DNA from: Mangrovimonas sp. YM274 | GTDB lineage: Bacteria > Bacteroidota > Bacteroidia > Flavobacteriales > Flavobacteriaceae | NCBI RefSeq assembly: GCF_030908385.1 | Contig: NZ_CP133091.1 | Location: 3,653,501-3,717,500, forward strand | Direction: 5' to 3' | DNA: 64,000 bases | Shown: in pieces, positions 1-64,000 of the stretch | Layout of the letters: each line of letters opens with the position of its first letter | Numbering within the stretch: the stretch's first letter is position 1 | Position numbers and translations under genes: made by a program | Notes under the pieces: model-generated | Told to the model about the DNA's origin: nothing | The model's input: the letters and a program-made list of their open reading frames with translations, nothing else | Databases searched by the model: none

Positions 1-965
1 CCAAACACACCTCCATTAGAAATTGTAAAGGTACCGCCTGTCATTTCATCCACCGTAATCTGTCCGTCACGAGCACGGAGAGCCAAACGTTTTACTTCGG
101 CCTCTACTCCCCTAAAAGTAAGATTCTCTGCATTTCTTATTACCGGTACCATCAATCCTTTTGGTCCAGATACGGCAATACTGATATCACAGAAATCATA
201 AGTAATCATTTCCTTACCATCAATCATAGAGTTTACAGCTGGATACTCCTTCAACGCCCTAACAACTGCCAAGGTAAAGAAACTCATAAACCCAAGACCA
301 ACACCATGTTTTGCCTTAAATTCTTCTTTATATTGGTTACGCAGCTCAAAAATAGGCGTCATGTTGGCCTCATTGAAAGTGGTCAACATAGCTGTTTCAT
401 TTTTAGCTGACACTAAACGCTCGGCCACCTTACGACGCAACATAGACAGTTTAGAACGAGTCTCTCCTCGACTACCTCCTGTCGGGGTTCCCATAGAAGG
501 TTTAGCATTCACAGCATCTTCTTTTGTTACACGACCATCCTTTCCAGTTCCAGCCACTTCAGAAGCCTGCATGCCCTTTTCTGCCAAAATTTTCTTGGCT
601 GCTGGACTTGCTGTTCCCGTTGCATAGGTTTTAGTTTCTGCAACCTCAGCTGGTTTTTGCGCCTCTTGCTTAGGAGCTGCTTCTTCTTTTACAGCTTCTT
701 TGGCAGGAGCATCACCTTCCGGTTTTGCTGCACTGGTATCTATTAAACAAACCACTTCACCTACAGCTACCGCATCACCTTCTTCTGCCTTAAGCGTAAT
801 AATTCCGCTTGCTTCGGCAGGAAGCTCTAAGGTTGCTTTATCACTGTCAACCTCTGCAATTGCTTGGTCTTTTTCTACATAATCTCCATCTGCAACCAAC
901 CATTCTGCAATTTCTACTTCCGTGATGGACTCCCCTGGTGAAGGGACTTTCATTTCTAAAATCAT
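1..965 (-). CDS. odhB: 2-oxoglutarate dehydrogenase E2 (dihydrolipoyl succinyltransferase), C-terminus cut off
   Basis: Transfers the succinyl group from E1 to CoA in the TCA-cycle 2-oxoglutarate dehydrogenase complex (cytoplasm). The frame runs off the left edge; 321 codons are visible. Residues 1-75 are a lipoyl domain with the lipoylated lysine at K43 (SDKAT context). An Ala/Pro/Glu-rich linker follows, then a peripheral-subunit-binding domain (around ASPAAKKILAEKG and GKDGRVTKED), and the start of the acyltransferase domain (MLTTFNEANM, HGVGLGFMSFF). The catalytic HxxxD region lies outside the window. The ATG at 965 is 29 nt after the E1 stop, so the two genes form an odhA-odhB operon. 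The neighbouring E1 gene and the GVGLGFMSFF context favour succinyltransferase over acetyltransferase. Confidence 0.95.
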   Translation of the reverse strand, partial: MILEMKVPSPGESITEVEIAEWLVADGDYVEKDQAIAEVDSDKATLELPAEASGIITLKAEEGDAVAVGEVVCLIDTSAAKPEGDAPAKEAVKEEAAPKQEAQKPAEVAETKTYATGTASPAAKKILAEKGMQASEVAGTGKDGRVTKEDAVNAKPSMGTPTGGSRGETRSKLSMLRRKVAERLVSAKNETAMLTTFNEANMTPIFELRNQYKEEFKAKHGVGLGFMSFFTLAVVRALKEYPAVNSMIDGKEMITYDFCDISIAVSGPKGLMVPVIRNAENLTFRGVEAEVKRLALRARDGQITVDEMTGGTFTISNGGVF

Positions 966-994
966 TGTGTTATAATTTTATGTGTGGGATTTTA

Positions 995-3751
995 TTATCT
1001 CTGGTTATTTTTTGATTTATCAAATACGAAGTCAATAACTTCTTGGTGACGTTTTTTGGAACGTACGCTACTACCTGCAGCCGGAGCCCCATAAGATCTA
1101 CGGGTTGCAGCCCTAAAGGTTCTAGCCTCATCAAGATGCATAAGCATGTGACTGTAAGCCCCCATATTTCTAGGTTCTTCCTGTGCCCAAACAACGTCCT
1201 CAACACCTTTATATTTCTCCAATACCGCTTTAATTTCTTTCTCCGGTAATGGGAATAATTGTTCTATTCTTACTAGCGCTACATCGTTACGGCTTAGGTT
1301 TTCACGCTCTTCCAATAAATCGTAATAGAACTTACCTGTTACGAATACTAAGGTCTTAACGTTTTCAACTGCAACATCGGCATCATCAATAAGCATTTGG
1401 AAGCTGCCGTTGGCAAATTCTTCTACTGTAGAAACACATTTTGGATGACGTAAAAGACTCTTTGGGGTGAAAACAATTAATGGCTTTCTATACGTAGCCT
1501 TCATTTGCTTTCTTAACAAGTGGAACATATTGGCAGGTGTGGTACAGTCGGCCACAAACATATTGTCTTTAGCACATAATTGAAGGTAACGCTCCATACG
1601 TGCCGAGGAGTGCTCTGCTCCCTGCCCTTCATAACCGTGCGGCAACAACATTACCAAACCATTTTGTAATTTCCACTTATCTTCTGCCGCAGAAATATAC
1701 TGATCAATCATAATTTGGGCGCCGTTACTGAAGTCACCAAATTGAGCTTCCCAAATAGTCAAGGTTTTAGGGCTGGCCATTGCATAACCATAATCAAACC
1801 CAACAACTCCGTACTCCGAAAGCAATGAGTTATAAACAAAGAAGCGTCCTTGCTCCTCGCTAATTGTATTCAACAATACAATTTCTTCTTCACTATCCTC
1901 TACTTTAACAACCGCATGACGGTGAGAGAAAGTTCCACGTTCCACATCTTGTCCTGAGATACGCACATCGTGTCCTTCTTCCAACAATGTTCCATACGCT
2001 AAGTGCTCAGCCATGGCCCAATCCAACTTGTTCTCTTCAAACATTGTTTTACGGGATTCAACAAGACGTTCTATCTTACGAATGAACTTTTTATCTTTTG
2101 GCAACGATGAAATAACGCCAACTATTTTCTCTAAACCTTCTTTAGAATAGGTGGTGTCCACTGGTTTCATCATTTCATCTTCCTTAACGGTGACGTAATC
2201 CACCCATTCATTTTGCATGAACGGTGTAATAACCGTTTTATCTTCTTTTCTTGAATCTTCAAGCTTTTCTTCCAATGAAGCTTTATACTGCTCTTCCAAT
2301 TGAGCAACATGATCTTTGCTAATCACCCCTTCAGCGATTAATCGATCTGCATAAATATCTCTCGGGTTTTTATGCTTTGCTATTGCTTTATATAGTAATG
2401 GCTGTGTAAACTTAGGCTCATCCCCTTCGTTATGCCCATATTTTCTATACCCTAGTAAATCGATGAAGACATCACGCTTAAACTTCATTCGGAAGTCCAA
2501 AGCAAACAACATAGCATGTACCACTGCTTCGGCATCATCGGCATTTACGTGCAACACCGGAGACAGGGTTACCTTCCCTACATCGGTACAATAAGTACTG
2601 GAACGAGCATCTAAATAGTTGGTTGTAAATCCTATTTGGTTATTTACAACAATATGAATAGTCCCACTGGTTCCATAACCTTCCAACTGCGCCATTTGAA
2701 CCACTTCATACACCAAACCTTGCCCTGCAATTGCGGCATCTCCATGCACTACAATTGGTAAAACCAAAGAAGGCTCTTCTGGATATTTGTCATCCTGTTT
2801 GGCACGGGTAATCCCTTCAACAACGGCTCCTACAGTTTCCAAATGAGAAGGGTTGGGAGCTATATTTAGATTAATTTTCTTTCCTGTATCTGTCACACGG
2901 TCACTGGTCCAACCTAAGTGATACTTTACGTCTCCATCAAATATTTCTTCTTCATAGTCCTTACCATCAAATTCACTAAATATGTCTTTAGCAGACTTTC
3001 CAAAGATATTGGTCAAGGTACTCAAACGACCACGGTGCGCCATTCCCATCACAAACTCCTTAACTCCATAGTCTGCAGCGCGCTCAATAACCGCATCCAA
3101 AGCTGGTATTAACGACTCTCCTCCTTCCAATGAAAAGCGCTTTTGCCCTACATATTTAGTATGCAGGAAATTTTCAAAAGACACTGCTTCATTTAACTTT
3201 TTGAGAATATGCTTTTTCTGATCCACAGAAAATTGAGGGTGATTGTCATTAATGTTCAACCGTTCCTGAATCCATTGTTTACGTTCAGGGTTTCGAATAT
3301 ACATATACTCAACACCAATGGCATCGCAATAGATGGCCTCTAGATGTCTAATAATTTCATGTAACGGTTGTGCGCCTATACCAAGAATATCACCTGCATT
3401 GAAAACGGTATTTAAGTCGGTTTTAGACAACCCGAAGTTTTCAATATCCAGGGTTGGCTCATATTTCCGACGGTCACGAACCGGATTGGTCTTTGTAAAC
3501 AAGTGCCCTCTGGAGCGATACCCATCTATGAGGTTAACAACCTGAAATTCTTTTTGAAGATGCTCTGGTATTTGAGCGGAAACACCTTCTACAATCTCAC
3601 CGTCCATTCCGTAGCTTTCGCTACCAAAATCATAACCTTGAAAAAAGGCTCTCCAACTAGGCTCAACTGAATCTGGGTTTTGTAAATATTGATCGTATAA
3701 GTCAGCAAAGTATGCTGTATGTGCTGCGTTTAAAAAGGAATATTTATCCAT
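995..3751 (-). CDS. odhA: 2-oxoglutarate dehydrogenase E1 component
   Basis: Thiamine-diphosphate enzyme that decarboxylates 2-oxoglutarate and succinylates the lipoyl group of E2 in the TCA cycle. The 918-residue product has the usual length. It begins with the E1 N-terminal segment (FLNAAHTAYFADLYDQYL, PSWRAFF) and contains the substrate/ThDP-site motif VMGMAHRGRL, the ThDP-Mg motif GDAAIAGQG...NNQIGFTT and the C-terminal transketolase-like part (LLPHGYEGQGAEHSSAR). The ATG at 3751 is preferred over one 14 codons upstream because the family starts at MDKYSFLNAAH and the upstream start would add an unconserved stretch close to the promoter. E2 follows 29 nt downstream. Confidence 0.96.
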   Translation of the reverse strand: MDKYSFLNAAHTAYFADLYDQYLQNPDSVEPSWRAFFQGYDFGSESYGMDGEIVEGVSAQIPEHLQKEFQVVNLIDGYRSRGHLFTKTNPVRDRRKYEPTLDIENFGLSKTDLNTVFNAGDILGIGAQPLHEIIRHLEAIYCDAIGVEYMYIRNPERKQWIQERLNINDNHPQFSVDQKKHILKKLNEAVSFENFLHTKYVGQKRFSLEGGESLIPALDAVIERAADYGVKEFVMGMAHRGRLSTLTNIFGKSAKDIFSEFDGKDYEEEIFDGDVKYHLGWTSDRVTDTGKKINLNIAPNPSHLETVGAVVEGITRAKQDDKYPEEPSLVLPIVVHGDAAIAGQGLVYEVVQMAQLEGYGTSGTIHIVVNNQIGFTTNYLDARSSTYCTDVGKVTLSPVLHVNADDAEAVVHAMLFALDFRMKFKRDVFIDLLGYRKYGHNEGDEPKFTQPLLYKAIAKHKNPRDIYADRLIAEGVISKDHVAQLEEQYKASLEEKLEDSRKEDKTVITPFMQNEWVDYVTVKEDEMMKPVDTTYSKEGLEKIVGVISSLPKDKKFIRKIERLVESRKTMFEENKLDWAMAEHLAYGTLLEEGHDVRISGQDVERGTFSHRHAVVKVEDSEEEIVLLNTISEEQGRFFVYNSLLSEYGVVGFDYGYAMASPKTLTIWEAQFGDFSNGAQIMIDQYISAAEDKWKLQNGLVMLLPHGYEGQGAEHSSARMERYLQLCAKDNMFVADCTTPANMFHLLRKQMKATYRKPLIVFTPKSLLRHPKCVSTVEEFANGSFQMLIDDADVAVENVKTLVFVTGKFYYDLLEERENLSRNDVALVRIEQLFPLPEKEIKAVLEKYKGVEDVVWAQEEPRNMGAYSHMLMHLDEARTFRAATRRSYGAPAAGSSVRSKKRHQEVIDFVFDKSKNNQR

Positions 3752-3790
3752 TATGTGTACTAACTGCTTTTCGCTTTTGCAAAATTTGTC

Positions 3791-3798
3791 CAAAAATA
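3791..3798 (-). promoter_or_regulatory. -7 element of the odhA promoter
   Basis: On the minus strand this reads TATTTTTG, a full match to the Bacteroidota TAnnTTTG element, 39 nt before the odhA ATG. No convincing TTTG -33 element lies at the expected distance. Confidence 0.5.
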
Positions 3799-3867
3799 CA
3801 ACTTTTATAAAAATTAGTTATGCTTTTATTATATTTATAACACATAACCATATCAATTTAAATTATC

Positions 3868-4410
3868 ATGAATTTAACCTCAAATCCCTTGAAGAAAATT
3901 CTATTGCCGCTACTTTTCACTTGTCTTTTTGCATCCACAAGTTTCTGCCAACAGACTGCTCCTAAGCAAAAAAGTGAGTTTTGGAGACATGTTCGATTTG
4001 GGGGAGGAATTGGCCTTGGTTTTGGTGATGGTTTCTTTAGTGGTACATTAGCCCCAAGTGCCATTTACGAATTCAACTGGCAATTTGCATTGGGTGTGGG
4101 ACTCAATTTTTCTTACAACACTCAAAAGAACTTCTATAAATCAACCATCGTGGGAGGCAGTTTGATTGGGCTGTACCGACCTATAGAACAAATCCAGCTT
4201 TCTGCTGAATTTGAAGAAATGAACATCAGTAGAAACTATGATCGCCGATGGGACCTTCAAAACGAAAACTATTGGTATCCGGCCCTTTATTTAGGAGCTG
4301 GCTATAGCACTAGAAATGTGACTATAGGAATTCGCTATGATGTTTTATACGACCGGGACAAAAGTATTTACGCCGATCCTTGGGCGCCATTCGTAAGGGT
4401 TTATTTCTAA
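3868..4410 (+). CDS. Small secreted outer-membrane beta-barrel protein
   Basis: A 180-residue protein with a signal peptide (hydrophobic LLPLLFTCLFASTSFC, probable cleavage before QQTAPK). It then has alternating aromatic/glycine strands (FGGGIGLGFGDGFF, ALGVGLNFSYN, ALYLGAGYSTRN) and ends in ...VRVYF, the C-terminal aromatic signature of outer-membrane barrels. It probably forms a small eight-stranded barrel; the ligand is unknown. Flavobacterial homologues are sometimes named alpha-ketoglutarate decarboxylase, which I think reflects only their position beside odhA and is wrong. It is divergent from odhA and overlaps the 3' end of the next gene by 4 bp. Confidence 0.8.
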   Translation: MNLTSNPLKKILLPLLFTCLFASTSFCQQTAPKQKSEFWRHVRFGGGIGLGFGDGFFSGTLAPSAIYEFNWQFALGVGLNFSYNTQKNFYKSTIVGGSLIGLYRPIEQIQLSAEFEEMNISRNYDRRWDLQNENYWYPALYLGAGYSTRNVTIGIRYDVLYDRDKSIYADPWAPFVRVYF

Positions 4411-4757
4411 GAATATTGATTCCTAAACCACACCTTTTGCCATTCCCGTTTTAATATTAGAAAAGTCACCTCTTCAGAAAGTTTTAAAGTATCACTACCG
4501 TCAAGTTGCTTGATCTTATCTTCCGATACATCAATAATGTACAGTAAATTTAAATAATCGGCGAATTTTTCATGAATCAGTTTATAAACAGTTTCTTGAA
4601 GGAGCAACTTTAAACTGGAAGGCAACACCTGCTCATCAAAATCCAAATCGATGTTGGCATACAAAAAATCTTTGTTGAGTTGTCTAACTAACTTTTCATA
4701 GAGATTTTGCTCATTTGCCTGAGCAACCAAATCGTCATATGTGGCCGGTAACTGCAC
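4407..4757 (-). CDS. Conserved hypothetical protein (116 aa)
   Basis: A soluble acidic protein without signal peptide or membrane segment, probably mostly helical (LLLQETVYKLIHEKF). I recognise no catalytic motif. It starts at a GTG whose G is the last base of the upstream prenyltransferase stop (TAG/GTG overlap of 1 base), which implies translational coupling in an operon. Its tail overlaps the convergent barrel gene by 4 bp. Function unknown. Confidence 0.7.
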   Translation of the reverse strand: MQLPATYDDLVAQANEQNLYEKLVRQLNKDFLYANIDLDFDEQVLPSSLKLLLQETVYKLIHEKFADYLNLLYIIDVSEDKIKQLDGSDTLKLSEEVTFLILKREWQKVWFRNQYS

Positions 4758-5731
4758 TATACTTTTCTATCCATTAACTGTTCGCCAAACACTCTCAAAA
4801 TATCCTTTCGCTCTTGCGGAATTTTCAACTTCTCAAGAACAGCAAATGCCATATTTGTATAGTGCTTAATTGCCTCCTTAGTAGCCTGAGCTGCACCCGT
4901 AGATTCAAAAAATTGTTTGACGGTTTTAATTTTCTCAGACGCATCTGTAGGCTGAATACCATACAAATGCTGTAACTGCAAACGGTCACTTTCTGAAGAA
5001 AACTCCAATGCCTTCAAATAAAGATAGGTCTTCTTGTTTTCAATAATATCGCCTCCCACCTGTTTTCCAAAACTTTTGGGATCTCCAAACGCATCCAGAT
5101 AGTCATCTTGCAATTGAAAAGCGATTCCGAGGTTTTTTCCGAATTCATAAACCCCCTTTTGATCGTCCAAAGAAGCCTCTGCAACAATGGCTCCCATTTG
5201 CATGGCGGCCCCAACCAAAACAGCCGTTTTATACTCAATCATTTTTAAATAGTCGGGAATGGACACGTTATCCATTAACTCAAAATCCATATCGTATTGC
5301 TGCCCTTCACAAACTTCCAATGCAGTTCTACTAAACAGTCTTGCCAAAGCCTGAAATACGTGGGGCTCATAATTTTCAAACAATTGATAAGCCAAAATCA
5401 ACATAGCATCACCAGATAAAATACCGGTATTCAAATCCCATTTCTCATGTACCGTTTCATTCCCCCTTCTCAAAGGGGCATCATCCATAATATCGTCATG
5501 CACTAAAGAAAAGTTATGAAACACCTCAATACTCAAAGCCGCATGCAAGGCTTTTTCAACATTACAACCAAACATTTCGGCCGTCATTAGGGTAAGTACA
5601 GGGCGTAATCGCTTACCACCTAAATTGAGAATGTAATTAATTGGATTGTATAAAGAAACGGGCTCCTTTTGAACCGTAAAAGTCTGTAAATACTTGCTAA
5701 AAGTATCCTGATAATGTTCTACGTTTTGCAT
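4757..5731 (-). CDS. Polyprenyl (FPP/GGPP-type) diphosphate synthase
   Basis: Condenses isopentenyl diphosphate with allylic diphosphates to make isoprenoid chains (cytoplasm). The 324 residues carry the family motifs: GGKRLRP at 38-44, the first aspartate-rich motif DDIMD at 79-83, and the second DDYLD motif (QLQDDYLDAFGD). An aromatic residue (F74) five positions before the first motif fits a short-chain product (FPP or GGPP), but chain length cannot be settled from sequence alone. The ATG at 5731 is chosen because a promoter -7 element ends only 4 nt upstream; a longer in-frame start at 5767 lies upstream of that element. It is coupled to the following hypothetical gene. Confidence 0.92.
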   Translation of the reverse strand: MQNVEHYQDTFSKYLQTFTVQKEPVSLYNPINYILNLGGKRLRPVLTLMTAEMFGCNVEKALHAALSIEVFHNFSLVHDDIMDDAPLRRGNETVHEKWDLNTGILSGDAMLILAYQLFENYEPHVFQALARLFSRTALEVCEGQQYDMDFELMDNVSIPDYLKMIEYKTAVLVGAAMQMGAIVAEASLDDQKGVYEFGKNLGIAFQLQDDYLDAFGDPKSFGKQVGGDIIENKKTYLYLKALEFSSESDRLQLQHLYGIQPTDASEKIKTVKQFFESTGAAQATKEAIKHYTNMAFAVLEKLKIPQERKDILRVFGEQLMDRKV

Positions 5732-5735
5732 CGGA

Positions 5736-5767
5736 CAAAAATAAGGCAATTGTCCTGATAGACACAA
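5736..5767 (-). promoter_or_regulatory. Promoter of the polyprenyl synthase gene, predicted leaderless
   Basis: On the minus strand a TTG (5767-5765) precedes, after 21 nt, a perfect TAnnTTTG element (TATTTTTG, 5743-5736). The ATG begins 4 nt after it, so transcription should start at or within about two bases of the start codon. Confidence 0.65.
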
Positions 5768-5804
5768 ATGTTTCTTTTTAATATTAATAATATGTTAAAA
5801 CTTA

Positions 5805-5832
5805 GGAAACTTTTTTTGTTTTTAAAGTTTCC
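5805..5832. promoter_or_regulatory. Perfect inverted repeat, probable TetR operator
   Basis: GGAAACTTT (5805-5813) and AAAGTTTCC (5824-5832) form a perfect 9-bp inverted repeat around a 10-bp T-rich spacer. It covers the -33 element and part of the spacer of the promoter just upstream of the TetR gene. Position and symmetry are those of an autoregulatory TetR operator controlling the efflux operon. Confidence 0.6.
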
Positions 5833-5845
5833 AAAAGTATCTTTG
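5816..5845 (+). promoter_or_regulatory. Promoter of the tetR-efflux operon
   Basis: TTG at 5816-5818, 19 nt spacer, then TATCTTTG at 5838-5845: a complete Bacteroidota sigma-A promoter. The TetR ATG follows 9 nt later, so the leader is only a few bases long. The palindrome at 5805-5832 overlaps it. Confidence 0.7.
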
Positions 5846-5854
5846 CCGCTTCTT

Positions 5855-6463
5855 ATGAAGGACGAAATTTTAAAAACCGCCGCAGAACTCTTTTTAACCT
5901 ATGGTTTTAAGAGTGTTACAATGGACGAAATTGCCAACACACTTGGCATGTCCAAAAAGACCATCTATCAATACTTTGCCAACAAAAATGTATTGGTAGA
6001 AGCTACGACCCTTTATATGTTCAACATCATATCCAATGGCATTAACGATATAAGGGCCCAAAAGCTAAACCCTATCGAGGAAATTTTTGAAATAAAAAGA
6101 TTTACAATGCAACACTTAAAGAATGAGAAGTCTTCACCTCAATTCCAGTTGCAGAAGTATTACCCTAAGATTTTTGAATCTTTAAAGACCAACCAGTTTT
6201 GCGTCATGGAGGATTGCGTCACCTGCAACTTGACAGAAGGAGTAGAACAGGGACTTTACCGAGATACTATTAATGTACAGTTTATCTCAAAAATGTATTT
6301 CCACTCCATGATGGCCTTAAAAGACAAAGAACTTTTTCCACTAAATAACTTTTCCATGCATGAATTAATGAACCACTATTTGGAATATCACTTGAGGGGA
6401 ATTTGCACAGAAAAAGGCCTGGAAACATTAAAAAAGTACACAAACACAAATCGATCAACATAA
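5855..6463 (+). CDS. TetR/AcrR-family transcriptional repressor of the efflux operon
   Basis: 202 residues. The N-terminal helix-turn-helix spans about residues 1-50 (AAELFLTYGFKSVTMDEIA, then LGMSKKTIYQYFANKN), with a helical ligand-binding domain behind it. The ATG at 5855 is chosen because upstream in-frame ATGs fall inside the promoter. The stop overlaps the next start (TAATG), so it is co-translated with the TolC-like gene. Expected role: ligand-relieved repression of its own operon through the palindrome at 5805-5832. The inducer is unknown. Confidence 0.92.
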   Translation: MKDEILKTAAELFLTYGFKSVTMDEIANTLGMSKKTIYQYFANKNVLVEATTLYMFNIISNGINDIRAQKLNPIEEIFEIKRFTMQHLKNEKSSPQFQLQKYYPKIFESLKTNQFCVMEDCVTCNLTEGVEQGLYRDTINVQFISKMYFHSMMALKDKELFPLNNFSMHELMNHYLEYHLRGICTEKGLETLKKYTNTNRST

Positions 6464-7809
6464 TGAAACACAATCTCATCTTAACCCTAAGCCTATTGTG
6501 CTCCCTTACCTTTTTTGGACAGGAGGAGACGCAAGTCTTCAGTCTTCAGGAAGCCATAGACTACGCTTTGGAGCATAACCGCGCTTCCATTAATGCGTCC
6601 AGGGATATTGAAGCAGCTGAAAAACAAAAATGGGAAACCACCGCTAGTGGATTACCTCAAATTGACGCAACCGTAGATTACCAAAATTGGATCAAACAGC
6701 AAGTATCACTTTTGCCTGGTGAGCTTGCAGGAGGTGAACCTGGAACATTCATTCCGGTAACTTTCGGCACTAAACATTCAGTAAATGCTACCGCAACTTT
6801 AAACCAAAAGATCTTTGACGGCTCTTATTTGGTTGGCCTGCAATCGGCCAAAGTGTATTTGGAAATCTCCCAAAACGCCAAAGTAAAAACAGATCTTGAA
6901 GTACGGCAAGCAGTTATTAACGCCTATGTCAATGTGTTGTTTTCAGAAGAAGCTTTGGACATTTTGAATAAAAACTTAGCCGTGCTTCAAAAGAATTTGG
7001 AAGAAACCACCAAGATTTTTGAGAATGGTTTGGAAGAAGAGGAAAGTGTTGAGCAATTGCAAATCACACTGTCCGGCATTGAAAGCCAATTAAACAATAC
7101 CAGACGCCTAAAAGTGCTCGCCTATCAAATGTTTAATATAACCTTAGGTTTAGACTTGAATACCGACACCACTTTAACAGATGATTTGGCCATGCTTACC
7201 GAAGAAAATATGGACTTGGGGATTTTACAAGCCGATGAGAACATTGAAAACACCATCGACTACAAAATCGCCAAGAACGATATGGTTTCAAAAGAATTGT
7301 TACTGAAATTAGAAAAAAGCAAATTTTTACCCACCCTAAATGCTTTTGTAAATGGAGGGTATTTAGGCTTTAATGATGAATTTGGCTTTTTAAGAGGTGA
7401 TCAGCAATGGTTTGGTACTTCCCTATTTGGGCTAAGCCTCAGAGTGCCTATTTTCAGTTCAGGAATGCGAAGTGCCTCTACACAAAGAGCCCGCATCAAT
7501 TATGAAAAAGCACAAACGGACCTTACGGAAATAGAACAACAATTAAAACTTCAAATTGCCTCTGCAAAAAGCGACTACCAATTGGCAATGGAAGAATACG
7601 AAAACAAAAAGAAAAACCTCAACTTAGCCGAACGTATCGAAACCAAAAACGAAACTAAATTCTTTGAAGGGGTTGGCTCAAGTTTTGAATTGAGACAAGC
7701 ACAAACACAACTATATACGGCACAAGAGGAATACCTTCAAGCCATGATGCAGGTCATCAACACAAAAGCCGAATTGGAAACCTCACTTAACACCGTCCTT
7801 ATAAACTAA
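6463..7809 (+). CDS. TolC-family outer-membrane efflux channel
   Basis: 448 residues with a signal peptide (LILTLSLLCSLTFFGQ) and the two repeated outer-membrane-efflux halves, rich in long coiled helices (AEKQKWETTASGLPQIDATV; later RARINYEKAQTDLTEIEQQ). It provides the outer-membrane and periplasmic exit duct of the tripartite pump encoded with the next two genes. The ATG at 6463 overlaps the TetR stop by one base. Confidence 0.92.
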   Translation: MKHNLILTLSLLCSLTFFGQEETQVFSLQEAIDYALEHNRASINASRDIEAAEKQKWETTASGLPQIDATVDYQNWIKQQVSLLPGELAGGEPGTFIPVTFGTKHSVNATATLNQKIFDGSYLVGLQSAKVYLEISQNAKVKTDLEVRQAVINAYVNVLFSEEALDILNKNLAVLQKNLEETTKIFENGLEEEESVEQLQITLSGIESQLNNTRRLKVLAYQMFNITLGLDLNTDTTLTDDLAMLTEENMDLGILQADENIENTIDYKIAKNDMVSKELLLKLEKSKFLPTLNAFVNGGYLGFNDEFGFLRGDQQWFGTSLFGLSLRVPIFSSGMRSASTQRARINYEKAQTDLTEIEQQLKLQIASAKSDYQLAMEEYENKKKNLNLAERIETKNETKFFEGVGSSFELRQAQTQLYTAQEEYLQAMMQVINTKAELETSLNTVLIN

Positions 7810-7839
7810 TCAATCATAAACACACAGAACATTCAAATC

Positions 7840-9012
7840 ATGAAAAACATATTTACCATCATAACACTAGCATTTCTTATTGTTTCCTGTGGAGGCGAAA
7901 AGAAAAAGAATTCTGTAGAAAATGTTTTAAGCTCTAACAACTTAGAATTAATAAGGACCAAAAGAGCCGAAGTTGTTGCAGAACAGCAAGAAATTGCAGG
8001 CAAGTTAAAGCAACTTGACGATGCCATTGCAAAATTAGACACTGTAAAACATGTTCCACTTATCACCACTTTTACCGCAAAACAAGAAGAATTCAAACAC
8101 ATGTTAGACATTCAAGGGAATGTGACGACTAAAAACCTATTAGTGATTACGCCAGAATTCAACGGAATTCTAACCGATATTTATGTTAAGGAAGGGCAAC
8201 AGGTTAGTAAAGGTCAAATTTTAGCAAAAATTGATGATGGCGGATTAGGTCAGCAATTGGCTCAATTACAAATTCAAGCTGAATTGGCCAAAACTACTTT
8301 TGACCGTCAAAAACGTCTTTGGGATGCCAATATTGGTAGTGAATTGCAATACCTACAAGCAAAATCCTCATACGAGGCACAAACCAAAGCCATTAACCAA
8401 TTGCAACAGCAAATAGCCAAAACAAGAGTAACGGCTCCATTTAGCGGAACCATCGATGATATCATCACAGAAAAAGGAAGCGTGGTTGCAGCGGGACAAT
8501 CCCAATTAATAAGATTGGTAAACCTTAAGGACATGTACATTGAAACAGACGTTCCGGAACGCTACATTACCGACGTAACCAAAGGAAAAGAAGTAATTGT
8601 TGAATTCCCGGTATTGAACAAAACAATCAATACAGAGATTCGCCAGGCGGGAGATTATATCAACCCTGCCAACAGAACGTTTAAAGTACAAGTGGATATT
8701 CCTAATAAAGACGAATCTATCAAACCTAACTTGACTGCACGTTTAAAAATTAACGATTACACCAATGAAAATGCCTTACTAATTCCGCAAAGTATCATTT
8801 CTGAAAATGCCAATGGAGAGCAATATATTTATGTTATCAAGGATAAAAATGGTAACGGAGAGGGACAGGCAAACCGTGTAATCATTAAAACAGGAAGAAC
8901 CCAAGGAGATGTCATTGAAGTTCTGGACGGTATAGAAAACGGAGCCGAAATCATTCAAGAAGGTGCTCGTAGCGTTAAAGATGGGCAAACAGTTAAAGTA
9001 ATCACCTACTAA
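7840..9012 (+). CDS. RND efflux periplasmic adaptor (membrane fusion lipoprotein)
   Basis: 390 residues beginning with a lipoprotein signal (lipobox IVSC, Cys17). An N-terminal coiled segment (about 40-70) is followed by the biotinyl/lipoyl-like half-motif (GILTDIYVKEGQQVSKGQIL), a helical hairpin (about 140-195) and the second half (RVTAPFSGTIDDIITEKGS). Beta-barrel and membrane-proximal domains end the protein. It bridges the RND pump and the TolC-like channel. Located 30 nt after tolC and 10 nt before the pump gene, in one operon. Confidence 0.93.
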   Translation: MKNIFTIITLAFLIVSCGGEKKKNSVENVLSSNNLELIRTKRAEVVAEQQEIAGKLKQLDDAIAKLDTVKHVPLITTFTAKQEEFKHMLDIQGNVTTKNLLVITPEFNGILTDIYVKEGQQVSKGQILAKIDDGGLGQQLAQLQIQAELAKTTFDRQKRLWDANIGSELQYLQAKSSYEAQTKAINQLQQQIAKTRVTAPFSGTIDDIITEKGSVVAAGQSQLIRLVNLKDMYIETDVPERYITDVTKGKEVIVEFPVLNKTINTEIRQAGDYINPANRTFKVQVDIPNKDESIKPNLTARLKINDYTNENALLIPQSIISENANGEQYIYVIKDKNGNGEGQANRVIIKTGRTQGDVIEVLDGIENGAEIIQEGARSVKDGQTVKVITY

Positions 9013-9022
9013 ACCAACAGCT

Positions 9023-12000
9023 ATGACAGAAAAAAATCAAAAACTAGTCAATAAAGAATTCCGTTGGTCTTCTTGGGCTATTGACAATAAAACCACCATG
9101 TATGTTCTTATTGTGGTGATTTTCTACCTTGGAGTTGGCGCTTTTTTCGACATGCCAAGAGAAAACTTCCCAGAAGTGAACGAGACCAAAATTTATGTAA
9201 GCTCTGTATTCCCTGGGAACACTGCAGAAGATATCGAAAAACTGATAACCGACCCTCTTGAAGATCGACTAAAAACAGTAAGTAATGTTGTTGAAATCAC
9301 CTCAACCTCGCAAGAGGATTATGGAATGGTGATTGTGGAGTTTGATGAAAACATCACTGTTGAAGAAGCCAAACAAAAGGTAAAAGACGAAATCGATCAG
9401 GAAACCTCAAGTGAAGATTGGCCTACCTTTAACGGTGCCAAAGTAGAACCTGACGTATTTGAATTGAGCCTTTCAGAAGAAATGCCCATCCTGAACATTA
9501 ACATTTCGGGAGATTATCCAATTGAAAAATTAAAGGAATACGGAGAATACCTTCAAGACGAAATTGAAGACTTACTCGAAATCAAAAAAGTTGATATTCG
9601 TGGGGCACAGGAAAAAGAAGTGGAGGTTGCTGTAGATATTTATAAAATGATGGCTGCAGAAGTAACCTTCAATGATGTTATTAATGCCATTAACAATGGT
9701 AACGTTACCATTTCAGCAGGTAACTTAAAAGCTAGTGGGCAACGTCGTACCATTCGTGTTTTGGGCGAGATAGAATCTCCAGATGAATTGGAAAATTTTG
9801 TTGTAAAATCTGAAGGTGGACACGCTATCTATCTTAAAGATGTAGCCATTGTAGCTTTTAAAGAAGAGGACAAAACAACCTTTGCAAGAGAATTTGGTGA
9901 ACCCGTTGTCATGTTGGACGTTAAAAAACGTGCAGGTAAAAACATGGTGGACGCCGCCGAGCAAATTAACACCATTGTAGACCATGCCATTAAAGATGTA
10001 TTTCCTCAAGACTTAAAGGTAACCATTGCCAACGACCAATCTTCAGTAACCATTGGTCAAGTAGACGATTTGGTGAACAACATCATATTCGGGGTAATCT
10101 TAGTAGTAACCGTTTTGATGTTCTTCCTTGGCTTTAAGAATGCTATTTTTGTTGGGTTCGCTATCCCTATGTCCATGTTTATGTCTTTGATGATTTTGAA
10201 TTTCTTTGGAATCTCATTGAACACCATGGTATTGTTCGGTCTTATCATGGGCCTTGGTATGTTGGTTGATAACGGTATTGTAGTAGTTGAAAACGTATAC
10301 CGCCTCATGGATGAAGAAGGCATGAGCCGAATGGAAGCTGCCAAAAAAGGAATTGGTGAAATTGCATTCCCCATTATCATTTCCACAGCAACCACGGTAG
10401 CAGCATTCATCCCATTAGGTTTATGGCCAGGATTGATGGGAGAATTCATGATGATTTTACCGCAAACACTGTCCATAGTTTTAGGGTCTTCGTTGTTTGT
10501 AGCTATCTTTTTCAACTCTGTATTGGTTTCTCAATTTATGAGTACGGAAGACAAGGACATGCCTTTAAACAAAATCATAAAGCTTAGCGCTATTATGGCT
10601 GTATTAGGAATTTTGGTCTACTTATTTGGTGGTACGTACAAAGCTTTAGGATCATTAATGGTATTTTCGGCCATCATGCTTTGGGTATATCGATTATTTC
10701 TAAGAAAATGGGCCAATAGTTTCCAAACAAAAACCTTGGTAAAACTGGAACGTTGGTATGAAGGGCAATTACGTTGGGCACTCTCTGGAAAGAAACCTGC
10801 CTTGATAACGATTGCCACCTTTTCTGCTTTGATTGCTTCCTTTATAGCCTTCGGAATCTCATTGAAAGAACAACGTACCAAAGTGGAGTTTTTCCCAGAC
10901 AACAAGCCTAACCAGATTATTGTCTACATAGAATACCCTCAAGGTACGGCTATTGAAAAAACCAATGCCATCACCAAAGAGATTGAAAAACGGGTATATG
11001 ATGTACTGGATACCAACCAATATAAAGAGGGTGACTATAACTTTATGGTAGAAAGTGCCGTATCGCAAGTTGGTGAAGGGGCCGGAAACCCTCAAACCGA
11101 TGGTGGGTCGGCAGCAGAAATGCCACACAAAGCAAAAATCACGGCTTCCATGAGGGAATATAAATACCGAAGAGGAGAAGATAGTGAATTGTTGCGCCAA
11201 AAAGTTCAGGAAGCTCTGGTAGGTATCTATCCTGGGGTATTGATTTCGGTTGAAAAAGATGCCGCGGGTCCGCCTGCAGGTTCCCCTATCAATATTGAAA
11301 TAGAAGGAGAGGACTATGACGAGTTGATTGCCACAGCCGAAAACATGAGAGAGTTTATCAACTCCAGAAATATTCAAGGAATTGATGAACTTAAAATCGA
11401 TGTCAACAAAAACAAGCCTTCCATGAAGGTCGTTATCGATAGAGAAAAAGCTGGAGAACTTGGTATTAGTGCCGCTCAAGTTGGACAACAATTACGTAAT
11501 TCCATCTTTGGAACCAAAGCTGGCATTTACAAAGAAGGAGGTGATGATTATGACATCTATGTACGATTTAATGAGGAAAACAGATACAATACCAGTGCGT
11601 TATTTAACCAAAATATCACCTTTAGAGATAATATGGGTAAAATCAAGAGCATTCCGGTATCAGCTGTGACCAAACACGAAAACAACTCTGGTTTTAGCGC
11701 GATAAAACACAAAGACACCAGACGTGTTGTTACCGTATATTCGGCATTATCTCCCGGGTTTACTGATGCCGGAGCCATTGTAGCGCAAATTCAGAATGAA
11801 ATGAAGAGTTATGAAGGTTTGCCAGAAAACATCAAAATTGATTACACTGGGCAAATTGAAGAGCAGAACAAGCAAATGAAATTCTTGATGGGAGCGTTCT
11901 TTACCGGTTTGGGATTAATTTTCTTCATCCTGATTTTCCAATTCAACTCCATCTCCAAACCGGCTATTATCATGCTAGCCATTTTCCTAAGTTTCATTGG

Positions 12001-12559
12001 GGTGTTTGGAGGGCTTGTAATCACCGGTTGGGCTTTCGTTATCATGATGACCATGGTAGGAATCATATCCCTGGCGGGTATCGTAGTAAATAACGGAGTA
12101 GTCCTTTTGGATTATGCCCAACTTTTAATTGACAGAAAGAAAATTGATAGAGGCCTGGATGATGACGAATACCTATCGATTGAGGATCTTTTCGAAAGTA
12201 TTGTAAGAGCAGGAAAAGCACGTTTACGTCCCGTATTGCTAACGGCAATTACTACAATACTTGGATTGATTCCATTAGCTATAGGGCTGAACATTAACTT
12301 CTTTACACTCTTTAGTGAATTCAATCCTCACATCTACATGGGAGGAGATAACGTAGTGTTCTGGGGGCCACTGGCATGGACCGTAATATTTGGACTTTTC
12401 GTTGCAACGTTCTTAACCTTGATTGTGGTTCCAGTACTGTTCTTCCTATCCATGAAGCTTAAAATGTGGATTAGAAGTAAAATTGCTCCTACCGAATCTA
12501 AAACGGAAGAATCATTTTCGTTACAAAAAGAAATTGACGCTCACCCGAGCATTGATTAA
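9023..12559 (+). CDS. RND-family efflux permease with atypical proton-relay residues
   Basis: Inner-membrane, proton-driven export pump of the tetR operon; the substrate is unknown. At 1178 residues it is longer than classic AcrB-type pumps (about 1050). Both porter/transmembrane halves are present. The fourth helix reads GMLVDNGIVVVENV: the first relay aspartate is D416, but the second is N417. In the tenth helix the position of the AcrB lysine (SKNA context) is N1023 (VVNNGVVLLDY). Two additional hydrophobic segments occur around residues 512-560 (AVLGILVYLFGG and LMVFSAIMLWVY) between the halves. The changes may reflect a different coupling scheme in this subfamily. Confidence 0.92.
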   Translation: MTEKNQKLVNKEFRWSSWAIDNKTTMYVLIVVIFYLGVGAFFDMPRENFPEVNETKIYVSSVFPGNTAEDIEKLITDPLEDRLKTVSNVVEITSTSQEDYGMVIVEFDENITVEEAKQKVKDEIDQETSSEDWPTFNGAKVEPDVFELSLSEEMPILNINISGDYPIEKLKEYGEYLQDEIEDLLEIKKVDIRGAQEKEVEVAVDIYKMMAAEVTFNDVINAINNGNVTISAGNLKASGQRRTIRVLGEIESPDELENFVVKSEGGHAIYLKDVAIVAFKEEDKTTFAREFGEPVVMLDVKKRAGKNMVDAAEQINTIVDHAIKDVFPQDLKVTIANDQSSVTIGQVDDLVNNIIFGVILVVTVLMFFLGFKNAIFVGFAIPMSMFMSLMILNFFGISLNTMVLFGLIMGLGMLVDNGIVVVENVYRLMDEEGMSRMEAAKKGIGEIAFPIIISTATTVAAFIPLGLWPGLMGEFMMILPQTLSIVLGSSLFVAIFFNSVLVSQFMSTEDKDMPLNKIIKLSAIMAVLGILVYLFGGTYKALGSLMVFSAIMLWVYRLFLRKWANSFQTKTLVKLERWYEGQLRWALSGKKPALITIATFSALIASFIAFGISLKEQRTKVEFFPDNKPNQIIVYIEYPQGTAIEKTNAITKEIEKRVYDVLDTNQYKEGDYNFMVESAVSQVGEGAGNPQTDGGSAAEMPHKAKITASMREYKYRRGEDSELLRQKVQEALVGIYPGVLISVEKDAAGPPAGSPINIEIEGEDYDELIATAENMREFINSRNIQGIDELKIDVNKNKPSMKVVIDREKAGELGISAAQVGQQLRNSIFGTKAGIYKEGGDDYDIYVRFNEENRYNTSALFNQNITFRDNMGKIKSIPVSAVTKHENNSGFSAIKHKDTRRVVTVYSALSPGFTDAGAIVAQIQNEMKSYEGLPENIKIDYTGQIEEQNKQMKFLMGAFFTGLGLIFFILIFQFNSISKPAIIMLAIFLSFIGVFGGLVITGWAFVIMMTMVGIISLAGIVVNNGVVLLDYAQLLIDRKKIDRGLDDDEYLSIEDLFESIVRAGKARLRPVLLTAITTILGLIPLAIGLNINFFTLFSEFNPHIYMGGDNVVFWGPLAWTVIFGLFVATFLTLIVVPVLFFLSMKLKMWIRSKIAPTESKTEESFSLQKEIDAHPSID

Positions 12560-12570
12560 TAGCGGAGAAG

Positions 12571-12600
12571 GCCCTGACAAATGTTAGGGCTTTTTTATTT
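12571..12600 (+). terminator. Intrinsic terminator of the efflux operon
   Basis: GCCCTGACA pairs with TGTTAGGGC (12571-12590, one G-U pair) and is followed by a T-rich run (12591-12600), just after the RND stop. Confidence 0.8.
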
Positions 12601-12619
12601 TTTAATCAGTTATGTTCAT

Positions 12620-12627
12620 TAAATTTG
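12620..12627 (+). promoter_or_regulatory. -7 element of the aspS promoter
   Basis: TAAATTTG matches TAnnTTTG fully and sits 18 nt upstream of the aspS ATG, downstream of the efflux terminator. I see no clear TTTG at -33. Confidence 0.5.
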
Positions 12628-12645
12628 CACTTCAAAATTTAAGGT

Positions 12646-14400
12646 ATGTACAGAAGTCATAATTGTGGTGAATTGAATGCATCACACATCAATAGTGAAG
12701 TTACTCTTGCAGGTTGGGTACAAAAAGTGAGAGACAAAGGTTTTATGGTATGGGTAGATTTACGTGATCGTTACGGGATTACCCAACTTATTTTTGATGA
12801 AGAGCGCACGCCAAAGGCCATTATGGAACAAGCCCAAAAGTTAGGTCGTGAGTTTGTAATTCAAGTAAAAGGAACCGTTATAGAACGTGCTTCCAAAAAC
12901 CCAAACATGGCTACTGGTGATATTGAAATTTTGGTTTCGGAACTTACCTTGTTGAATGGTGCCAAACTACCGCCTTTTACCATTGAAGATGACACAGACG
13001 GGGGTGAAGAATTACGTATGAAATATCGTTACCTAGATATTCGACGTAATCCAGTAAAAAACAGTTTGATTTTTCGTCATAAAGTAACCCAAGAGGTTAG
13101 AAATTACCTCTCAAAAGAAGGGTTTATAGAAGTTGAAACACCTTATTTAATAAAATCTACGCCTGAAGGTGCCCGCGATTTCGTAGTACCAAGTAGAATG
13201 AACCCTGGACAATTCTATGCCCTTCCTCAATCGCCACAAACTTTTAAGCAATTGCTTATGGTAGGTGGTATGGATAAATACTTCCAGATTGTAAAATGTT
13301 TTAGGGATGAAGATTTACGTGCGGACAGACAACCAGAGTTTACACAAATAGACTGCGAGATGGCCTTTGTTGAGCAAGAAGATATTCTTAATGCTTTTGA
13401 GGGGCTTACAAGACACTTATTGAAAGAAGTCAATGGAGTTGAAATTGACCAGTTCCCAAGAATGCTTTACGATGATGCGATGCGTTTGTACGGAAACGAT
13501 AAACCAGACATCCGTTTTGGAATGCAGTTTGGAGAGCTAAATGAAGTAACCCAACATAAAGATTTCCAAGTTTTCAATGCTGCTGAATTGGTTGTAGGTA
13601 TCGCTGTTCCTGGAGGAAATGCCTTCACAAGAAAAGAAATCGACAAGCTTATTGCTTGGGTAAAGCGTCCACAAATTGGCGCTATGGGAATGGTGTACTG
13701 TCGTTACAATGAAGATGGGTCTTTCAAATCTTCCGTAGATAAATTCTATGATCAAGAAGATCTAGCCAAATGGGCAGAAGTAACGGGAGCTAAACCGGGG
13801 GACTTAATCTGTATCTTATCTGGAAACACCCATAAAGTAAGAACACAGTTAAGCGCCTTAAGAATGGAATTGGCCGAACAGCTAGGGTTACGTAAACCAG
13901 ACGAGTTCGCACCGCTTTGGGTAATGGACTTCCCACTTTTGGAATGGGACGAAGAAACTGAGCGTTACCACGCGATGCACCACCCGTTTACATCACCTAA
14001 ACCAGGGCAATTGGAATTATTGGAAACCAATCCTGGCGAAGTAAAAGCCAATGCCTACGATTTGGTATTGAATGGGAATGAAATTGGTGGAGGTTCCATT
14101 AGAATTCACGATAAAAAAACACAGTCTTTAATGTTTGACTATTTAGGGTTCACTCCTGAAGAAGCCAAAGCTCAGTTTGGATTCTTGATGAATGCTTTTG
14201 AATACGGTGCCCCTCCACACGGTGGTTTGGCCTTTGGGCTTGACCGATTGGTTGCTATTTTGGGTGGACAAGAAACTATTAGAGATTTTATAGCCTTCCC
14301 TAAAAACAATTCCGGCCGAGACGTCATGATTGATGCTCCTGCACCAGTCGACAATGCCCAACTGGATGAGTTAAGCTTAAAACTAAATCTAAATTCATAA
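12646..14400 (+). CDS. aspS: Aspartyl-tRNA synthetase
   Basis: Charges tRNA(Asp) with aspartate. The 584 residues have the bacterial-type layout: OB-fold anticodon-binding domain (about 1-110; [20 protein letters not shown]), class II catalytic core ([20 protein letters not shown] as motif 2), the bacterial GAD insertion in the middle, and motif 3 ([16 protein letters not shown]) near the C-terminus. It is a single gene with its own promoter and a terminator at 14407-14432. Confidence 0.97.
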
Positions 14401-14406
14401 AAAATT

Positions 14407-14432
14407 AAATCCTGCAAATTGCAGGATTTTTT
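14407..14432 (+). terminator. Intrinsic terminator after aspS
   Basis: AAATCCTGC pairs with GCAGGATTT around a 5-nt loop (14407-14429), followed by T residues. It lies between the aspS stop and the ClC gene start. Confidence 0.8.
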
Positions 14433-14446
14433 AGTAGTTTTAGGTT

Positions 14447-16234
14447 ATGCCTGCAAAATCGTTGTACAAAAGCTTATTGATTTGGAGAGCCAAACATATC
14501 TCTCACAAGCAATTTGTTTATTTCCTTAGTATACTGGTTGGTTTCACTTCGGGAGTTGGAGCTGTGGTTCTAAAAAACTTGACCCACTTTATCCAACATT
14601 TACTGGAGGGCCGTTTGGTACAATATTACCACCATGCCTTTTACTTTTTATTTCCCATCATCGGGTTCACTTTGGTGTATCTTATCATTAAATACATCAT
14701 AAGAAATAAAGTAAGCCACGGCATCCCTTCCACGCTATTGGCTATTGCCAAGCGCAAAGGAGTGATGAAACAGTACCAAATGTTTGGGTCTATTTTAACC
14801 GCTCCGATTACCGTTGGTTTTGGAGGATCGGTTGGACTGGAGGGACCAACTGTAGCCACTGGAGCCGCCATAAGCTCCAACATTGCACGCATGTTCCACA
14901 TGAACCAAAAAACAAAAAATTTGTTAATTGGTTGTGCTGCCGCAGGTGCCCTATCATCAATTTTTAAAGCGCCAATTGCTGCTATTGTATTCGCCATTGA
15001 AGTATTTAGTCTAGACCTTACTATCGCATCCATGCTTCCTTTGCTATTGGCATCCCTTTCGGCAATTATGACGTCTTACTTTTTCTTTGGGAGCGACATT
15101 CTATTGCCCTTTAGAATTGAAGATCATTTCAAGGCCTCCGACGTACCCTTTTATGCTATTTTGGGTGTTTTTGCTGCCTTTACTTCTATTTATTTCACCG
15201 AAGTTTATGAACGTATTCAAAAGCTTTTCAAAAAAATAGACTCGCCTGTTAAGCGCCTTTTGGTAGGGGGAGCTGCTATAGGAGTTCTCATTTATTTTAT
15301 TCCTCCTTTATATGGAGAAGGATTTGACGTAATGAACAACCTTATTGCCGGAAAACCAGAAAAAGCATTGGTAAACAACTTTCTTCATTTAGACCTTACC
15401 AATGTTTGGATTGTTATTGGGCTTTTGGCAGGTTTGGTATTTTTCAAAATTATTGCCAGTGCCATCACTTTTGGAGCCGGTGGGGTTGGAGGTATTTTTG
15501 CCCCTACCCTTTTTATGGGAAGTATCATGGGAAACTGTATTGCCAAAGTCCTCAATCATACAATTTTGATAAACAACCCTGTTTCCGAAAGTAATTTTAC
15601 ACTTGTAGGCATGGCCGGATTAATGGCCGGTGTGCTCCACGCCCCACTTACCGCCATCTTTTTAATTGCTGAATTAACTGGGGGCTACGAACTTTTCATT
15701 CCCCTAATGCTTACGGCAACTATTTCTTTTGCCATTACTAAATATTTCTACCCACATTCCGTTTATAGTATGGAGCTTGGTAGAAAAGGCGAATTAATTA
15801 CCCACGATAAGGATCACGCAGTGTTAACACTTATGGACATCAACAAGGTAATAGAAACCAATTTCATACCGGTTAACCCTGAAATGACACTTGGTGATAT
15901 TGTCCACAAAGCAGTTGTAAAATCCAGTAGAAATATTTTTCCGGTGGTACGAAGTAAAGACCAAACCCTAAAGGGAATTATTTTATTGGACGACATTAGA
16001 CAAGTGATGTTCGACCAAAGTCTTTACAATGAAATTAAGGCTGAAGAGGTCATGCAAAACCCTCCGGAAATCATCGACATTGAAAAGGACAAGATGACTG
16101 ATATTATGAAGAAGTTCCAAGACAGTAATGCCTGGAACCTCCCCGTGGTTAGAAACAATGTGTACGTAGGCTTCATTTCTAAGTCAAAATTATTGACAGC
16201 CTATCGTCGAAAATTAATCAATATTACCCATTAA
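14447..16234 (+). CDS. ClC-family chloride channel/transporter with C-terminal CBS pair
   Basis: 595 residues. The membrane domain has the anion-path motifs SHGIP (for GSGIP), GLEGP with the external gating glutamate (GGSVGLEGPTVATG), and GGIFAP. Where Escherichia coli ClC has the proton glutamate (IIEEM), this protein reads AIEVF, so valine replaces that glutamate, as in ClC channels. Residues about 460-595 form two CBS motifs (LKGIILLDDIRQVMF; NLPVVRNNVYVGFISKSKL), probably nucleotide-sensing. It is followed after 3 nt by a small membrane protein gene, likely co-transcribed. Confidence 0.93.
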   Translation: MPAKSLYKSLLIWRAKHISHKQFVYFLSILVGFTSGVGAVVLKNLTHFIQHLLEGRLVQYYHHAFYFLFPIIGFTLVYLIIKYIIRNKVSHGIPSTLLAIAKRKGVMKQYQMFGSILTAPITVGFGGSVGLEGPTVATGAAISSNIARMFHMNQKTKNLLIGCAAAGALSSIFKAPIAAIVFAIEVFSLDLTIASMLPLLLASLSAIMTSYFFFGSDILLPFRIEDHFKASDVPFYAILGVFAAFTSIYFTEVYERIQKLFKKIDSPVKRLLVGGAAIGVLIYFIPPLYGEGFDVMNNLIAGKPEKALVNNFLHLDLTNVWIVIGLLAGLVFFKIIASAITFGAGGVGGIFAPTLFMGSIMGNCIAKVLNHTILINNPVSESNFTLVGMAGLMAGVLHAPLTAIFLIAELTGGYELFIPLMLTATISFAITKYFYPHSVYSMELGRKGELITHDKDHAVLTLMDINKVIETNFIPVNPEMTLGDIVHKAVVKSSRNIFPVVRSKDQTLKGIILLDDIRQVMFDQSLYNEIKAEEVMQNPPEIIDIEKDKMTDIMKKFQDSNAWNLPVVRNNVYVGFISKSKLLTAYRRKLINITH

Positions 16235-16237
16235 AAC

Positions 16238-16468
16238 ATGAAATACATTATTGCTATATCCTGCATACTTTCCGTGCTAAGTATTGCATGTGGATTTCTT
16301 TTAGAGGTCGAATATTCCCAAAAACTTATTGGTTTTGGGGTAGTTGGACTTTTTGTAGTTGTGTTTCCTCTGTTTTCATACTACCGATGGAAGGACAAAG
16401 ACATGAAGGACTATATGATTAATAAAGAGAATCTCGAAAAAATGCGAAATCACAAAAAAAAATACTGA
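16238..16468 (+). CDS. Small membrane protein (76 aa)
   Basis: Starts 3 nt after the ClC stop, so it is almost certainly co-transcribed. Two hydrophobic helices (about residues 3-22 and 30-48) are followed by a basic, charged tail (YRWKDKDMKDYMINKENLEK). No family recognised; a role linked to the ClC protein is only suggested by position. Confidence 0.65.
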   Translation: MKYIIAISCILSVLSIACGFLLEVEYSQKLIGFGVVGLFVVVFPLFSYYRWKDKDMKDYMINKENLEKMRNHKKKY

Positions 16469-16558
16469 TAATCAATTTTTTAAATAAAAATACAATTCCT
16501 TAATGCTTGGTACAATTATAAATCATACATTTATGTTTTAATAATAATTTTTTTTACC

Positions 16559-16750
16559 ATGACTGGAACAGTTAAATTTTTCAATGATTCAAAAGGATTT
16601 GGATTCATTACAAACAACGAAACAGGAAAAGACATTTTCGTTCACGTATCGAACTTGAACGGTATCGAGTTACGCGAGGGCGACAGTGTAGAGTACACAG
16701 AAGAAGAAGGAAGAAAAGGACCAGTTGCTGCAAACGTGCAAGTGGTTTAA
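16559..16750 (+). CDS. Cold-shock protein (CspA family)
   Basis: A 63-residue OB-fold nucleic-acid chaperone. Both RNA-binding motifs are visible: RNP1-like KGFGFI (about 13-18) and RNP2-like DIFVHVS (about 26-32), and the N-terminus [17 protein letters not shown] is canonical. A TACATTTA -7-like element at 16526-16533 with TTG at 16507-16509 suggests a short 5' leader rather than the long cold-shock leader of enteric bacteria. A strong terminator follows. Confidence 0.95.
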
Positions 16751-16776
16751 CGAGATATATCTTTAAACACAGTTTC

Positions 16777-16808
16777 AACGCTTAACACTATTGTTAAGCG
16801 TTTTTTTT
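16777..16808 (+). terminator. Intrinsic terminator after the cold-shock gene
   Basis: A perfect 11-bp stem (AACGCTTAACA with TGTTAAGCGTT, 16777-16802) closes a CTAT loop and is followed by a run of T. Confidence 0.9.
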
Positions 16809-16812
16809 GCAA

Positions 16813-17262
16813 TTAATTGAGATTTCGCTTCTCAATAAAAAAGCGTTTCATCAATCTGGAAGCCTCATCTTCCAATACCCCACCAACCAGTTTGGTTTTT
16901 GGGTGCAGTTTGGTTTTCAAATTGATACAACCGCGCTCCTCGTCTCTAGCCCCGTATACAATTTTTCCTATCTGGCTCCAGTACAAAGCGCCACCACACA
17001 TCTGGCAAGGTTCCAAAGTCACATAAAGGGTACACTTGTTCAAATACTTTCCACCTAAAAAATTAGCTGCAGAGGTAATTGCCTGCATTTCGGCATGAGC
17101 CGTAACATCATTCAACAGTTCCGTTAGGTTATGGGCTCGTGCAATAATTCTATTGTCTACCACAATTACCGCCCCAACAGGAATCTCTCCTTTATCAAAA
17201 GCATCTTCCGCTTCCTGCAAGGCTTTCCTCATAAAATAGACGTCATCAAAGGGGTTTTCCAT
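16813..17262 (-). CDS. tadA: tRNA adenosine(34) deaminase-like enzyme
   Basis: 149-residue member of the zinc cytidine/deoxycytidylate deaminase fold. It has the zinc/catalytic motif HAEMQAI and the second motif PCQMCGGAL, and the N-terminal FMRKALQEAEDAFDKGEIPVGAV expected for TadA, which converts adenosine 34 to inosine in tRNA(Arg). The ATG at 17262 fits the family start; a longer start would include the promoter element at 17288-17295. A guanine-deaminase-type activity cannot be fully excluded. Confidence 0.88.
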   Translation of the reverse strand: MENPFDDVYFMRKALQEAEDAFDKGEIPVGAVIVVDNRIIARAHNLTELLNDVTAHAEMQAITSAANFLGGKYLNKCTLYVTLEPCQMCGGALYWSQIGKIVYGARDEERGCINLKTKLHPKTKLVGGVLEDEASRLMKRFFIEKRNLN

Positions 17263-17287
17263 GAGTATAAAATTGAATTCCGAATCC

Positions 17288-17295
17288 CAAAAATA
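17288..17295 (-). promoter_or_regulatory. -7 element of the tadA promoter
   Basis: TATTTTTG on the minus strand, 25 nt before the tadA ATG. It lies back to back with the dxs promoter. Confidence 0.5.
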
Positions 17296-17308
17296 CGATT
17301 TCAAATGG

Positions 17309-17316
17309 TACATTTG
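17309..17316 (+). promoter_or_regulatory. -7 element of the dxs promoter, predicted leaderless
   Basis: TACATTTG matches TAnnTTTG fully and ends 5 nt before the dxs ATG at 17322, so the transcript should begin at or very near the start codon. The -33 match is poor. Confidence 0.6.
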
Positions 17317-17321
17317 TAATT

Positions 17322-19103
17322 ATGTCCAAGTTAATAAATCAAATAGAATCTCCAGAGGATTTACGGCTTCTAGACCAAGGTCAATTACCTCAATTAGCAA
17401 AAGAATTAAGGGAATTTATCATACATATTGTAGCAACCAAAGAAGGTCATTTAGGAGCTAGTCTAGGCGTTGTTGAACTTACAATTGCCCTACACTACAT
17501 ATTTAACACACCAGAGGATCTTTTAATTTGGGATGTTGGACACCAAGCTTACGGTCATAAAATATTAACAGGACGTCGGGACATTTTTGACACCAATCGA
17601 CAATTTGGAGGCCTGAGCGGTTTTCCAAAACGAAGCGAAAGTCCTTATGATACTTTTGGGGTTGGACATTCTTCTACATCTATTTCTGCGGCCCTTGGAA
17701 TGGCTCTTGTTTCCCAATTGAAAGGTCAATTCAACAAGCAGCATATTGCTGTTATAGGTGACGCCTCCATTGCCAGCGGCATGGCCTTTGAAGGCCTTAA
17801 TCATGCCGGGGTAACCAATGCCAATTTATTGGTTATTTTAAACGATAACGCCATTGGTATTGATCCCAGCGTAGGTGCACTAAAACAATATTTAACCAAC
17901 GTTAAAAAGGGAACTCAAAAACACGAGAATGTTTTTGAGGCTTTAAATTTCAACTATTCAGGCCCTATAGATGGCCATGATTTTGAAGCTTTAATTTCAC
18001 AGTTAGAGCGTTTAAAAACTATTGAAGGCCCAAAGCTATTGCATGTTATCACCACCAAAGGGAAAGGCCTAAAACAGGCAGAAAAGGATCAAGTTAAATA
18101 CCATGCACCTGGCAAATTTGATGCCCTTACGGGAGAACTTATAGCTAAAAACAATACCGCTCAACCACCAAAATTTCAAGATGTATTTGGGCATACCATT
18201 GTAGAACTAGCGAAAGGCAACAAAGATATTATAGGCATTACCCCGGCAATGCCTACAGGTAGCTCCTTAAAGTACATGATGCAAGAATTTCCTGAGAGGG
18301 CCATTGATGTTGGTATTGCAGAGCAACACGCGGTAACCCTTGCGGCAGGGATGGCAACCCAAGGAGCTATTGTGTTTTGTAATATTTATTCAACTTTTCT
18401 ACAACGTGCCTACGACCAGGTAATCCATGATGTAGCCATCCAAAATTTACCTGTAATCTTTTGTTTGGATCGTGCCGGATTGGTAGGCGAAGATGGAGCC
18501 ACCCACCACGGACTCTATGATTTAGCATATCTAAGATGCATCCCTAACCTCATTATTTTCGCCCCTCGCAATGAAATTGAGTTACGAAACATTATGTATA
18601 CGGCACAACTAGGACTGCAGCACCCTATTGCCATTCGCTACCCTAGAGGAAGGGGTAACACTTTGGAATGGAAACAACCTTTTGAACCAATTGAAATTGG
18701 ACAAGCAGTGCAAATAAAAAGCGGACGCAATATTGCGGTTCTTAGTCTAGGATTTATTGCAGACAATGTTAGCCGCGCCATTGCTACTTTGGAAATGAAA
18801 GATGATGTAGCCCATTTTGACATGCGATTTTTAAAACCTTTGGATCAAGCCATGTTACATCATATATTCCATAACTATTCAGAAATAATTACAGTGGAAG
18901 ATGGTTGTGAAAAAGGTGGATTTGGAAGCGCTATATTAGAATTTGCTTCACTTTACAACTACAAAAATAACGTGAGCATTATGGGGGTTCCAGATATTGT
19001 CATGGAACATGGAAGCATGGTAACTTTGCAACATCTAGCAAGAATAGATGCTAAAGCAATTACAGAAAAACTAGAAGCAATTATTCAGCGTCAGTATCTG
19101 TAG
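17322..19103 (+). CDS. dxs: 1-deoxy-D-xylulose-5-phosphate synthase
   Basis: ThDP enzyme that condenses pyruvate and glyceraldehyde 3-phosphate, the first step of the MEP isoprenoid pathway that feeds the polyprenyl synthase encoded at 4757-5731. It has 593 residues, a little shorter than the roughly 620 of many Dxs proteins. Visible motifs are HLGASLGVVELT, the ThDP-binding GDASIASGMAFEGLNHAG with NDN, and the transketolase-like DVGIAEQHAVTLAAGMA containing the catalytic glutamate. Its last 23 bp overlap the convergent small gene at 19081-19251. Confidence 0.95.
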   Translation: MSKLINQIESPEDLRLLDQGQLPQLAKELREFIIHIVATKEGHLGASLGVVELTIALHYIFNTPEDLLIWDVGHQAYGHKILTGRRDIFDTNRQFGGLSGFPKRSESPYDTFGVGHSSTSISAALGMALVSQLKGQFNKQHIAVIGDASIASGMAFEGLNHAGVTNANLLVILNDNAIGIDPSVGALKQYLTNVKKGTQKHENVFEALNFNYSGPIDGHDFEALISQLERLKTIEGPKLLHVITTKGKGLKQAEKDQVKYHAPGKFDALTGELIAKNNTAQPPKFQDVFGHTIVELAKGNKDIIGITPAMPTGSSLKYMMQEFPERAIDVGIAEQHAVTLAAGMATQGAIVFCNIYSTFLQRAYDQVIHDVAIQNLPVIFCLDRAGLVGEDGATHHGLYDLAYLRCIPNLIIFAPRNEIELRNIMYTAQLGLQHPIAIRYPRGRGNTLEWKQPFEPIEIGQAVQIKSGRNIAVLSLGFIADNVSRAIATLEMKDDVAHFDMRFLKPLDQAMLHHIFHNYSEIITVEDGCEKGGFGSAILEFASLYNYKNNVSIMGVPDIVMEHGSMVTLQHLARIDAKAITEKLEAIIQRQYL

Positions 19104-19251
19104 TAGCCATGTTAGGCTGTTCTGTGGCATTGTAGATATCTACACTTTCGTTGAGTTGCGAATTTTTGCTAGAACGCATATCATCAAGCATTAATAAAAA
19201 TGCCACGGTAACAAAAAAAATAACAAGAGCTCCTAAAAGGTTCTTTTTCAT
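19081..19251 (-). CDS. Small single-pass membrane protein (56 aa)
   Basis: Starts MKKNLLGALVIFFVTVAFLL, one N-terminal transmembrane helix, followed by a short acidic Ser/Asn/Asp-rich tail. It may be a membrane anchor or an uncleaved signal peptide. The ATG at 19251 is preferred over one 9 codons upstream because a TAACTTTA -7-like element (19264-19257) lies between them. Function unknown. Confidence 0.5.
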   Translation of the reverse strand: MKKNLLGALVIFFVTVAFLLMLDDMRSSKNSQLNESVDIYNATEQPNMATTDTDAE

Positions 19252-19446
19252 CTTTGTAAAGTTAAATATAAACGACAAGACAAATGTAAGACTTTATCGA
19301 TAAAATCCAAATTTCTTCGACAAAATACATTTTAGTGTCCTAAAAATCCAGATTAACCGAATTTTTAAATCAGCTCAAATTTAACTTAAAAACCTTCTGT
19401 TTTTCGCTGTTCCGTAAAAATTATCAACAGGTTATTAACAAGCGAA

Positions 19447-20790
19447 TTATATGTAATCCCCCCTCAATTTTCGATAGGCAAGTATGGCATTACTATCGGA
19501 AAGTTTCGAAACATAATTTGACACCGCCATAAGACTGTCATAAGTAGTTCCCTGAGAAGTGCGCACTGTTTCCGGGAGCATTTTCAATACCAACTTGTTG
19601 TAGTTGGAGGCTGTTCCATTGGCACAGTTACAAACCGCATCCGTAAAGGCCGTAAGCAGCCCGTTGATAACCTCATACCCTGAAACCTCCTTATCTATAA
19701 CCTCGGAAGATTCATATATATTTTGGATACTAATTTTTATAATATCACTAATTTGCGCCTCAAACCTACTCTTATCCAATAAACCTTGGGTGAATTCATC
19801 CTTTAAAATGGCCTCTTCATTCGCCATGAATATGTCCACAGCTTCATTAATTAGCGTATTTATGGCAAGTGCCCTTAAATAACTAATGCGATCTTGGGTA
19901 TTAGAAAGCGCATGGTATTTTTCAGTATTGATAGAATGCCTTACTAAGTTTATTAGATATTCTAAAGCAAATTCTTCTTGAATCAACCCTAAGTTAATCC
20001 CGTCCTCAAAATCAATAATGGTATAACAAATATCATCTGCAGCTTCTACTAAAAAAGCTAAAGGGTGTCTCGAGTATCGCACCTCATCTTTAGCTCCGCG
20101 AGTCAGCAATCCCAAATCCTTGGCTACATCTTGGAAAACATCTTTTTCTGACTGAAAAAAACCGTACTTTTTATCAACGATATGCTTTGTTGGCTTTTTA
20201 GGCAAACTTTCTTTGGGATACTTCATAAATGCCCCTAAAGTTGCATAGCTCAATCGAAGCCCTCCTTCTCTGCCGCTTCTTGTCTCGGTTAATATTTTAA
20301 AACCATTGGCATTTCCTTCAAAATCACATAAATCTTGATACTCCTTTTCTGTAAGCGCCTCTTTATATTGAATGCCTTTCCCATTTTTAAAAAATTCCCC
20401 AATAGCCTTCTCTCCCGAATGCCCAAATGGAGGATTTCCAATATCGTGTGCCAGTGCTGCTGCAGCAACTATAGCCCCAAAATCATTAGCCTGATAGCCA
20501 TGTACCGTATGTAAATAGGGATACTTTTCTAGAATCCTTTGGCCTACCTTTCTTCCTAACGAGCGCCCAACAACACTTACCTCCAAACTATGGGTAAGCC
20601 TTGTATGCACAAAATCGGTCTTGGACAAGGGAATCACCTGGGTTTTATCCTGCAGACTTCGAAACTCTGCCGAAAAAATAACGCGATCATAATCTACTTC
20701 AAACCCCAACCGTGTTTCATCTTGTTCCCTGCGTAATCGTTTATGGGTATCCCCATAACGCTTCAAGGATAGTAAGTCCTCCCAATTCAT
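19447..20790 (-). CDS. dgt: Deoxyguanosinetriphosphate triphosphohydrolase-like HD-domain protein
   Basis: 447 residues. Dgt enzymes remove triphosphate from dNTPs, mainly dGTP. The HD-domain metal residues are visible: H in TRLTHSLEVS, then AHDIGNPPFGHSGEKAI, and a later D (EAADDICYTIIDFEDG). The N-terminus (RLRREQDETRLGFEVDYDRVIFSAEFRSLQDKTQV) is typical. It is a single gene, divergent from the phosphate-island receptor. Together with nrdA/nrdB and dCMP deaminase it is one of several dNTP-pool genes in the window, though not linked to them. Confidence 0.93.
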   Translation of the reverse strand: MNWEDLLSLKRYGDTHKRLRREQDETRLGFEVDYDRVIFSAEFRSLQDKTQVIPLSKTDFVHTRLTHSLEVSVVGRSLGRKVGQRILEKYPYLHTVHGYQANDFGAIVAAAALAHDIGNPPFGHSGEKAIGEFFKNGKGIQYKEALTEKEYQDLCDFEGNANGFKILTETRSGREGGLRLSYATLGAFMKYPKESLPKKPTKHIVDKKYGFFQSEKDVFQDVAKDLGLLTRGAKDEVRYSRHPLAFLVEAADDICYTIIDFEDGINLGLIQEEFALEYLINLVRHSINTEKYHALSNTQDRISYLRALAINTLINEAVDIFMANEEAILKDEFTQGLLDKSRFEAQISDIIKISIQNIYESSEVIDKEVSGYEVINGLLTAFTDAVCNCANGTASNYNKLVLKMLPETVRTSQGTTYDSLMAVSNYVSKLSDSNAILAYRKLRGDYI

Positions 20791-20869
20791 CTAAAAAATT
20801 TTAATCGACGCAAGATACTGTTTTCATTGTTAAATTAATGTTTCCAAACTTTAAAAAACCCTTCATTCC

Positions 20870-20947
20870 TTAACATTACCCTAACCTTTTTATTACCTAG
20901 GTTTAATTGTGAGTTAACATTGACTTTACAGTATGAAGGTTTCTTTG
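20870..20947 (+). promoter_or_regulatory. Six-unit Pho-box-like array and -7 element for the TonB-dependent receptor
   Basis: Seven-base units start every 11 bp at 20870 (TTAACAT), 20881 (CTAACCT), 20892 (ATTACCT), 20903 (TTAATTG), 20914 (TTAACAT) and 20925 (TTTACAG), with 4-bp spacers. After the last unit there are exactly 8 nt, then TTTCTTTG (20940-20947) as a -7 element. Transcription should start near 20952, before the receptor ATG at 20971. The 7-4-7 geometry is that of PhoB-type sites; the base sequence differs from the E. coli Pho box. Regulator identity is inferred from the downstream genes. Confidence 0.6.
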
Positions 20948-20970
20948 CAGCGAATTACAACAACTATAAT

Positions 20971-23775
20971 ATGAGACAATTACTATTTGTATTTTCGGTG
21001 CTTTTCACCACCTTTTTCTACGCACAAAACACTGGTTCTGTGGCAGGAAAATTAACGGACATTGACTTTAACAACGAACCGTTGGCCTTTGCCAACATTT
21101 TAATTAAAGGTACCACTACTGGTACCACCTCAGATTTTGATGGTCTATACACCATAGACAACCTGGATCCGGGAAGTTACACACTTGTATTCAGCTTTGT
21201 TGGATATGAAACCCAAGAAATAACTGTAGATGTAATTGCGGGTAAAGTAACTGAAGTAAATGTGCCTATGGGAGCCAGTGCGGCTTCATTGGACGAGGTA
21301 ATCATTACCACTACTACCAGAAAAGAAAGTGAAGCTGCTTTGCTATTGGAACAAAAGAAAGCTACTGGAATAAAAACATCTATTGGCGCCCAAGAGCTTT
21401 CTAGAAAAGGTGTTAGTGACGTTGCCACCGCGGTAACCAAAGTTTCTGGAATCTCTCAACAGGAAGGTTCAGGAAGCGTATTTGTTAGAGGTTTAGGTGA
21501 TAGATACAACATTACCACTTTGAACGGCCTACCATTACCTTCAAACAACCCAGCAAATAAAAACATCGATTTGGATATCTTTAGTACTAATATTGTTGAG
21601 TTTATTGGTATTGACAAAACTTACAATGCAGCCAACTATGGTGACTTTGCCGGAGCAAACATCAATATTACTTCCAAAGATTATACAGGATCAGGATTTT
21701 TACAATTAGGATTGAGCAGCGGTGCGAACACCGAGGCCATCGGAACCAATGATTTCTACCTACACGAGGGCCCTAACTATAGTGGTTTTTATGACATAGA
21801 CTACCCGGAATACCCTCTAAACAACTATAACTTTACAACTAGTTGGGACAGAGAAAAAGGACCTATGCCTGTCAATTCAGGAATCTCACTTATTGGAGGT
21901 GAGATGTTAAGATTAGGGGATGAAACTAAATTGAGTTTCTTTGGTGTAGGTAATTACAGTAATGGATTCACTTATAAGGAAGGAATTTCCAGAGGTGGTG
22001 TGAATGCATCTGCTGTGCCATTGAGCGATTTTGACTTTGAGAACTACGAGTATAAGACCAATACCACTTTAATGGGAAATATTGGCTTGAAACACAAACA
22101 ACAATCCATAAAATACAACGTACTTTACCTAAACTCTACAAGCCAGAAACAATTGGAATACGACGGCGTGATCAACATATTTGATGACGCTCCCGAAGGT
22201 GGAGGAATCATTCAACGTTCGGTATTTGATAGAACCGAATTATTTGTAAATCAATTATTGGGTGACCATGCCATTGGTGAGCAATTTGATGTAAACTGGG
22301 GAGTATCTTACAACATGCTTCACAACAATGTCCCTAATAGAAGGCAGACAACTTTTCTTCCTGTAGATCCAAATGATCCAGAAGGACCTAAATCTACGCA
22401 ATTGGTTTCTGCTGCGTCAGACAACCACAGATTCTACCAAGATTTGAATGAAGATGAATTGGCTGCAAACATTGCAACAACTTTCAAATTCAGCAAAAAT
22501 GAAGATGACATGTATGTTGGAAAAGTGACTTTGGGTTACAATGGTAGAATGAAAAAAGTAGATTTTGAAGCCACACAATTCAACTTTAGAATCTTGCTTA
22601 GAGACGCCAACAACAACCTTATCACGCAACCTGTTGTAGACCCTTACAATGCAGATGCCTATTTTAATCAACAAAACCTTAATGCGGGCTTATTTAGAAT
22701 AGAAACCTTTAGAGGTAACGTGAACACACCAAACGCACTAGACCCTCAATTTTACAAAGGAGAGCAAAACATCCATGCTGGGTTTATTAATTTCGAATAT
22801 GCCTTTTCATCAAAATTCAGTTTGATTGCTGGAATTAGAGGAGAACAAATAAGCCAAACAATTGGATGGGACACTTCCATAAGCCAAAGTGACGAAGACA
22901 ACGAATATGACACTTTCGAAATACTTCCTGCACTATCCTTAAAGTATGCCCTAAACGAAAAGCACAACTTAAAATTTGCGGCTAGTAAAACGTATACCTT
23001 ACCACAATTTAAAGAACGTGCTCCTTTCCTATACCAAGAGGTGAACCAAGATTATATAGGAAACCCAGATTTGTATGCGTCTACAGATTACAATGCTGAT
23101 ATTATTTGGGAATTCTTCCCAGAATCTGATGAGATTTTCTCTCTAGGGGCTTTTGGAAAGTATATAGAAAACCCAATCAACCAAGTTACCATTGCCTCGG
23201 CTTCCAATGATATTAGCTGGGTTAATTCTGGAGATTACGCTATGGCACTTGGGGCCGAGCTTGAAGTACGTAAAAACTTGTTCAAAAGTGAAGTTGAAAC
23301 CGACGACAGTACCTTGGCAACCGTGTTCTCTGCAGGCCTAAATGCAGCCTACATGTATACCGACCAAGAATTGAATGATGAAAAAGTATCTGAAGAAACT
23401 TCTGGACTTTCAACAGTCTTTACAAATGAAAACGATCGTCTTTCCGGAGCATCAGACTTTATCATGAATGCCGATATCAGTTTCAACAAAGACTTTTCAG
23501 AAGACCGAAACTTCATGACAACTTTAGCCTTCAACTATTTCTCTGACCGTATTTACGCCCTGGGAATTCAAGGAAAAGGAAACATGGTAGACAAAGGTTA
23601 TGGCACCTTGGATTTTGTAACTAAATATCAAGTAAACGAGCATATCACTCTAGGAGCCTCTTTTAAGAACTTGTTAAACCCTTCTATTGAACGTTACCAA
23701 GACACACAAAATGTTGACGTAATGAGCTACAAAAAGGGAAGAGATTTTAAATTATCCTTGTCATACCAGTTTTAA
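20971..23775 (+). CDS. TonB-dependent receptor of the phosphate island
   Basis: 934 residues: signal peptide (LLFVFSVLFTTFFYAQ), a carboxypeptidase-regulatory-like (CarboxypepD_reg) beta-sandwich at about 24-108 (GSVAGKLTDIDFN...GYETQEITVDV), a plug domain (about 140-260; GVSDVATAVTKVSGISQQ, SGSVFVRGLGDRYN), and a 22-stranded barrel ending in FKLSLSYQF. It imports a large or scarce ligand through the outer membrane using TonB energy. The ATG at 20971 is chosen because the upstream in-frame ATG at 20920 lies inside the promoter array. The following lipoprotein gene is probably its partner. A phosphate-related ligand is inferred from context only. Confidence 0.9.
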   Translation: MRQLLFVFSVLFTTFFYAQNTGSVAGKLTDIDFNNEPLAFANILIKGTTTGTTSDFDGLYTIDNLDPGSYTLVFSFVGYETQEITVDVIAGKVTEVNVPMGASAASLDEVIITTTTRKESEAALLLEQKKATGIKTSIGAQELSRKGVSDVATAVTKVSGISQQEGSGSVFVRGLGDRYNITTLNGLPLPSNNPANKNIDLDIFSTNIVEFIGIDKTYNAANYGDFAGANINITSKDYTGSGFLQLGLSSGANTEAIGTNDFYLHEGPNYSGFYDIDYPEYPLNNYNFTTSWDREKGPMPVNSGISLIGGEMLRLGDETKLSFFGVGNYSNGFTYKEGISRGGVNASAVPLSDFDFENYEYKTNTTLMGNIGLKHKQQSIKYNVLYLNSTSQKQLEYDGVINIFDDAPEGGGIIQRSVFDRTELFVNQLLGDHAIGEQFDVNWGVSYNMLHNNVPNRRQTTFLPVDPNDPEGPKSTQLVSAASDNHRFYQDLNEDELAANIATTFKFSKNEDDMYVGKVTLGYNGRMKKVDFEATQFNFRILLRDANNNLITQPVVDPYNADAYFNQQNLNAGLFRIETFRGNVNTPNALDPQFYKGEQNIHAGFINFEYAFSSKFSLIAGIRGEQISQTIGWDTSISQSDEDNEYDTFEILPALSLKYALNEKHNLKFAASKTYTLPQFKERAPFLYQEVNQDYIGNPDLYASTDYNADIIWEFFPESDEIFSLGAFGKYIENPINQVTIASASNDISWVNSGDYAMALGAELEVRKNLFKSEVETDDSTLATVFSAGLNAAYMYTDQELNDEKVSEETSGLSTVFTNENDRLSGASDFIMNADISFNKDFSEDRNFMTTLAFNYFSDRIYALGIQGKGNMVDKGYGTLDFVTKYQVNEHITLGASFKNLLNPSIERYQDTQNVDVMSYKKGRDFKLSLSYQF

Positions 23776-23822
23776 GCAATTGTTAACAAATCAAAGAATT
23801 AACAAAATATATTCATATTAAG

Positions 23823-23840
23823 TTAACCATTCTGTAAACT
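23823..23840 (+). promoter_or_regulatory. Pho-box-like direct repeat before the duplicated lipoprotein gene
   Basis: TTAACCA and GTAAACT start 11 bp apart (23823, 23834), separated by 4 bp. A weak GTTG -7-like element follows at 23854-23857, 9 rather than 8 nt spacing for an 8-mer. This is a weaker match than its neighbours. The gene may also be read through from the receptor 122 nt upstream. Confidence 0.35.
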
Positions 23841-23897
23841 TCAATTTAAAGCTGTTGCCGTATTTCGCTTTAAATTTTTAAAACAACAAAAAACACA

Positions 23898-26114
23898 ATG
23901 AGAAAAAATTTATTTACTTTAATTCTTACAGTAGCAACATTGATTTCTGTTGTATCCTGTTCCAGCGATGACGACAATGGTGGAGGAGCTACTTGTAATG
24001 ACGGAATTCAAAATGGAAATGAAACAGGTATCGATTGTGGAGGTGATTGTGCACCTTGTGAGACCTTAAGCATTTTGGAAGGAGAAATTTCAGATGACGT
24101 TGCATTAGACGCTTCTATTGAGTACGAATTAACAGGAGCATTGGTAGTTCTTAACGGTGGGTCTTTAACCATTCCTGCTGGAACGGTAATCAGAGCTACT
24201 GGAGGAACTTCAGCTTATATCGCAGTTGCTCAAGGCGCTCAAATATTTGTTAACGGTACAGCTGCCAACCCAGTAGTAATGACCTCTGCCGCCAACTCTC
24301 CAGCTGCTGGAGATTGGGGTGGATTAATAATCTGTGGTAATGCACCTACCAACAAAGGAACTTCTGTAACCTCTGAAGTTGGTGATTTAATTTATGGTGG
24401 CAGTGAAGTTAATGACAACTCTGGTTCTGTTCGCTACTTAAGAGTTGAGTATACTGGAGCTACCTTCTCAAACTCAAAAGAGTTCAACGGGGTATCTTTA
24501 TTCGGTGTTGGTGCTGGCACTACTTTTGAATATGTACAGTCTTACAACGGTGGCGATGACGGTATCGAGTTCTTTGGTGGAACTGTAGAAGGACGTTATT
24601 TAGTGTCTATCAACAGTGGTGATGACTCTATCGACTTTGCTGACGGATGGGCTGGAAACGGTTCTAATTGGTATATCGCTGGAGGCGCTAAAGCGGGTAT
24701 TGAAGGATCCAACAACGGAGATAACGGAAATGCAACCCCTGTTACTACCACTACACTTTCTAACATCACTGTAGTAGGCCCTGTTACTGAAGGAGCGCTT
24801 TACTACAAAGAAGGTGGAGGTAACTTTACTATCGACAACTTTTATGTTAGTAATGTTGACCTTGGCGTTAAAGTTAAGGATACCGATGCTGAAGCTGGTG
24901 CAAGAATCGAAAATGGCGACTTGACTATTACTAATCTACAGTTTGCAGATACAGCTGAAGGGTTCATGGTTACTGATTACACAGGAAGCAACCAATCTTT
25001 CTACACAGAAGGTATTTCTCAAGGTGCCGGTAACGGTGCTGCTGCTCCAGATTGGGCTGCTGGATGGACTATTGGTCTTGACAACAGTGGTTCTGCTACT
25101 GAAAACTTGGCTGGGGAAATTACAGGTACTGTATCCCTTAACGCTAATACTGAATATACACTTACTAGTAGCTTAATCGTTAAAGCAGGAGGAACCTTAA
25201 ACATCGCTGCTGGAACTGTAATTAAAGCTACTGGTGGTACTGCTTCCTTTATTGGAGTAGAACAAAATGCTACTATCAACATTAACGGAGAAGCTAACAA
25301 CCCTGTAGTAATGACTTCTGGCGCAGCATCTCCTGCTGCTGGTGACTGGGGAGGTTTGGTTATCTGTGGTAACGCACCTACCAACAAAGGGACTTCTGTA
25401 ACTTCTGAAGTTGGTGATTTAATCTACGGAGGAAACGATACAGATGATAGTTCTGGATCGATCCAATACTTAAGAGTAGAGTACACTGGTGCTACCTTCT
25501 CAAACTCTAAAGAATTCAACGGTGTATCATTATTTGGTGTTGGTGCCGGAACTACATTTGAATATGTACAGTCTTATAACGGTGGTGATGACGGTATCGA
25601 GTTCTTCGGAGGATCTGTAGTAGGTAACTACTTAGTTTCTATCAATAGTGGAGATGACTCTATCGACTTTGCTGATGGTTGGACTGGATCTGGATCTAAC
25701 TGGTACATTGCCGGAGGTGCTAAAGCTGGTATTGAAGGATCTAACAATTCTGACAATGGAAATGCTACCCCTGTAACCACAACTACTTTATCTAATATTA
25801 CTGTTGTAGGACCTGTTACCGAAGGTGCCCTATACTTCAAAGAAGGTGGAGGTCACTTTACTATCGATAACTTCTATACAACTGGAATTAACTTAGGTAT
25901 CAAAGTAAAAGACACAGATGCAGAAGCTGCTGCAAGAATTGAAAACGGTGACTTAACCATGACCAACGTAATGTTTGAAAACATTGCCGAAGGATTTATG
26001 GCAACTGATTATACTGGTGCTAACCAAACATTCTATACCGAAGCTACTGCTACCGGTGCTGGTAACGGTGCAGACGCTCCTGATTGGGCTGCTGGTTGGA
26101 CTACTGGATTATAA
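23898..26114 (+). CDS. Surface lipoprotein with two tandem beta-helix-like domains
   Basis: 738 residues with a lipoprotein signal (LISVVSC) followed by SSDDDNGGG, an acidic stretch typical of surface-exposed Bacteroidota lipoproteins, then a small cysteine-rich motif (CNDGIQNGNETGIDCGGDC). The rest is two near-identical copies, residues 60-403 and 404-738, each with short strand-turn repeats (GTVIRATGG, GDWGGLIICGNAPTNKG, YLRVEYTGATFSNSKEFNG) suggesting a right-handed parallel beta-helix. It is not SusD-like. Its place after the TonB receptor and the Pho-like site suggests a surface binding or hydrolytic partner. The acidic GDDGIEFF and GDDSIDFADGW motifs could bind metal. Confidence 0.8.
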   Translation: MRKNLFTLILTVATLISVVSCSSDDDNGGGATCNDGIQNGNETGIDCGGDCAPCETLSILEGEISDDVALDASIEYELTGALVVLNGGSLTIPAGTVIRATGGTSAYIAVAQGAQIFVNGTAANPVVMTSAANSPAAGDWGGLIICGNAPTNKGTSVTSEVGDLIYGGSEVNDNSGSVRYLRVEYTGATFSNSKEFNGVSLFGVGAGTTFEYVQSYNGGDDGIEFFGGTVEGRYLVSINSGDDSIDFADGWAGNGSNWYIAGGAKAGIEGSNNGDNGNATPVTTTTLSNITVVGPVTEGALYYKEGGGNFTIDNFYVSNVDLGVKVKDTDAEAGARIENGDLTITNLQFADTAEGFMVTDYTGSNQSFYTEGISQGAGNGAAAPDWAAGWTIGLDNSGSATENLAGEITGTVSLNANTEYTLTSSLIVKAGGTLNIAAGTVIKATGGTASFIGVEQNATININGEANNPVVMTSGAASPAAGDWGGLVICGNAPTNKGTSVTSEVGDLIYGGNDTDDSSGSIQYLRVEYTGATFSNSKEFNGVSLFGVGAGTTFEYVQSYNGGDDGIEFFGGSVVGNYLVSINSGDDSIDFADGWTGSGSNWYIAGGAKAGIEGSNNSDNGNATPVTTTTLSNITVVGPVTEGALYFKEGGGHFTIDNFYTTGINLGIKVKDTDAEAAARIENGDLTMTNVMFENIAEGFMATDYTGANQTFYTEATATGAGNGADAPDWAAGWTTGL
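24075..26114 (+). repeat. Internal tandem duplication of about 1032 bp within the lipoprotein gene
   Basis: Unit 1 (24075-25106) and unit 2 (25107-26114) align with a constant offset of 1032 bp (344 codons). Long stretches are identical at protein level (NAPTNKGTSVTSEVGDLIYG in both; GDDGIEFFGG in both), while many synonymous codons differ. The duplication is therefore not very recent and has been kept under selection. Confidence 0.9.
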
Positions 26115-26133
26115 TAAGAACACTCTACCAAAC

Positions 26134-26166
26134 AAAAAAAGCACCCTAAATAGGGTGCTTTTTTTT
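26134..26166. terminator. Bidirectional intrinsic terminator
   Basis: GCACCC (26141-26146) pairs with GGGTGC (26153-26158) in a longer A-run/T-run palindrome. It serves the lipoprotein gene on the plus strand and the convergent YwqK-like gene on the minus strand. Confidence 0.85.
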
Positions 26167-26185
26167 GTTATTAATTATATTATTA

Positions 26186-26539
26186 TCATTTAGATGCCAG
26201 AGCATCTTTGGTAGTCCATTCATTTACGTTGGCCACTCTATTGTTAAGATAATCTACCTCTTTTAAAGTATCTTCTTCCCAAAAGAACCACTTACCAGTT
26301 TTAACACCATTGTCATACTTTGCTGCCGCTATTTTTGTTCCATTTACATCATAACTATACCAATCACCCTGTAGCTTCCCGTCAAACGTATAACTACCCG
26401 TTTGGCTAATGGTTCCGTTGTCATGATAATACACGACATCAATCACATTGGTTTCTTTATTTAACGTTAAAGTTCGTTCACTCTGTGCAAATCCAAGACT
26501 TACAAAAAGCAATGCTGCAAGTACGACTATCTTTTTCAT
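26186..26539 (-). CDS. Secreted YwqK/MORN-like repeat protein
   Basis: 117 residues: signal peptide (MKKIVVLAALLFVSLGFAQ), then short MORN-variant repeats (YYHDNGTISQTGSYTFDGKLQGDWYSYDVNG; AAKYDNGVKTGKWFFWEEDT). Families of this type are often labelled YwqK antitoxins, but the signal peptide argues for a periplasmic or surface role and I see no toxin gene nearby. It sits inside the phosphate island on the opposite strand; any functional link is unproven. Confidence 0.75.
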   Translation of the reverse strand: MKKIVVLAALLFVSLGFAQSERTLTLNKETNVIDVVYYHDNGTISQTGSYTFDGKLQGDWYSYDVNGTKIAAAKYDNGVKTGKWFFWEEDTLKEVDYLNNRVANVNEWTTKDALASK

Positions 26540-26569
26540 GTTGCTTTGGGTTTAAGGTTCATATATACT

Positions 26570-26577
26570 CAAAGTTA
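26570..26577 (-). promoter_or_regulatory. -7 element of the YwqK-like gene
   Basis: TAACTTTG on the minus strand, 30 nt before the ATG at 26539: a full TAnnTTTG match. Confidence 0.5.
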
Positions 26578-26606
26578 CAAAAAATTTACATTCAATAAAC
26601 GTTTTG

Positions 26607-26624
26607 GTAACATTAAATTAACAT
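26607..26624. promoter_or_regulatory. Near-perfect Pho-box-like direct repeat without a clear promoter
   Basis: GTAACAT and TTAACAT separated by TAAA (7-4-7). The site is almost identical to the one before the porin (26869-26886). It lies 68 bp upstream of the YwqK-like gene start, and 50-110 bp upstream of the candidate sRNA array. No TTTG lies at the 8-nt spacing on either strand, so which transcript it controls is unclear. Confidence 0.5.
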
Positions 26625-26670
26625 TGAAGCGTAATATGCCTGTTTTTATGATAGTTATCACTTTTTGAAT

Positions 26671-26737
26671 ATTAAATCTTATTAATAATTAGTTAATATT
26701 ATCGTTACATTAAAGTCATTTTATATTGGCAGATTTG
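26671..26737 (+). promoter_or_regulatory. Five-unit Pho-box-like array and -7 element before a candidate sRNA
   Basis: Seven-base units start every 11 bp at 26671 (ATTAAAT), 26682 (TTAATAA), 26693 (TTAATAT), 26704 (GTTACAT) and 26715 (GTCATTT). After 8 nt comes CAGATTTG (26730-26737), which matches six of the TAnnTTTG positions or better. The layout equals that of the receptor and porin promoters, but no protein gene follows before a terminator. Confidence 0.5.
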
Positions 26738-26741
26738 CAGA

Positions 26742-26845
26742 GTCTTATGACAAACAATGAGAGATTCATATAATCTATTAGTTTTTGTCGACTATATTAT
26801 AGTGAATTCTAGAGGCTACTTTTAACAAAGTGGCCTCTTTTTTTT
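26742..26845 (+). ncRNA. Candidate phosphate-responsive small RNA, about 100 nt
   Basis: Bounded by the promoter-like array ending at 26737 and by a strong intrinsic terminator at 26812-26845, inside a 390-bp intergenic region between divergent genes. The body contains complementary GACAAA and TTTGTC segments (26749 and about 26783) and a small hairpin around ACTATATTATAGT (about 26790-26803). The only reading frame is an 8-codon ATG frame at 26747-26773, probably chance. Start site and function are predicted, not observed. Confidence 0.5.
26812..26845 (+). terminator. Strong intrinsic terminator of the candidate sRNA
   Basis: GAGGCTACTTT pairs with AAAGTGGCCTC (11 bp, one G-U pair) around a TAAC loop, followed by eight T. 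It points along the plus strand, where no upstream protein gene exists (the neighbour at 26186-26539 is transcribed away from it). Confidence 0.85.
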
Positions 26846-26868
26846 AATGTTACAAACTTAATCTTCAC

Positions 26869-26902
26869 GTAACATTAAGTTAACATAGTTTTTAGTTCTT
26901 TG
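26869..26902 (+). promoter_or_regulatory. Pho-box-like repeat and -7 element of the porin gene
   Basis: GTAACAT (26869-26875) and TTAACAT (26880-26886) are separated by TAAG, with a partial third unit TTAATCT at 26858 on the same 11-bp grid. Eight nt later comes GTTCTTTG (26895-26902). Transcription should start near 26907, before the porin ATG at 26930. The -7 is weak at its first two bases, as expected for an activator-dependent promoter. Confidence 0.6.
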
Positions 26903-26929
26903 CCGCCGACAAAAACTAATACCCCTGAT

Positions 26930-28129
26930 ATGAAACTTAAACTTACTGCCTTGGCAGTTATGCTATGTTGCATGCTTACCTCTCATGCACAAGAAACAAA
27001 CAGTCCTAAATTCGGAAAAGGCCTTTTTAACCTAGTTGGTAAAGACAGCTCTTGGACGATGAAAATTGGAGCTCGTGTGCAGCTATTAGGATCTACTACC
27101 TGGACGGAAAATGATGGAGATCTAGGAAACCTTCAATCTAGTATGCTCGTAAGACGTTCCCGTTTAAAGTTTGACGGTTACGCCTTAACCCCAAAATTAA
27201 AGTACAAATTAGAGTTCGGTCTTTCAAACCGCGATATGTCCGGCGCTTCCTATTACACACACAATTCCCCTCGTTTTGTTATGGATGCCGTAATGAAATG
27301 GAATTTCCACGGCAACTTTGTACTGTGGTTTGGACAAACCAAACTGCCAGGAAACCGTGAACGTGTTATTTCATCGGCCAATTTACAATTTGTGGACCGT
27401 TCCATCCTTAATGCAGGTTTTAATATAGACCGTGACATGGGGATCCAATTACACCACCAAATTGCCATCACCAAAAAGTTTGTCATCAAAGAAGTTTTGG
27501 CCATTTCTCAAGGAGAAGGTAGAAACGTAACCACAGGTAATTTAGGTGGACAACAATATACTGGACGACTAGAAATGTATCCATTTGGAACCTTCGAAGG
27601 AAAAGAAGATTATATGGGAAGTGACCTTAAACGTACAAAGTCCCCTAAATTAGCTCTAGGAGTATCCTACGATTTTAACGATAACGCCGTAAGAACCCGC
27701 AGCAATATGGGCACCTATATGGAAACAGACAACGGTTTGTTTGAAACAGACATCACAACCCTATTTGTAGATGCCATGTTTAAATACAGAGGCCTTTCAA
27801 TCATGGGAGAATATGCCAACAGAGATGCAGACACTCCGGTAGCCGTAAATAGCGATGGTACACCCACTGGTGATATTGTACAAGTTGGAAGTGGTTACAA
27901 TCTTTCGGCAGGTTACCTTTTCAAAAGCAATTGGGAAGTTGCAGGACGTTATGCCAACACAGATTTTAAAGAAATTACAGGAAGAGACACTACAAATGAG
28001 TATACTCTAGGAGTTTCTAAGTATATTGTAGGTCATAAACTTAAGGTGCAATCGGATATCACTTATGCAGACTTCGCAGTCCAATCGGATAAATTGGGTT
28101 GGCGTTTACAATTTGAAATCCATTTTTAA
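26930..28129 (+). CDS. Phosphate-selective porin (OprO/OprP family)
   Basis: 399 residues with a signal peptide (LTALAVMLCCMLTSHAQ). The mature part has the OprO/P pattern: WTMKIGARVQLLG, a run of arginines in SMLVRRSRLKFDGY, then YKLEFGLSNRD and LWFGQTKLPGNRERVISS, and it ends in a strand with terminal aromatic residues (LQFEIHF). It is a trimeric outer-membrane channel for phosphate or polyphosphate by family. The ATG at 26930 is chosen because the alternative TTG at 26900 lies in the promoter. It is followed by the PiT gene 77 nt downstream. Confidence 0.88.
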   Translation: MKLKLTALAVMLCCMLTSHAQETNSPKFGKGLFNLVGKDSSWTMKIGARVQLLGSTTWTENDGDLGNLQSSMLVRRSRLKFDGYALTPKLKYKLEFGLSNRDMSGASYYTHNSPRFVMDAVMKWNFHGNFVLWFGQTKLPGNRERVISSANLQFVDRSILNAGFNIDRDMGIQLHHQIAITKKFVIKEVLAISQGEGRNVTTGNLGGQQYTGRLEMYPFGTFEGKEDYMGSDLKRTKSPKLALGVSYDFNDNAVRTRSNMGTYMETDNGLFETDITTLFVDAMFKYRGLSIMGEYANRDADTPVAVNSDGTPTGDIVQVGSGYNLSAGYLFKSNWEVAGRYANTDFKEITGRDTTNEYTLGVSKYIVGHKLKVQSDITYADFAVQSDKLGWRLQFEIHF

Positions 28130-28140
28130 CCACCAAAATG

Positions 28141-28185
28141 TTAACAATTAGGTAACGCACCTAATAAAAACACTATAGATATTTG
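28141..28185 (+). promoter_or_regulatory. Pho-box-like repeat and -7 element before the PiT gene
   Basis: TTAACAA (28141) and GTAACGC (28152) are separated by TTAG. The -7-like GATATTTG lies at 28178-28185. The spacing to it is 19 nt, that is 8 plus one 11-bp unit, so it stays on the same helical grid as the other island promoters. Confidence 0.45.
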
Positions 28186-28206
28186 CAAATTATTTGAAAT
28201 TAAATT

Positions 28207-30522
28207 ATGGATAATATTTATTTATTAATGATAGTTGCCCTAGGCGTTTTGGCCATTGCTGATTTAGTTGTTGGGGTAAGTAATGACGCGGTAAACTTTT
28301 TAAACTCGGCTATTGGGTCTAAAGCGTTTTCCTTTAAAACCATTATGATAGTTGCCAGTATAGGGGTAGCTGTTGGAGCTATATTTTCCAGCGGAATGAT
28401 GGAGGTTGCCCGAAAGGGAATCTTCAACCCCGGCCAGTTCATGTTTAGTGAAATCATGATCATTTTTATGGCCGTCATGATAACAGACATCCTCCTCTTG
28501 GACTTTTTCAATTCTGTTGGGATGCCTACATCAACCACGGTTTCTATTGTATTTGAATTACTTGGCGCTTCCGTAGCCATGGCATTGATTAAGATTGCCA
28601 ATGACGGAGGAACCTTCAGCGATGTCGTTAACTACATTAACACCTCGAAAGCTACCGAAATTATCTTCGGTATCCTGCTCTCGGTAGTCGTCGCCTTTAC
28701 AATAGGCGCCATCGTACAATGGGTCTCAAGATTATTGCTGTCTTATGATTTTGAAAGAAAGGCGAAATGGGTTGGCGCTTTATTTGGAGGCTTTGCTTTA
28801 ACAGCCATCACGTATTTCATCTTCATGAAAGGTATTAAAGGAACCAACTACGCCAAAGAAAGTTTTGATATTTTGGGAGGAGAAACCATTAGCCACTTCT
28901 TAGAGCATCAAGTACTAATTATTGTTGCCATTAGTTTAGTGTTTTGGTCACTACTATCCTTTGCATTAATAATGTTTGCCAAAACAAACATTTACAAATT
29001 AATTATCCTTGTAGGGACCTTTGCATTAGCCTTAGCATTTGCTGGAAACGATTTGGTAAACTTTATTGGAGTTCCAATTGCAGGTTGGCAATCCTTCCAA
29101 GCTTGGACAGCTTCAGGAGCTGCTCCAGAAACTTTTGCCATGGCTAGTTTAGCCTCTAAAGTCCCTACCCCTACATTCTTATTGATGGCCGCAGGTTTAA
29201 TTATGGTAATTACCCTTTGGTTCTCCAGTAAAGCTAAAGATGTTGTCAAAACCTCTCTAGACCTTTCAAGTCAAGAAGAGACAAAAGAGCGCTTCCAACC
29301 AAACTTCCTATCGCGAGGATTTGTAAGAACAGCTATCTTGATGTCTCAAATTTCAGCTTATATTTTACCAGAATCTTGGCAAGCCAAAATTGATCAGCAA
29401 TTTGAAAAACCAGTAATTACCCTTAAAAAGGACAAAACATATGAATTACCTGCTTTTGACTTGGTAAGAGCAGCTGTAAACCTAATGGTAGCAGCCGTAT
29501 TAATCTCCATAGCTACTTCAATGAAGTTGCCATTATCTACGACATATGTAACTTTTATGGTTGCCATGGGTACTTCTTTGGCAGATAGAGCTTGGGGAGC
29601 AGAAAGCGCCGTATATCGTGTAGCAGGTGTAATAAACGTTATTGGAGGTTGGTTTTTCACCGCACTTATTGCCTTTGTATCGGCCGCTGTTATTGCTTAT
29701 TTCCTTAATTGGAATGTAAAAGTAATGGTACCTGTACTATTGTTATTGGCAACCATTATTTTGGTTCGCAACTACTTATCACACAGCAAAAAATCAAAAG
29801 AGCAAAAAGCTGAAGACCGCCTATTAAAAGCGGAAAGCAGCTCTGTACAAGGTGTTATTTACGAAAGTGCAGACAATATTGCCAACGTAGTTAACAGAGG
29901 GAACAGAATTTACACCAATGCCATTAACGGTCTTGCAAAACAAGATTTGGCAATGCTTAAAAAGAATAAAAAGCAAGTCGTTAAATTATCTGATGAAATT
30001 GACGAACTACGTGACAACATTTTCTATTTCATAAAAAATTTGGACGAGTCCAGCGTTGGCGCCAGTAATTTCTACATTAACGTTTTAGGTTACCTACAAG
30101 ATATGACGCAGTCTTTGGAATACATCTCCAAGGCAAGCCACAAACATATCAACAACAATCACAAGAAACTAAAATTTAGTCAGATTAAGGAGTTGAAAGA
30201 AGTGGACGAGCGCTTTGAAAGACTATTTCAAAACACCAAACATGCTTTTGAAACCAATTCATTTGAAGAAATTGGTCAAATCTTGAACAGAAAAGAAGAA
30301 ATCGTTTCTCTAGTAACAGATAAAATCCAAAAACAAGTGGAGCGTACTCGAACCGAAGAATCGAGCCCTAAAAACACGACGCTTTACTTCAGTATGTTAT
30401 TAGAAACAAAAGACCTTCTTAATGCTACAATGAACTTATTGGAAGAGTATTACAACGCCCATGACAGTTCAGTAAAACCTGCAACCTTAAGTAAATTATT
30501 TGCCGGTAGCGAAGAGGAATAA
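28207..30522 (+). CDS. PiT-family inorganic phosphate transporter with C-terminal PhoU-like domain
   Basis: 771 residues. The membrane part carries both inverted PiT signatures: VGVSNDAVNFLNSAIGSKAF near the N-terminus and AFAGNDLVNFIGVPIAG in the middle, with about 12 hydrophobic helices to residue 520. A charged linker (HSKKSKEQKAEDRLLKAE) then leads into a helical domain, about 540-755, resembling PhoU/DUF47 proteins (IANVVNRGNRIYTNAINGL; LYFSMLLETKDLLNATMNL). It moves phosphate across the inner membrane, cation-coupled by family. The fused domain may gate transport. It completes an outer-to-inner-membrane phosphate route with the porin. Confidence 0.92.
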   Translation: MDNIYLLMIVALGVLAIADLVVGVSNDAVNFLNSAIGSKAFSFKTIMIVASIGVAVGAIFSSGMMEVARKGIFNPGQFMFSEIMIIFMAVMITDILLLDFFNSVGMPTSTTVSIVFELLGASVAMALIKIANDGGTFSDVVNYINTSKATEIIFGILLSVVVAFTIGAIVQWVSRLLLSYDFERKAKWVGALFGGFALTAITYFIFMKGIKGTNYAKESFDILGGETISHFLEHQVLIIVAISLVFWSLLSFALIMFAKTNIYKLIILVGTFALALAFAGNDLVNFIGVPIAGWQSFQAWTASGAAPETFAMASLASKVPTPTFLLMAAGLIMVITLWFSSKAKDVVKTSLDLSSQEETKERFQPNFLSRGFVRTAILMSQISAYILPESWQAKIDQQFEKPVITLKKDKTYELPAFDLVRAAVNLMVAAVLISIATSMKLPLSTTYVTFMVAMGTSLADRAWGAESAVYRVAGVINVIGGWFFTALIAFVSAAVIAYFLNWNVKVMVPVLLLLATIILVRNYLSHSKKSKEQKAEDRLLKAESSSVQGVIYESADNIANVVNRGNRIYTNAINGLAKQDLAMLKKNKKQVVKLSDEIDELRDNIFYFIKNLDESSVGASNFYINVLGYLQDMTQSLEYISKASHKHINNNHKKLKFSQIKELKEVDERFERLFQNTKHAFETNSFEEIGQILNRKEEIVSLVTDKIQKQVERTRTEESSPKNTTLYFSMLLETKDLLNATMNLLEEYYNAHDSSVKPATLSKLFAGSEEE

Positions 30523-30540
30523 AAGAGTTAGTAACAACTA

Positions 30541-30572
30541 AAAAGGCCATCTCATTGAGATGGCCTTTTTTA
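30541..30572. terminator. Bidirectional terminator between PiT and nrdA
   Basis: GGCCATCTC (30545-30553) pairs with GAGATGGCC (30557-30565), flanked by A-run and T-run, so it works in both directions between convergent genes. Confidence 0.88.
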
Positions 30573-30594
30573 TTTACATTCAACTTATTCAAAA

Positions 30595-33087
30595 CTAAGA
30601 ACCGCACATCAAGCAATCATCACCTTCATTGGCCTTAGCAGCCTCAATCAACGCTTTCATTTCTTCTGCACTCATTGGCTCCACTTCCACATCGGAGGTT
30701 TCCTTGGCAAATTTAGCAGCTGTTTTGGCCGCCTGCTCCTTTTGCTGAACCACAACAGGCTCCTCTTTTACTTCTTCCATTTTTTCCTTTTTAGCCTGCG
30801 GTATCGCTTGCTCTTTTTTCTTATTGTCTAAAGTAAATTTAATAGCGTCTACAGCACTTTTGGTACGCAGGTAATACATTCCTGTTTTCAACCCGCTTTT
30901 CCAAGCATAAAAGTGCATAGAGGTCAATTTAGCCATCGTAGCTCCTTCCATAAATAAGTTTAGAGATTGAGACTGATCGATAAAATAGCCTCGGTGACGT
31001 GCCATATCAATTATATCCTTCATACTAAGCTCCCAAACTGTCTTATACAACTCTTTGATATCCTCGGGAATTTCATCTATATTTTGGATAGATCCGTTAG
31101 CCCTCATTATTTCCTGTTTCAAATTCTCATTCCATAGACCAAGCTCAACCAAGTCTTCCAATAAATGCTTGTTCACCACAATAAATTCTCCAGACAATAC
31201 TCTTCTGGTATATATATTGGAAGTGTAAGGCTCAAAGCACTCGTTATTGCCTAAAATCTGAGATGTGGAAGCCGTTGGCATTGGCGCCACCAATAAGGAA
31301 TTCCTAACACCATGCTTTAACACATCCTGCCTCAGTTTGTCCCAATTCCAGCGACCACTCAATTCTTCATCCTTAACCCCCCAAAGATTATGTTGAAACT
31401 CGCCCTTACTTATAGGAGACCCCTCATAACTTTGGTATGGACCATCCGCCATAGCTTCTTCCATACTTGCGGTAACCGCAGCAAAATAGAGCGTTTCAAA
31501 AATTTCTTGGTTCAACTTTTTGGCCTCATCACTTGTAAAAGGCATACGCAGTTTAATGAACGTATCCGCCAAACCTTGCACACCTAAACCTACAGGTCGA
31601 TGCCTAAAATTGGAGTTCTGAGCTTCGATTACTGGATAGTAATTTCTATCAATAACCCTATTAAGGTTTTTAGTAACACGTTTGGTAATTTTAAACAGTT
31701 CCTTGTGGTCAAATTCCCCATTTTTAATAAACATTGGCAAGGCAATAGACGCCAAATTACATACCGCCACTTCATCCGGAGCCGTATATTCCAAAATTTC
31801 TGTACATAAGTTTGAAGAACGGATAGTTCCAAGATTTTGCTGATTAGATTTACGGTTTGCAGCATCCTTGTATAGCATATATGGTGTCCCCGTCTCTATT
31901 TGTGACTCTAATATTTTCTCCCACAACTCACGAGCTTTGATGGTTTTGCGCCCTCTCCCCTCTGCTTCATACTTTAAATAAAGCTCTTCAAAGGCTTCAC
32001 TGTGGGTTTCATCCAACCCGGGACATTCGTTAGGACACATTAAAGTCCATTGACCATCCTCCTGCACCCGTTTCATGAACAAATCCGAAATCCACATGGC
32101 ATAGAACAAATCGCGCGCACGCATTTCCTCTTTTCCATGATTTTTCTTTAAGTCCAGAAAATCAAAAATGTCGGCATGCCAAGTTTCAATATAAATAGCA
32201 AAACTACCTTTTCGCTTGCCGCCACCTTGATCTACATAACGTGCCGTATCATTAAAAACACGCAACATTGGAACAATCCCATTGGAAGTTCCATTAGTTC
32301 CTGAAATGTAACTTCCCGTTGCCCTTACATTATGAATAGCCAATCCAATACCACCAGCGGATTGCGAAATTTTAGCCGTTTGTTTTAGGGTATCGTAAAT
32401 ACCATCAATACTGTCTTCTTTCATAGTCAATAAAAAACAAGACGACATTTGAGGTTTAGGGGTGCCCGAGTTAAAAAGTGTAGGCGTAGCGTGTGTAAAA
32501 TACTTTTTAGACATTAACTCATAAGTCTCTACAGCAGCATCCAAATCATTAAGATGGATTCCAACAGCTACCCTCATGAGCATATGCTGCGGACGCTCGG
32601 CGATTTTACCGTTCAATTTAAGCAAATAGGAACGCTCTAGTGTTTTAAACCCAAAATAATCGTAACCAAAATCGCGATTGTAAATGATGGTAGAGTCCAA
32701 CTTGTCACGGTTATCCATAACAACCTTGTACACTTCTTCAGAAAGCAATGGAGCCTTTTGGCCAGTACGAGGGTTTACATAAGTATACAGATCATGCATT
32801 ACCTCACTGAACGTCTTTTTTGTGTTTTTATGTAAATTGGATACCGAAATTCTTGCAGCCAACCGAGCATAATCCGGGTGAGCCGTAGTCATTGTAGCAG
32901 CAATTTCTGCTGCTAAATTATCAAGTTCACTGGTGGTCACACCATCGTACAACCCTTCAATTACTCGCATTGCTACTTTTACCGGATCGACCAATTCGTT
33001 CAATCCGTAGCATAATTTTCTAACTCTTGCAGTGATTTTGTCGAACATCACCGGCTCCTTTCGGCCATCTCTTTTTACAACATACAT
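30595..33087 (-). CDS. nrdA: Ribonucleoside-diphosphate reductase class Ia, large subunit
   Basis: Reduces ribonucleoside diphosphates to deoxy forms with a radical delivered by NrdB. The 830 residues start with an ATP-cone (about 1-90; [20 protein letters not shown]). The active-site parts [14 protein letters not shown] and the YTRR region with radical-path tyrosines are visible. The C-terminal tail ends CLMCGS, the swinging redox cysteine pair. A Lys/Glu/Ala-rich linker of about 60 residues precedes the tail. nrdB lies 210 nt upstream on the same strand; the gap holds no terminator I can identify, so co-transcription is likely. Confidence 0.96.
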
Positions 33088-33297
33088 ATGTTTACACGTT
33101 TTTAGCTTCCTGAATTGCTTCAGAAAATGGGTTAATTAGTTAGCCCAAACTTTGACAAATGCAAAATTCGGTAAGATAGGCTCTGAAGTTTTCAAGAAAA
33201 CAAACCCTAAAAACTGCAGAGCTTTGTATTATAAATAAGTATTGATTACCCCTATGGAAAAGGGCTATATTTTAGATTTAAGGAAGATACCAATCGT

Positions 33298-34278
33298 TTA
33301 AAAATCGGCGTCAAACTTGAATTTATCTTCTTCTTCCTCTTTGTTAAGGACACCTGCCTTTTGATATTCCGACACGCGCTTTTCAAAGAAATTGGTTTTC
33401 CCCTGTAGGGAAATCATATCCATAAAGTCAAAAGGATTTGTCGTATTATAAACTTTATCACACCCTAGTTCGCTCAACAGACGGTCTGTTACAAATTCCA
33501 AATATTGAGTCATTAATTTAGAGTTCATCCCAATCAAACTTACAGGAAGAGATTCTGTGATAAATTCTCTTTCAATATCCAACGCGTCCACCAGAATTTC
33601 CGTAATACGTGCCTTGGGCACTTTATTTACCAAATGATGGTTATGCAAGTGCACAGCAAAATCACAGTGCACCCCCTCATCCCTAGAAATAAGTTCGTTT
33701 GAAAAAGTAAGCCCTGGCATTAACCCGCGCTTTTTAAGCCAAAAAATAGAACAAAAGGCTCCAGAGAAGAAGATACCTTCCACGGCGGCAAAAGCAATCA
33801 ATCGTTCAGCAAAACTTGGTGATTCAATCCATTTAAGAGCCCATTCGGCCTTTTTCTTAATAGCCGGAAAAGTTTCAATGGCATTGAAGAGCATCCCCTT
33901 TTCCTTTTCATCTTTCACATAGGTATCTATCAACAACGAATAAGTTTCACTATGGATATTTTCCATCATAATTTGAAACCCATAAAAGAATTTCGCCTCA
34001 CTGTATTGCACTTCATTAACGAAGTTTTCGGCAAGATTTTCATTTACAATTCCATCGCTGGCGGCAAAAAATGCCAAGATATGCTTAATGAAGTAACGTT
34101 CATCGTCTGTCAATTTACTTTGCCAATCTGTAAGATCTTGATGTAAATCTATTTCTTCCGCGGTCCAAAAACTCGCTTCAGATTTTTTATACCACTCCCA
34201 AATGTCGTGATGTTGGATAGGAAATATTACAAATCGATCTTTATTTTCTTGTAAAATTGGTTCAGTAGCTTGAGACAT
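33298..34278 (-). CDS. nrdB: Ribonucleoside-diphosphate reductase class Ia, small subunit
   Basis: 326-residue R2 protein that stores the tyrosyl radical. The radical/diiron region reads [13 protein letters not shown]: metal ligands E106 and H109, radical tyrosine Y113 (the E115, H118, Y122 spacing of the E. coli protein). The next ligand helices include [12 protein letters not shown] and [13 protein letters not shown]. The presence of the tyrosine argues for an ordinary class I enzyme rather than class Ic. It is transcribed ahead of nrdA. Confidence 0.96.
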
Positions 34279-34369
34279 TAGTATTTTGTTTTTTTGGTTT
34301 TTTGATGATTTAAATGAATATTTTCTGACGACTTGGGTTTAACAAATATTCAAAATTGAACCTGAAAAA

Positions 34370-34399
34370 TAAAACTAATTTTATGAACATTGTCAACAA
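34370..34399 (-). promoter_or_regulatory. nrdB promoter
   Basis: On the minus strand TTG (34399-34397), a 19-nt spacer and TAGTTTTA (34377-34370), seven of eight TAnnTTTG positions allowing the free bases. The predicted leader is about 86 nt. Confidence 0.5.
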
Positions 34400-34592
34400 G
34401 TTTTTAACAAACACAAAACCCTCCACCTTCCAAAAGTTTACAAAAAAATCACACCAACCCCCTATACTACTGAACTTTAAATAATTTAACACCTGCAATT
34501 GTTTACAATTTTTACAAACAATACATAAAACGAAACCGTTAAATTTTGATTAACAAAAAGCGAAGACAAAAAAGTTAAAATGAAGCAAAATA

Positions 34593-34619
34593 AAAAGAGA
34601 GCCTGACCAGCTCTCTTTT
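34593..34619 (-). terminator. Orphan terminator-like hairpin
   Basis: AAAAGAGAGC pairs with GCTCTCTTTT around CTGACCA. On the minus strand it is followed by a T-rich tract (TTTTTATTTT); on the plus strand by TTTTCCCC. No gene on either strand ends here, so it may end a non-coding transcript. Confidence 0.6.
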
Positions 34620-34712
34620 CCCCAATAATTAACTAAACTAACTAAAACTATACTTTAAAGAAATAGTTACCTTAAATTTTGTGATGACGAAACTAGATTG
34701 CTCTAGCTTCAT

Positions 34713-34760
34713 TTGATTAATAGCGTATAATCAAAAAAGTGAATCACAAAAATCACTTTT
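34713..34760. repeat. Two adjacent hairpins
   Basis: TTGATTA/TAATCAA (34713-34719 with 34728-34734) is followed directly by AAAAGTGA/TCACTTTT (34735-34742 with 34753-34760). Together with the hairpin at 34593 they make this gap structurally rich. Function unknown. Confidence 0.5.
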
Positions 34761-34968
34761 ACTTTACAAAAAATTTATCCCTTTAACACTTCAAATATCT
34801 TCAATTCAATTCAACTTTATTACCCTAGTTGTATAGTTGGTTAAAAAAACTGTATAATTGGAACTTACATTAACTTAGACAAAAAAATGTATATTTCACA
34901 CTTTTTTTGCACAATTTTGGGCAATTCGTAAATTATCAACAGCATATACTTCTATACTAGAATATTAC

Positions 34969-34976
34969 TATATTTG
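34969..34976 (+). promoter_or_regulatory. -7 element of the LytTR regulator gene, predicted leaderless
   Basis: TATATTTG, full TAnnTTTG match, ends 5 nt before the ATG at 34982. Confidence 0.6.
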
Positions 34977-34981
34977 AAGCT

Positions 34982-35716
34982 ATGATAAAAGCCGTAATAG
35001 TAGACGATGAACCAAAAGCTATACAAAGTTTGTCTTGGGAACTTACAAACTTTAGCGATGACATAGAAATTGTCAAGACTTTCACCTCTCCAGAAGCCGC
35101 CATAGACTATCTTGAAACCAATCCACCAGATTGCTTATTTTTAGACATTCAAATGCCTACGATGGATGGTTTTCAGTTTTTGGACAACCTTCCAGCCAAG
35201 GATTTTGCTATCGTAATTACAACGGCATATAACGAATATGCCATAAAAGCACTAAAACACGAAGCAATTGATTATCTTCTTAAACCGATAGACTCCGACG
35301 ATTTGGAAGACACCATCAAAAGGGTTAAAAAATTTAATTACCGACTTCTCAACTCCTCCAAAATTGAAGAGGTATTAATTAATTTTCACACAAAATTTGA
35401 TCAGAAGAAAATCACGATCAATACAGACGGAAAGTTGATGTTTGTACCCGTAGATGATATCCTCTTTATAGAATCAGACGGCAACTACAGTACCATTGTC
35501 ATGGCAGATGGCCAAAAAACGGTTATTACCAAAAAATTAAAGGAAGTATACAGTATTTTACCCAAGCAATTCTTCTTCAGAATACACAACTCGTTTATCA
35601 TCAACCTCAACCGAATCAAGGAATACATTAAAAACGATGGCTACGTCGTCATGCAATCCAACCACAAAATACCTGTTGCCAGACAACGTAAATCAAATTT
35701 TTTAGAAAAATTTTAA
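34982..35716 (+). CDS. LytTR-type response regulator
   Basis: 244 residues: receiver domain 1-120 with acidic pocket (VDDEP), phosphoacceptor D55 (LFLDIQMPTMDG) and conserved K in LLKPID; LytTR DNA-binding domain from about 140 (VPVDDILFIESDGNYSTIVM, FFRIHNSFIINLNRI). Cytoplasmic regulator, paired with the histidine kinase gene that starts 1 nt after its stop. Target genes are not identifiable from the window. Confidence 0.94.
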   Translation: MIKAVIVDDEPKAIQSLSWELTNFSDDIEIVKTFTSPEAAIDYLETNPPDCLFLDIQMPTMDGFQFLDNLPAKDFAIVITTAYNEYAIKALKHEAIDYLLKPIDSDDLEDTIKRVKKFNYRLLNSSKIEEVLINFHTKFDQKKITINTDGKLMFVPVDDILFIESDGNYSTIVMADGQKTVITKKLKEVYSILPKQFFFRIHNSFIINLNRIKEYIKNDGYVVMQSNHKIPVARQRKSNFLEKF

Positions 35717-35717
35717 A

Positions 35718-37709
35718 ATGTCAATGTCATTTCAAATTGGATTCAGAAAAGAGAGCTTTCCTCTTAAAGGCTATGCCTTAGTATTGTTTACAATACTCCT
35801 GCTATGGTGCCCCCATACCTTTTCTCAATCCTCAGATGACTTTTACAACAAGGCCTCACACCTAATGAAAACCAGGCCAAATGACTATTCTGAAATTAAT
35901 GAAACCTTTAAAAACTTTAGAAGCGACAGTATTAAAATGAAAACCCTGGCCACCATGGCCGAGGCCTCAAATTATCTAGAAGCCCAATGTTATGCCTACA
36001 ATTCCCTAGGCATTATTTACAGGAACACATCCCTATACGAAAAAGCTATTATAACCCACAAGAAAGCCAACGAACTGGCTGTAAATGCACAAAACACAGA
36101 GCTGGAAATTATATCCCTAAACATGCTTGGCGTTGTATACCGCCGCATGGATTTGGTAAAACCCGCATTAGACTACCACAAAAAGGCATTAGACTTAGCC
36201 AACTCTTTTGAAACTCCATCTGAAGAAGTAAAACACAGCATTGCAGTCTCCCAAAACAGCATGGGAAATATTTACCTAGCTCTAAACCAATACGACTTAG
36301 CCTTAAGACAATTCAGCAAGTCCCTGGTCATAGAAAAAGAACAAAACAATACGCTTGGCTTAGCCATAAACTATCAAAATATTGGCTATGCCAATGAAGC
36401 CAAAGGCTTATTAGACGAAGCTCTCAACAACTATAAAACCTCTCTTGAGTACAATAACAAAATTGACTCTGAAATAGGCCGAATTATATGCAACAATAGC
36501 ATAGCTCAAATCTACATCAAACAAGGAAAACCACGCGAAGCTAAAACCATCATAGAAGAAGCTCTCAAAAAGGCTTTACTAGAGGGAGACCAGCTATACA
36601 TTGCCTCCTCCTTCATTAATCTGGGCTGGGCTCAAAACGAACTGGGAGAATTTGATGCCGCTGAAAGCAATTTAAAAACCGCTATTGATATTGGAAAAAA
36701 ATACAGTCTAAAAAGCGCCAAAGTAGAAGCGAATAAACACCTAGCCGAACTTTATGAAAAAAAGGGCAATTATGAAACGGCCCTAAACCATTACAAAGAT
36801 TATATCGCAGAAGAAGAAACTATATTAAACGAGCGTAACCTTCAATACGTTAACGATATTATTGTGCAATATGAAAGTGAAATAAAAAATCACCAAATTC
36901 GTGCATTAGCCAACGAAAATGAGCTCGTGAAATCCAAATTACTGCGTAATCAAAAAATATTTTGGTATTCATTAATTGCCTTAATCTTGATTGCCGGGGC
37001 CATAATAACCCTAAACAGACACCGCCAATTAAAACAAGAAAAACAAATCCTAACATTAGAACAGGACATGTTAAGAAGCCAGATGAATCCTCACTTCATC
37101 TTCAACTCGCTTAACTCTATAAAGCTATACATTATCAACAACGAGAAGGAAAATGCGGTTTATTACCTAAATAAATTCTCTAAACTTATTAGAAAAATCC
37201 TGATTGCCTCTACGGAAAAAGAAATTTCTTTGGAAGACGAATTGGATACCATGAAGCTCTACATGAATATTGAAAACATACGGTTTTCGAACGAAATTGA
37301 CTTTCAAATAAAAATCGATAACAACATCAATACCAGCAATGTTAAATTACCTTCTTTAATATTACAACCCTTTTTGGAAAATGCTCTATGGCATGGACTC
37401 TCCTCAAAAAAAGACGACAAAAAAATAATCCTACATGCTTCCAAAACCACCGATGACTATGTTACAATTTCCATTACAGACAACGGCATTGGAAGATTAG
37501 AGTCTGAAAAAATCAACAAGAATAAATTACTGAAAAGAAAATCTGTTGGTATTGCCTTAACTAAAGCAAGGCTTTCCAATTTTTACAAAACCTATACCAG
37601 TCCCTATAAAATTGAAGTAGTAGATCTATACGACAACAACCATAGACCTACAGGGACCAAAGTCATTATCCACATTCCAACACGCTCTAGCGTTCTTAGA
37701 ACAGCGTAA
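35718..37709 (+). CDS. TPR-containing sensor histidine kinase (LytS/YehU type)
   Basis: 663 residues: N-terminal signal/membrane segment (LVLFTILLLWCPHTFSQ), a periplasmic region of about six to seven tetratricopeptide repeats (about 70-380), a transmembrane helix (about 415-432), then a His_kinase domain with phosphoacceptor H459 in QMNPHFIFNSLNSIKLY and a HATPase domain (LQPFLENALWHGL, ITDNGIGR). Forms a two-component pair with the preceding LytTR regulator. The TPR sensor suggests a peptide or protein partner in the periplasm, which is inference. It ends 1 bp from the convergent DUF3109 gene. Confidence 0.93.
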   Translation: MSMSFQIGFRKESFPLKGYALVLFTILLLWCPHTFSQSSDDFYNKASHLMKTRPNDYSEINETFKNFRSDSIKMKTLATMAEASNYLEAQCYAYNSLGIIYRNTSLYEKAIITHKKANELAVNAQNTELEIISLNMLGVVYRRMDLVKPALDYHKKALDLANSFETPSEEVKHSIAVSQNSMGNIYLALNQYDLALRQFSKSLVIEKEQNNTLGLAINYQNIGYANEAKGLLDEALNNYKTSLEYNNKIDSEIGRIICNNSIAQIYIKQGKPREAKTIIEEALKKALLEGDQLYIASSFINLGWAQNELGEFDAAESNLKTAIDIGKKYSLKSAKVEANKHLAELYEKKGNYETALNHYKDYIAEEETILNERNLQYVNDIIVQYESEIKNHQIRALANENELVKSKLLRNQKIFWYSLIALILIAGAIITLNRHRQLKQEKQILTLEQDMLRSQMNPHFIFNSLNSIKLYIINNEKENAVYYLNKFSKLIRKILIASTEKEISLEDELDTMKLYMNIENIRFSNEIDFQIKIDNNINTSNVKLPSLILQPFLENALWHGLSSKKDDKKIILHASKTTDDYVTISITDNGIGRLESEKINKNKLLKRKSVGIALTKARLSNFYKTYTSPYKIEVVDLYDNNHRPTGTKVIIHIPTRSSVLRTA

Positions 37710-38285
37710 TCACTTAGTCTTTTCGAACTTTTCAGCAACTTTTTCTAATTCAGAATACCAGTCTTCACCAAACTTTCGAACAAGCCCTTGTTTGGCAAAT
37801 TTGTAAACTGGCACCTGAAGCTCCTTACCTAAACTACAGGCATCATCACAAATGTGCCACCTGTGGTAATTAACAGCCGAAAACTCACTGTAATCCTGCA
37901 CTCTAATAGGATACAAATGGCAGGACACCGGCTTTTTCCAGTCAATATCTCCTTGGTTATAGGCCTCCTCTATTGCACAAAGCGCTGTCCCCTTTTTATC
38001 AAAAATCACATAGGCACAATCTGCCCCATCAATCAAAGGCGTTTCCAAATCGCCATCTTCCGTGGTTATAAAAGTTCCCTGTGACTCTATGGCAGCAATA
38101 CCTTTTTCTCGCAGATAAGGTTTTACTTTTGGGTAAATCTCTTCTAAAATACGCGATTCCTCTTCATCTAAGGGCGCCCCAGCATCGCCATCGATACAAC
38201 AGGCTCCCTTACAAGCAGACAGGTTACACACAAAATCATTTTCTATGATTTCTTCTGAAACTATGGTTTTTCCTAACTGAAACAT
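37710..38285 (-). CDS. DUF3109-family cysteine-cluster protein
   Basis: 191 residues. A cysteine-rich N-terminal motif (CNLSACKGACC) and later cysteines in DCAYVIF, CAIEEA, SCHLYPIRV and HICDDACSLG fit the DUF3109/YkgJ-like families, which probably bind zinc or an iron-sulphur cluster. Exact role unknown. The ATG at 38285 is chosen because a promoter element ends 4 nt before it. Confidence 0.85.
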   Translation of the reverse strand: MFQLGKTIVSEEIIENDFVCNLSACKGACCIDGDAGAPLDEEESRILEEIYPKVKPYLREKGIAAIESQGTFITTEDGDLETPLIDGADCAYVIFDKKGTALCAIEEAYNQGDIDWKKPVSCHLYPIRVQDYSEFSAVNYHRWHICDDACSLGKELQVPVYKFAKQGLVRKFGEDWYSELEKVAEKFEKTK

Positions 38286-38289
38286 GTGG

Positions 38290-38297
38290 CAAAGATA
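38290..38297 (-). promoter_or_regulatory. -7 element of the DUF3109 gene, predicted leaderless
   Basis: TATCTTTG on the minus strand, ending 4 nt before the ATG at 38285. Confidence 0.6.
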
Positions 38298-38406
38298 CGT
38301 CATATTCCAACAAAATAAATCCTTTGAAAAGCAATTAAATTTTACCCACTTTTATAAAGCTCATTAATTTGTAAATCCCGAAATTTGCCAAAAATTTCAA
38401 CATAAC

Positions 38407-38997
38407 ATGATACAACTCAACATAAAAGAAATCATTACCACCTTTATGGTACTGTTTGCCGTAATAGATATTATAGGCAGCATTCCCATTATTATAGATC
38501 TCAGAAAAAAAGCAGGACATATCCAAAGTGAAAAAGCCGCCATCATTGCCGGAATCATTATGATTCTATTCCTCTTCTTGGGTAAAAGTATCTTATCAAT
38601 GATAGGTATAGGCGTAAACTCATTTGCGGTGGCAGGAGCCTTTGTTCTATTTTTTATCGCCCTAGAGATGGTTTTAGGAATCACCCTATACAAAGAAGAA
38701 GAAAGCAACGCTATGAATGCCAGTGTTTTTCCCTTAGCATTTCCATTAATCGCCGGTCCCGGTAGTTTAACAACGATTTTATCTTTGCGTGCGGAGTATC
38801 ACTTAGAAAACATCATCATTGCAGTCATTCTGAACGTTATATTTATCTACATTGTCCTTAAGACTTCTGTAAAAATTGAACGCATGATTGGCCAAAACGG
38901 CATCAGTATCATCCGAAAAATATTTGGTGTGATATTATTAGCCATTGCCGTAAAATTATTTGCCCATAACATTAAAGCCCTTTTTGAACTCGCTTAA
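38407..38997 (+). CDS. MarC-family integral membrane protein
   Basis: 196 residues, six hydrophobic helices, with the family pattern VLFAVIDIIGSIPIII near the start and FPLAFPLIAGPGSLTTIL in the middle. MarC/UPF0056 proteins sit in the inner membrane; their transport substrate is not established, and the old link to multiple antibiotic resistance is not supported. It is followed after 14 nt by a small membrane protein gene, likely in one operon. Confidence 0.9.
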   Translation: MIQLNIKEIITTFMVLFAVIDIIGSIPIIIDLRKKAGHIQSEKAAIIAGIIMILFLFLGKSILSMIGIGVNSFAVAGAFVLFFIALEMVLGITLYKEEESNAMNASVFPLAFPLIAGPGSLTTILSLRAEYHLENIIIAVILNVIFIYIVLKTSVKIERMIGQNGISIIRKIFGVILLAIAVKLFAHNIKALFELA

Positions 38998-39011
38998 AAA
39001 CTTTTGTTACC

Positions 39012-39215
39012 ATGAAAATATTTATCATCATATTTACAGTTATCGCCTCTGCACTAATCATATTCAACATTACTCAAATTGATTTTAGTGCTCCTTTTAA
39101 AGGGCAAAGCATTATCGCCCTTATTACAATCTTAGCTTCGCTTTGCGGTATTGTACTCCTTCAAATTTTAAGGATTTCAAAACGCATTGAGAAAAACTTA
39201 AAAAATAAAAGATAA
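39012..39215 (+). CDS. Small two-helix membrane protein (67 aa)
   Basis: Two hydrophobic segments (IFIIIFTVIASALIIFNI and SIIALITILASLCGIVLL) and a basic end (SKRIEKNLKNKR). Its stop overlaps the start of the next gene (TAATG), so it is translationally coupled to the FAD protein. Function unknown. Confidence 0.65.
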   Translation: MKIFIIIFTVIASALIIFNITQIDFSAPFKGQSIIALITILASLCGIVLLQILRISKRIEKNLKNKR

Positions 39216-39817
39216 TGTTTGACGCTCTAATTATTGGAGGAGGCGCTTCGGGAATGTCCTGCGCCTTAGTATTAGGCTCTGCAGTCAATAAGGCATATGC
39301 CAAAGACAAGCAAATTGGCATTATCATGCACCAAAAGGCATCGCATCTTCAAAATGCAATATTCAACAATGCTTTAGGGTTGCCAACAGGCACTACCGGC
39401 CAATCCGTTTTGGACGATGGAAGCAAACAACTCGCCAACAATTACCCGCATGTCGTACAAATTGAAAAAGAAAAGGTTTTGGAAATACAACCTGCTGCAA
39501 ACGGATTTAATATAATTACCAACAAAAACAGCTACACTTCTAAAATTGTTGTTGTAGCCGTAGGATACACCAACCTACTATCCATCAAAGGTCTAGAAAC
39601 TTACATTGCTCCACATCCACGAGCAGAGGCTACCAAAGAACGCATCTGGCTGCAAAATGAGGACCACCTTGTCGCGGAAGGCCTATATGTTGCCGGAACT
39701 TTAGCTGGTTGGAGAAGTCAATTTAATATTGCTGCTGGAAGCGGTGCACAAGTAGCCACAGACATCTTGACCCTTTGGAACAACGGAATACAAAGTCATG
39801 TTCACGACAAATTATAA
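39215..39817 (+). CDS. Half-size FAD-dependent oxidoreductase (thioredoxin-reductase-like, no NADPH domain)
   Basis: 200 residues. An FAD-binding Rossmann motif (ALIIGGGASGMSCALVLG) begins the protein, and the second FAD segment (GLYVAGTLAGWRSQFNIAAGSGAQVATDIL) ends it, as in thioredoxin reductase. The NADPH-binding insert and the CxxC redox pair of TrxB (about 310 residues) are missing. This is a compact FAD domain and not a frameshift, because both ends are intact and the join (VVAVGYTNLLSIKGLE) is continuous. The electron partner is unknown. Coupled to the MarC-led operon. Confidence 0.8.
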   Translation: MFDALIIGGGASGMSCALVLGSAVNKAYAKDKQIGIIMHQKASHLQNAIFNNALGLPTGTTGQSVLDDGSKQLANNYPHVVQIEKEKVLEIQPAANGFNIITNKNSYTSKIVVVAVGYTNLLSIKGLETYIAPHPRAEATKERIWLQNEDHLVAEGLYVAGTLAGWRSQFNIAAGSGAQVATDILTLWNNGIQSHVHDKL

Positions 39818-39823
39818 GAAGTA

Positions 39824-41416
39824 TTAGTTCCCTTCGCTTAATTTAACCACTTCCAAGATCATATCATCGGAAGCATTTATGATGCGCTCATAGGTATTAC
39901 CGCCATAAAGTTGGTCTGCAAGATCAGCCTTAATCATTCGTTTGATGGCATCGTGATAAGCCACAAAGGTCATTTTTACACGTTCTCTCTTATTCAAATA
40001 CTCCTGGAATTTAACCACTATATCGTCACTAACTTCAAAATTTTGAATAAAATCTTCCTTATCTACATCACCATAAACACTCCTGTCTCTATCCAACTCC
40101 TCAAACACAAAATTACTCACATAACCCCTGCGCTTTATATAGGTTAATGTCTCATTGTGCACACTGCTATCCAGCGGTACAAATATGTCAGGAATAATAC
40201 CTCCTCCTCCGTAAACAATTTTTCCTTTAGGGGTTACAAATTTCAACGAATCGGCTACTTCAATATTCTCTTCTTCAACAAGTTCACCATTGCGTAATCG
40301 CTTGTAATAATCGTTATAATATTCTTCATTATGACCATTGTGGTAAGGCCGCTGAATAGAACGGCCGGTAGGAGTGTAATATCTTGAAACGGTTAACCTC
40401 ACGGCACTTCCATCTCCCAAGGCCATTTCGCGCTGAACCAAGCCCTTACCATAGGAACGTCTACCAATGATAGTTCCCTTATCGTTATCCTGAAGTGCTC
40501 CAGCCACAATCTCACTGGCAGAAGCTGAATTTTCATTAATAAGAATATAAACCTCACCCTCTTCAAAATCACCATTTCGGGTAGCATAGCTACGCTCTAT
40601 TTTTCCCGCCTTATTTTTTGTAAACAAAATAAGCTTATCGTCTTCCAAAAACTCATCTACAATCTGTTCGGCAATCCCCAAAAAGCCCCCTGGATTATCT
40701 CTCAAATCCAAGACCAATTGGGTAGCCCCGTAATCCTGAAGCTGGTCCAATGCCGATTTAAATTCCCGATAAGTAGACTCTGCAAATCGATTAATTTTAA
40801 TATATCCCAATCTGGAAGTAAGCATGTAAGAGGCATCCACACTTTTTATTGGAATGACAGTCCGTTTGATATCGAAGTCAAGCAGTCTATCTTCTCCCTT
40901 TCTGTAAACTGTTAAATGTACTTTGGAATTCTTCTCTCCCTTCAGTTTTTGAATAATGTCATCATTGGACCATTGCCGCCCGAATATAGAATCGCCATCG
41001 GCAACAATAATTCTATCTCCCCCCTTTATCCCGGCTTTTTCACTAGGCCCTCCTTCAACGGGCCTAATTACCGTCACGGTGTCTTTGTAAGTATAGAAGC
41101 TCACACCTATCCCCACAAAATCCCCTTTCATATTTTCCGAAACCCGTTCCATTTCACCCTTTGGAATATAGGTAGAATGCGGGTCTAGATTATCCAAAAT
41201 TCCGTTTACGGTAACATCAACGATGCTATCTGTATTTACATCGTCAACATATTCATATTCGATATAATCTATAAGCCGATTGAGTTTATCCTTTTTGCTA
41301 TTGGACGTAAACAGCCTATCCGAGGTGTCTGCAAAATTCAATTTACCCCCAATAAACACCCCAACAGCAACAGCCATTCCAACAATTAACGGTATGTATT
41401 TTTTCTTAAAACTCAA
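39824..41416 (-). CDS. S41-family C-terminal processing protease with PDZ domain
   Basis: 530 residues: N-terminal membrane anchor/signal (YIPLIVGMAVAVGVFIGG), PDZ domain about 90-185 (VRPVEGGPSEKAGIKGGDRIIVADG), then the S41 catalytic domain with the serine in NENSASASEIVAGAL and the lysine in GRRSYGKGLVQ. A C-terminal helical extension of about 120 residues follows. It is a periplasmic processing or quality-control protease. Translation appears to start at TTG (41416): an in-frame stop lies four codons upstream and the family begins with the same basic KKKYIPL segment. It follows the dCMP deaminase gene by 47 nt. Confidence 0.9.
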   Translation of the reverse strand: MSFKKKYIPLIVGMAVAVGVFIGGKLNFADTSDRLFTSNSKKDKLNRLIDYIEYEYVDDVNTDSIVDVTVNGILDNLDPHSTYIPKGEMERVSENMKGDFVGIGVSFYTYKDTVTVIRPVEGGPSEKAGIKGGDRIIVADGDSIFGRQWSNDDIIQKLKGEKNSKVHLTVYRKGEDRLLDFDIKRTVIPIKSVDASYMLTSRLGYIKINRFAESTYREFKSALDQLQDYGATQLVLDLRDNPGGFLGIAEQIVDEFLEDDKLILFTKNKAGKIERSYATRNGDFEEGEVYILINENSASASEIVAGALQDNDKGTIIGRRSYGKGLVQREMALGDGSAVRLTVSRYYTPTGRSIQRPYHNGHNEEYYNDYYKRLRNGELVEEENIEVADSLKFVTPKGKIVYGGGGIIPDIFVPLDSSVHNETLTYIKRRGYVSNFVFEELDRDRSVYGDVDKEDFIQNFEVSDDIVVKFQEYLNKRERVKMTFVAYHDAIKRMIKADLADQLYGGNTYERIINASDDMILEVVKLSEGN

Positions 41417-41463
41417 TTCACTATCTCAACTTGCAATTCCTTTATACAGATATCAGGGCACCA

Positions 41464-41895
41464 TCAATCTTCCAAATCCTCGATCAACTCCAATTCAATT
41501 CCCGCCTTCTCCAAAAATCGAAGCCCCGAATCGTCTTTGTAAGGTTGTTGATACACGACTCTCACAACTCCTGCCTGATGGATAAGTTTACTGCATTCCT
41601 TACACGGCGACAACGTAATGTACAAAGTAGCTCCTTTACAGGACTGAGTTGAAGACGCCACTTTTAGAATAGCATTAGCCTCGGCATGTAACACATACCA
41701 TTTGGTGTAGCCTTCATCGTCTTCGCAATAGTTTTCAAATCCGGTAGGAGTACCATTGTACCCATCTGAAATAATCATTCTATCCTTTACTATGAGGGCC
41801 CCAACTTGCTTACGCTTACAATGTGATAATTTCCCCCACTCCTTAGCAATTCTTAAATACGCCTTGTCATAGCGCAACTGTTTCTTTTTCGGCAT
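41464..41895 (-). CDS. Deoxycytidylate (dCMP) deaminase (ComEB family)
   Basis: 143 residues. Zinc motif HAEANAILK and second motif SPCKECSKLIH; N-terminal RYDKAYLRIAKEWGKLSHCKRKQVGA is characteristic. Converts dCMP to dUMP for thymidylate synthesis, another dNTP-pool enzyme besides Dgt and NrdAB here. Probably co-transcribed with the downstream S41 protease, a frequent flavobacterial pairing by my recollection. Confidence 0.92.
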   Translation of the reverse strand: MPKKKQLRYDKAYLRIAKEWGKLSHCKRKQVGALIVKDRMIISDGYNGTPTGFENYCEDDEGYTKWYVLHAEANAILKVASSTQSCKGATLYITLSPCKECSKLIHQAGVVRVVYQQPYKDDSGLRFLEKAGIELELIEDLED

Positions 41896-42117
41896 TTAGT
41901 ATGTTTATAATAATCTGGGCGCAACGTACCTGCACCACAAAAAAGATACAAAAGTATGTCTGCAATCTTTATTCTAATATGATTTCCCACCATTTTATGG
42001 GTAAAAAGGGATACGTTTACACACTTGCAAACGCTATAACGAAGATAACGGGTTCATATTTTAATTGCAACGGGTTTAGAGTTAAAGTTTTACAAAACCC
42101 TAATTTACGCATACTCC

Positions 42118-42708
42118 TTAAAATAGGTATCCACTGTGCATTAATACGGGTACCAAACCTCCCAAGACCATTGCCGAAACCACCATAACCCAATCCCGTT
42201 TTGAGAACCTAAAAATGGTCTCTCCCAAGAATCCCAAAAACAAAATGATAAAGGCAATTATGAGCTGCCCCATTTCCAATCCTAATGACAATTCCAAAAG
42301 CGTTACCAATTTCATGTCTGCGGCATGCACTACTCTCCCAAAAATCCCCACATAGCCCATTCCATGAACCAACCCTAAAAACAAGGTCGCAAAAAACAAG
42401 ACACCTATTTTTTCATTTTGGGCCTTCTTGCCAGAAGTAAATACATTATACAGTGCAATAATTAAAATAGTGCAAAGGATTAAAAAATCAACAAGCGAAC
42501 CTTTGATCCTGATAACATCGTAGATTGCCAAAGCCAAAGACAAAGAATGCCCTAAAGTAAACAAGGTAATTAAAAACAGTACGCGTTTCCAATCCTTAAA
42601 TGCAAAAGGCACCAACAAGACAATTAAAAATAAAATGTGATCGTAGGCTTTAATGTTCAGCACATGGTACATACCTTGCTGCAGGTGAGTCAAAAAATCG
42701 GCTAGCAT
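42118..42708 (-). CDS. HupE/UreJ-family membrane protein
   Basis: 196 residues with six to seven hydrophobic helices and conserved histidines in YDHILFLI, FTLGHSLSLALA and GLVHGMGYVGIF, the HupE/UreJ_2 pattern suggesting divalent-metal (nickel) transport. No hydrogenase or urease gene is in the window, so the substrate is uncertain. A -7 element lies 24 nt before the ATG. Confidence 0.82.
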   Translation of the reverse strand: MLADFLTHLQQGMYHVLNIKAYDHILFLIVLLVPFAFKDWKRVLFLITLFTLGHSLSLALAIYDVIRIKGSLVDFLILCTILIIALYNVFTSGKKAQNEKIGVLFFATLFLGLVHGMGYVGIFGRVVHAADMKLVTLLELSLGLEMGQLIIAFIILFLGFLGETIFRFSKRDWVMVVSAMVLGGLVPVLMHSGYLF

Positions 42709-42732
42709 AATTAATTACAATTTGGGATAAGT

Positions 42733-42740
42733 CAAAGTTA
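42733..42740 (-). promoter_or_regulatory. -7 element of the HupE-like gene
   Basis: TAACTTTG on the minus strand, 24 nt before the ATG at 42708. Confidence 0.5.
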
Positions 42741-42831
42741 CGATTAATGAGGAACTGGCAAAACAAATTTTAACATAAGAAGCTCTTTAAAATTTCTAGA
42801 TGTTTATACTTTTTAATGTAATTTTAAAACC

Positions 42832-42858
42832 TTGTGTAACGTGATTCCGTTTACTCAA
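42832..42858. promoter_or_regulatory. Imperfect palindrome upstream of the UmuD-like gene
   Basis: TTGTGTAACG and CGTTTACTCAA form an inverted repeat with one mismatch and one extra base around a 6-nt centre, 29 bp before the ATG at 42888. It could be an operator, for example for a LexA-like repressor; no flavobacterial SOS consensus was available to compare. Confidence 0.3.
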
Positions 42859-42887
42859 CAAAACACTAACAGCCAAAACTAAACCAA

Positions 42888-43337
42888 ATGTCCTTAAAGT
42901 TTTTAACCCCTAAAAACAGCCTAGAGTTTTTTACTCCTGACACTGAAAATTCTCTTGAAATAACATTAGCACAAACTGGAATTTCGGCAGGGTATCCTTC
43001 TCCAGCAGAGGACTACAACGACTCTAAAATTAGCTTGGACCAAACCTTGGTTCGCAATAAGGACACCACATTTTACGCCAAGGTAAGCGGCCAATCCATG
43101 ATAGGGGCTGGACTTGATGACGGTGATCTTTTGGTTGTAGACAGAAGCCTAAGCCCTAAACACAATAAAATAGCTGTATGTTTTATAGATGGAGAGTTTA
43201 CCGTAAAACGGCTTAATGTTACCTCCGAAGGCGTATTCCTAATGCCGGAAAACCCAGCTTACAATCCCATAAAAGTTAATACTGAAAGTAACTTTCAAAT
43301 ATGGGGCGTTGTCACCCATGTTGTTAAAAAGATATAA
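42888..43337 (+). CDS. UmuD-like self-cleaving S24 peptidase, without adjacent umuC
   Basis: 149 residues. The Ser/Lys dyad is S70 (SGQSMIGAG) and K107 (GEFTVKRLN), the same 37-residue spacing as UmuD S60/K97. A probable cleavage site A34-G35 (ISAGYPSP) falls at the matching offset. No DNA-binding helix-turn-helix precedes it (only about 33 residues), so it is UmuD-like rather than LexA. UmuD subunits normally come with the polymerase gene umuC. Here a lipoprotein gene follows instead, after 193 nt. Confidence 0.85.
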   Translation: MSLKFLTPKNSLEFFTPDTENSLEITLAQTGISAGYPSPAEDYNDSKISLDQTLVRNKDTTFYAKVSGQSMIGAGLDDGDLLVVDRSLSPKHNKIAVCFIDGEFTVKRLNVTSEGVFLMPENPAYNPIKVNTESNFQIWGVVTHVVKKI

Positions 43338-43530
43338 TCATAAACGGCAAGCCGTTATTGATTAGACTTGACGCTAATTTTCCAGGCTCTTTATCTCATC
43401 TTTGATAGGTAGAAAAAATCTACTCTTTAGAATTATTTTCTTTGATAAAAGTATTTTACTAACTTTCATATAAATTATTAACATTTTAAGTGATTTTATC
43501 TTAAGTGTTAAAGCTAAATTCAATTCTGTT

Positions 43531-44019
43531 ATGAAAAATACGTTTCTTGCCGGCGCCCTAATTTTAATGACCTTTTCTGTGTTGTTTTCCAGTTGCTCTT
43601 CTGATGATGACAACAACAACCAAAATAACAATGATGCTATTATTAGCGAAGTTGAAGATATTGCTGAATCCGGAAATTGGATCATCACCTCCTTTATCGA
43701 TTCAGGTCAAGACGAAACTAATCATTTTACTGGATACACCTTCACCTTTGCGGCAAGCGGTACCTTAACTGCCACTAACGGCACTACTACCATGACAGGA
43801 ATGTGGTCTATTACAGATAGTAACAGTAGTAATGATGATGACAGCAACAGTAGTGACGACGTAGATTTCAACATCTTTTTTAATGTGCCAGACACCAATG
43901 ACTTTGAAGATCTAAATGACGATTGGGACATTGACACCTACAGCAGCTCAACAATTAAATTAATGGACATCAGTGGAGGCAATGGAGGTACTGATATATT
44001 GACTTTCCAAAAATTATAA
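43531..44019 (+). CDS. Small acidic lipoprotein, lipocalin-like
   Basis: 162 residues. Lipoprotein signal (VLFSSC) followed by SSDDDNNNQNNN, the acidic surface-export-like tail. The rest (GNWIITSFIDSGQDETNHFTGYTFTFAASG...TGMWSITDS) resembles lipocalin-like domains of Bacteroidota, interrupted by a low-complexity Ser/Asn/Asp stretch. Followed after 12 nt by the OB-fold gene, the start of an envelope-protein cluster. Function unknown. Confidence 0.72.
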   Translation: MKNTFLAGALILMTFSVLFSSCSSDDDNNNQNNNDAIISEVEDIAESGNWIITSFIDSGQDETNHFTGYTFTFAASGTLTATNGTTTMTGMWSITDSNSSNDDDSNSSDDVDFNIFFNVPDTNDFEDLNDDWDIDTYSSSTIKLMDISGGNGGTDILTFQKL

Positions 44020-44031
44020 ACCTCCAAAGAC

Positions 44032-44424
44032 ATGAAATCAACTCGCAATTGGCTTTTCATTATTGCCATAATTGCCATCGTGGCCATTTTGGGGTACAAT
44101 TACATTTATCATGACCACAGAAATATTGAAAAAGAAGCGCCTACTTTTACTGTAGAAGCTCAAACATTGGTCTCGGAATTTGCTACAGACCCCACAGCTG
44201 CCGAAACAAAATATCTCAATAATACCATTGCCGTTACAGGACTGGTTACTGAAAGTACTTCGCAAAGCATTACGCTTAACAACAAGATATTCTGCCAGCT
44301 ATCGCAACCTACAAATTCAAGTATCTCCCAAGGCCAAACCATTACTCTTAAAGGTCGCGTAATTGGCTATGACGATCTTTTGGAAGAACTGAAATTAGAC
44401 CAATGCAACCCAATCAACAACTAA
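44032..44424 (+). CDS. Membrane-anchored OB-fold protein (tRNA_anti-like family)
   Basis: 130 residues: N-terminal transmembrane helix (NWLFIIAIIAIVAILGYNYIY), then an OB-fold-like domain (NNTIAVTGLVTESTSQSITLNN...GQTITLKGRVIGYDDLLEELKLDQC). Such exported OB-fold proteins need not bind nucleic acid. It ends with the Cys-containing DQCNPIN motif frequent in this family. Lies 12 nt after the lipoprotein and 34 nt before the barrel gene. Confidence 0.72.
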   Translation: MKSTRNWLFIIAIIAIVAILGYNYIYHDHRNIEKEAPTFTVEAQTLVSEFATDPTAAETKYLNNTIAVTGLVTESTSQSITLNNKIFCQLSQPTNSSISQGQTITLKGRVIGYDDLLEELKLDQCNPINN

Positions 44425-44458
44425 CTCTTAACAACCCTTTATTGAATTATTATCACAT

Positions 44459-45313
44459 ATGAAGCACCTCTATTTTTTACTTTTTCTATTTTGCATTCCA
44501 TTTTTAACCTTTTCACAAGAAGATTTATTAAGCGAAATAGACACAGACACTATTGTAGACCCCTATGTTTCTGCCGTTTTTAAAGGTCTTAAAATCGTTA
44601 ATTTTGAATCCACCAAACTCGTCGCCAAAAACGAATTTACCTTTGTAGTGGCCCACCGATTTGGTAGTATCGAAAATGGATTCGACACCTTCTTTGGACT
44701 TGACGATGCCGTAACCCGACTTAATTTCATCTATGGTATTAGTGACGGTTTCAACATTAGCGTTTCCAGAAGCTCCTATCAAAAAATTTATGAAAGCGCC
44801 ATTAAATACCGTCTTTTTAGACAGGAAACCAATGGGTTTCCTCTAACTATTGTAGGCTATAATTCGCTATTGATAAATACAGCATTAGATGAGGATAATC
44901 TTCCAAAACTAGAATTTAAACATCGATTGGGATATACAGCGCAATTACTCATTTCAAGAAAAGTGACCAAAAATCTATCTCTGGAATTGGCTCCAACCTT
45001 TTTCCATGACAATTATGTGCAGCTTGATGAACAGGACAACTCGCAATTTGCCCTTGGTTTTGGTGGGAGATATAAATTATCGACCAGATGGTCACTAAAT
45101 ATGGACTACGGATGGCATCTCAACCGCGCCTCAAATTCACCATTCAAAAACCCCTTATCTATTGGCGTAGATTTGGAGACGGGAGGTCACGTATTCCAAA
45201 TGCATTTCACCAATGCACAACCCATGAACACCAACGGATTCCTAGGACAAAGCACCGGCGACTGGTCTGACGGAGACGTTTATTTTGGATTTAACTTAAG
45301 CAGAGTATTTTAA
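44459..45313 (+). CDS. DUF5777-family outer-membrane beta-barrel protein
   Basis: 284 residues with signal peptide (LYFLLFLFCIPFLTFSQ), then barrel-like strands (LVAKNEFTFVVAHRFG, NFIYGISDGFNISVSRSSYQ) and a C-terminal strand ending FGFNLSRVF. The DUF5777 assignment is from memory of the family pattern. It is followed after 17 nt by a haem c lipoprotein and then YceI, an arrangement I recall from other Bacteroidota. Confidence 0.75.
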   Translation: MKHLYFLLFLFCIPFLTFSQEDLLSEIDTDTIVDPYVSAVFKGLKIVNFESTKLVAKNEFTFVVAHRFGSIENGFDTFFGLDDAVTRLNFIYGISDGFNISVSRSSYQKIYESAIKYRLFRQETNGFPLTIVGYNSLLINTALDEDNLPKLEFKHRLGYTAQLLISRKVTKNLSLELAPTFFHDNYVQLDEQDNSQFALGFGGRYKLSTRWSLNMDYGWHLNRASNSPFKNPLSIGVDLETGGHVFQMHFTNAQPMNTNGFLGQSTGDWSDGDVYFGFNLSRVF

Positions 45314-45330
45314 TAACACAAAAAAAAACT

Positions 45331-45690
45331 ATGAAATTAACTTACACCTCAATTTTAGCCTTATTGTTATTGTTTAACTGTTCCAACGATAGCGAAGACG
45401 ACTTAACCGACGATACCCCTATTACAGAAACAATTACCTATAACGAGCATATTAAACCAATCATGGATAATAATTGCATCAACTGCCACAGCAATCCACC
45501 AGTAAATGGTGCACCAATGGCATTGACAACTTATGAAACTGTAAAAGAATCTATGTTGAACAGAAATCTTTTTGGACGTATCACGACAGATAACACAGCA
45601 TTGTTAATGCCTGTTGGAGGTCCTAAATTGCCACAAAACCTCATTGACCAAGTTGAGCAATGGGAAACAGATGGCCTACTTGAAGAATAA
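45331..45690 (+). CDS. Haem c lipoprotein (small c-type cytochrome)
   Basis: 119 residues: lipoprotein signal ending LLLFNC, acidic linker (SNDSEDDLTDD), then one haem-binding CxxCH (NCINCHSNPP) in a cytochrome-c-like region that resembles the planctomycete-type cytochrome segment (YNEHIKPIMDNNC). The distal ligand is probably one of the methionines (PMALTTYE or LLMPVGGPKL). It is an outer- or inner-membrane-anchored electron carrier. It lies between the barrel and YceI genes, so all are likely co-transcribed. Confidence 0.8.
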   Translation: MKLTYTSILALLLLFNCSNDSEDDLTDDTPITETITYNEHIKPIMDNNCINCHSNPPVNGAPMALTTYETVKESMLNRNLFGRITTDNTALLMPVGGPKLPQNLIDQVEQWETDGLLEE

Positions 45691-45701
45691 ATACCATTAT
45701 T

Positions 45702-46247
45702 ATGAAAACACTTGTCTACCTCCTGCTATGCCTAAGCCTTACAACAGGCTTTGCCCAGGAAAAGTATCTCACGAAAACAGGAACCCTAGAGTTTGAAGCT
45801 TCAGTACCCTCCTTTGAGGAAGTGGCCGCCAAAAACACGTCGGTAACCGCTATTTTAAATGCTGACAATGGTGAATTTGCCTCATTGGCATTGGTAAAAG
45901 GATTTCGGTTTAAAAATGCCCTCATGGAGGAACATTTCAATGAAAACTATGCGGAATCCTCAGAATTCCCGAAAGCGACCTTTAAAGGCACTTTCAAAGA
46001 TTTTGACAAGAATAGCCTTTCAGGGAAACAGCAATTCACCATAGATGGAGAGCTGATCTTTCACGGGGTTACCAATACCCTAAAGGACATTCCCGTGACT
46101 ATAGAAAAACAAGGAGATCAACTCGTCCTAACAGGAAGTTTTGTGGTGCTCATTTCTGATTACAACATCAAAATACCGAGTATTGTTGAGAATAAAATTT
46201 CCAAAGATGTTAAAGTGAGTTTCAACTTCACATTAGACAAGAAATAA
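45702..46247 (+). CDS. YceI-family periplasmic lipid-binding protein
   Basis: 181 residues with signal peptide (VYLLLCLSLTTGFAQ) and a lipocalin-like YceI fold: LTKTGTLEFEASVPSFEEVAAKN, FKNALMEEHFNENYAESSEFPKATFKGT and a final strand (KDVKVSFNFTLDKK). YceI proteins bind long isoprenoid or polyprenoid molecules by family. It is the last gene of the cluster and is followed by a terminator. Confidence 0.88.
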   Translation: MKTLVYLLLCLSLTTGFAQEKYLTKTGTLEFEASVPSFEEVAAKNTSVTAILNADNGEFASLALVKGFRFKNALMEEHFNENYAESSEFPKATFKGTFKDFDKNSLSGKQQFTIDGELIFHGVTNTLKDIPVTIEKQGDQLVLTGSFVVLISDYNIKIPSIVENKISKDVKVSFNFTLDKK

Positions 46248-46257
46248 CAAAAACAAA

Positions 46258-46288
46258 CCCCCATTGTACTTTTCAGTACACATGGGGG
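46258..46288. terminator. Hairpin terminator between yceI and the second efflux operon
   Basis: CCCCCAT/ATGGGGG and GTACT/AGTAC form a long stem with a small bulge and a TTTC loop. The better T-rich tail is on the minus strand, ending the efflux operon; on the plus strand it closes the YceI cluster. Confidence 0.7.
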
Positions 46289-46324
46289 TTCTCATCAACC
46301 AACCATAATTCCTATACCAAGGAA

Positions 46325-47779
46325 TTAATTCCATCCGCCCCCGAGGGCTTTATACATTGTTACAAAAGCAGTCATTTGCTCTTTTTTGGTTTCTACCAAT
46401 TCCATCTTCGATTCCAACGCATCCCTTTGGGTCAACAACACTTCCATATAGTCTGCTCTCGCCGACCTAAAGAGTTTATTAGTAATATCGATAGACTTCG
46501 TTAAAGCTTCCACCTGTTGCTCTTTCAAGTGGTAACTTTCTCTCAAATTATCAATCTTGGAAACCCCATTGACCACTTCAATGTAGGCGCCCAAAATGGA
46601 CTTCTCGTATTCAAAAATGGCCTGCACCTGCCTGTCATTGGCATTAAAATATTCCGCCTTAATGGCATTTCTGTTGATAAGCGGTGCCACCATATCTCCT
46701 GCCAAAGTGTACAGCAATGAGGTTGGCGTATTGAATAGATATTTCAAACTGAAAGCCTCCAAGCCAACACCAGCCCTAATAGTAAAGGAAGGGTAAAAAT
46801 TAGCCTTGGCCACTTTGACATCCAATTTGGCAGCTGCCAATTCGTATTCCGCTTGACGGATATCGGGTCTATTGGCTAACAATTGCGATGGGACTCCTAC
46901 AAAAATCGTGTCCATTTCGGTATCGATAAACCCTTCAGATTCGCGATTGATATGTTGAGGCGATCTTCCTATCAAGAAATTGATTCGATTTTCGGCCTCT
47001 ACCACTTCCTGTTTTACTGAATACAGTTCACTCTTGTTCTTGAAAACCTCAGCTTCCAAACGCTGAACCCCCAATTGGGTAGCCTTGGCTGCTTGCTTTT
47101 GAAGACGAATGGTCTTTAAAGCATCTTGCTGCAATTGTAAGTTTTGAGTGATAATGGCCAATTTATTATCTAAAGCCTGAAGCTCATAATAGGATTCCGC
47201 CACTTCAGAAATAAGATTGGTCACCATAAAGTTCTTCCCTTCCACCGAAGACAAGTACTCCATAACTGCTGCCTTTTTGGAATTGCGTAACTTTTTCCAC
47301 ACATCCACTTCCCAAGAAGCAACAGCTGCCACTTGAAAGTTAGGCAACGGCTCTGGAAACTCTTCGCCAGGTCTGATATCCGTATTGGCATCGTTGGCAC
47401 CTTGACTGGTATAACGTCCCACTTTTTCTACTTCACCAGCGGCTTGAATATCGACATAAGGTAAATACTCTCCTTTTCGAGCACGAATTTCATTCTTAGC
47501 CATATCCACTTGCATCAACATGATATTAAGCTCTTGATTGTTCACCAAAGCCGTATCGATCAAAGCCGTTAAATAGTCGTCTTTGAAGAATTCCTTCCAA
47601 TTGATCTTGGCAGAATTGCTCGTATCCACCACAACCTGCTCTGAGAAAGTTTCTGGCAATGCCGTATTCTCATCCCTAACTTCCTTTGTGGGCACACAAC
47701 TGCTAAAGGCGAACAGCACAAACCCCACAAGTGCTCCAATTTTGAAATTGAAGATTTTAAAAACTGATTTATTTTCCAT
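46325..47779 (-). CDS. TolC/NodT-family outer-membrane efflux lipoprotein
   Basis: 484 residues with a lipoprotein signal (VLFAFSSC), then two outer-membrane-efflux halves with long helices (LIDTALVNNQELNIMLMQVDMAK; ADYMEVLLTQRDALESKMELV). The segment PSQLLANRPDIRQAEYELAAAK is the NodT/OprM signature. It is the exit duct of the second tripartite pump. Its start overlaps the end of the RND gene by 11 bp. Confidence 0.92.
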   Translation of the reverse strand: MENKSVFKIFNFKIGALVGFVLFAFSSCVPTKEVRDENTALPETFSEQVVVDTSNSAKINWKEFFKDDYLTALIDTALVNNQELNIMLMQVDMAKNEIRARKGEYLPYVDIQAAGEVEKVGRYTSQGANDANTDIRPGEEFPEPLPNFQVAAVASWEVDVWKKLRNSKKAAVMEYLSSVEGKNFMVTNLISEVAESYYELQALDNKLAIITQNLQLQQDALKTIRLQKQAAKATQLGVQRLEAEVFKNKSELYSVKQEVVEAENRINFLIGRSPQHINRESEGFIDTEMDTIFVGVPSQLLANRPDIRQAEYELAAAKLDVKVAKANFYPSFTIRAGVGLEAFSLKYLFNTPTSLLYTLAGDMVAPLINRNAIKAEYFNANDRQVQAIFEYEKSILGAYIEVVNGVSKIDNLRESYHLKEQQVEALTKSIDITNKLFRSARADYMEVLLTQRDALESKMELVETKKEQMTAFVTMYKALGGGWN

Positions 47780-50700
47780 TGTTTCGTTTCATTAGTTTTT
47801 TGATTTGTTTGTTCATCTCTTTCAGTCGCTGCCTTAAAGCACTTTCTTCTTCACCACGTCTCACAAACTCTTCAGAAATTGGCTCTTGGTGCTCGTCCTT
47901 GATCAAGCTTCTGCCTTCTGCCATTTTTCCAAAAATGTAATACAGCCCAGGAATGACAACCACTCCAAAAAGAGTTCCAATCAACATACCTCCTAAAGAA
48001 GAGCCTCCAATGGTTCTATTTCCGATAGCCCCAGCACCAGAAGCGATTACCAAAGGCACCAATCCAGCTATAAAGGCAAACGATGTCATCAAAATAGGTC
48101 GGAACCTCATTTTGGCTCCTTCAATAGCCGCTTCCAAAACGGTAGCACCCTGCCTGTGCCTTTGCACCGCAAACTCCACAATAAGCACGGCGTTTTTACT
48201 TAGCAATCCAACAAGCATGATCATCCCGATTTGCGCATATACATCATTGGATAGCCCCATAGCCTTCAACATTAAAAACGATCCAAACACTCCAATTGGC
48301 AATGACAACAACACTGCCAACGGCAACAGGAAACTCTCATATTGAGCTGCCAATACAAAATACACAAAGATCAATACCACGATAAACACATAAAGAGCGT
48401 CGTTACCGCGTTGCGCTTCGTCGTACGAAAGCCCTTCCCAAGCAATATCATACCCACCAGGCAAGGTTTGCTGCGCTACTTCTTGAATGGCCTTAATGGC
48501 ATCATCACTAGTATAGCCTTTAGAAGGCAACCCTCGAATGGCTGCGGAATTGTACAAATTGTATCGGGTAATCTCGTTAGGTCCCAATTTCTTTTCCAAT
48601 GTCATAAAAGAAGAATAGGGCACCATTTCTCCTTCTTCGTTTTTCACAAAAAGTTTTTCCAAATCGGTTGGCAAGCTGCGGTACTCTGGAGCTGCTTGGG
48701 TGTAGACCTTAAAGAAACGCCCAAACTTGATAAACCCTTGCTCGTAGGTACTACCAATTAGAATATTGAGGTTTTCCATGGCATTTCCAATGGAAACCCC
48801 TTTTTGCATGGCTGCCTTATTATTGATCTTCAACTCATATTGAGGATAATTGGCCGCAAAGAAGGTAAACAATCCGCTCAATTCCTTACGCTGTCCCAAA
48901 GCTTCCAAAAACTCGTTGTTGATTCTTTCAAATTCATGATAATCGGTGCCATTGGTTTTATCCAATAATCTTAAGGAGAACCCTCCCGAGGACCCGAATC
49001 CTGGTACCGCAGGTGGTTCGAAATATTCAATGACCGCTCCAAGATCCTTGCTTTCCTCTTCCAGTTCTTCCATGATCTCGTGTACCGAATGCTTACGGTC
49101 CGACCAGGGCTTAAGGTTGATCAAACAGGTTCCTGCGTTGGAACCACGACCTTCGGTCATAATTTCATACCCTGCCAAAGACGATACCGATTCCACGCCT
49201 TCAATCTCTTCACACATCGCCTGAAGTTTTCTAGCGACATCATTAGTACGCTCCAAAGTAGCTCCCGGCGGCGTTTGAATGATGGCATAAATCATCCCTT
49301 GGTCTTCACTTGGAATAAATCCAGAAGGCACCACTTTATTCACCAATCCAGTTCCAATACAGAAAGCTATCAGCACCCCAAACGTAATCACCCTTCTATG
49401 AACAATGAGCTTCAGGAATCCTACATAGCGTCCCGTCAATCTTTCAAAAAGACGGTTAAAACTATCAATGAAACGGTTCAACAAAGATTTCTTTCTAGGC
49501 TGCCCATGATTGTTCTTTAAAATCATGGCACACAATACAGGCGTTAATGTCAAGGCCACTACAGCTGAAATTACAATAGCACCTGCCATGGTAATGGAGA
49601 ACTGTCTGTAGAACACCCCTACTGGCCCAGTCAAAAATGAAATAGGGATAAAAACCGAAACCATTACCAAGGTAATCGCAATAATAGCCCCTCCAATTTC
49701 ACCCAATACTTTACTGGAAGCCTGATAAGGCGTGAGATGCTCTTCTTCCATCTTGATATGGACAGCCTCCACAACCACAATAGCATCATCCACTACAATA
49801 CCAATGGCCAATACCAAGGCAAAAAGGGTAATAAGGTTAATGGACAAGCCGAATATTTGCATCACAAAAAAGGCCCCCACCAAGGATACCGGAACGGCAA
49901 TAATGGGGATTAAGGTAGAACGCCAGTCTCCCAAGAATATGAACACCACAATAGCCACCAAGATGAAAGCATCTCGAAGCGTGTGCAATACCTGTTCTAT
50001 GGAAGCATCCAAGAAATTGGAAACATCATAACTGATTTTATAATCCACCCCTGGAGGCAAATCTTCCTTAAGTTCCTTTAATTTTTCCTTTACGGCCTTG
50101 ATTACATCACTACCGTTACTTCCAAAGGTCTGCTTTAACACGATAGAAGCCGAAGGCTCCCCATCGAGATTGGAATAGATATCGAAGAATTCACTCCCCA
50201 GTTCCACATCGGCAATATCGCCTAGGGTAATCATTTCCCCTTCGGAATTGGCTCTTACAATAATTTCCTTGTACTCTTCAGGCTCGTTATAACGGTCACG
50301 ATAGGTCAATACATACTCCAAGGATTGGGATTTTTTCCCAGAACTCCTACCAATACGTCCTGGACGTGCAAGAATACTTTGGTCCTCCATAGCCTCAAGC
50401 ACTTCTTCCGCCGAAATATTATAGGCACGCATACGGTCTGGTTTCAACCAAACCCTCATAGCAAATTTACGGCTCCCTAAAATTTGGGCACTCGCAATTC
50501 CGTTGATCCTTTGAATCTCTGGAACTATTCGGGTGTACGCATAATTGTAAAGAAACTTTTCATCTGTATTGCCCTTCTTGGTATACAGGTTCACATACAT
50601 CAACATACTAGGCTGAACCGGCGTAATAATCACCCCTTCCCTTTGCACCAATTCTGGCAAAAGCGGCATTACTTGGTCCACTCTGGTCTTGACCCGGACG

Positions 50701-51011
50701 ACTGCATCGTTGGGATCAGTACCTGGATCGAAAATAATTCTTACCGTTCCTTCACCCGCACTGGTGGCATCGGAAGCAATATATCGCATTCCTTGCACTC
50801 CATTAATGGCGGTTTCCAAAGGAATCAAGGTTGACTTTACCAAAACATCGGCACTCGACCCTGGATAGGCTATGAATATGTTAACGGTGGTTGGGGCGAT
50901 TTGGGGAAATTGCGAAATAGGCAATTGCTTTATTGCCAATAACCCCACAAAAACTATCATTACCGAAATGACAATAGCCAATACCGGTCTATGAATAAAC
51001 TTTTTAAACAT
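47769..51011 (-). CDS. HAE1-type RND multidrug efflux permease
   Basis: 1080 residues, canonical AcrB-like length. The helix 4 relay aspartates D408 and D409 (GIVVDDAIVVVEAV) and the helix 10 lysine (LLSKNAVLIVEFA) are intact, unlike the pump at 9023-12559. The N-terminus (FIHRPVLAIVISVMIVFVGLLAIKQLPISQFPQI) is typical of hydrophobic/amphiphilic exporters. The 11-bp overlap with the TolC-like gene and 21 nt after the adaptor place it in one operon. No local regulator gene is evident. Confidence 0.94.
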   Translation of the reverse strand: MFKKFIHRPVLAIVISVMIVFVGLLAIKQLPISQFPQIAPTTVNIFIAYPGSSADVLVKSTLIPLETAINGVQGMRYIASDATSAGEGTVRIIFDPGTDPNDAVVRVKTRVDQVMPLLPELVQREGVIITPVQPSMLMYVNLYTKKGNTDEKFLYNYAYTRIVPEIQRINGIASAQILGSRKFAMRVWLKPDRMRAYNISAEEVLEAMEDQSILARPGRIGRSSGKKSQSLEYVLTYRDRYNEPEEYKEIIVRANSEGEMITLGDIADVELGSEFFDIYSNLDGEPSASIVLKQTFGSNGSDVIKAVKEKLKELKEDLPPGVDYKISYDVSNFLDASIEQVLHTLRDAFILVAIVVFIFLGDWRSTLIPIIAVPVSLVGAFFVMQIFGLSINLITLFALVLAIGIVVDDAIVVVEAVHIKMEEEHLTPYQASSKVLGEIGGAIIAITLVMVSVFIPISFLTGPVGVFYRQFSITMAGAIVISAVVALTLTPVLCAMILKNNHGQPRKKSLLNRFIDSFNRLFERLTGRYVGFLKLIVHRRVITFGVLIAFCIGTGLVNKVVPSGFIPSEDQGMIYAIIQTPPGATLERTNDVARKLQAMCEEIEGVESVSSLAGYEIMTEGRGSNAGTCLINLKPWSDRKHSVHEIMEELEEESKDLGAVIEYFEPPAVPGFGSSGGFSLRLLDKTNGTDYHEFERINNEFLEALGQRKELSGLFTFFAANYPQYELKINNKAAMQKGVSIGNAMENLNILIGSTYEQGFIKFGRFFKVYTQAAPEYRSLPTDLEKLFVKNEEGEMVPYSSFMTLEKKLGPNEITRYNLYNSAAIRGLPSKGYTSDDAIKAIQEVAQQTLPGGYDIAWEGLSYDEAQRGNDALYVFIVVLIFVYFVLAAQYESFLLPLAVLLSLPIGVFGSFLMLKAMGLSNDVYAQIGMIMLVGLLSKNAVLIVEFAVQRHRQGATVLEAAIEGAKMRFRPILMTSFAFIAGLVPLVIASGAGAIGNRTIGGSSLGGMLIGTLFGVVVIPGLYYIFGKMAEGRSLIKDEHQEPISEEFVRRGEEESALRQRLKEMNKQIKKLMKRNNGK

Positions 51012-51032
51012 GATCTAAAATTTTTGGGATTA

Positions 51033-52115
51033 TTATTCAGCGTAAACGTCCAAATGGGCCAAAACCTCATCTGGTTGCTCTAGCTCATAAGCAATTTTCT
51101 GACTGTCCTTAACCAAACGGATGCCTTCCAAAAGAATGATATCCTTTTCATCAAGACCACCTTCAACCACAAACAAATGCGAGAGCTCTGCGCCTACCTT
51201 GATTTCCTTTTGTCTAACAATGTGGTCCTGATCTACCACAAACACGTAACGTTTATCCAAAACCTCAAAAGTAGCCTTCTGCGGAATCAACATGGCATGT
51301 TTTAAAGGCGTCGTCATCAAGACCGTTCCTGTTTCACCATGACGCAAAATGCCATCAGGATTTTGAAAGGTCGCTCTAAAGGCAATATTTCCTGTTTCGT
51401 TATTGAATTCTCCTTCAATAGTTTCAACAACACCTTTTTGGTTGAATGTTTTATTGTTTGCCATTAACAAACGAACTTCCTTTTTATCGTCTTTGTTTTG
51501 GCTCATGACATAATCCAAATACTCGGCTTCAGGCACATTGAAATATACCCACATCTGACTGTTGTCTGAAAGCGTTGTCAACAACTCGCCTTCTTCCAAC
51601 ATACTGCCCTCACGCACATGCAGATGGTCCATTATTCCATCAAAAGGCGCTTTAATATTGGTAAATCCTAAATGGGTTTCTGCCAAAGCTACTTCTGCCT
51701 TAGACTTTTCGTAATTAGCCTTTGCCAGGGCCAATTCGTTTGGAGACACAACATCATTGTCTGCCAACAATTTGGTATTTTGGTATTCAATAGAAGCAGC
51801 CTCACTTTCCGCCTTTGCCTTTTGAAGTTCTGCTTGATAGATATTCGGCATGATCTGGAACATCATCTGTCCCTTTTTCACCTTTTGACCTTCATCTACT
51901 CTAATGTCTTGCAGGTAGCCCTTTTCCATGGCTCTGATCTCGATATTTCGGATGGAGTGCACCTGACAGACATATTCCTTGGTAATGGAAGTGTCCCTAT
52001 ACACAGGATTGGTTACCTGAAAGGTCCGTTCTTCGTGCTTTTCTTCCTTGTGCGAGTTACAACCTACACTACATGCCATGGCCAATAGACCAACGTAAAT
52101 TGGGAATCTCTTCAT
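51033..52115 (-). CDS. RND periplasmic adaptor lipoprotein
   Basis: 360 residues with a lipoprotein signal (LLAMACSVGC). The split lipoyl domain (EKGYLQDIRVDEGQKVKKGQ, then FTNIKAPFDGIMDHLHVREGS) surrounds a helical hairpin (about 95-150; KAKAESEAASIEYQNTKLL). It joins the HAE1 pump to the NodT-like channel. First gene of the operon by order; upstream lies an unknown small membrane protein gene on the same strand. Confidence 0.93.
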   Translation of the reverse strand: MKRFPIYVGLLAMACSVGCNSHKEEKHEERTFQVTNPVYRDTSITKEYVCQVHSIRNIEIRAMEKGYLQDIRVDEGQKVKKGQMMFQIMPNIYQAELQKAKAESEAASIEYQNTKLLADNDVVSPNELALAKANYEKSKAEVALAETHLGFTNIKAPFDGIMDHLHVREGSMLEEGELLTTLSDNSQMWVYFNVPEAEYLDYVMSQNKDDKKEVRLLMANNKTFNQKGVVETIEGEFNNETGNIAFRATFQNPDGILRHGETGTVLMTTPLKHAMLIPQKATFEVLDKRYVFVVDQDHIVRQKEIKVGAELSHLFVVEGGLDEKDIILLEGIRLVKDSQKIAYELEQPDEVLAHLDVYAE

Positions 52116-52269
52116 AATAATTTTTGTTTGTATAAAGCTCCTTGGCTTTATGTTTGAATAGTTTGAAAAAAGTATGAATTGAAATAGGCAATATGTCTGC
52201 TAAAAGGTCTAGATCCTTAGGACACATTACAGAAGTTAGGCAATACTAAATTGCCCTAATACGTAAAAA

Positions 52270-52686
52270 TCAAATCCTGAACACTTGGTACAGGACGGAT
52301 ATTTTTTGGGATGGTAAATGCGCATGGCACTTACTAAAAGGTAGGTGTTTCTTCTTTTCCAGAAGAATGAAGCCAGTGGCTATGGCAAAACAAATAGCCG
52401 CAAAGTAGGAGCCTTGGCTTTGGAGAAGTTTATCAAAATCGTAAAGGTGAGCACTTTCTTCTTCAGGTTCTGCAATGGAAACTTCCAATAACGGAATTTC
52501 CTTTTCGGAATTGGACCATCCCTTGGTAACGAATGCTCCTTCCTGATGCTGTTGCTCGATAGTTTGAGATTGATTAGCAACAATTTCTCCTTGCCCATTC
52601 ACCGTAAGATTGGCATAGGCTTGGCCGTACCCAAACACGAGTACCGCACATACAAATAAAAGATATTTGAGAAATGTTCTAATCAT
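52270..52686 (-). CDS. Small secreted/membrane hypothetical protein (138 aa)
   Basis: Begins with an N-terminal hydrophobic signal segment (FLKYLLFVCAVLVFGYGQAYA), then an acidic, Gln/Glu-rich middle, and a second hydrophobic helix near the C-terminus (SYFAAICFAIATGFILLEKK) with a basic His-rich tail. The ATG at 52686 puts the signal at the N-terminus. No family recognised. It precedes the efflux adaptor gene by 154 nt on the same strand. Confidence 0.55.
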   Translation of the reverse strand: MIRTFLKYLLFVCAVLVFGYGQAYANLTVNGQGEIVANQSQTIEQQHQEGAFVTKGWSNSEKEIPLLEVSIAEPEEESAHLYDFDKLLQSQGSYFAAICFAIATGFILLEKKKHLPFSKCHAHLPSQKISVLYQVFRI

Positions 52687-52887
52687 TTGGGAGGCAAAAC
52701 TAAAAGAAGCGAAGAACCCAAACAAATTTTAAACATTAAATATTTGCAAAAAAGTGTTGCTTTTATGAATTCCCTTATTTTGGATGATTGAATTTAGAAA
52801 TACTGAAAAAAGGACCAACCCTAAAACAATAAATCGCAAACACCTATCTACCAAAGACCAAACACAAGCAACAAACGCACGAAGAAA

Positions 52888-53274
52888 TCAGGAAGCCTCT
52901 CCTTCCAATTCTGCCATTTTCTTACCAACATGGGCAATTACCTCATTGTATTCCTTAGTAGGACTAAAATCAATGAACTTGACATTTTCCTGAACTATGG
53001 CCGTGTGACCTGCAGGTAAATAAAATACATCACCCTCTTGTAACAGGTCTTCTTTCCCATCGTCATAAAGCACCAAAAGTGCCCCTTCAATAATGTATCC
53101 CCAATGCGGGCAATGGCAACTGTTGTTGTCCAAGCCGTCTAAAAGTGGCGTAAAGTCGGTTCCGGCTGGCAACTCATTATAACAAGCGGTCATTGCTCCT
53201 AAATCGGCCTGAGCACGCATAATCGAATCTGGAGACTGCATGGTAGTGGGGATGTTTTCCTTGTTGATTTTCAT
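52888..53274 (-). CDS. Cupin-domain protein
   Basis: 128 residues with a single cupin barrel: motif region CHCPHWGYIIEGALLVLYDDG and second motif EGDVFYLPAGHTAIVQENV. The expected metal-binding histidines are partly present (H in CPHWGY, H in PAGH). Enzymatic or sensing role unknown. A single gene with no visible partners. Confidence 0.8.
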   Translation of the reverse strand: MKINKENIPTTMQSPDSIMRAQADLGAMTACYNELPAGTDFTPLLDGLDNNSCHCPHWGYIIEGALLVLYDDGKEDLLQEGDVFYLPAGHTAIVQENVKFIDFSPTKEYNEVIAHVGKKMAELEGEAS

Positions 53275-53462
53275 GACCCTATGATTTAATTATCAGAAAG
53301 TTACGAAAAAATATACTCATTTTAACAGCGGAAATACGACAGTTATCCACAGGCAAATTTTCAAGACACCAAAAACCATCTCTTAACATTTCTCACCTAA
53401 AGTTAAGCATTCCTTAACCCAAGAAACCCATCATTTCGCTCATGAATAAGTTTCTTTGCCAC

Positions 53463-53568
53463 TCTTTAACTGGACAACTATCGATGGGACTGTAATTAGC
53501 ATGTCTTCTTAAATCATCGATAAACTCGAGGTGAAAGGCGTGGTTTCAGCTCCCACGCCTTTTTTATT
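53463..53568 (+). ncRNA. Possible small RNA ending at an intrinsic terminator (tentative)
   Basis: TTTCTTTG at 53451-53458 could be a -7 element, giving a start near 53463 and an end at the hairpin with T-run at 53534-53568. TATCGATG (about 53479) and CATCGATA (about 53515) are perfect complements and could form an upstream stem. No -33 TTG is visible, and the hairpin also lies just beyond the thioredoxin stop on the other strand, so it may simply be that gene's terminator. Confidence 0.3.
53534..53568. terminator. Strong hairpin terminator
   Basis: AAAGGCGTGG pairs with CCACGCCTTT (10 bp) around a 9-nt loop. The T-run is longer on the plus strand, but the hairpin lies 9 bp from the thioredoxin stop on the minus strand, so it may serve both. 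Confidence 0.75.
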
Positions 53569-53576
53569 TCACCTTA

Positions 53577-53876
53577 TTAAGAATTTGATTTAATCACCTG
53601 AATAATATCTTCCTTCTGAAGCACTCCAGATTGTCGCCACACCTGTTGTCCATTTTTAAAAAGCAACATTGTAGGCACACCCCTAACCTGATACTTAGCT
53701 GCCAAGGCATTATTCTTATCCACATCTATTTTTACAATCTTAACGGAGTCGCCAAGACTTTCCTTGACCTGTTTCAAAATAGGCGCCAACATTTTACAGG
53801 GCCCACACCAATCTGCAAAAAAATCTACCAATACAGGGGTATCGGCATTGACAATATCATTAAAACTACGCTTCAT
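53577..53876 (-). CDS. Thioredoxin-fold protein
   Basis: 99-residue thioredoxin with the standard active site DWCGPCKM and the conserved cis-proline region GVPTMLLFKNGQ. Cytoplasmic disulphide reductant or thiol carrier. Its start overlaps the DUF302 gene by 11 bp, so the two are co-translated. Confidence 0.92.
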   Translation of the reverse strand: MKRSFNDIVNADTPVLVDFFADWCGPCKMLAPILKQVKESLGDSVKIVKIDVDKNNALAAKYQVRGVPTMLLFKNGQQVWRQSGVLQKEDIIQVIKSNS

Positions 53877-54264
53877 TGTTAAGGTTTTTGATCACATTTT
53901 CTAATTTGGAACTCACTTCTTGGGCAACATCCTTCAAGGTGTCGTTACCCACGGCCTGCATAGACACCATGGGGTTGATACAGGAAACTTCCATTTGGTT
54001 AGGACCAAGCTCCTGAACAATAAAGTTACAGGGCAACATAGTTCCTATTTTATTCTCTGCCTGAAGTGCCTTATAGGCAAATGGCGGATTACAGGCACCC
54101 AAAATTTTATAGTTCTTGATATCCACATCTAACTTATTTTTCAAAGTTTGCTTCATATCTATTTCCGTTAATATACCAAAACCTTCCTGTTTCAATAAAG
54201 CAGTTACTTTATCTATGGTTTCATCAAAAGTTCCCATTGTGTTTGTTGAAAAATAATAACTCAT
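53866..54264 (-). CDS. DUF302-family protein
   Basis: 132 residues beginning MSYYFS, with the family pattern KVTALLKQEGFGILTEIDMKQTLKNKL, LGACNPPFAYKAL and LLPCNFIVQEL-like segment (MLPCNFIVQELG). DUF302 proteins are small cytoplasmic or periplasmic folds of unknown function, often near redox or sulphur genes. It overlaps the thioredoxin gene, supporting a redox context. The conserved Cys in GACNPP and LPCN could be thioredoxin targets (inference). Confidence 0.88.
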   Translation of the reverse strand: MSYYFSTNTMGTFDETIDKVTALLKQEGFGILTEIDMKQTLKNKLDVDIKNYKILGACNPPFAYKALQAENKIGTMLPCNFIVQELGPNQMEVSCINPMVSMQAVGNDTLKDVAQEVSSKLENVIKNLNNEA

Positions 54265-54298
54265 ATTTTTATCGATTGATTTACAGTTATTTAAAATA

Positions 54299-54306
54299 CA
54301 AAGTTA
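54299..54306 (-). promoter_or_regulatory. -7 element of the DUF302-thioredoxin operon
   Basis: TAACTTTG on the minus strand, 34 nt before the DUF302 ATG. Confidence 0.5.
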
Positions 54307-54421
54307 AGAAAACCCAACTTTTTTATCGTGACCTAGGTTACAGTATTTGAACAGATAATTACTCTAAGTCAAACCCAATTTTTTATATTTTTAAAAACCA
54401 AAAGGCAACATTCTTGTAAAC

Positions 54422-54829
54422 ATGACTCCCTTAGAAAAAGATTATTTATTTGTTTATGGTACTTTATTAAAAGATACAGGACACGAGATGTCCCGCTTTT
54501 TACTTGAACATGCGCAATGGATAGGCGATGGTTATTTTTACGGTAAACTGTTTAAGGTAGACAATTATCCAGGAGCTATTTTAAGTGACGATTCCAAAGA
54601 TAAAGTCTTCGGAAGCATTTACCAGCTTAGCAATACCAATCGTGTTTTTGAAGTTTTGGATAGTTACGAAGGCATCGATCCCAACTCCACAGAACCAGAT
54701 CTCTACAAACGTATGAAAGTTGATTCCCATCTAGAAGATGGCAACACAGTTTCATCATGGGTGTATATTTACAATCTAGACACAGAGCACCTGGAACAGA
54801 TCCACTCAGGAAACTACTTGACGCCCTAA
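54422..54829 (+). CDS. Gamma-glutamylcyclotransferase-fold protein
   Basis: 135 residues. The substrate-binding motif YGTL appears at the start (FVYGTLLKDTGHEM), followed by the catalytic-type glutamate in LDSYEGIDPN. Family members cyclise gamma-glutamyl compounds or cleave gamma-glutamylamines. Substrate not predictable. Single gene; rluA-like gene follows after 88 nt with its own promoter. Confidence 0.85.
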   Translation: MTPLEKDYLFVYGTLLKDTGHEMSRFLLEHAQWIGDGYFYGKLFKVDNYPGAILSDDSKDKVFGSIYQLSNTNRVFEVLDSYEGIDPNSTEPDLYKRMKVDSHLEDGNTVSSWVYIYNLDTEHLEQIHSGNYLTP

Positions 54830-54917
54830 AAATCACACTTGCAAGCCTTAGCCTCCCTTAACGACAAAGCTAACATTCATTATTATTTCGTTTCTTTGCG
54901 GCACTTTTTCAGAAGCT

Positions 54918-56603
54918 ATGCAACATTTTGGCGACACATTGATACATCCCTTAAAGGCGGATTCGGGAGTGGACTTACCGGAAAAATTCACATTTCCATT
55001 TTACTACCAACCTCATGCCTTATGCATACAGGCAGCACAGGATTTGCAAATCTATTTGGAAAACCAAACCGATTTTGAGCATAATTTTGGTTTAGCTCCA
55101 GAAATGCAAGGCTTGGTTATTGGAAAAATGTTTGGAGTGATGGTCGTTAAAAATCAACAGGACGAATTGGCTTATCTAGCAGCCTTTTCTGGAAAATTAG
55201 CTGAAAGCAATCACCTTAAAGGCTTTGTTCCAACTGTATATGACACCTTAAACAAAGAAGGTTTTTACAAAAAGGGAGAAGCCCAGCTTAATGAACTCAA
55301 TAGAACCATTGAAACCCTTGAAAGTGCTAACGACTTACAAAAAGCCAAAGAGCATTTAGCCAAAAGTAAAAAGGAAGCCGAAAAAGAACTTTCAGACTTT
55401 AAGGCCATGATGAAGACTAAAAAGAAAGAACGCAACAAACAACGGGATGAAGCCAAAGAAGTTTTAAGCGACAGTGACTATCAAGTCCTTTTTGAAAGGT
55501 TGAAAAGGGAAAGCATCGGGTATCAAATTCAGTTAAAACAACTGAAACAACATTGGGAAACCCTAATTAAAGATGCTGAATTAAATTTGGCAAAAGTCAT
55601 CGCTCCCATCAACAAACTGAAAGAAAAAAGGGCATCACAATCGGCTTATCTACAAAAGCGACTTCATGAACAGTACCGTTTTTTAAATGCCGAAGGCCTT
55701 TCAAAAGATTTATTGGACATTTTTAAAGACACAACCTCCCCTGTTCCCCCAGCAGGATCGGGAGAATGCGCTGCCCCTAAGTTATTTCAATACGCCTATC
55801 AAAACCAATTGCAGCCCATTGCCATGGCAGAATTTTGGTGGGGTGCCTCTCCAAAATCTGAAGTGCGTAAACATAAACAGTTCTACCCTTCTTGCCGCAG
55901 CAAGTGCGAACCCATTTTGGGACATATGATGCAAGGCTTAAACGTGGAAGACAATCCCATTGAGCAATCCATAACCTATGACAAGGAATTGGACATTGTG
56001 TTTGAAGACGAGCATCTTTTATTAGTGAACAAACCACACGAATTTTTGTCAGTTCCAGGGAAGACCCAAAACCAATCGGTGTTGACAAAAATGAAACAAT
56101 ATCTACCAAAAGCAAAAGGTCCACTACTAGTACATCGTTTAGACATGTCTACGTCTGGCTTACTATTGGTAGCCAAAAACGAGCGCACTCACAAATTACT
56201 GCAAAGACAGTTTATAGAACGTACCGTAAAAAAACGTTATGTAGCACTTTTGGACGGCGAATTAGCCACCACCGAAGGCACCATAGATTTACCGTTACGT
56301 GTTGATTTGGACAACAGACCTCAACAATTGGTCTGCTACGATTACGGAAAGCCGGCCAGAACAAATTATGAAGTAGTATCTGTAGAAAATGGAAAAACCC
56401 GTATTCACTTCTATCCAATTACGGGACGCACGCACCAACTACGTGTCCATGCAGCGCATAGTAAAGGCCTACAAATTCCAATAGTAGGCGATGATTTGTA
56501 CGGCACCAAAACTGATAGATTACACCTTCATGCCGAACGTTTAACATTTACGCACCCTGTTTCCAAAGAGGTCATAACCATCATTTGCGAAGCGCCATTT
56601 TAA
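54918..56603 (+). CDS. RluA-family pseudouridine synthase with long N-terminal extension
   Basis: 561 residues. The C-terminal third (about 350-561) is an RluA catalytic domain with the nucleophile motif HRLDMSTSG and the RTHQLRVH motif. The first 350 residues include a globular part (PFYYQPHALCIQAAQDLQIYL), a long coiled coil (about 120-245) and a Cys-containing segment (FYPSCRSKCEPILGHM). It modifies uridine in rRNA or tRNA; the target cannot be assigned. TTTCTTTG at 54891-54898 is a plausible -7 element, 19 nt before the ATG. Confidence 0.9.
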   Translation: MQHFGDTLIHPLKADSGVDLPEKFTFPFYYQPHALCIQAAQDLQIYLENQTDFEHNFGLAPEMQGLVIGKMFGVMVVKNQQDELAYLAAFSGKLAESNHLKGFVPTVYDTLNKEGFYKKGEAQLNELNRTIETLESANDLQKAKEHLAKSKKEAEKELSDFKAMMKTKKKERNKQRDEAKEVLSDSDYQVLFERLKRESIGYQIQLKQLKQHWETLIKDAELNLAKVIAPINKLKEKRASQSAYLQKRLHEQYRFLNAEGLSKDLLDIFKDTTSPVPPAGSGECAAPKLFQYAYQNQLQPIAMAEFWWGASPKSEVRKHKQFYPSCRSKCEPILGHMMQGLNVEDNPIEQSITYDKELDIVFEDEHLLLVNKPHEFLSVPGKTQNQSVLTKMKQYLPKAKGPLLVHRLDMSTSGLLLVAKNERTHKLLQRQFIERTVKKRYVALLDGELATTEGTIDLPLRVDLDNRPQQLVCYDYGKPARTNYEVVSVENGKTRIHFYPITGRTHQLRVHAAHSKGLQIPIVGDDLYGTKTDRLHLHAERLTFTHPVSKEVITIICEAPF

Positions 56604-56661
56604 AAATAAAGGCATTACTTACTTTTTAAAAAAATTGTATTTTAGACAAAAAAGTTCCCAA

Positions 56662-57006
56662 ATGCCAGTAGACAATCCTTTATTTCTAATTCCGTCCAGT
56701 TCAGGAGTCATCTTTATCTTACTTGGTCTAATCATGCTAAAATTTCCTCCCAAAACCATCAACCCTATTTACGGTTACAAAACTGGCAGTTCCATGAAAA
56801 ATCAGGAACGCTGGGATTTTGCCCAAGTTTACGCCGCAAAAATATTAATGATAGCTGGAGCTTTCCTTATACTATTTAGTCTATTGGGATTTGTATTTAC
56901 ACCATCCCATAGCACAGCCAGCGCCTTGGGCATGGCTGCATTAATTGGCTCTGTGATTGGCATGCTGATTAAAGTAGAATATGCCTTGAAGCAAAAGTTT
57001 CGCTAA
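56662..57006 (+). CDS. SdpI-family small membrane protein
   Basis: 114 residues. Segments typical of SdpI/YhfL-like proteins: IYGYKTGSSMKNQERWDFAQVYAAK between hydrophobic helices (SGVIFILLGLIMLKF; ILMIAGAFLILFSLLGFVF; AALIGSVIGMLIKV). SdpI in Bacillus is the immunity protein to the SdpC toxin; no toxin gene is seen here. The ATG at 56662 is preferred by family alignment. Confidence 0.8.
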   Translation: MPVDNPLFLIPSSSGVIFILLGLIMLKFPPKTINPIYGYKTGSSMKNQERWDFAQVYAAKILMIAGAFLILFSLLGFVFTPSHSTASALGMAALIGSVIGMLIKVEYALKQKFR

Positions 57007-57047
57007 TACTAGACTATTTACTTACAACCACAGATTCTGATCAACAT

Positions 57048-57072
57048 AAAAAAACCACCTATTTCTAGGTGG
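57048..57072 (-). terminator. Terminator between sdpI-like and the 57096 gene
   Basis: CCACCTA pairs with TAGGTGG around TTTC (57055-57072). On the minus strand a T-run follows, ending the 57096-57554 gene. Confidence 0.75.
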
Positions 57073-57095
57073 CTCAATACAATGAACACTGGGCT

Positions 57096-57554
57096 CTAAA
57101 TTTTCGCTATCATAGGAAGCGCTGTTTGCAATTCATTGTCTATAGAGGTTTGCACATACCGTTCAAACTGGACAAACTGAGAGGCCTTTTTGGCTCCAAA
57201 TTCCTTTTCGAACTTTTTATAGTATTTCCATTGAATTTTATCGCTCTTATCCCTTATTGAAAAGGTTTCCTTCACAATATCGTTTGCTTCTTCATTGGAC
57301 AGAGATCCATACTGATAGACATATTTCTTTAGTAAGGTGATACGCCTGTCTACCAAATCTTCTCTCTCCAATGAATATTCATCGTAAATCTCCCAAAACC
57401 TAGCAATTTCAGTAGCATCCAAACCCATAAACTCTCCAAGGGCTATTTTCTTTTCCGAATTAAACAGATCCTTGAAAGCTTCCAGTTCGGAATCTTGGGC
57501 ATTCATCTGAAAACCCAATAAAACCAACGCAACAAAAATAATATTTCGCATCAT
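57096..57554 (-). CDS. Secreted helical protein of unknown function (152 aa)
   Basis: Signal peptide (IIFVALVLLGFQMNAQ) followed by a mostly helical, charged protein (FKDLFNSEKKIALGEFMGLDATEIARFWEIYDEYSLERE). The spacing of hydrophobic and charged residues is reminiscent of Spy/CpxP-like periplasmic chaperones, but no LTxxQ motif is visible, so I do not assign it. Single gene with its own terminator. Confidence 0.65.
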   Translation of the reverse strand: MMRNIIFVALVLLGFQMNAQDSELEAFKDLFNSEKKIALGEFMGLDATEIARFWEIYDEYSLEREDLVDRRITLLKKYVYQYGSLSNEEANDIVKETFSIRDKSDKIQWKYYKKFEKEFGAKKASQFVQFERYVQTSIDNELQTALPMIAKI

Positions 57555-57923
57555 TTGATATGTTTTTTCAATTGTAATTAATTAAGGGACACGAAGTTAT
57601 TGCTTTATTGGGAAAAATCAAAAAATTAAACACTCTAACACACTCAAAATCAACCATAAAACATAATTCTCAATTTTATCAACTAATTTTTAGAAAGAAA
57701 GCAACCAAAACTTCATTTTAAAGAAAAATATTACACATCAAAGGGAGCACGGACTCCCATTTCCAAAGTCCACAACATTTGGCTGGCTCAAATTCCACTT
57801 CAATTTTCAACTTACACACCCCATGCTCAACCTTTCGTCGATGAAATATTATTTTCATCTATAAAAATTGCAACAACTGTCTTATCTAAATAATTTAATT
57901 ATCACCCAATTAGCTAAACAAAA
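57555..57923. other. 369-bp intergenic region with an inverted repeat
   Basis: AT-rich. GATGAAA (57840-57846) and TTTCATC (57853-57859) form a 7-bp inverted repeat around TATTAT, 65 bp before the PAS-LuxR regulator start; it could be a regulator operator. Nothing else that I can support. Confidence 0.5.
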
Positions 57924-58730
57924 ATGGATTCTCACAACCAACCAGAGAGTATTATTAACTTTTGGAAAGAAAATTATACTCAAAACATAGCGAAAGCAGA
58001 GGCTTTTAAAAACACGGAGCAACTCATAAAAATCGCGAATATTTTTTCGCCAGGAGCCAGTTATTATTACATCCTCAACCTTAAAACCTTGGATTTGGAA
58101 TATATCTCCCCAAGTGTTGAGCAAATTTTGGGCATCCCATCGGAAGAGGTTACCATGGAAAAAATGCTGGAAAAAGTTCAACCAGGAGAATTCCAAAAGA
58201 TTTTAAAAAAGGAAAAGGTAATTCAAGATTTTTTCTTCCAGTTTTTACCTAAAAATGACATTCTTAATTACAAAATAATATTTACCTACAACCGGCTTGA
58301 CGACGCCCAAAAAATAAAAACTATGATGGTTCAAACCTCCATTATAGCACTTAGCGAAGAAACGCTTCCCAAACATATCATAAGCATTCATACGGACATT
58401 AGCCACCTCAAAGCAAAATCCTTAGATCAGGTGTCGTTTATAAACCTGGAAGGAGAAAAATCCTATTACAATATAAATATAGACAAGGATTATTTTTGCC
58501 CACAAAACTCCTCAGACCAAAAGACGGATTGGATAGAAACCATTACCAAACGAGAACAAGAAATCATACAGCATTTAGCCAAAGGGAAAAGCACTAAAAC
58601 CATCGCGAATCTTCTACACATTTCAGCCGAGACCGTAAAAACACATAGAAGAAACATTGCTTTAAAATCTGGCGCCAGCAATACTGCAGAATTAATTAGC
58701 CTGTGCATTAATGCCGGAATGATCGTTTAA
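57924..58730 (+). CDS. PAS-domain LuxR/FixJ-type transcriptional regulator
   Basis: 268 residues: an N-terminal PAS-like sensor (about 25-170; YYILNLKTLDLEYISPSVEQIL) and a LuxR helix-turn-helix (about 202-265; TKREQEIIQHLAKGKSTKTI, ISAETVKTHRRNI). No receiver domain, so the PAS domain probably senses the signal directly. Divergent from the 57096 gene, and upstream of the GH3 gene by 125 nt. Whether it controls either is unknown. Confidence 0.88.
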   Translation: MDSHNQPESIINFWKENYTQNIAKAEAFKNTEQLIKIANIFSPGASYYYILNLKTLDLEYISPSVEQILGIPSEEVTMEKMLEKVQPGEFQKILKKEKVIQDFFFQFLPKNDILNYKIIFTYNRLDDAQKIKTMMVQTSIIALSEETLPKHIISIHTDISHLKAKSLDQVSFINLEGEKSYYNINIDKDYFCPQNSSDQKTDWIETITKREQEIIQHLAKGKSTKTIANLLHISAETVKTHRRNIALKSGASNTAELISLCINAGMIV

Positions 58731-58855
58731 ACTTAACTTAAAAATAGATTCGAAAATAAGATTTTGCAACACTAAAAACTTATAAAAGACATCTTTTTCA
58801 TACAAATTTCTTGGCAAACTTTTACCTTTAGGCTAAATAAGGAACACCAAACTAA

Positions 58856-61492
58856 ATGAATATTAAACCAAACACTTCAAAAAAGTGCTTCGTTGCCTTT
58901 TTTCTATTTTTAAGTTATTTGGGCATTGCTCAAAACACCGAAATTGACTTTTCTTATTTAAATACTAATTTATCCTTTGAAAAACGAGTTGATATTTTGG
59001 TTAACCAGATGACTACTGAAGAAAAAATCAGTCAATTAGTGAATGATGCTGATGCTATTCCAAGATTAAAGGTCCCTCAATATAATTGGTGGAACGAATG
59101 TTTACACGGTGTTGCCAGAGCAGGTTATGCTACGGTATTTCCTCAATCTATTTCTGTAGCAGCTTCGTTTAATAAATCGCTTTTAAAAGAAATTGGCGAT
59201 GTAATATCTGATGAAGCCAGAGCCAAACATCACGAATTTGTTAGAAACAATAAAAGAGGAATCTACACGGGCCTCGATTTTTGGTCACCCAATATCAATA
59301 TATTTCGTGACCCTCGTTGGGGACGCGGACATGAAACCTATGGAGAGGATCCTTTTTTAACAGGAGAGTTAGCTTCTCAGTTTATTCTAGGACTTCAAGG
59401 TGAAGATTCTAAATATTTAAAAACAATCGCTACTTCAAAGCATTTTGCGGTTCACTCGGGCCCTGAAGCATTAAGACACTCTTTTGATGTGGATGTAAGT
59501 GACAGAGATTTATACGAAACGTATCTACCAGCTTTTAGAAAAACAGTTATGGATGCTAAGGTTTACTCCATCATGGGGGCTTACAACCGATTTAGAGGTG
59601 AATCGTGTAGCGGTAGTGATTTCTTATTAAACAAGATATTAAGAGACGATTGGGGCTTTGATGGTTATGTTGTCAGCGATTGTGGTGCTATTCGAGATAT
59701 TCATACAGGCCACCATATAGCAAAAACCGAAGCCGAAGCTGCTTCCATTGGACTAAAAGGAGGTTGTGACCTAAACTGCGGAAGTTACTACAACAATTTA
59801 ACAGAAGCTTTAGAGGAAGGTTTAGTAAGTGAAGAAGACATCAATATTGCAGTAAAGCGCACTTTGCTAGCGCGATTTAAACTGGGAATGTTTGATAGTG
59901 AAAATGACGTTGAATTTTCAAAAATCCCATATAGTATTGTTTGTTCCGATGCGAACAACAGTTTAGCTAAAAAAGCAGCGCTGGAAAGTATTATCCTTTT
60001 AAAAAACAGCGATAATTTATTGCCGTTAGACAAAAATAAACTTAACAAAATCGCTATTATTGGTCCCAATGCAGACAATTGGGAATCGCTTTTAGGTAAC
60101 TACCACGGTACTCCTAAAAATCCGGTTACCTTTTTAACAGGCTTAAAAAATAAAGTAGAGCCTGTTATTGAAATATCATATGCTGAAGGCTGTCACCTTT
60201 CCGAAGAAAAATTAAACCTGAAGCCCATTCCTTCTGTGTTTTTTGAAACTCTTGACGGTAAACAAGGTTTAGAGGCTTCATATTTTAATAATGTCAAATG
60301 GGATGGCTCACCTGTTTTACAACGTATAGATGATAATATTGATTTTTCATGGCAAAACGATCCGATCTCTATTGATTTAGATGATAATTTCTCTGTACTT
60401 TGGAAGGGTTACTTGGTGCCACAAACATCAGGTTCCTATGAACTAGCGATTTTATCAAAACGAGGGATGTCCCTAAAAATTGAAGGACAAGATATTACTA
60501 ATGGTAAGGGTTCTGCGCATCACCCTAAATACGCTACCAGCATTTTAAATCTAGAAGCAGGAAAAAAATATGAAATTGAGGTTAGATATTTTAGTGATGA
60601 AACCAATGCTCTGGCACAAATGCTTTGGGCTAGAACAGATACCTATAAAATTCAAGAAGCTGTTGAAACAGCGAACAATGCTGACCTTTCTGTTGTCGTG
60701 CTAGGATTATCACAGCGCCTGGAAGGCGAAGGTGGTGATAAAAAAGACTTAGATTTACCACAACAACAAACCGAACTACTTAAAGCCATAAAAGCCACTG
60801 GTAAGCCCGTGATTTTAGTTATTAATGCGGGAAGTGCACTGGCTATTAATTGGGCAAAGCAACATGTAGATGCCATTATTAATGTGGGATACCCTGGTGA
60901 AGAAGGCGGTAATGCGCTGGCAGATGTCATTTTTGGAGATTATAACCCTGCTGGAAGATTACCAATTACCTATTATAATTCACTAAAAGATTTACCGCCT
61001 TTTGAAGATTACAACATGAAAGGGAGAACCTATCGTTATTTTGAAGGCGAGCCGCTTTATCCTTTCGGGTATGGCTTAAGCTATACGACGTTTAAATATT
61101 CTGATTTAAAATTTCCAAAGCAAATCAAAGCTGGAGAAAATCTTGACGTATCTGTTACCGTTACAAATTCAGGAAACCGCTCTGGCGATGAAGTTATTCA
61201 AGTGTATTTAACCGACGAGAAAGCATCAACTCCAAGACCTATTAGACAACTTGTAGCATTCGACCGTATCTATTTAAAACCAAACGAATCTAAATCCATT
61301 AAAATTTCAATAACTCCAAGACAGCTTTCATTAATTAATAAGCAAACAAAACGGGTTATTGAGTCTGGTAATTTCACACTTTTTGTTGGTGGTGAGCAAC
61401 CAGGTTTTACGGAAGCCAACAACGCAACGTCTACCGAAGTTATTTCAGGAGCATTTAAAGTTAAAGGGACTTTGGAAATAGAGGGTTTATAA
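58856..61492 (+). CDS. Glycoside hydrolase family 3 with PA14 insertion (beta-xylosidase/glucosidase type)
   Basis: 878 residues, signal peptide (FFLFLSYLGIAQ), exported. N-terminal GH3 barrel with nucleophile D275 (GYVVSDCGAI) and the WWNECLHGVARAG motif found in beta-xylosidase-like GH3; second domain interrupted by a PA14 domain (about 465-595; LEASYFNNVKWDG...GSYELAILSKRGM); C-terminal fibronectin-like domain (VTVTNSGNRSGDEVIQVYL). It stands alone, without SusC/SusD or other CAZyme genes nearby. Exact sugar specificity not determinable. Confidence 0.9.
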   Translation: MNIKPNTSKKCFVAFFLFLSYLGIAQNTEIDFSYLNTNLSFEKRVDILVNQMTTEEKISQLVNDADAIPRLKVPQYNWWNECLHGVARAGYATVFPQSISVAASFNKSLLKEIGDVISDEARAKHHEFVRNNKRGIYTGLDFWSPNINIFRDPRWGRGHETYGEDPFLTGELASQFILGLQGEDSKYLKTIATSKHFAVHSGPEALRHSFDVDVSDRDLYETYLPAFRKTVMDAKVYSIMGAYNRFRGESCSGSDFLLNKILRDDWGFDGYVVSDCGAIRDIHTGHHIAKTEAEAASIGLKGGCDLNCGSYYNNLTEALEEGLVSEEDINIAVKRTLLARFKLGMFDSENDVEFSKIPYSIVCSDANNSLAKKAALESIILLKNSDNLLPLDKNKLNKIAIIGPNADNWESLLGNYHGTPKNPVTFLTGLKNKVEPVIEISYAEGCHLSEEKLNLKPIPSVFFETLDGKQGLEASYFNNVKWDGSPVLQRIDDNIDFSWQNDPISIDLDDNFSVLWKGYLVPQTSGSYELAILSKRGMSLKIEGQDITNGKGSAHHPKYATSILNLEAGKKYEIEVRYFSDETNALAQMLWARTDTYKIQEAVETANNADLSVVVLGLSQRLEGEGGDKKDLDLPQQQTELLKAIKATGKPVILVINAGSALAINWAKQHVDAIINVGYPGEEGGNALADVIFGDYNPAGRLPITYYNSLKDLPPFEDYNMKGRTYRYFEGEPLYPFGYGLSYTTFKYSDLKFPKQIKAGENLDVSVTVTNSGNRSGDEVIQVYLTDEKASTPRPIRQLVAFDRIYLKPNESKSIKISITPRQLSLINKQTKRVIESGNFTLFVGGEQPGFTEANNATSTEVISGAFKVKGTLEIEGL

Positions 61493-61532
61493 AATTTCTT
61501 TAAGTAAGTAAATAGGCTAGACAAATAAAGCA

Positions 61533-62372
61533 CTAGTGCTTTGTGCCAAAGGGACTGCGTTTCAATAAATATTTCATACCCGCCGAATAGGCATCTGTAC
61601 CACTACCAAAAGGATTCCTAGTTTCTGAATACACATTTTTCCCTTGATCGTTAAAAACACTCAAGGTAATGTGAGTATCATACATTATAGTAGTGCTAGA
61701 ATTAGTTGAGGTCACCTCGGTTCCTTTTGTTTTTTTATCTCGATCATCACGTTTTTGCTTTTCATTATATGAATTGACACTACTTCCGTAAGAGCGCGCC
61801 CCTTTATTCTGAAGGTCACAAGTACCATACAACACATACTCCACTCCCAGCATCTTCGCCATATCCCCAGGAGGCGTTGTTCTCACTTGATCTGGGGAAA
61901 TTCCATTCTGACTCAACAATGCTTCGGTAGTCATAGGGTCTTGAATAGTATACATCCCTGCCTTTTCAGCTCTCAAAATAAATACACAATCATTCTGCAT
62001 TTGTTTGCCCATACTATTTGGGTCCACAGCCGGATCATTTGTATTTACATTAAAAGGCATCACAGCAATCTTGTTACGTTTATCGGCGGCAGTTTTCAAA
62101 GGGTCTGCTGCAGCGACCTTTTGGTTAATCACCTCAACCCTACCACTAGAAAAAATAATTTTTTCAATCTCGGATTTCTTTAATGTATATTCCAAATCTT
62201 CACCACTATGCACAAATTTTACGGTGCTATCATCCAGTCCTAAAATTTTACCAGTTTTTTCTTCCCCACTAAGCATAATTACCTTATCCTGGGCATATAC
62301 TTGAGCCATAAATCCGAAAGTCAAAAATAAAAAGAGGATAAAAAAAGACCTCTTGGTGCATAGTGTTTTCAT
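61533..62372 (-). CDS. Secreted CsgG/LpoB-like protein
   Basis: 279 residues with signal peptide (FFILFLFLTFGFMAQVYA). An N-terminal small beta domain (KVIMLSGEEKTGKILGLDDSTVKFVHSG) precedes a part resembling CsgG/LpoB-type domains (NKIAVMPFNVN, DCVFILRAEKAGMYTI, MAKMLGVEYVLYGTCD). A Ser/Lys-rich loop (about 205-225) interrupts it. Homology is judged by pattern only. Possible role in envelope assembly or secretion; uncertain. It is convergent with the GH3 gene. Confidence 0.6.
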   Translation of the reverse strand: MKTLCTKRSFFILFLFLTFGFMAQVYAQDKVIMLSGEEKTGKILGLDDSTVKFVHSGEDLEYTLKKSEIEKIIFSSGRVEVINQKVAAADPLKTAADKRNKIAVMPFNVNTNDPAVDPNSMGKQMQNDCVFILRAEKAGMYTIQDPMTTEALLSQNGISPDQVRTTPPGDMAKMLGVEYVLYGTCDLQNKGARSYGSSVNSYNEKQKRDDRDKKTKGTEVTSTNSSTTIMYDTHITLSVFNDQGKNVYSETRNPFGSGTDAYSAGMKYLLKRSPFGTKH

Positions 62373-62718
62373 AGGTGTAGTTTTTATTGTTGGTTGTTAG
62401 ACTTTTCAGATATTGCTCTCTAAATATAATTAAAAACAATCATCTGACAAACAAATAATTACAACACATCACACTCTTTTATATAAGCTTTACTCCATTC
62501 TTTAAAAATGGTACAACACAAAGCTTCATAACTAAAAAGCATCTTTCTTAAATTATCCTTAAACTGATTTCTTATAACATCAAAACTAGAAACGATTTAC
62601 TTATAATATATAATCACTCTAAACCAAAATTAAAGTATATTTAATGTTATAACTGACGGTTACAAAAACAACTCTTCACCTTTGCAAAAAACGTCCCAAC
62701 AGCATTGATATTTTAATT
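62373..62718. other. 346-bp AT-rich intergenic region
   Basis: Between the divergent secreted protein and metal ATPase genes. CACCTTTG at 62677-62684 is a possible -7 element for the ATPase, 34 nt before its ATG. I see no hairpin, repeat or coding frame that I can support. Confidence 0.5.
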
Positions 62719-64000
62719 ATGCCAAAGCTACATATTGAAATAAAAGAAATTAGACATGCTAGAAAGGCTCGAAGAATTGAAGAAATTTTAAGAAACAAAA
62801 TTGACGTCAATTTTGTTTCTGTTTCAGCTTCGGGAATGGTCCAATTAGAATGGGACAACAATAATGGCCAGACCAATCCATCCACCATCATCCAATCCAT
62901 AGAGCAATTAGGGTTTAAAATCGGGCAGATTCATAGTGCACCCCAAAAAAATAAATCGACTGGGCATCACGAAATTTCCTCAAAACTCCTGTTTTTTGGA
63001 GAAAACACCGAATTATATTTTGCCATAATCAGTGGGGTATTTTGGCTATTTGGGTTGGTCATTTCCCTGTCTTTTAACACTGTCCAAAGTGTTCCCACCA
63101 CCCTTTTTGTTATCAGCTGTTTTTGGGGTGGATTTTTCACCTTCATTACGGCTGGTAAAGATTTGTTGAAAAGACAGTTTGAAATAGATTTTCTCATGCT
63201 ATTTGCTGCTGTAGGTGCTGCAGCCTTGGGCAAATGGGGAGAAGGGGCACTACTGCTATTTTTATTCAGTTTGGGCCATGCCTTGGAACATTACGCGATG
63301 AAAAAAGCGAGAAAATCGATCAGAGCACTCTCCGATTTAACACCTCCCGTAGCATTAGTCAAACGAGATAATGCTGTAACAGAGGTTAGGGTTGAGCAAT
63401 TAATGGTAGGAGATATTATCGTGGTTAAGCCCAACACTAAAATTGCAGCCGACGGGGTAATAATAAAAGGAACCAGCGCCGTTAACCAAGCGCCAATTAC
63501 AGGGGAAAGCCTTCCTATTGACAAACGTCCCAGCCTACAATGGAAAAATGAAAATGACATAAATAAGTTAACGCCTGAAAATCGCGTATTTGCAGGTACG
63601 ATAAATGGCAGCGGCGTTTTGGAAGTGAAAGTTTTAAAGCAAGCAAAAGACAGCACCCTCTCCAGATTGATCACTTTAGTAAAAGAAGCTGAAACCCAAA
63701 AATCCCCTACACAACACTTAACAGACAAGTTTGAAAAATACTATGTCCCCATAGTTTTGATTGTGGTGATATTACTGTTGTTTGCCTTTTTAATCATTAA
63801 CGAGACCTTTCAACAAAGTTTTTATAGGGCCATGTCAGTATTAATTGCTGCTTCGCCTTGTGCCCTAGCCATCTCCACACCAAGCGCAGTTTTGGCAGGA
63901 ATAGCAAGGGCTGCTCGACAAGGCGTTTTGATAAAAGGCGGGCGACCATTAGAAGACTTAGGTGCGCTTAGTGCCATTGCTTTTGATAAAACAGGAACGC
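62719..64000 (+). CDS. P1B-type heavy-metal ATPase (P1B-4-like), C-terminus cut off
   Basis: 427 codons before the right window edge. A degenerate N-terminal ferredoxin-like region (about 1-75) lacks the CxxC metal motif. Membrane helices follow, then the actuator domain with TGES (APITGESLPIDK), the transmembrane metal motif S379-P-C381 (AASPCALAIS) instead of CPC, and the phosphorylation motif DKTGT starting at D423, the last complete codons visible. SPC is characteristic of P1B-4 pumps (cobalt, iron or zinc efflux by family). The nucleotide-binding part is outside the window. Confidence 0.9.
   Translation, partial: MPKLHIEIKEIRHARKARRIEEILRNKIDVNFVSVSASGMVQLEWDNNNGQTNPSTIIQSIEQLGFKIGQIHSAPQKNKSTGHHEISSKLLFFGENTELYFAIISGVFWLFGLVISLSFNTVQSVPTTLFVISCFWGGFFTFITAGKDLLKRQFEIDFLMLFAAVGAAALGKWGEGALLLFLFSLGHALEHYAMKKARKSIRALSDLTPPVALVKRDNAVTEVRVEQLMVGDIIVVKPNTKIAADGVIIKGTSAVNQAPITGESLPIDKRPSLQWKNENDINKLTPENRVFAGTINGSGVLEVKVLKQAKDSTLSRLITLVKEAETQKSPTQHLTDKFEKYYVPIVLIVVILLLFAFLIINETFQQSFYRAMSVLIAASPCALAISTPSAVLAGIARAARQGVLIKGGRPLEDLGALSAIAFDKTGT

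Follow-up and report, generated by a model that had tools for sequence, protein, structure and literature searches.

MicF, MicC, MicA and RybB of the enterobacteria are, like the RNA predicted here, trans-encoded small RNAs (sRNAs) that carry a terminator and pair near the start of a porin mRNA. These four RNAs use Hfq. The clearest functionally studied sRNA of the Flavobacteriaceae in the literature found is Rfp18 of Flavobacterium psychrophilum, which is reported to be conserved in the genus Flavobacterium and to have metalloprotease mRNAs as its predicted targets; no link to phosphate porins was found in the accessible part of the paper that describes it (PMC9723704). Further small RNAs of the same phylum are GibS and BTnc060 of Bacteroides (PMC7366714). 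A literature search found no paper on an sRNA for a phosphate porin in Flavobacteriaceae.

The window, that is the whole stretch of 64,000 nucleotides of contig NZ_CP133091.1 of Mangrovimonas sp. YM274 that was analysed, contains a locus that is well supported as a trans-encoded antisense sRNA dedicated to a phosphate porin, and not as a leader or an invertible promoter, with the transcript itself being predicted. The best explanation, in which we place a good deal of confidence, is that of a trans-acting base-pairing sRNA whose main conserved target is the phosphate porin mRNA, with which it would be co-induced at low phosphate, and which would cap porin synthesis. It very probably controls the phosphate-uptake channel, the main gate for phosphate entry, and most likely damps it, although the direction of this effect is inferred. 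The initial annotation had put forward a small RNA at this position, and that reading is supported by the conserved promoter, the covarying terminator and hairpin, the coevolution of loop and leader and the separation from the porin elsewhere, with no expression data available for the predicted transcript. The features of the sRNA gene and its upstream neighbour are as follows.

26186 to 26539, reverse strand: YwqK-like gene, divergent, a conserved synteny partner in many genera (ORF list; synteny)
26682 to 26715, forward strand: tandem 11-bp repeats TTAATAATTAG TTAATATTATC GTTACATTAAA upstream of the sRNA, a probable PhoB-type activator site (no binding data)
26730 to 26737, forward strand: -7 element CAGATTTG of the sRNA promoter, of the Bacteroidota type, its TTTG conserved across the sRNA family
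26742 to 26845, forward strand: sRNA gene, a predicted transcript with its 5' end placed to within 4 nt either way (promoter, terminator, fold, covariance model R1)
26742 to 26751, forward strand: SL1, the 5' stem-loop (GUC UUAU GAC), with variants in relatives and modest fold support
26763 to 26808, forward strand: SL2, the seed hairpin bearing the antisense loop (predicted fold; arm-swap test)
26765 to 26771, forward strand: second pairing block UUCAUAU in the 5' arm of SL2, able to pair with the AUAUGAA that spans the porin start codon
26776 to 26790, forward strand: seed loop UAUUAGUUUUUGUCG (in DNA letters TATTAGTTTTTGTCG), antisense to the porin leader (15 bp perfect pairing; compensatory changes)
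26811 to 26845, forward strand: intrinsic terminator, a 12-bp stem plus T8 (scan for terminator-like sites; covariation)

The DNA itself establishes the predicted sRNA as a unit of its own, with a promoter at one end and a terminator at the other. The promoter had initially been described as having five 11-bp units and a -7 at 26730-26737 with no protein gene behind it; the repeats are real and are conserved over genera, but there are three clear units and a weak fourth, not five equal ones, the -7 stands as the -7-like CAGATTTG, and the ORF list of the window has no ORF of at least 80 aa at the locus. A small protein encoded by the transcript was also considered, as there is a 22-aa frame in the window, and was rejected as the frame is not conserved, with an ATG-started frame through the sRNA core in only 20 of 153 homologues and these in mixed frames. 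The terminator, thought to comprise an 11-bp stem and eight T at 26812-26845, does so with 12 pairs and a 4-nt loop in a stem that runs from 26811 to 26838, and with exactly eight T at 26838-26845; the surrounding 1-kb region has two terminator-like sites, with 0.6 expected. The predicted 104-nt RNA has a folding energy of -28.6 kcal/mol (z=-4.4 against shuffles), to which the terminator contributes much, and taken locally SL1 and SL2 stand out only modestly from shuffles by z-score. In many relatives SL1 is a longer palindrome, with the variants TGTCTTAAGACA, GTGTTTTAAAACAC and TGTATTTAAATACA, and the most conserved block of the sRNA is the seed loop at 26776-26790. A known Rfam RNA was rejected as the identity of the locus, with no family of Rfam 15 above the gathering threshold and only sub-threshold scores at chance level.

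Conservation between the YwqK-like and porin genes of relatives, which had been suggested as a check on the candidate, is found, with the intergenic DNA matched in 27 of 60 relatives and the terminator stem covarying (22, 33, 22 and 11 compensated sequences at four stem pairs). RNAalifold on a MAFFT alignment missed the seed hairpin because the hairpin arms vary in length, and arm-swap tests were used instead; over 91 non-redundant homologues the arms of SL2 pair at -9.4 kcal/mol with their own partner versus -6.4 kcal/mol with that of a stranger (z=-12.7). An exact scan of the genome collection with the 17-nt core ATTAGTTTTTGTCGACT gave 80 loci, nearly all in Flavobacteriaceae, in the genera Algibacter, Maribacter, Winogradskyella, Tenacibaculum, Aquimarina, Arenibacter and others, with Mangrovimonas xylaniphaga, a congener of the window organism, amongst them; L047, L049, L081 and L085 were discarded as chance matches inside genes or in unrelated phyla. 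The covariance model R1, which was built from 78 homologues and used with a cut-off of E<=1e-3, finds the sRNA in 128 of 301 Flavobacteriaceae genomes. None was found outside this family in the sampled genomes, the six matches in an order-wide sample of 248 being all from Flavobacteriaceae. The porin is present in 120 of the 128 sRNA-bearing genomes (Fisher p=9e-36), and about 44 porin-bearing genomes are without a detected sRNA, some of which, for example G009, have a divergent sRNA that the model missed, whilst G018 and G022 lack the leader motif as well as the sRNA, which is consistent with joint loss. The locus is a conserved RNA family, which is absent from Rfam and apparently undescribed.

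The initial annotation did not contain the central feature of the locus, a 15-nt inverted match between the sRNA and the porin leader at 26907-26921. The features on the side of the target are the following.

26870 to 26886, forward strand: TAACATTAAGTTAACAT repeats of the porin promoter
26899 to 26902, forward strand: TTTG of the porin -7 element, with the predicted mRNA start 4-6 nt downstream
26907 to 26921, forward strand: target site CGACAAAAACTAATA, with which the porin mRNA leader is predicted to open and which is perfectly reverse-complementary to the seed loop
26928 to 26934, forward strand: AUAUGAA, the second target block, which takes in the start codon (block-2 swap test; duplex prediction)
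26930 to 28129, forward strand: target gene, a phosphate-selective OprP-type porin (PF07396 Porin_O_P; ORF list, Pfam match)
28207 to 30522, forward strand: PiT-type phosphate transporter (PF01384 PHO4), the next gene downstream of the porin

The target site begins 4 nt past the porin TTTG and stops 8 nt short of the ATG, and the porin mRNA should therefore begin with it. The predicted duplex of the sRNA and porin leader in the window comprises 15 + 7 bp, and the leader on its own is predicted to be open (0.81 unpaired vs 0.60 in shuffles). When duplex energies are compared for 49 ORFs of the window the porin ranks first, but the background is high. An antisense leader lies within two mismatches in 73 of the 76 genuine flavobacterial loci found by the seed alone, and over 153 loci the distance from core to target has a median of 125 nt, with the target starting a median of 20 nt before the start codon.

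It is apparent that loop and leader have changed together. The commonest version of seed and leader is TTAGT/ACTAA, and matched changes are found as TTAAG/CTTAA in L199, L213, L219, L226, L228 and L229, TAAAG/CTTTA in L204 and L207, TTACAG/CTGTAA in L233, GTTTTAGTC/GACTAAAAC in L220 and L222, TCTTTG/CAAAGA in L238, TGG/CCA in L192 and GTCAC/GTGAC in L235, with pairings of 21 bp between sRNA and leader in L201 and L202. The native pairing beats shuffled leaders in all of 152 pairs (median -20.9 vs -8.2 kcal/mol). Among the divergent seeds, of which 22 are distinct, the native mean is -22.3 kcal/mol vs -16.1 kcal/mol with swapped leaders, none of 20,000 permutations being as low. The same swap test on the AUG block (block 2) gives z=-10.1. 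The p-values of these swap tests ignore relatedness; the matched changes nonetheless occur in many genera and in different letters. At pair position -2 there are 119 distinct combinations, with T-A 100 times, A-T 11 times and C-G once, and 115 are paired vs 95 expected; the loci used here had been selected with a regular expression that covers the nine central pairs, and only the flanking positions are unbiased. Both predicted pairings, that of the loop with the leader and that of the AUG block, demonstrably coevolve across genera.

Some genomes carry further or altered copies. On contig C107 of G147 (L240/L183) the sRNA core and the porin promoter and leader are perfect inverted copies of one another over 32 nt, the porin -7 included, which looks as if a template switch had copied the porin promoter into the sRNA, and a second, intact copy of the sRNA lies without a porin on another contig of this genome (L182). 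In G167 an ectopic duplicate (L181), approximately 116 kb from the main copy, comprises the sRNA, porin promoter, leader and signal peptide, with the duplicate porin truncated after approximately 20 codons.

Phosphate (PhoB) control of the sRNA is likely but not shown, with both PhoB binding and induction inferred because the 11-bp repeats are common to the porin promoter and there are phosphate genes nearby (PiT; pst-phoU in G294). The direct repeats of the sRNA and porin promoters are in the same phase, the consensus of 127 aligned sRNA promoters is TTAATaATTa.TTAATaTTa...TTACAtT, and a matrix of the porin promoter scores above shuffles in 125 of these 127. As would be expected of a member of the Pho regulon, the sRNA promoter is preceded by direct repeats at 11-bp spacing that phosphate genes have too, including the promoter of the porin-pst operon of G294. 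A strict Pho box pattern, TAACATTNNNTTAACAT, has two exact sites in the genome; because both are in the sRNA intergenic region the box cannot be anchored on other Pho genes, and no PstS was found in the window genome. In F. johnsoniae phosphate depletion strongly induces two members of the phoBR cluster, a TonB-dependent receptor and a pectin-lyase-like lipoprotein, but not the OprP gene (PMC8115612). That OprP is not induced counts against the best explanation, although F. johnsoniae was not shown in the present analysis to carry the sRNA.

The strongest 11-bp double repeat, TAACATTAAATTAACAT at 26608-26624, belongs to the YwqK-like gene, which has no Pfam match. Just upstream of the sRNA locus, at 20920-26114, are genes for a TonB-dependent receptor and a repeat-containing lipoprotein that resemble the phosphate-starvation-induced receptor and lipoprotein pairs of F. 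johnsoniae, and the leader of the receptor, CGAATTACAACAACTATAATATG, faintly resembles the sRNA target site. Between the lipoprotein and YwqK genes a perfect stem of 14 bp with A and T runs on its flanks (26134-26165) forms a bidirectional terminator.

The sRNA and porin are usually in tandem on the same strand, 106-244 nt apart, and the locus might thus act in cis as the 5' leader of one long porin transcript, the terminator serving as an attenuator and the loop pairing further down the same molecule. This is very hard to sustain, as a conserved promoter belonging to the porin lies between the terminator and the target, and in two genera (L257 and L258, in G126 and G103) genes for a SulP sulfate permease and a carbonic anhydrase lie on the opposite strand between the sRNA and the porin, giving a gap of 3.1 kb with the pairing retained (9 + 11 bp in G126). 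In G264 the pairing is likewise kept with the sRNA and a PF07396 porin with leader TCGACAAAAACTAA on different contigs, which would put them at least 6 kb from each other even with the contig ends joined. A read-through leader was rejected, as the separated loci are not compatible with a continuous transcript into the porin; the initial annotation had held that the sRNA reading would be refuted if the terminator were the end of a longer read-through RNA, and this is contradicted by L257, L258 and L317, where RNA and target are in separate transcripts. Equally little credence can be given to an element acting at the level of DNA, in which a recombinase flips the porin promoter or the repeats are kept identical by template-switch mutation. 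It is true that an inverted repeat of 13-17 bp flanks the porin promoter, an architecture known from the invertible promoters of Bacteroidota, and that the 32-nt inverted copy in G147 is probably due to a template switch, but the orientation is the same in all 153 paired loci (from assemblies only), the repeats are maintained 3 kb apart or on separate contigs, one of the repeats is surrounded by hairpin arms and a terminator that coevolve in the manner of RNA and the leader variants are mostly G-U-compatible; the constant orientation and the separated loci led to the rejection of an invertible promoter. A trans-encoded antisense sRNA is preferred because the pairing persists across the 3.1-kb separation and on different contigs, and the locus has what is looked for in such an RNA, namely its own promoter and intrinsic terminator, no reading frame that is conserved, a target in a separate transcription unit (L257, L258, G264; the porin's own promoter) and a conserved antisense match to an mRNA leader in which changes are compensated.

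How the trans-encoded sRNA may act can be inferred. At low phosphate a PhoB-type regulator would turn on both the sRNA and the porin/PiT operon via the same 11-bp repeats, the sRNA loop would nucleate where the porin mRNA is open, at its 5' end, and pairing would spread over the AUG, blocking ribosome binding and probably destabilising the porin mRNA, with the sRNA capping porin synthesis in an incoherent feed-forward or damping loop on phosphate entry at the outer membrane. Translational repression of the porin operon is the likeliest effect, with transcript and direction both inferred, and is favoured because the leader is open alone, with no inhibitory structure to remove, and because the pairing covers the AUG. 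The same sRNA and pairing could instead be activating, either by aiding translation or by shielding the porin message from 5'-end-dependent decay, as a duplex can do at the very start of an mRNA, where the target lies; co-induction with the target would then make simple sense. As the pairing reaches across the start codon of a leader without inhibitory structure to relieve, this is judged improbable. Compatible with repression of the porin as the main target, and unlikely without being negligible, is that the sRNA serves several targets in phosphate starvation and the porin is merely the neighbouring one. In L173 (G146) and L284 (G016) an sRNA with an intact seed lies directly upstream of PiT, and neither a porin nor an antisense leader is in the vicinity, a hint of additional targets or of a recent loss. 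Within the window genome, however, the only exact CGACAAAAACTAA outside the sRNA is in the porin leader, and a wider regulon there was rejected, with the one-mismatch sites being inside genes or outside translation start regions. The same leader precedes different PF07396 porins in G135, G096 (where the porin was assigned by resemblance to the G135 protein, without a separate Pfam scan) and G264, a porin without Pfam match followed by PiT in G177, and a porin without Pfam match followed by pstS, two permease genes, pstB and phoU (porin-pstSCAB-phoU) in G294. The leader might be portable throughout the family, CGACAAAAACTAATA being kept and coevolving with the sRNA whilst the porin behind it is exchanged, such that the RNA pair and not the protein is the conserved controller of phosphate entry at the outer membrane, a suggestion for which we see the chances as evenly balanced.

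The sRNA family apparently has not been described before, and its hosts are a large bacterial group, for the most part marine, with a role in the recycling of algal matter. Its target has been identified at base-pair resolution from sequence alone. The family opens the post-transcriptional control of phosphate uptake in Bacteroidota to direct tests, and the natural compensatory pairs, such as TTAAG/CTTAA against the common TTAGT/ACTAA, are ready-made mutants for genetics.

Set beside the known systems, the sRNA of the window is at chance level in Rfam against the two Bacteroides RNAs (GibS 21 bits with a cut-off of 115, BTnc060 19 bits with a cut-off of 229). Rfp18 is alike in being conserved and structured and in having predicted targets with one common pairing region (PMC9723704). 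Compared with MicF, MicC, MicA and RybB, the sRNA described here is without sequence relation (no Rfam match), has its seed in a hairpin loop, stands in a phosphate context and is predicted to have one dedicated target that is usually its neighbour and coevolves with it.
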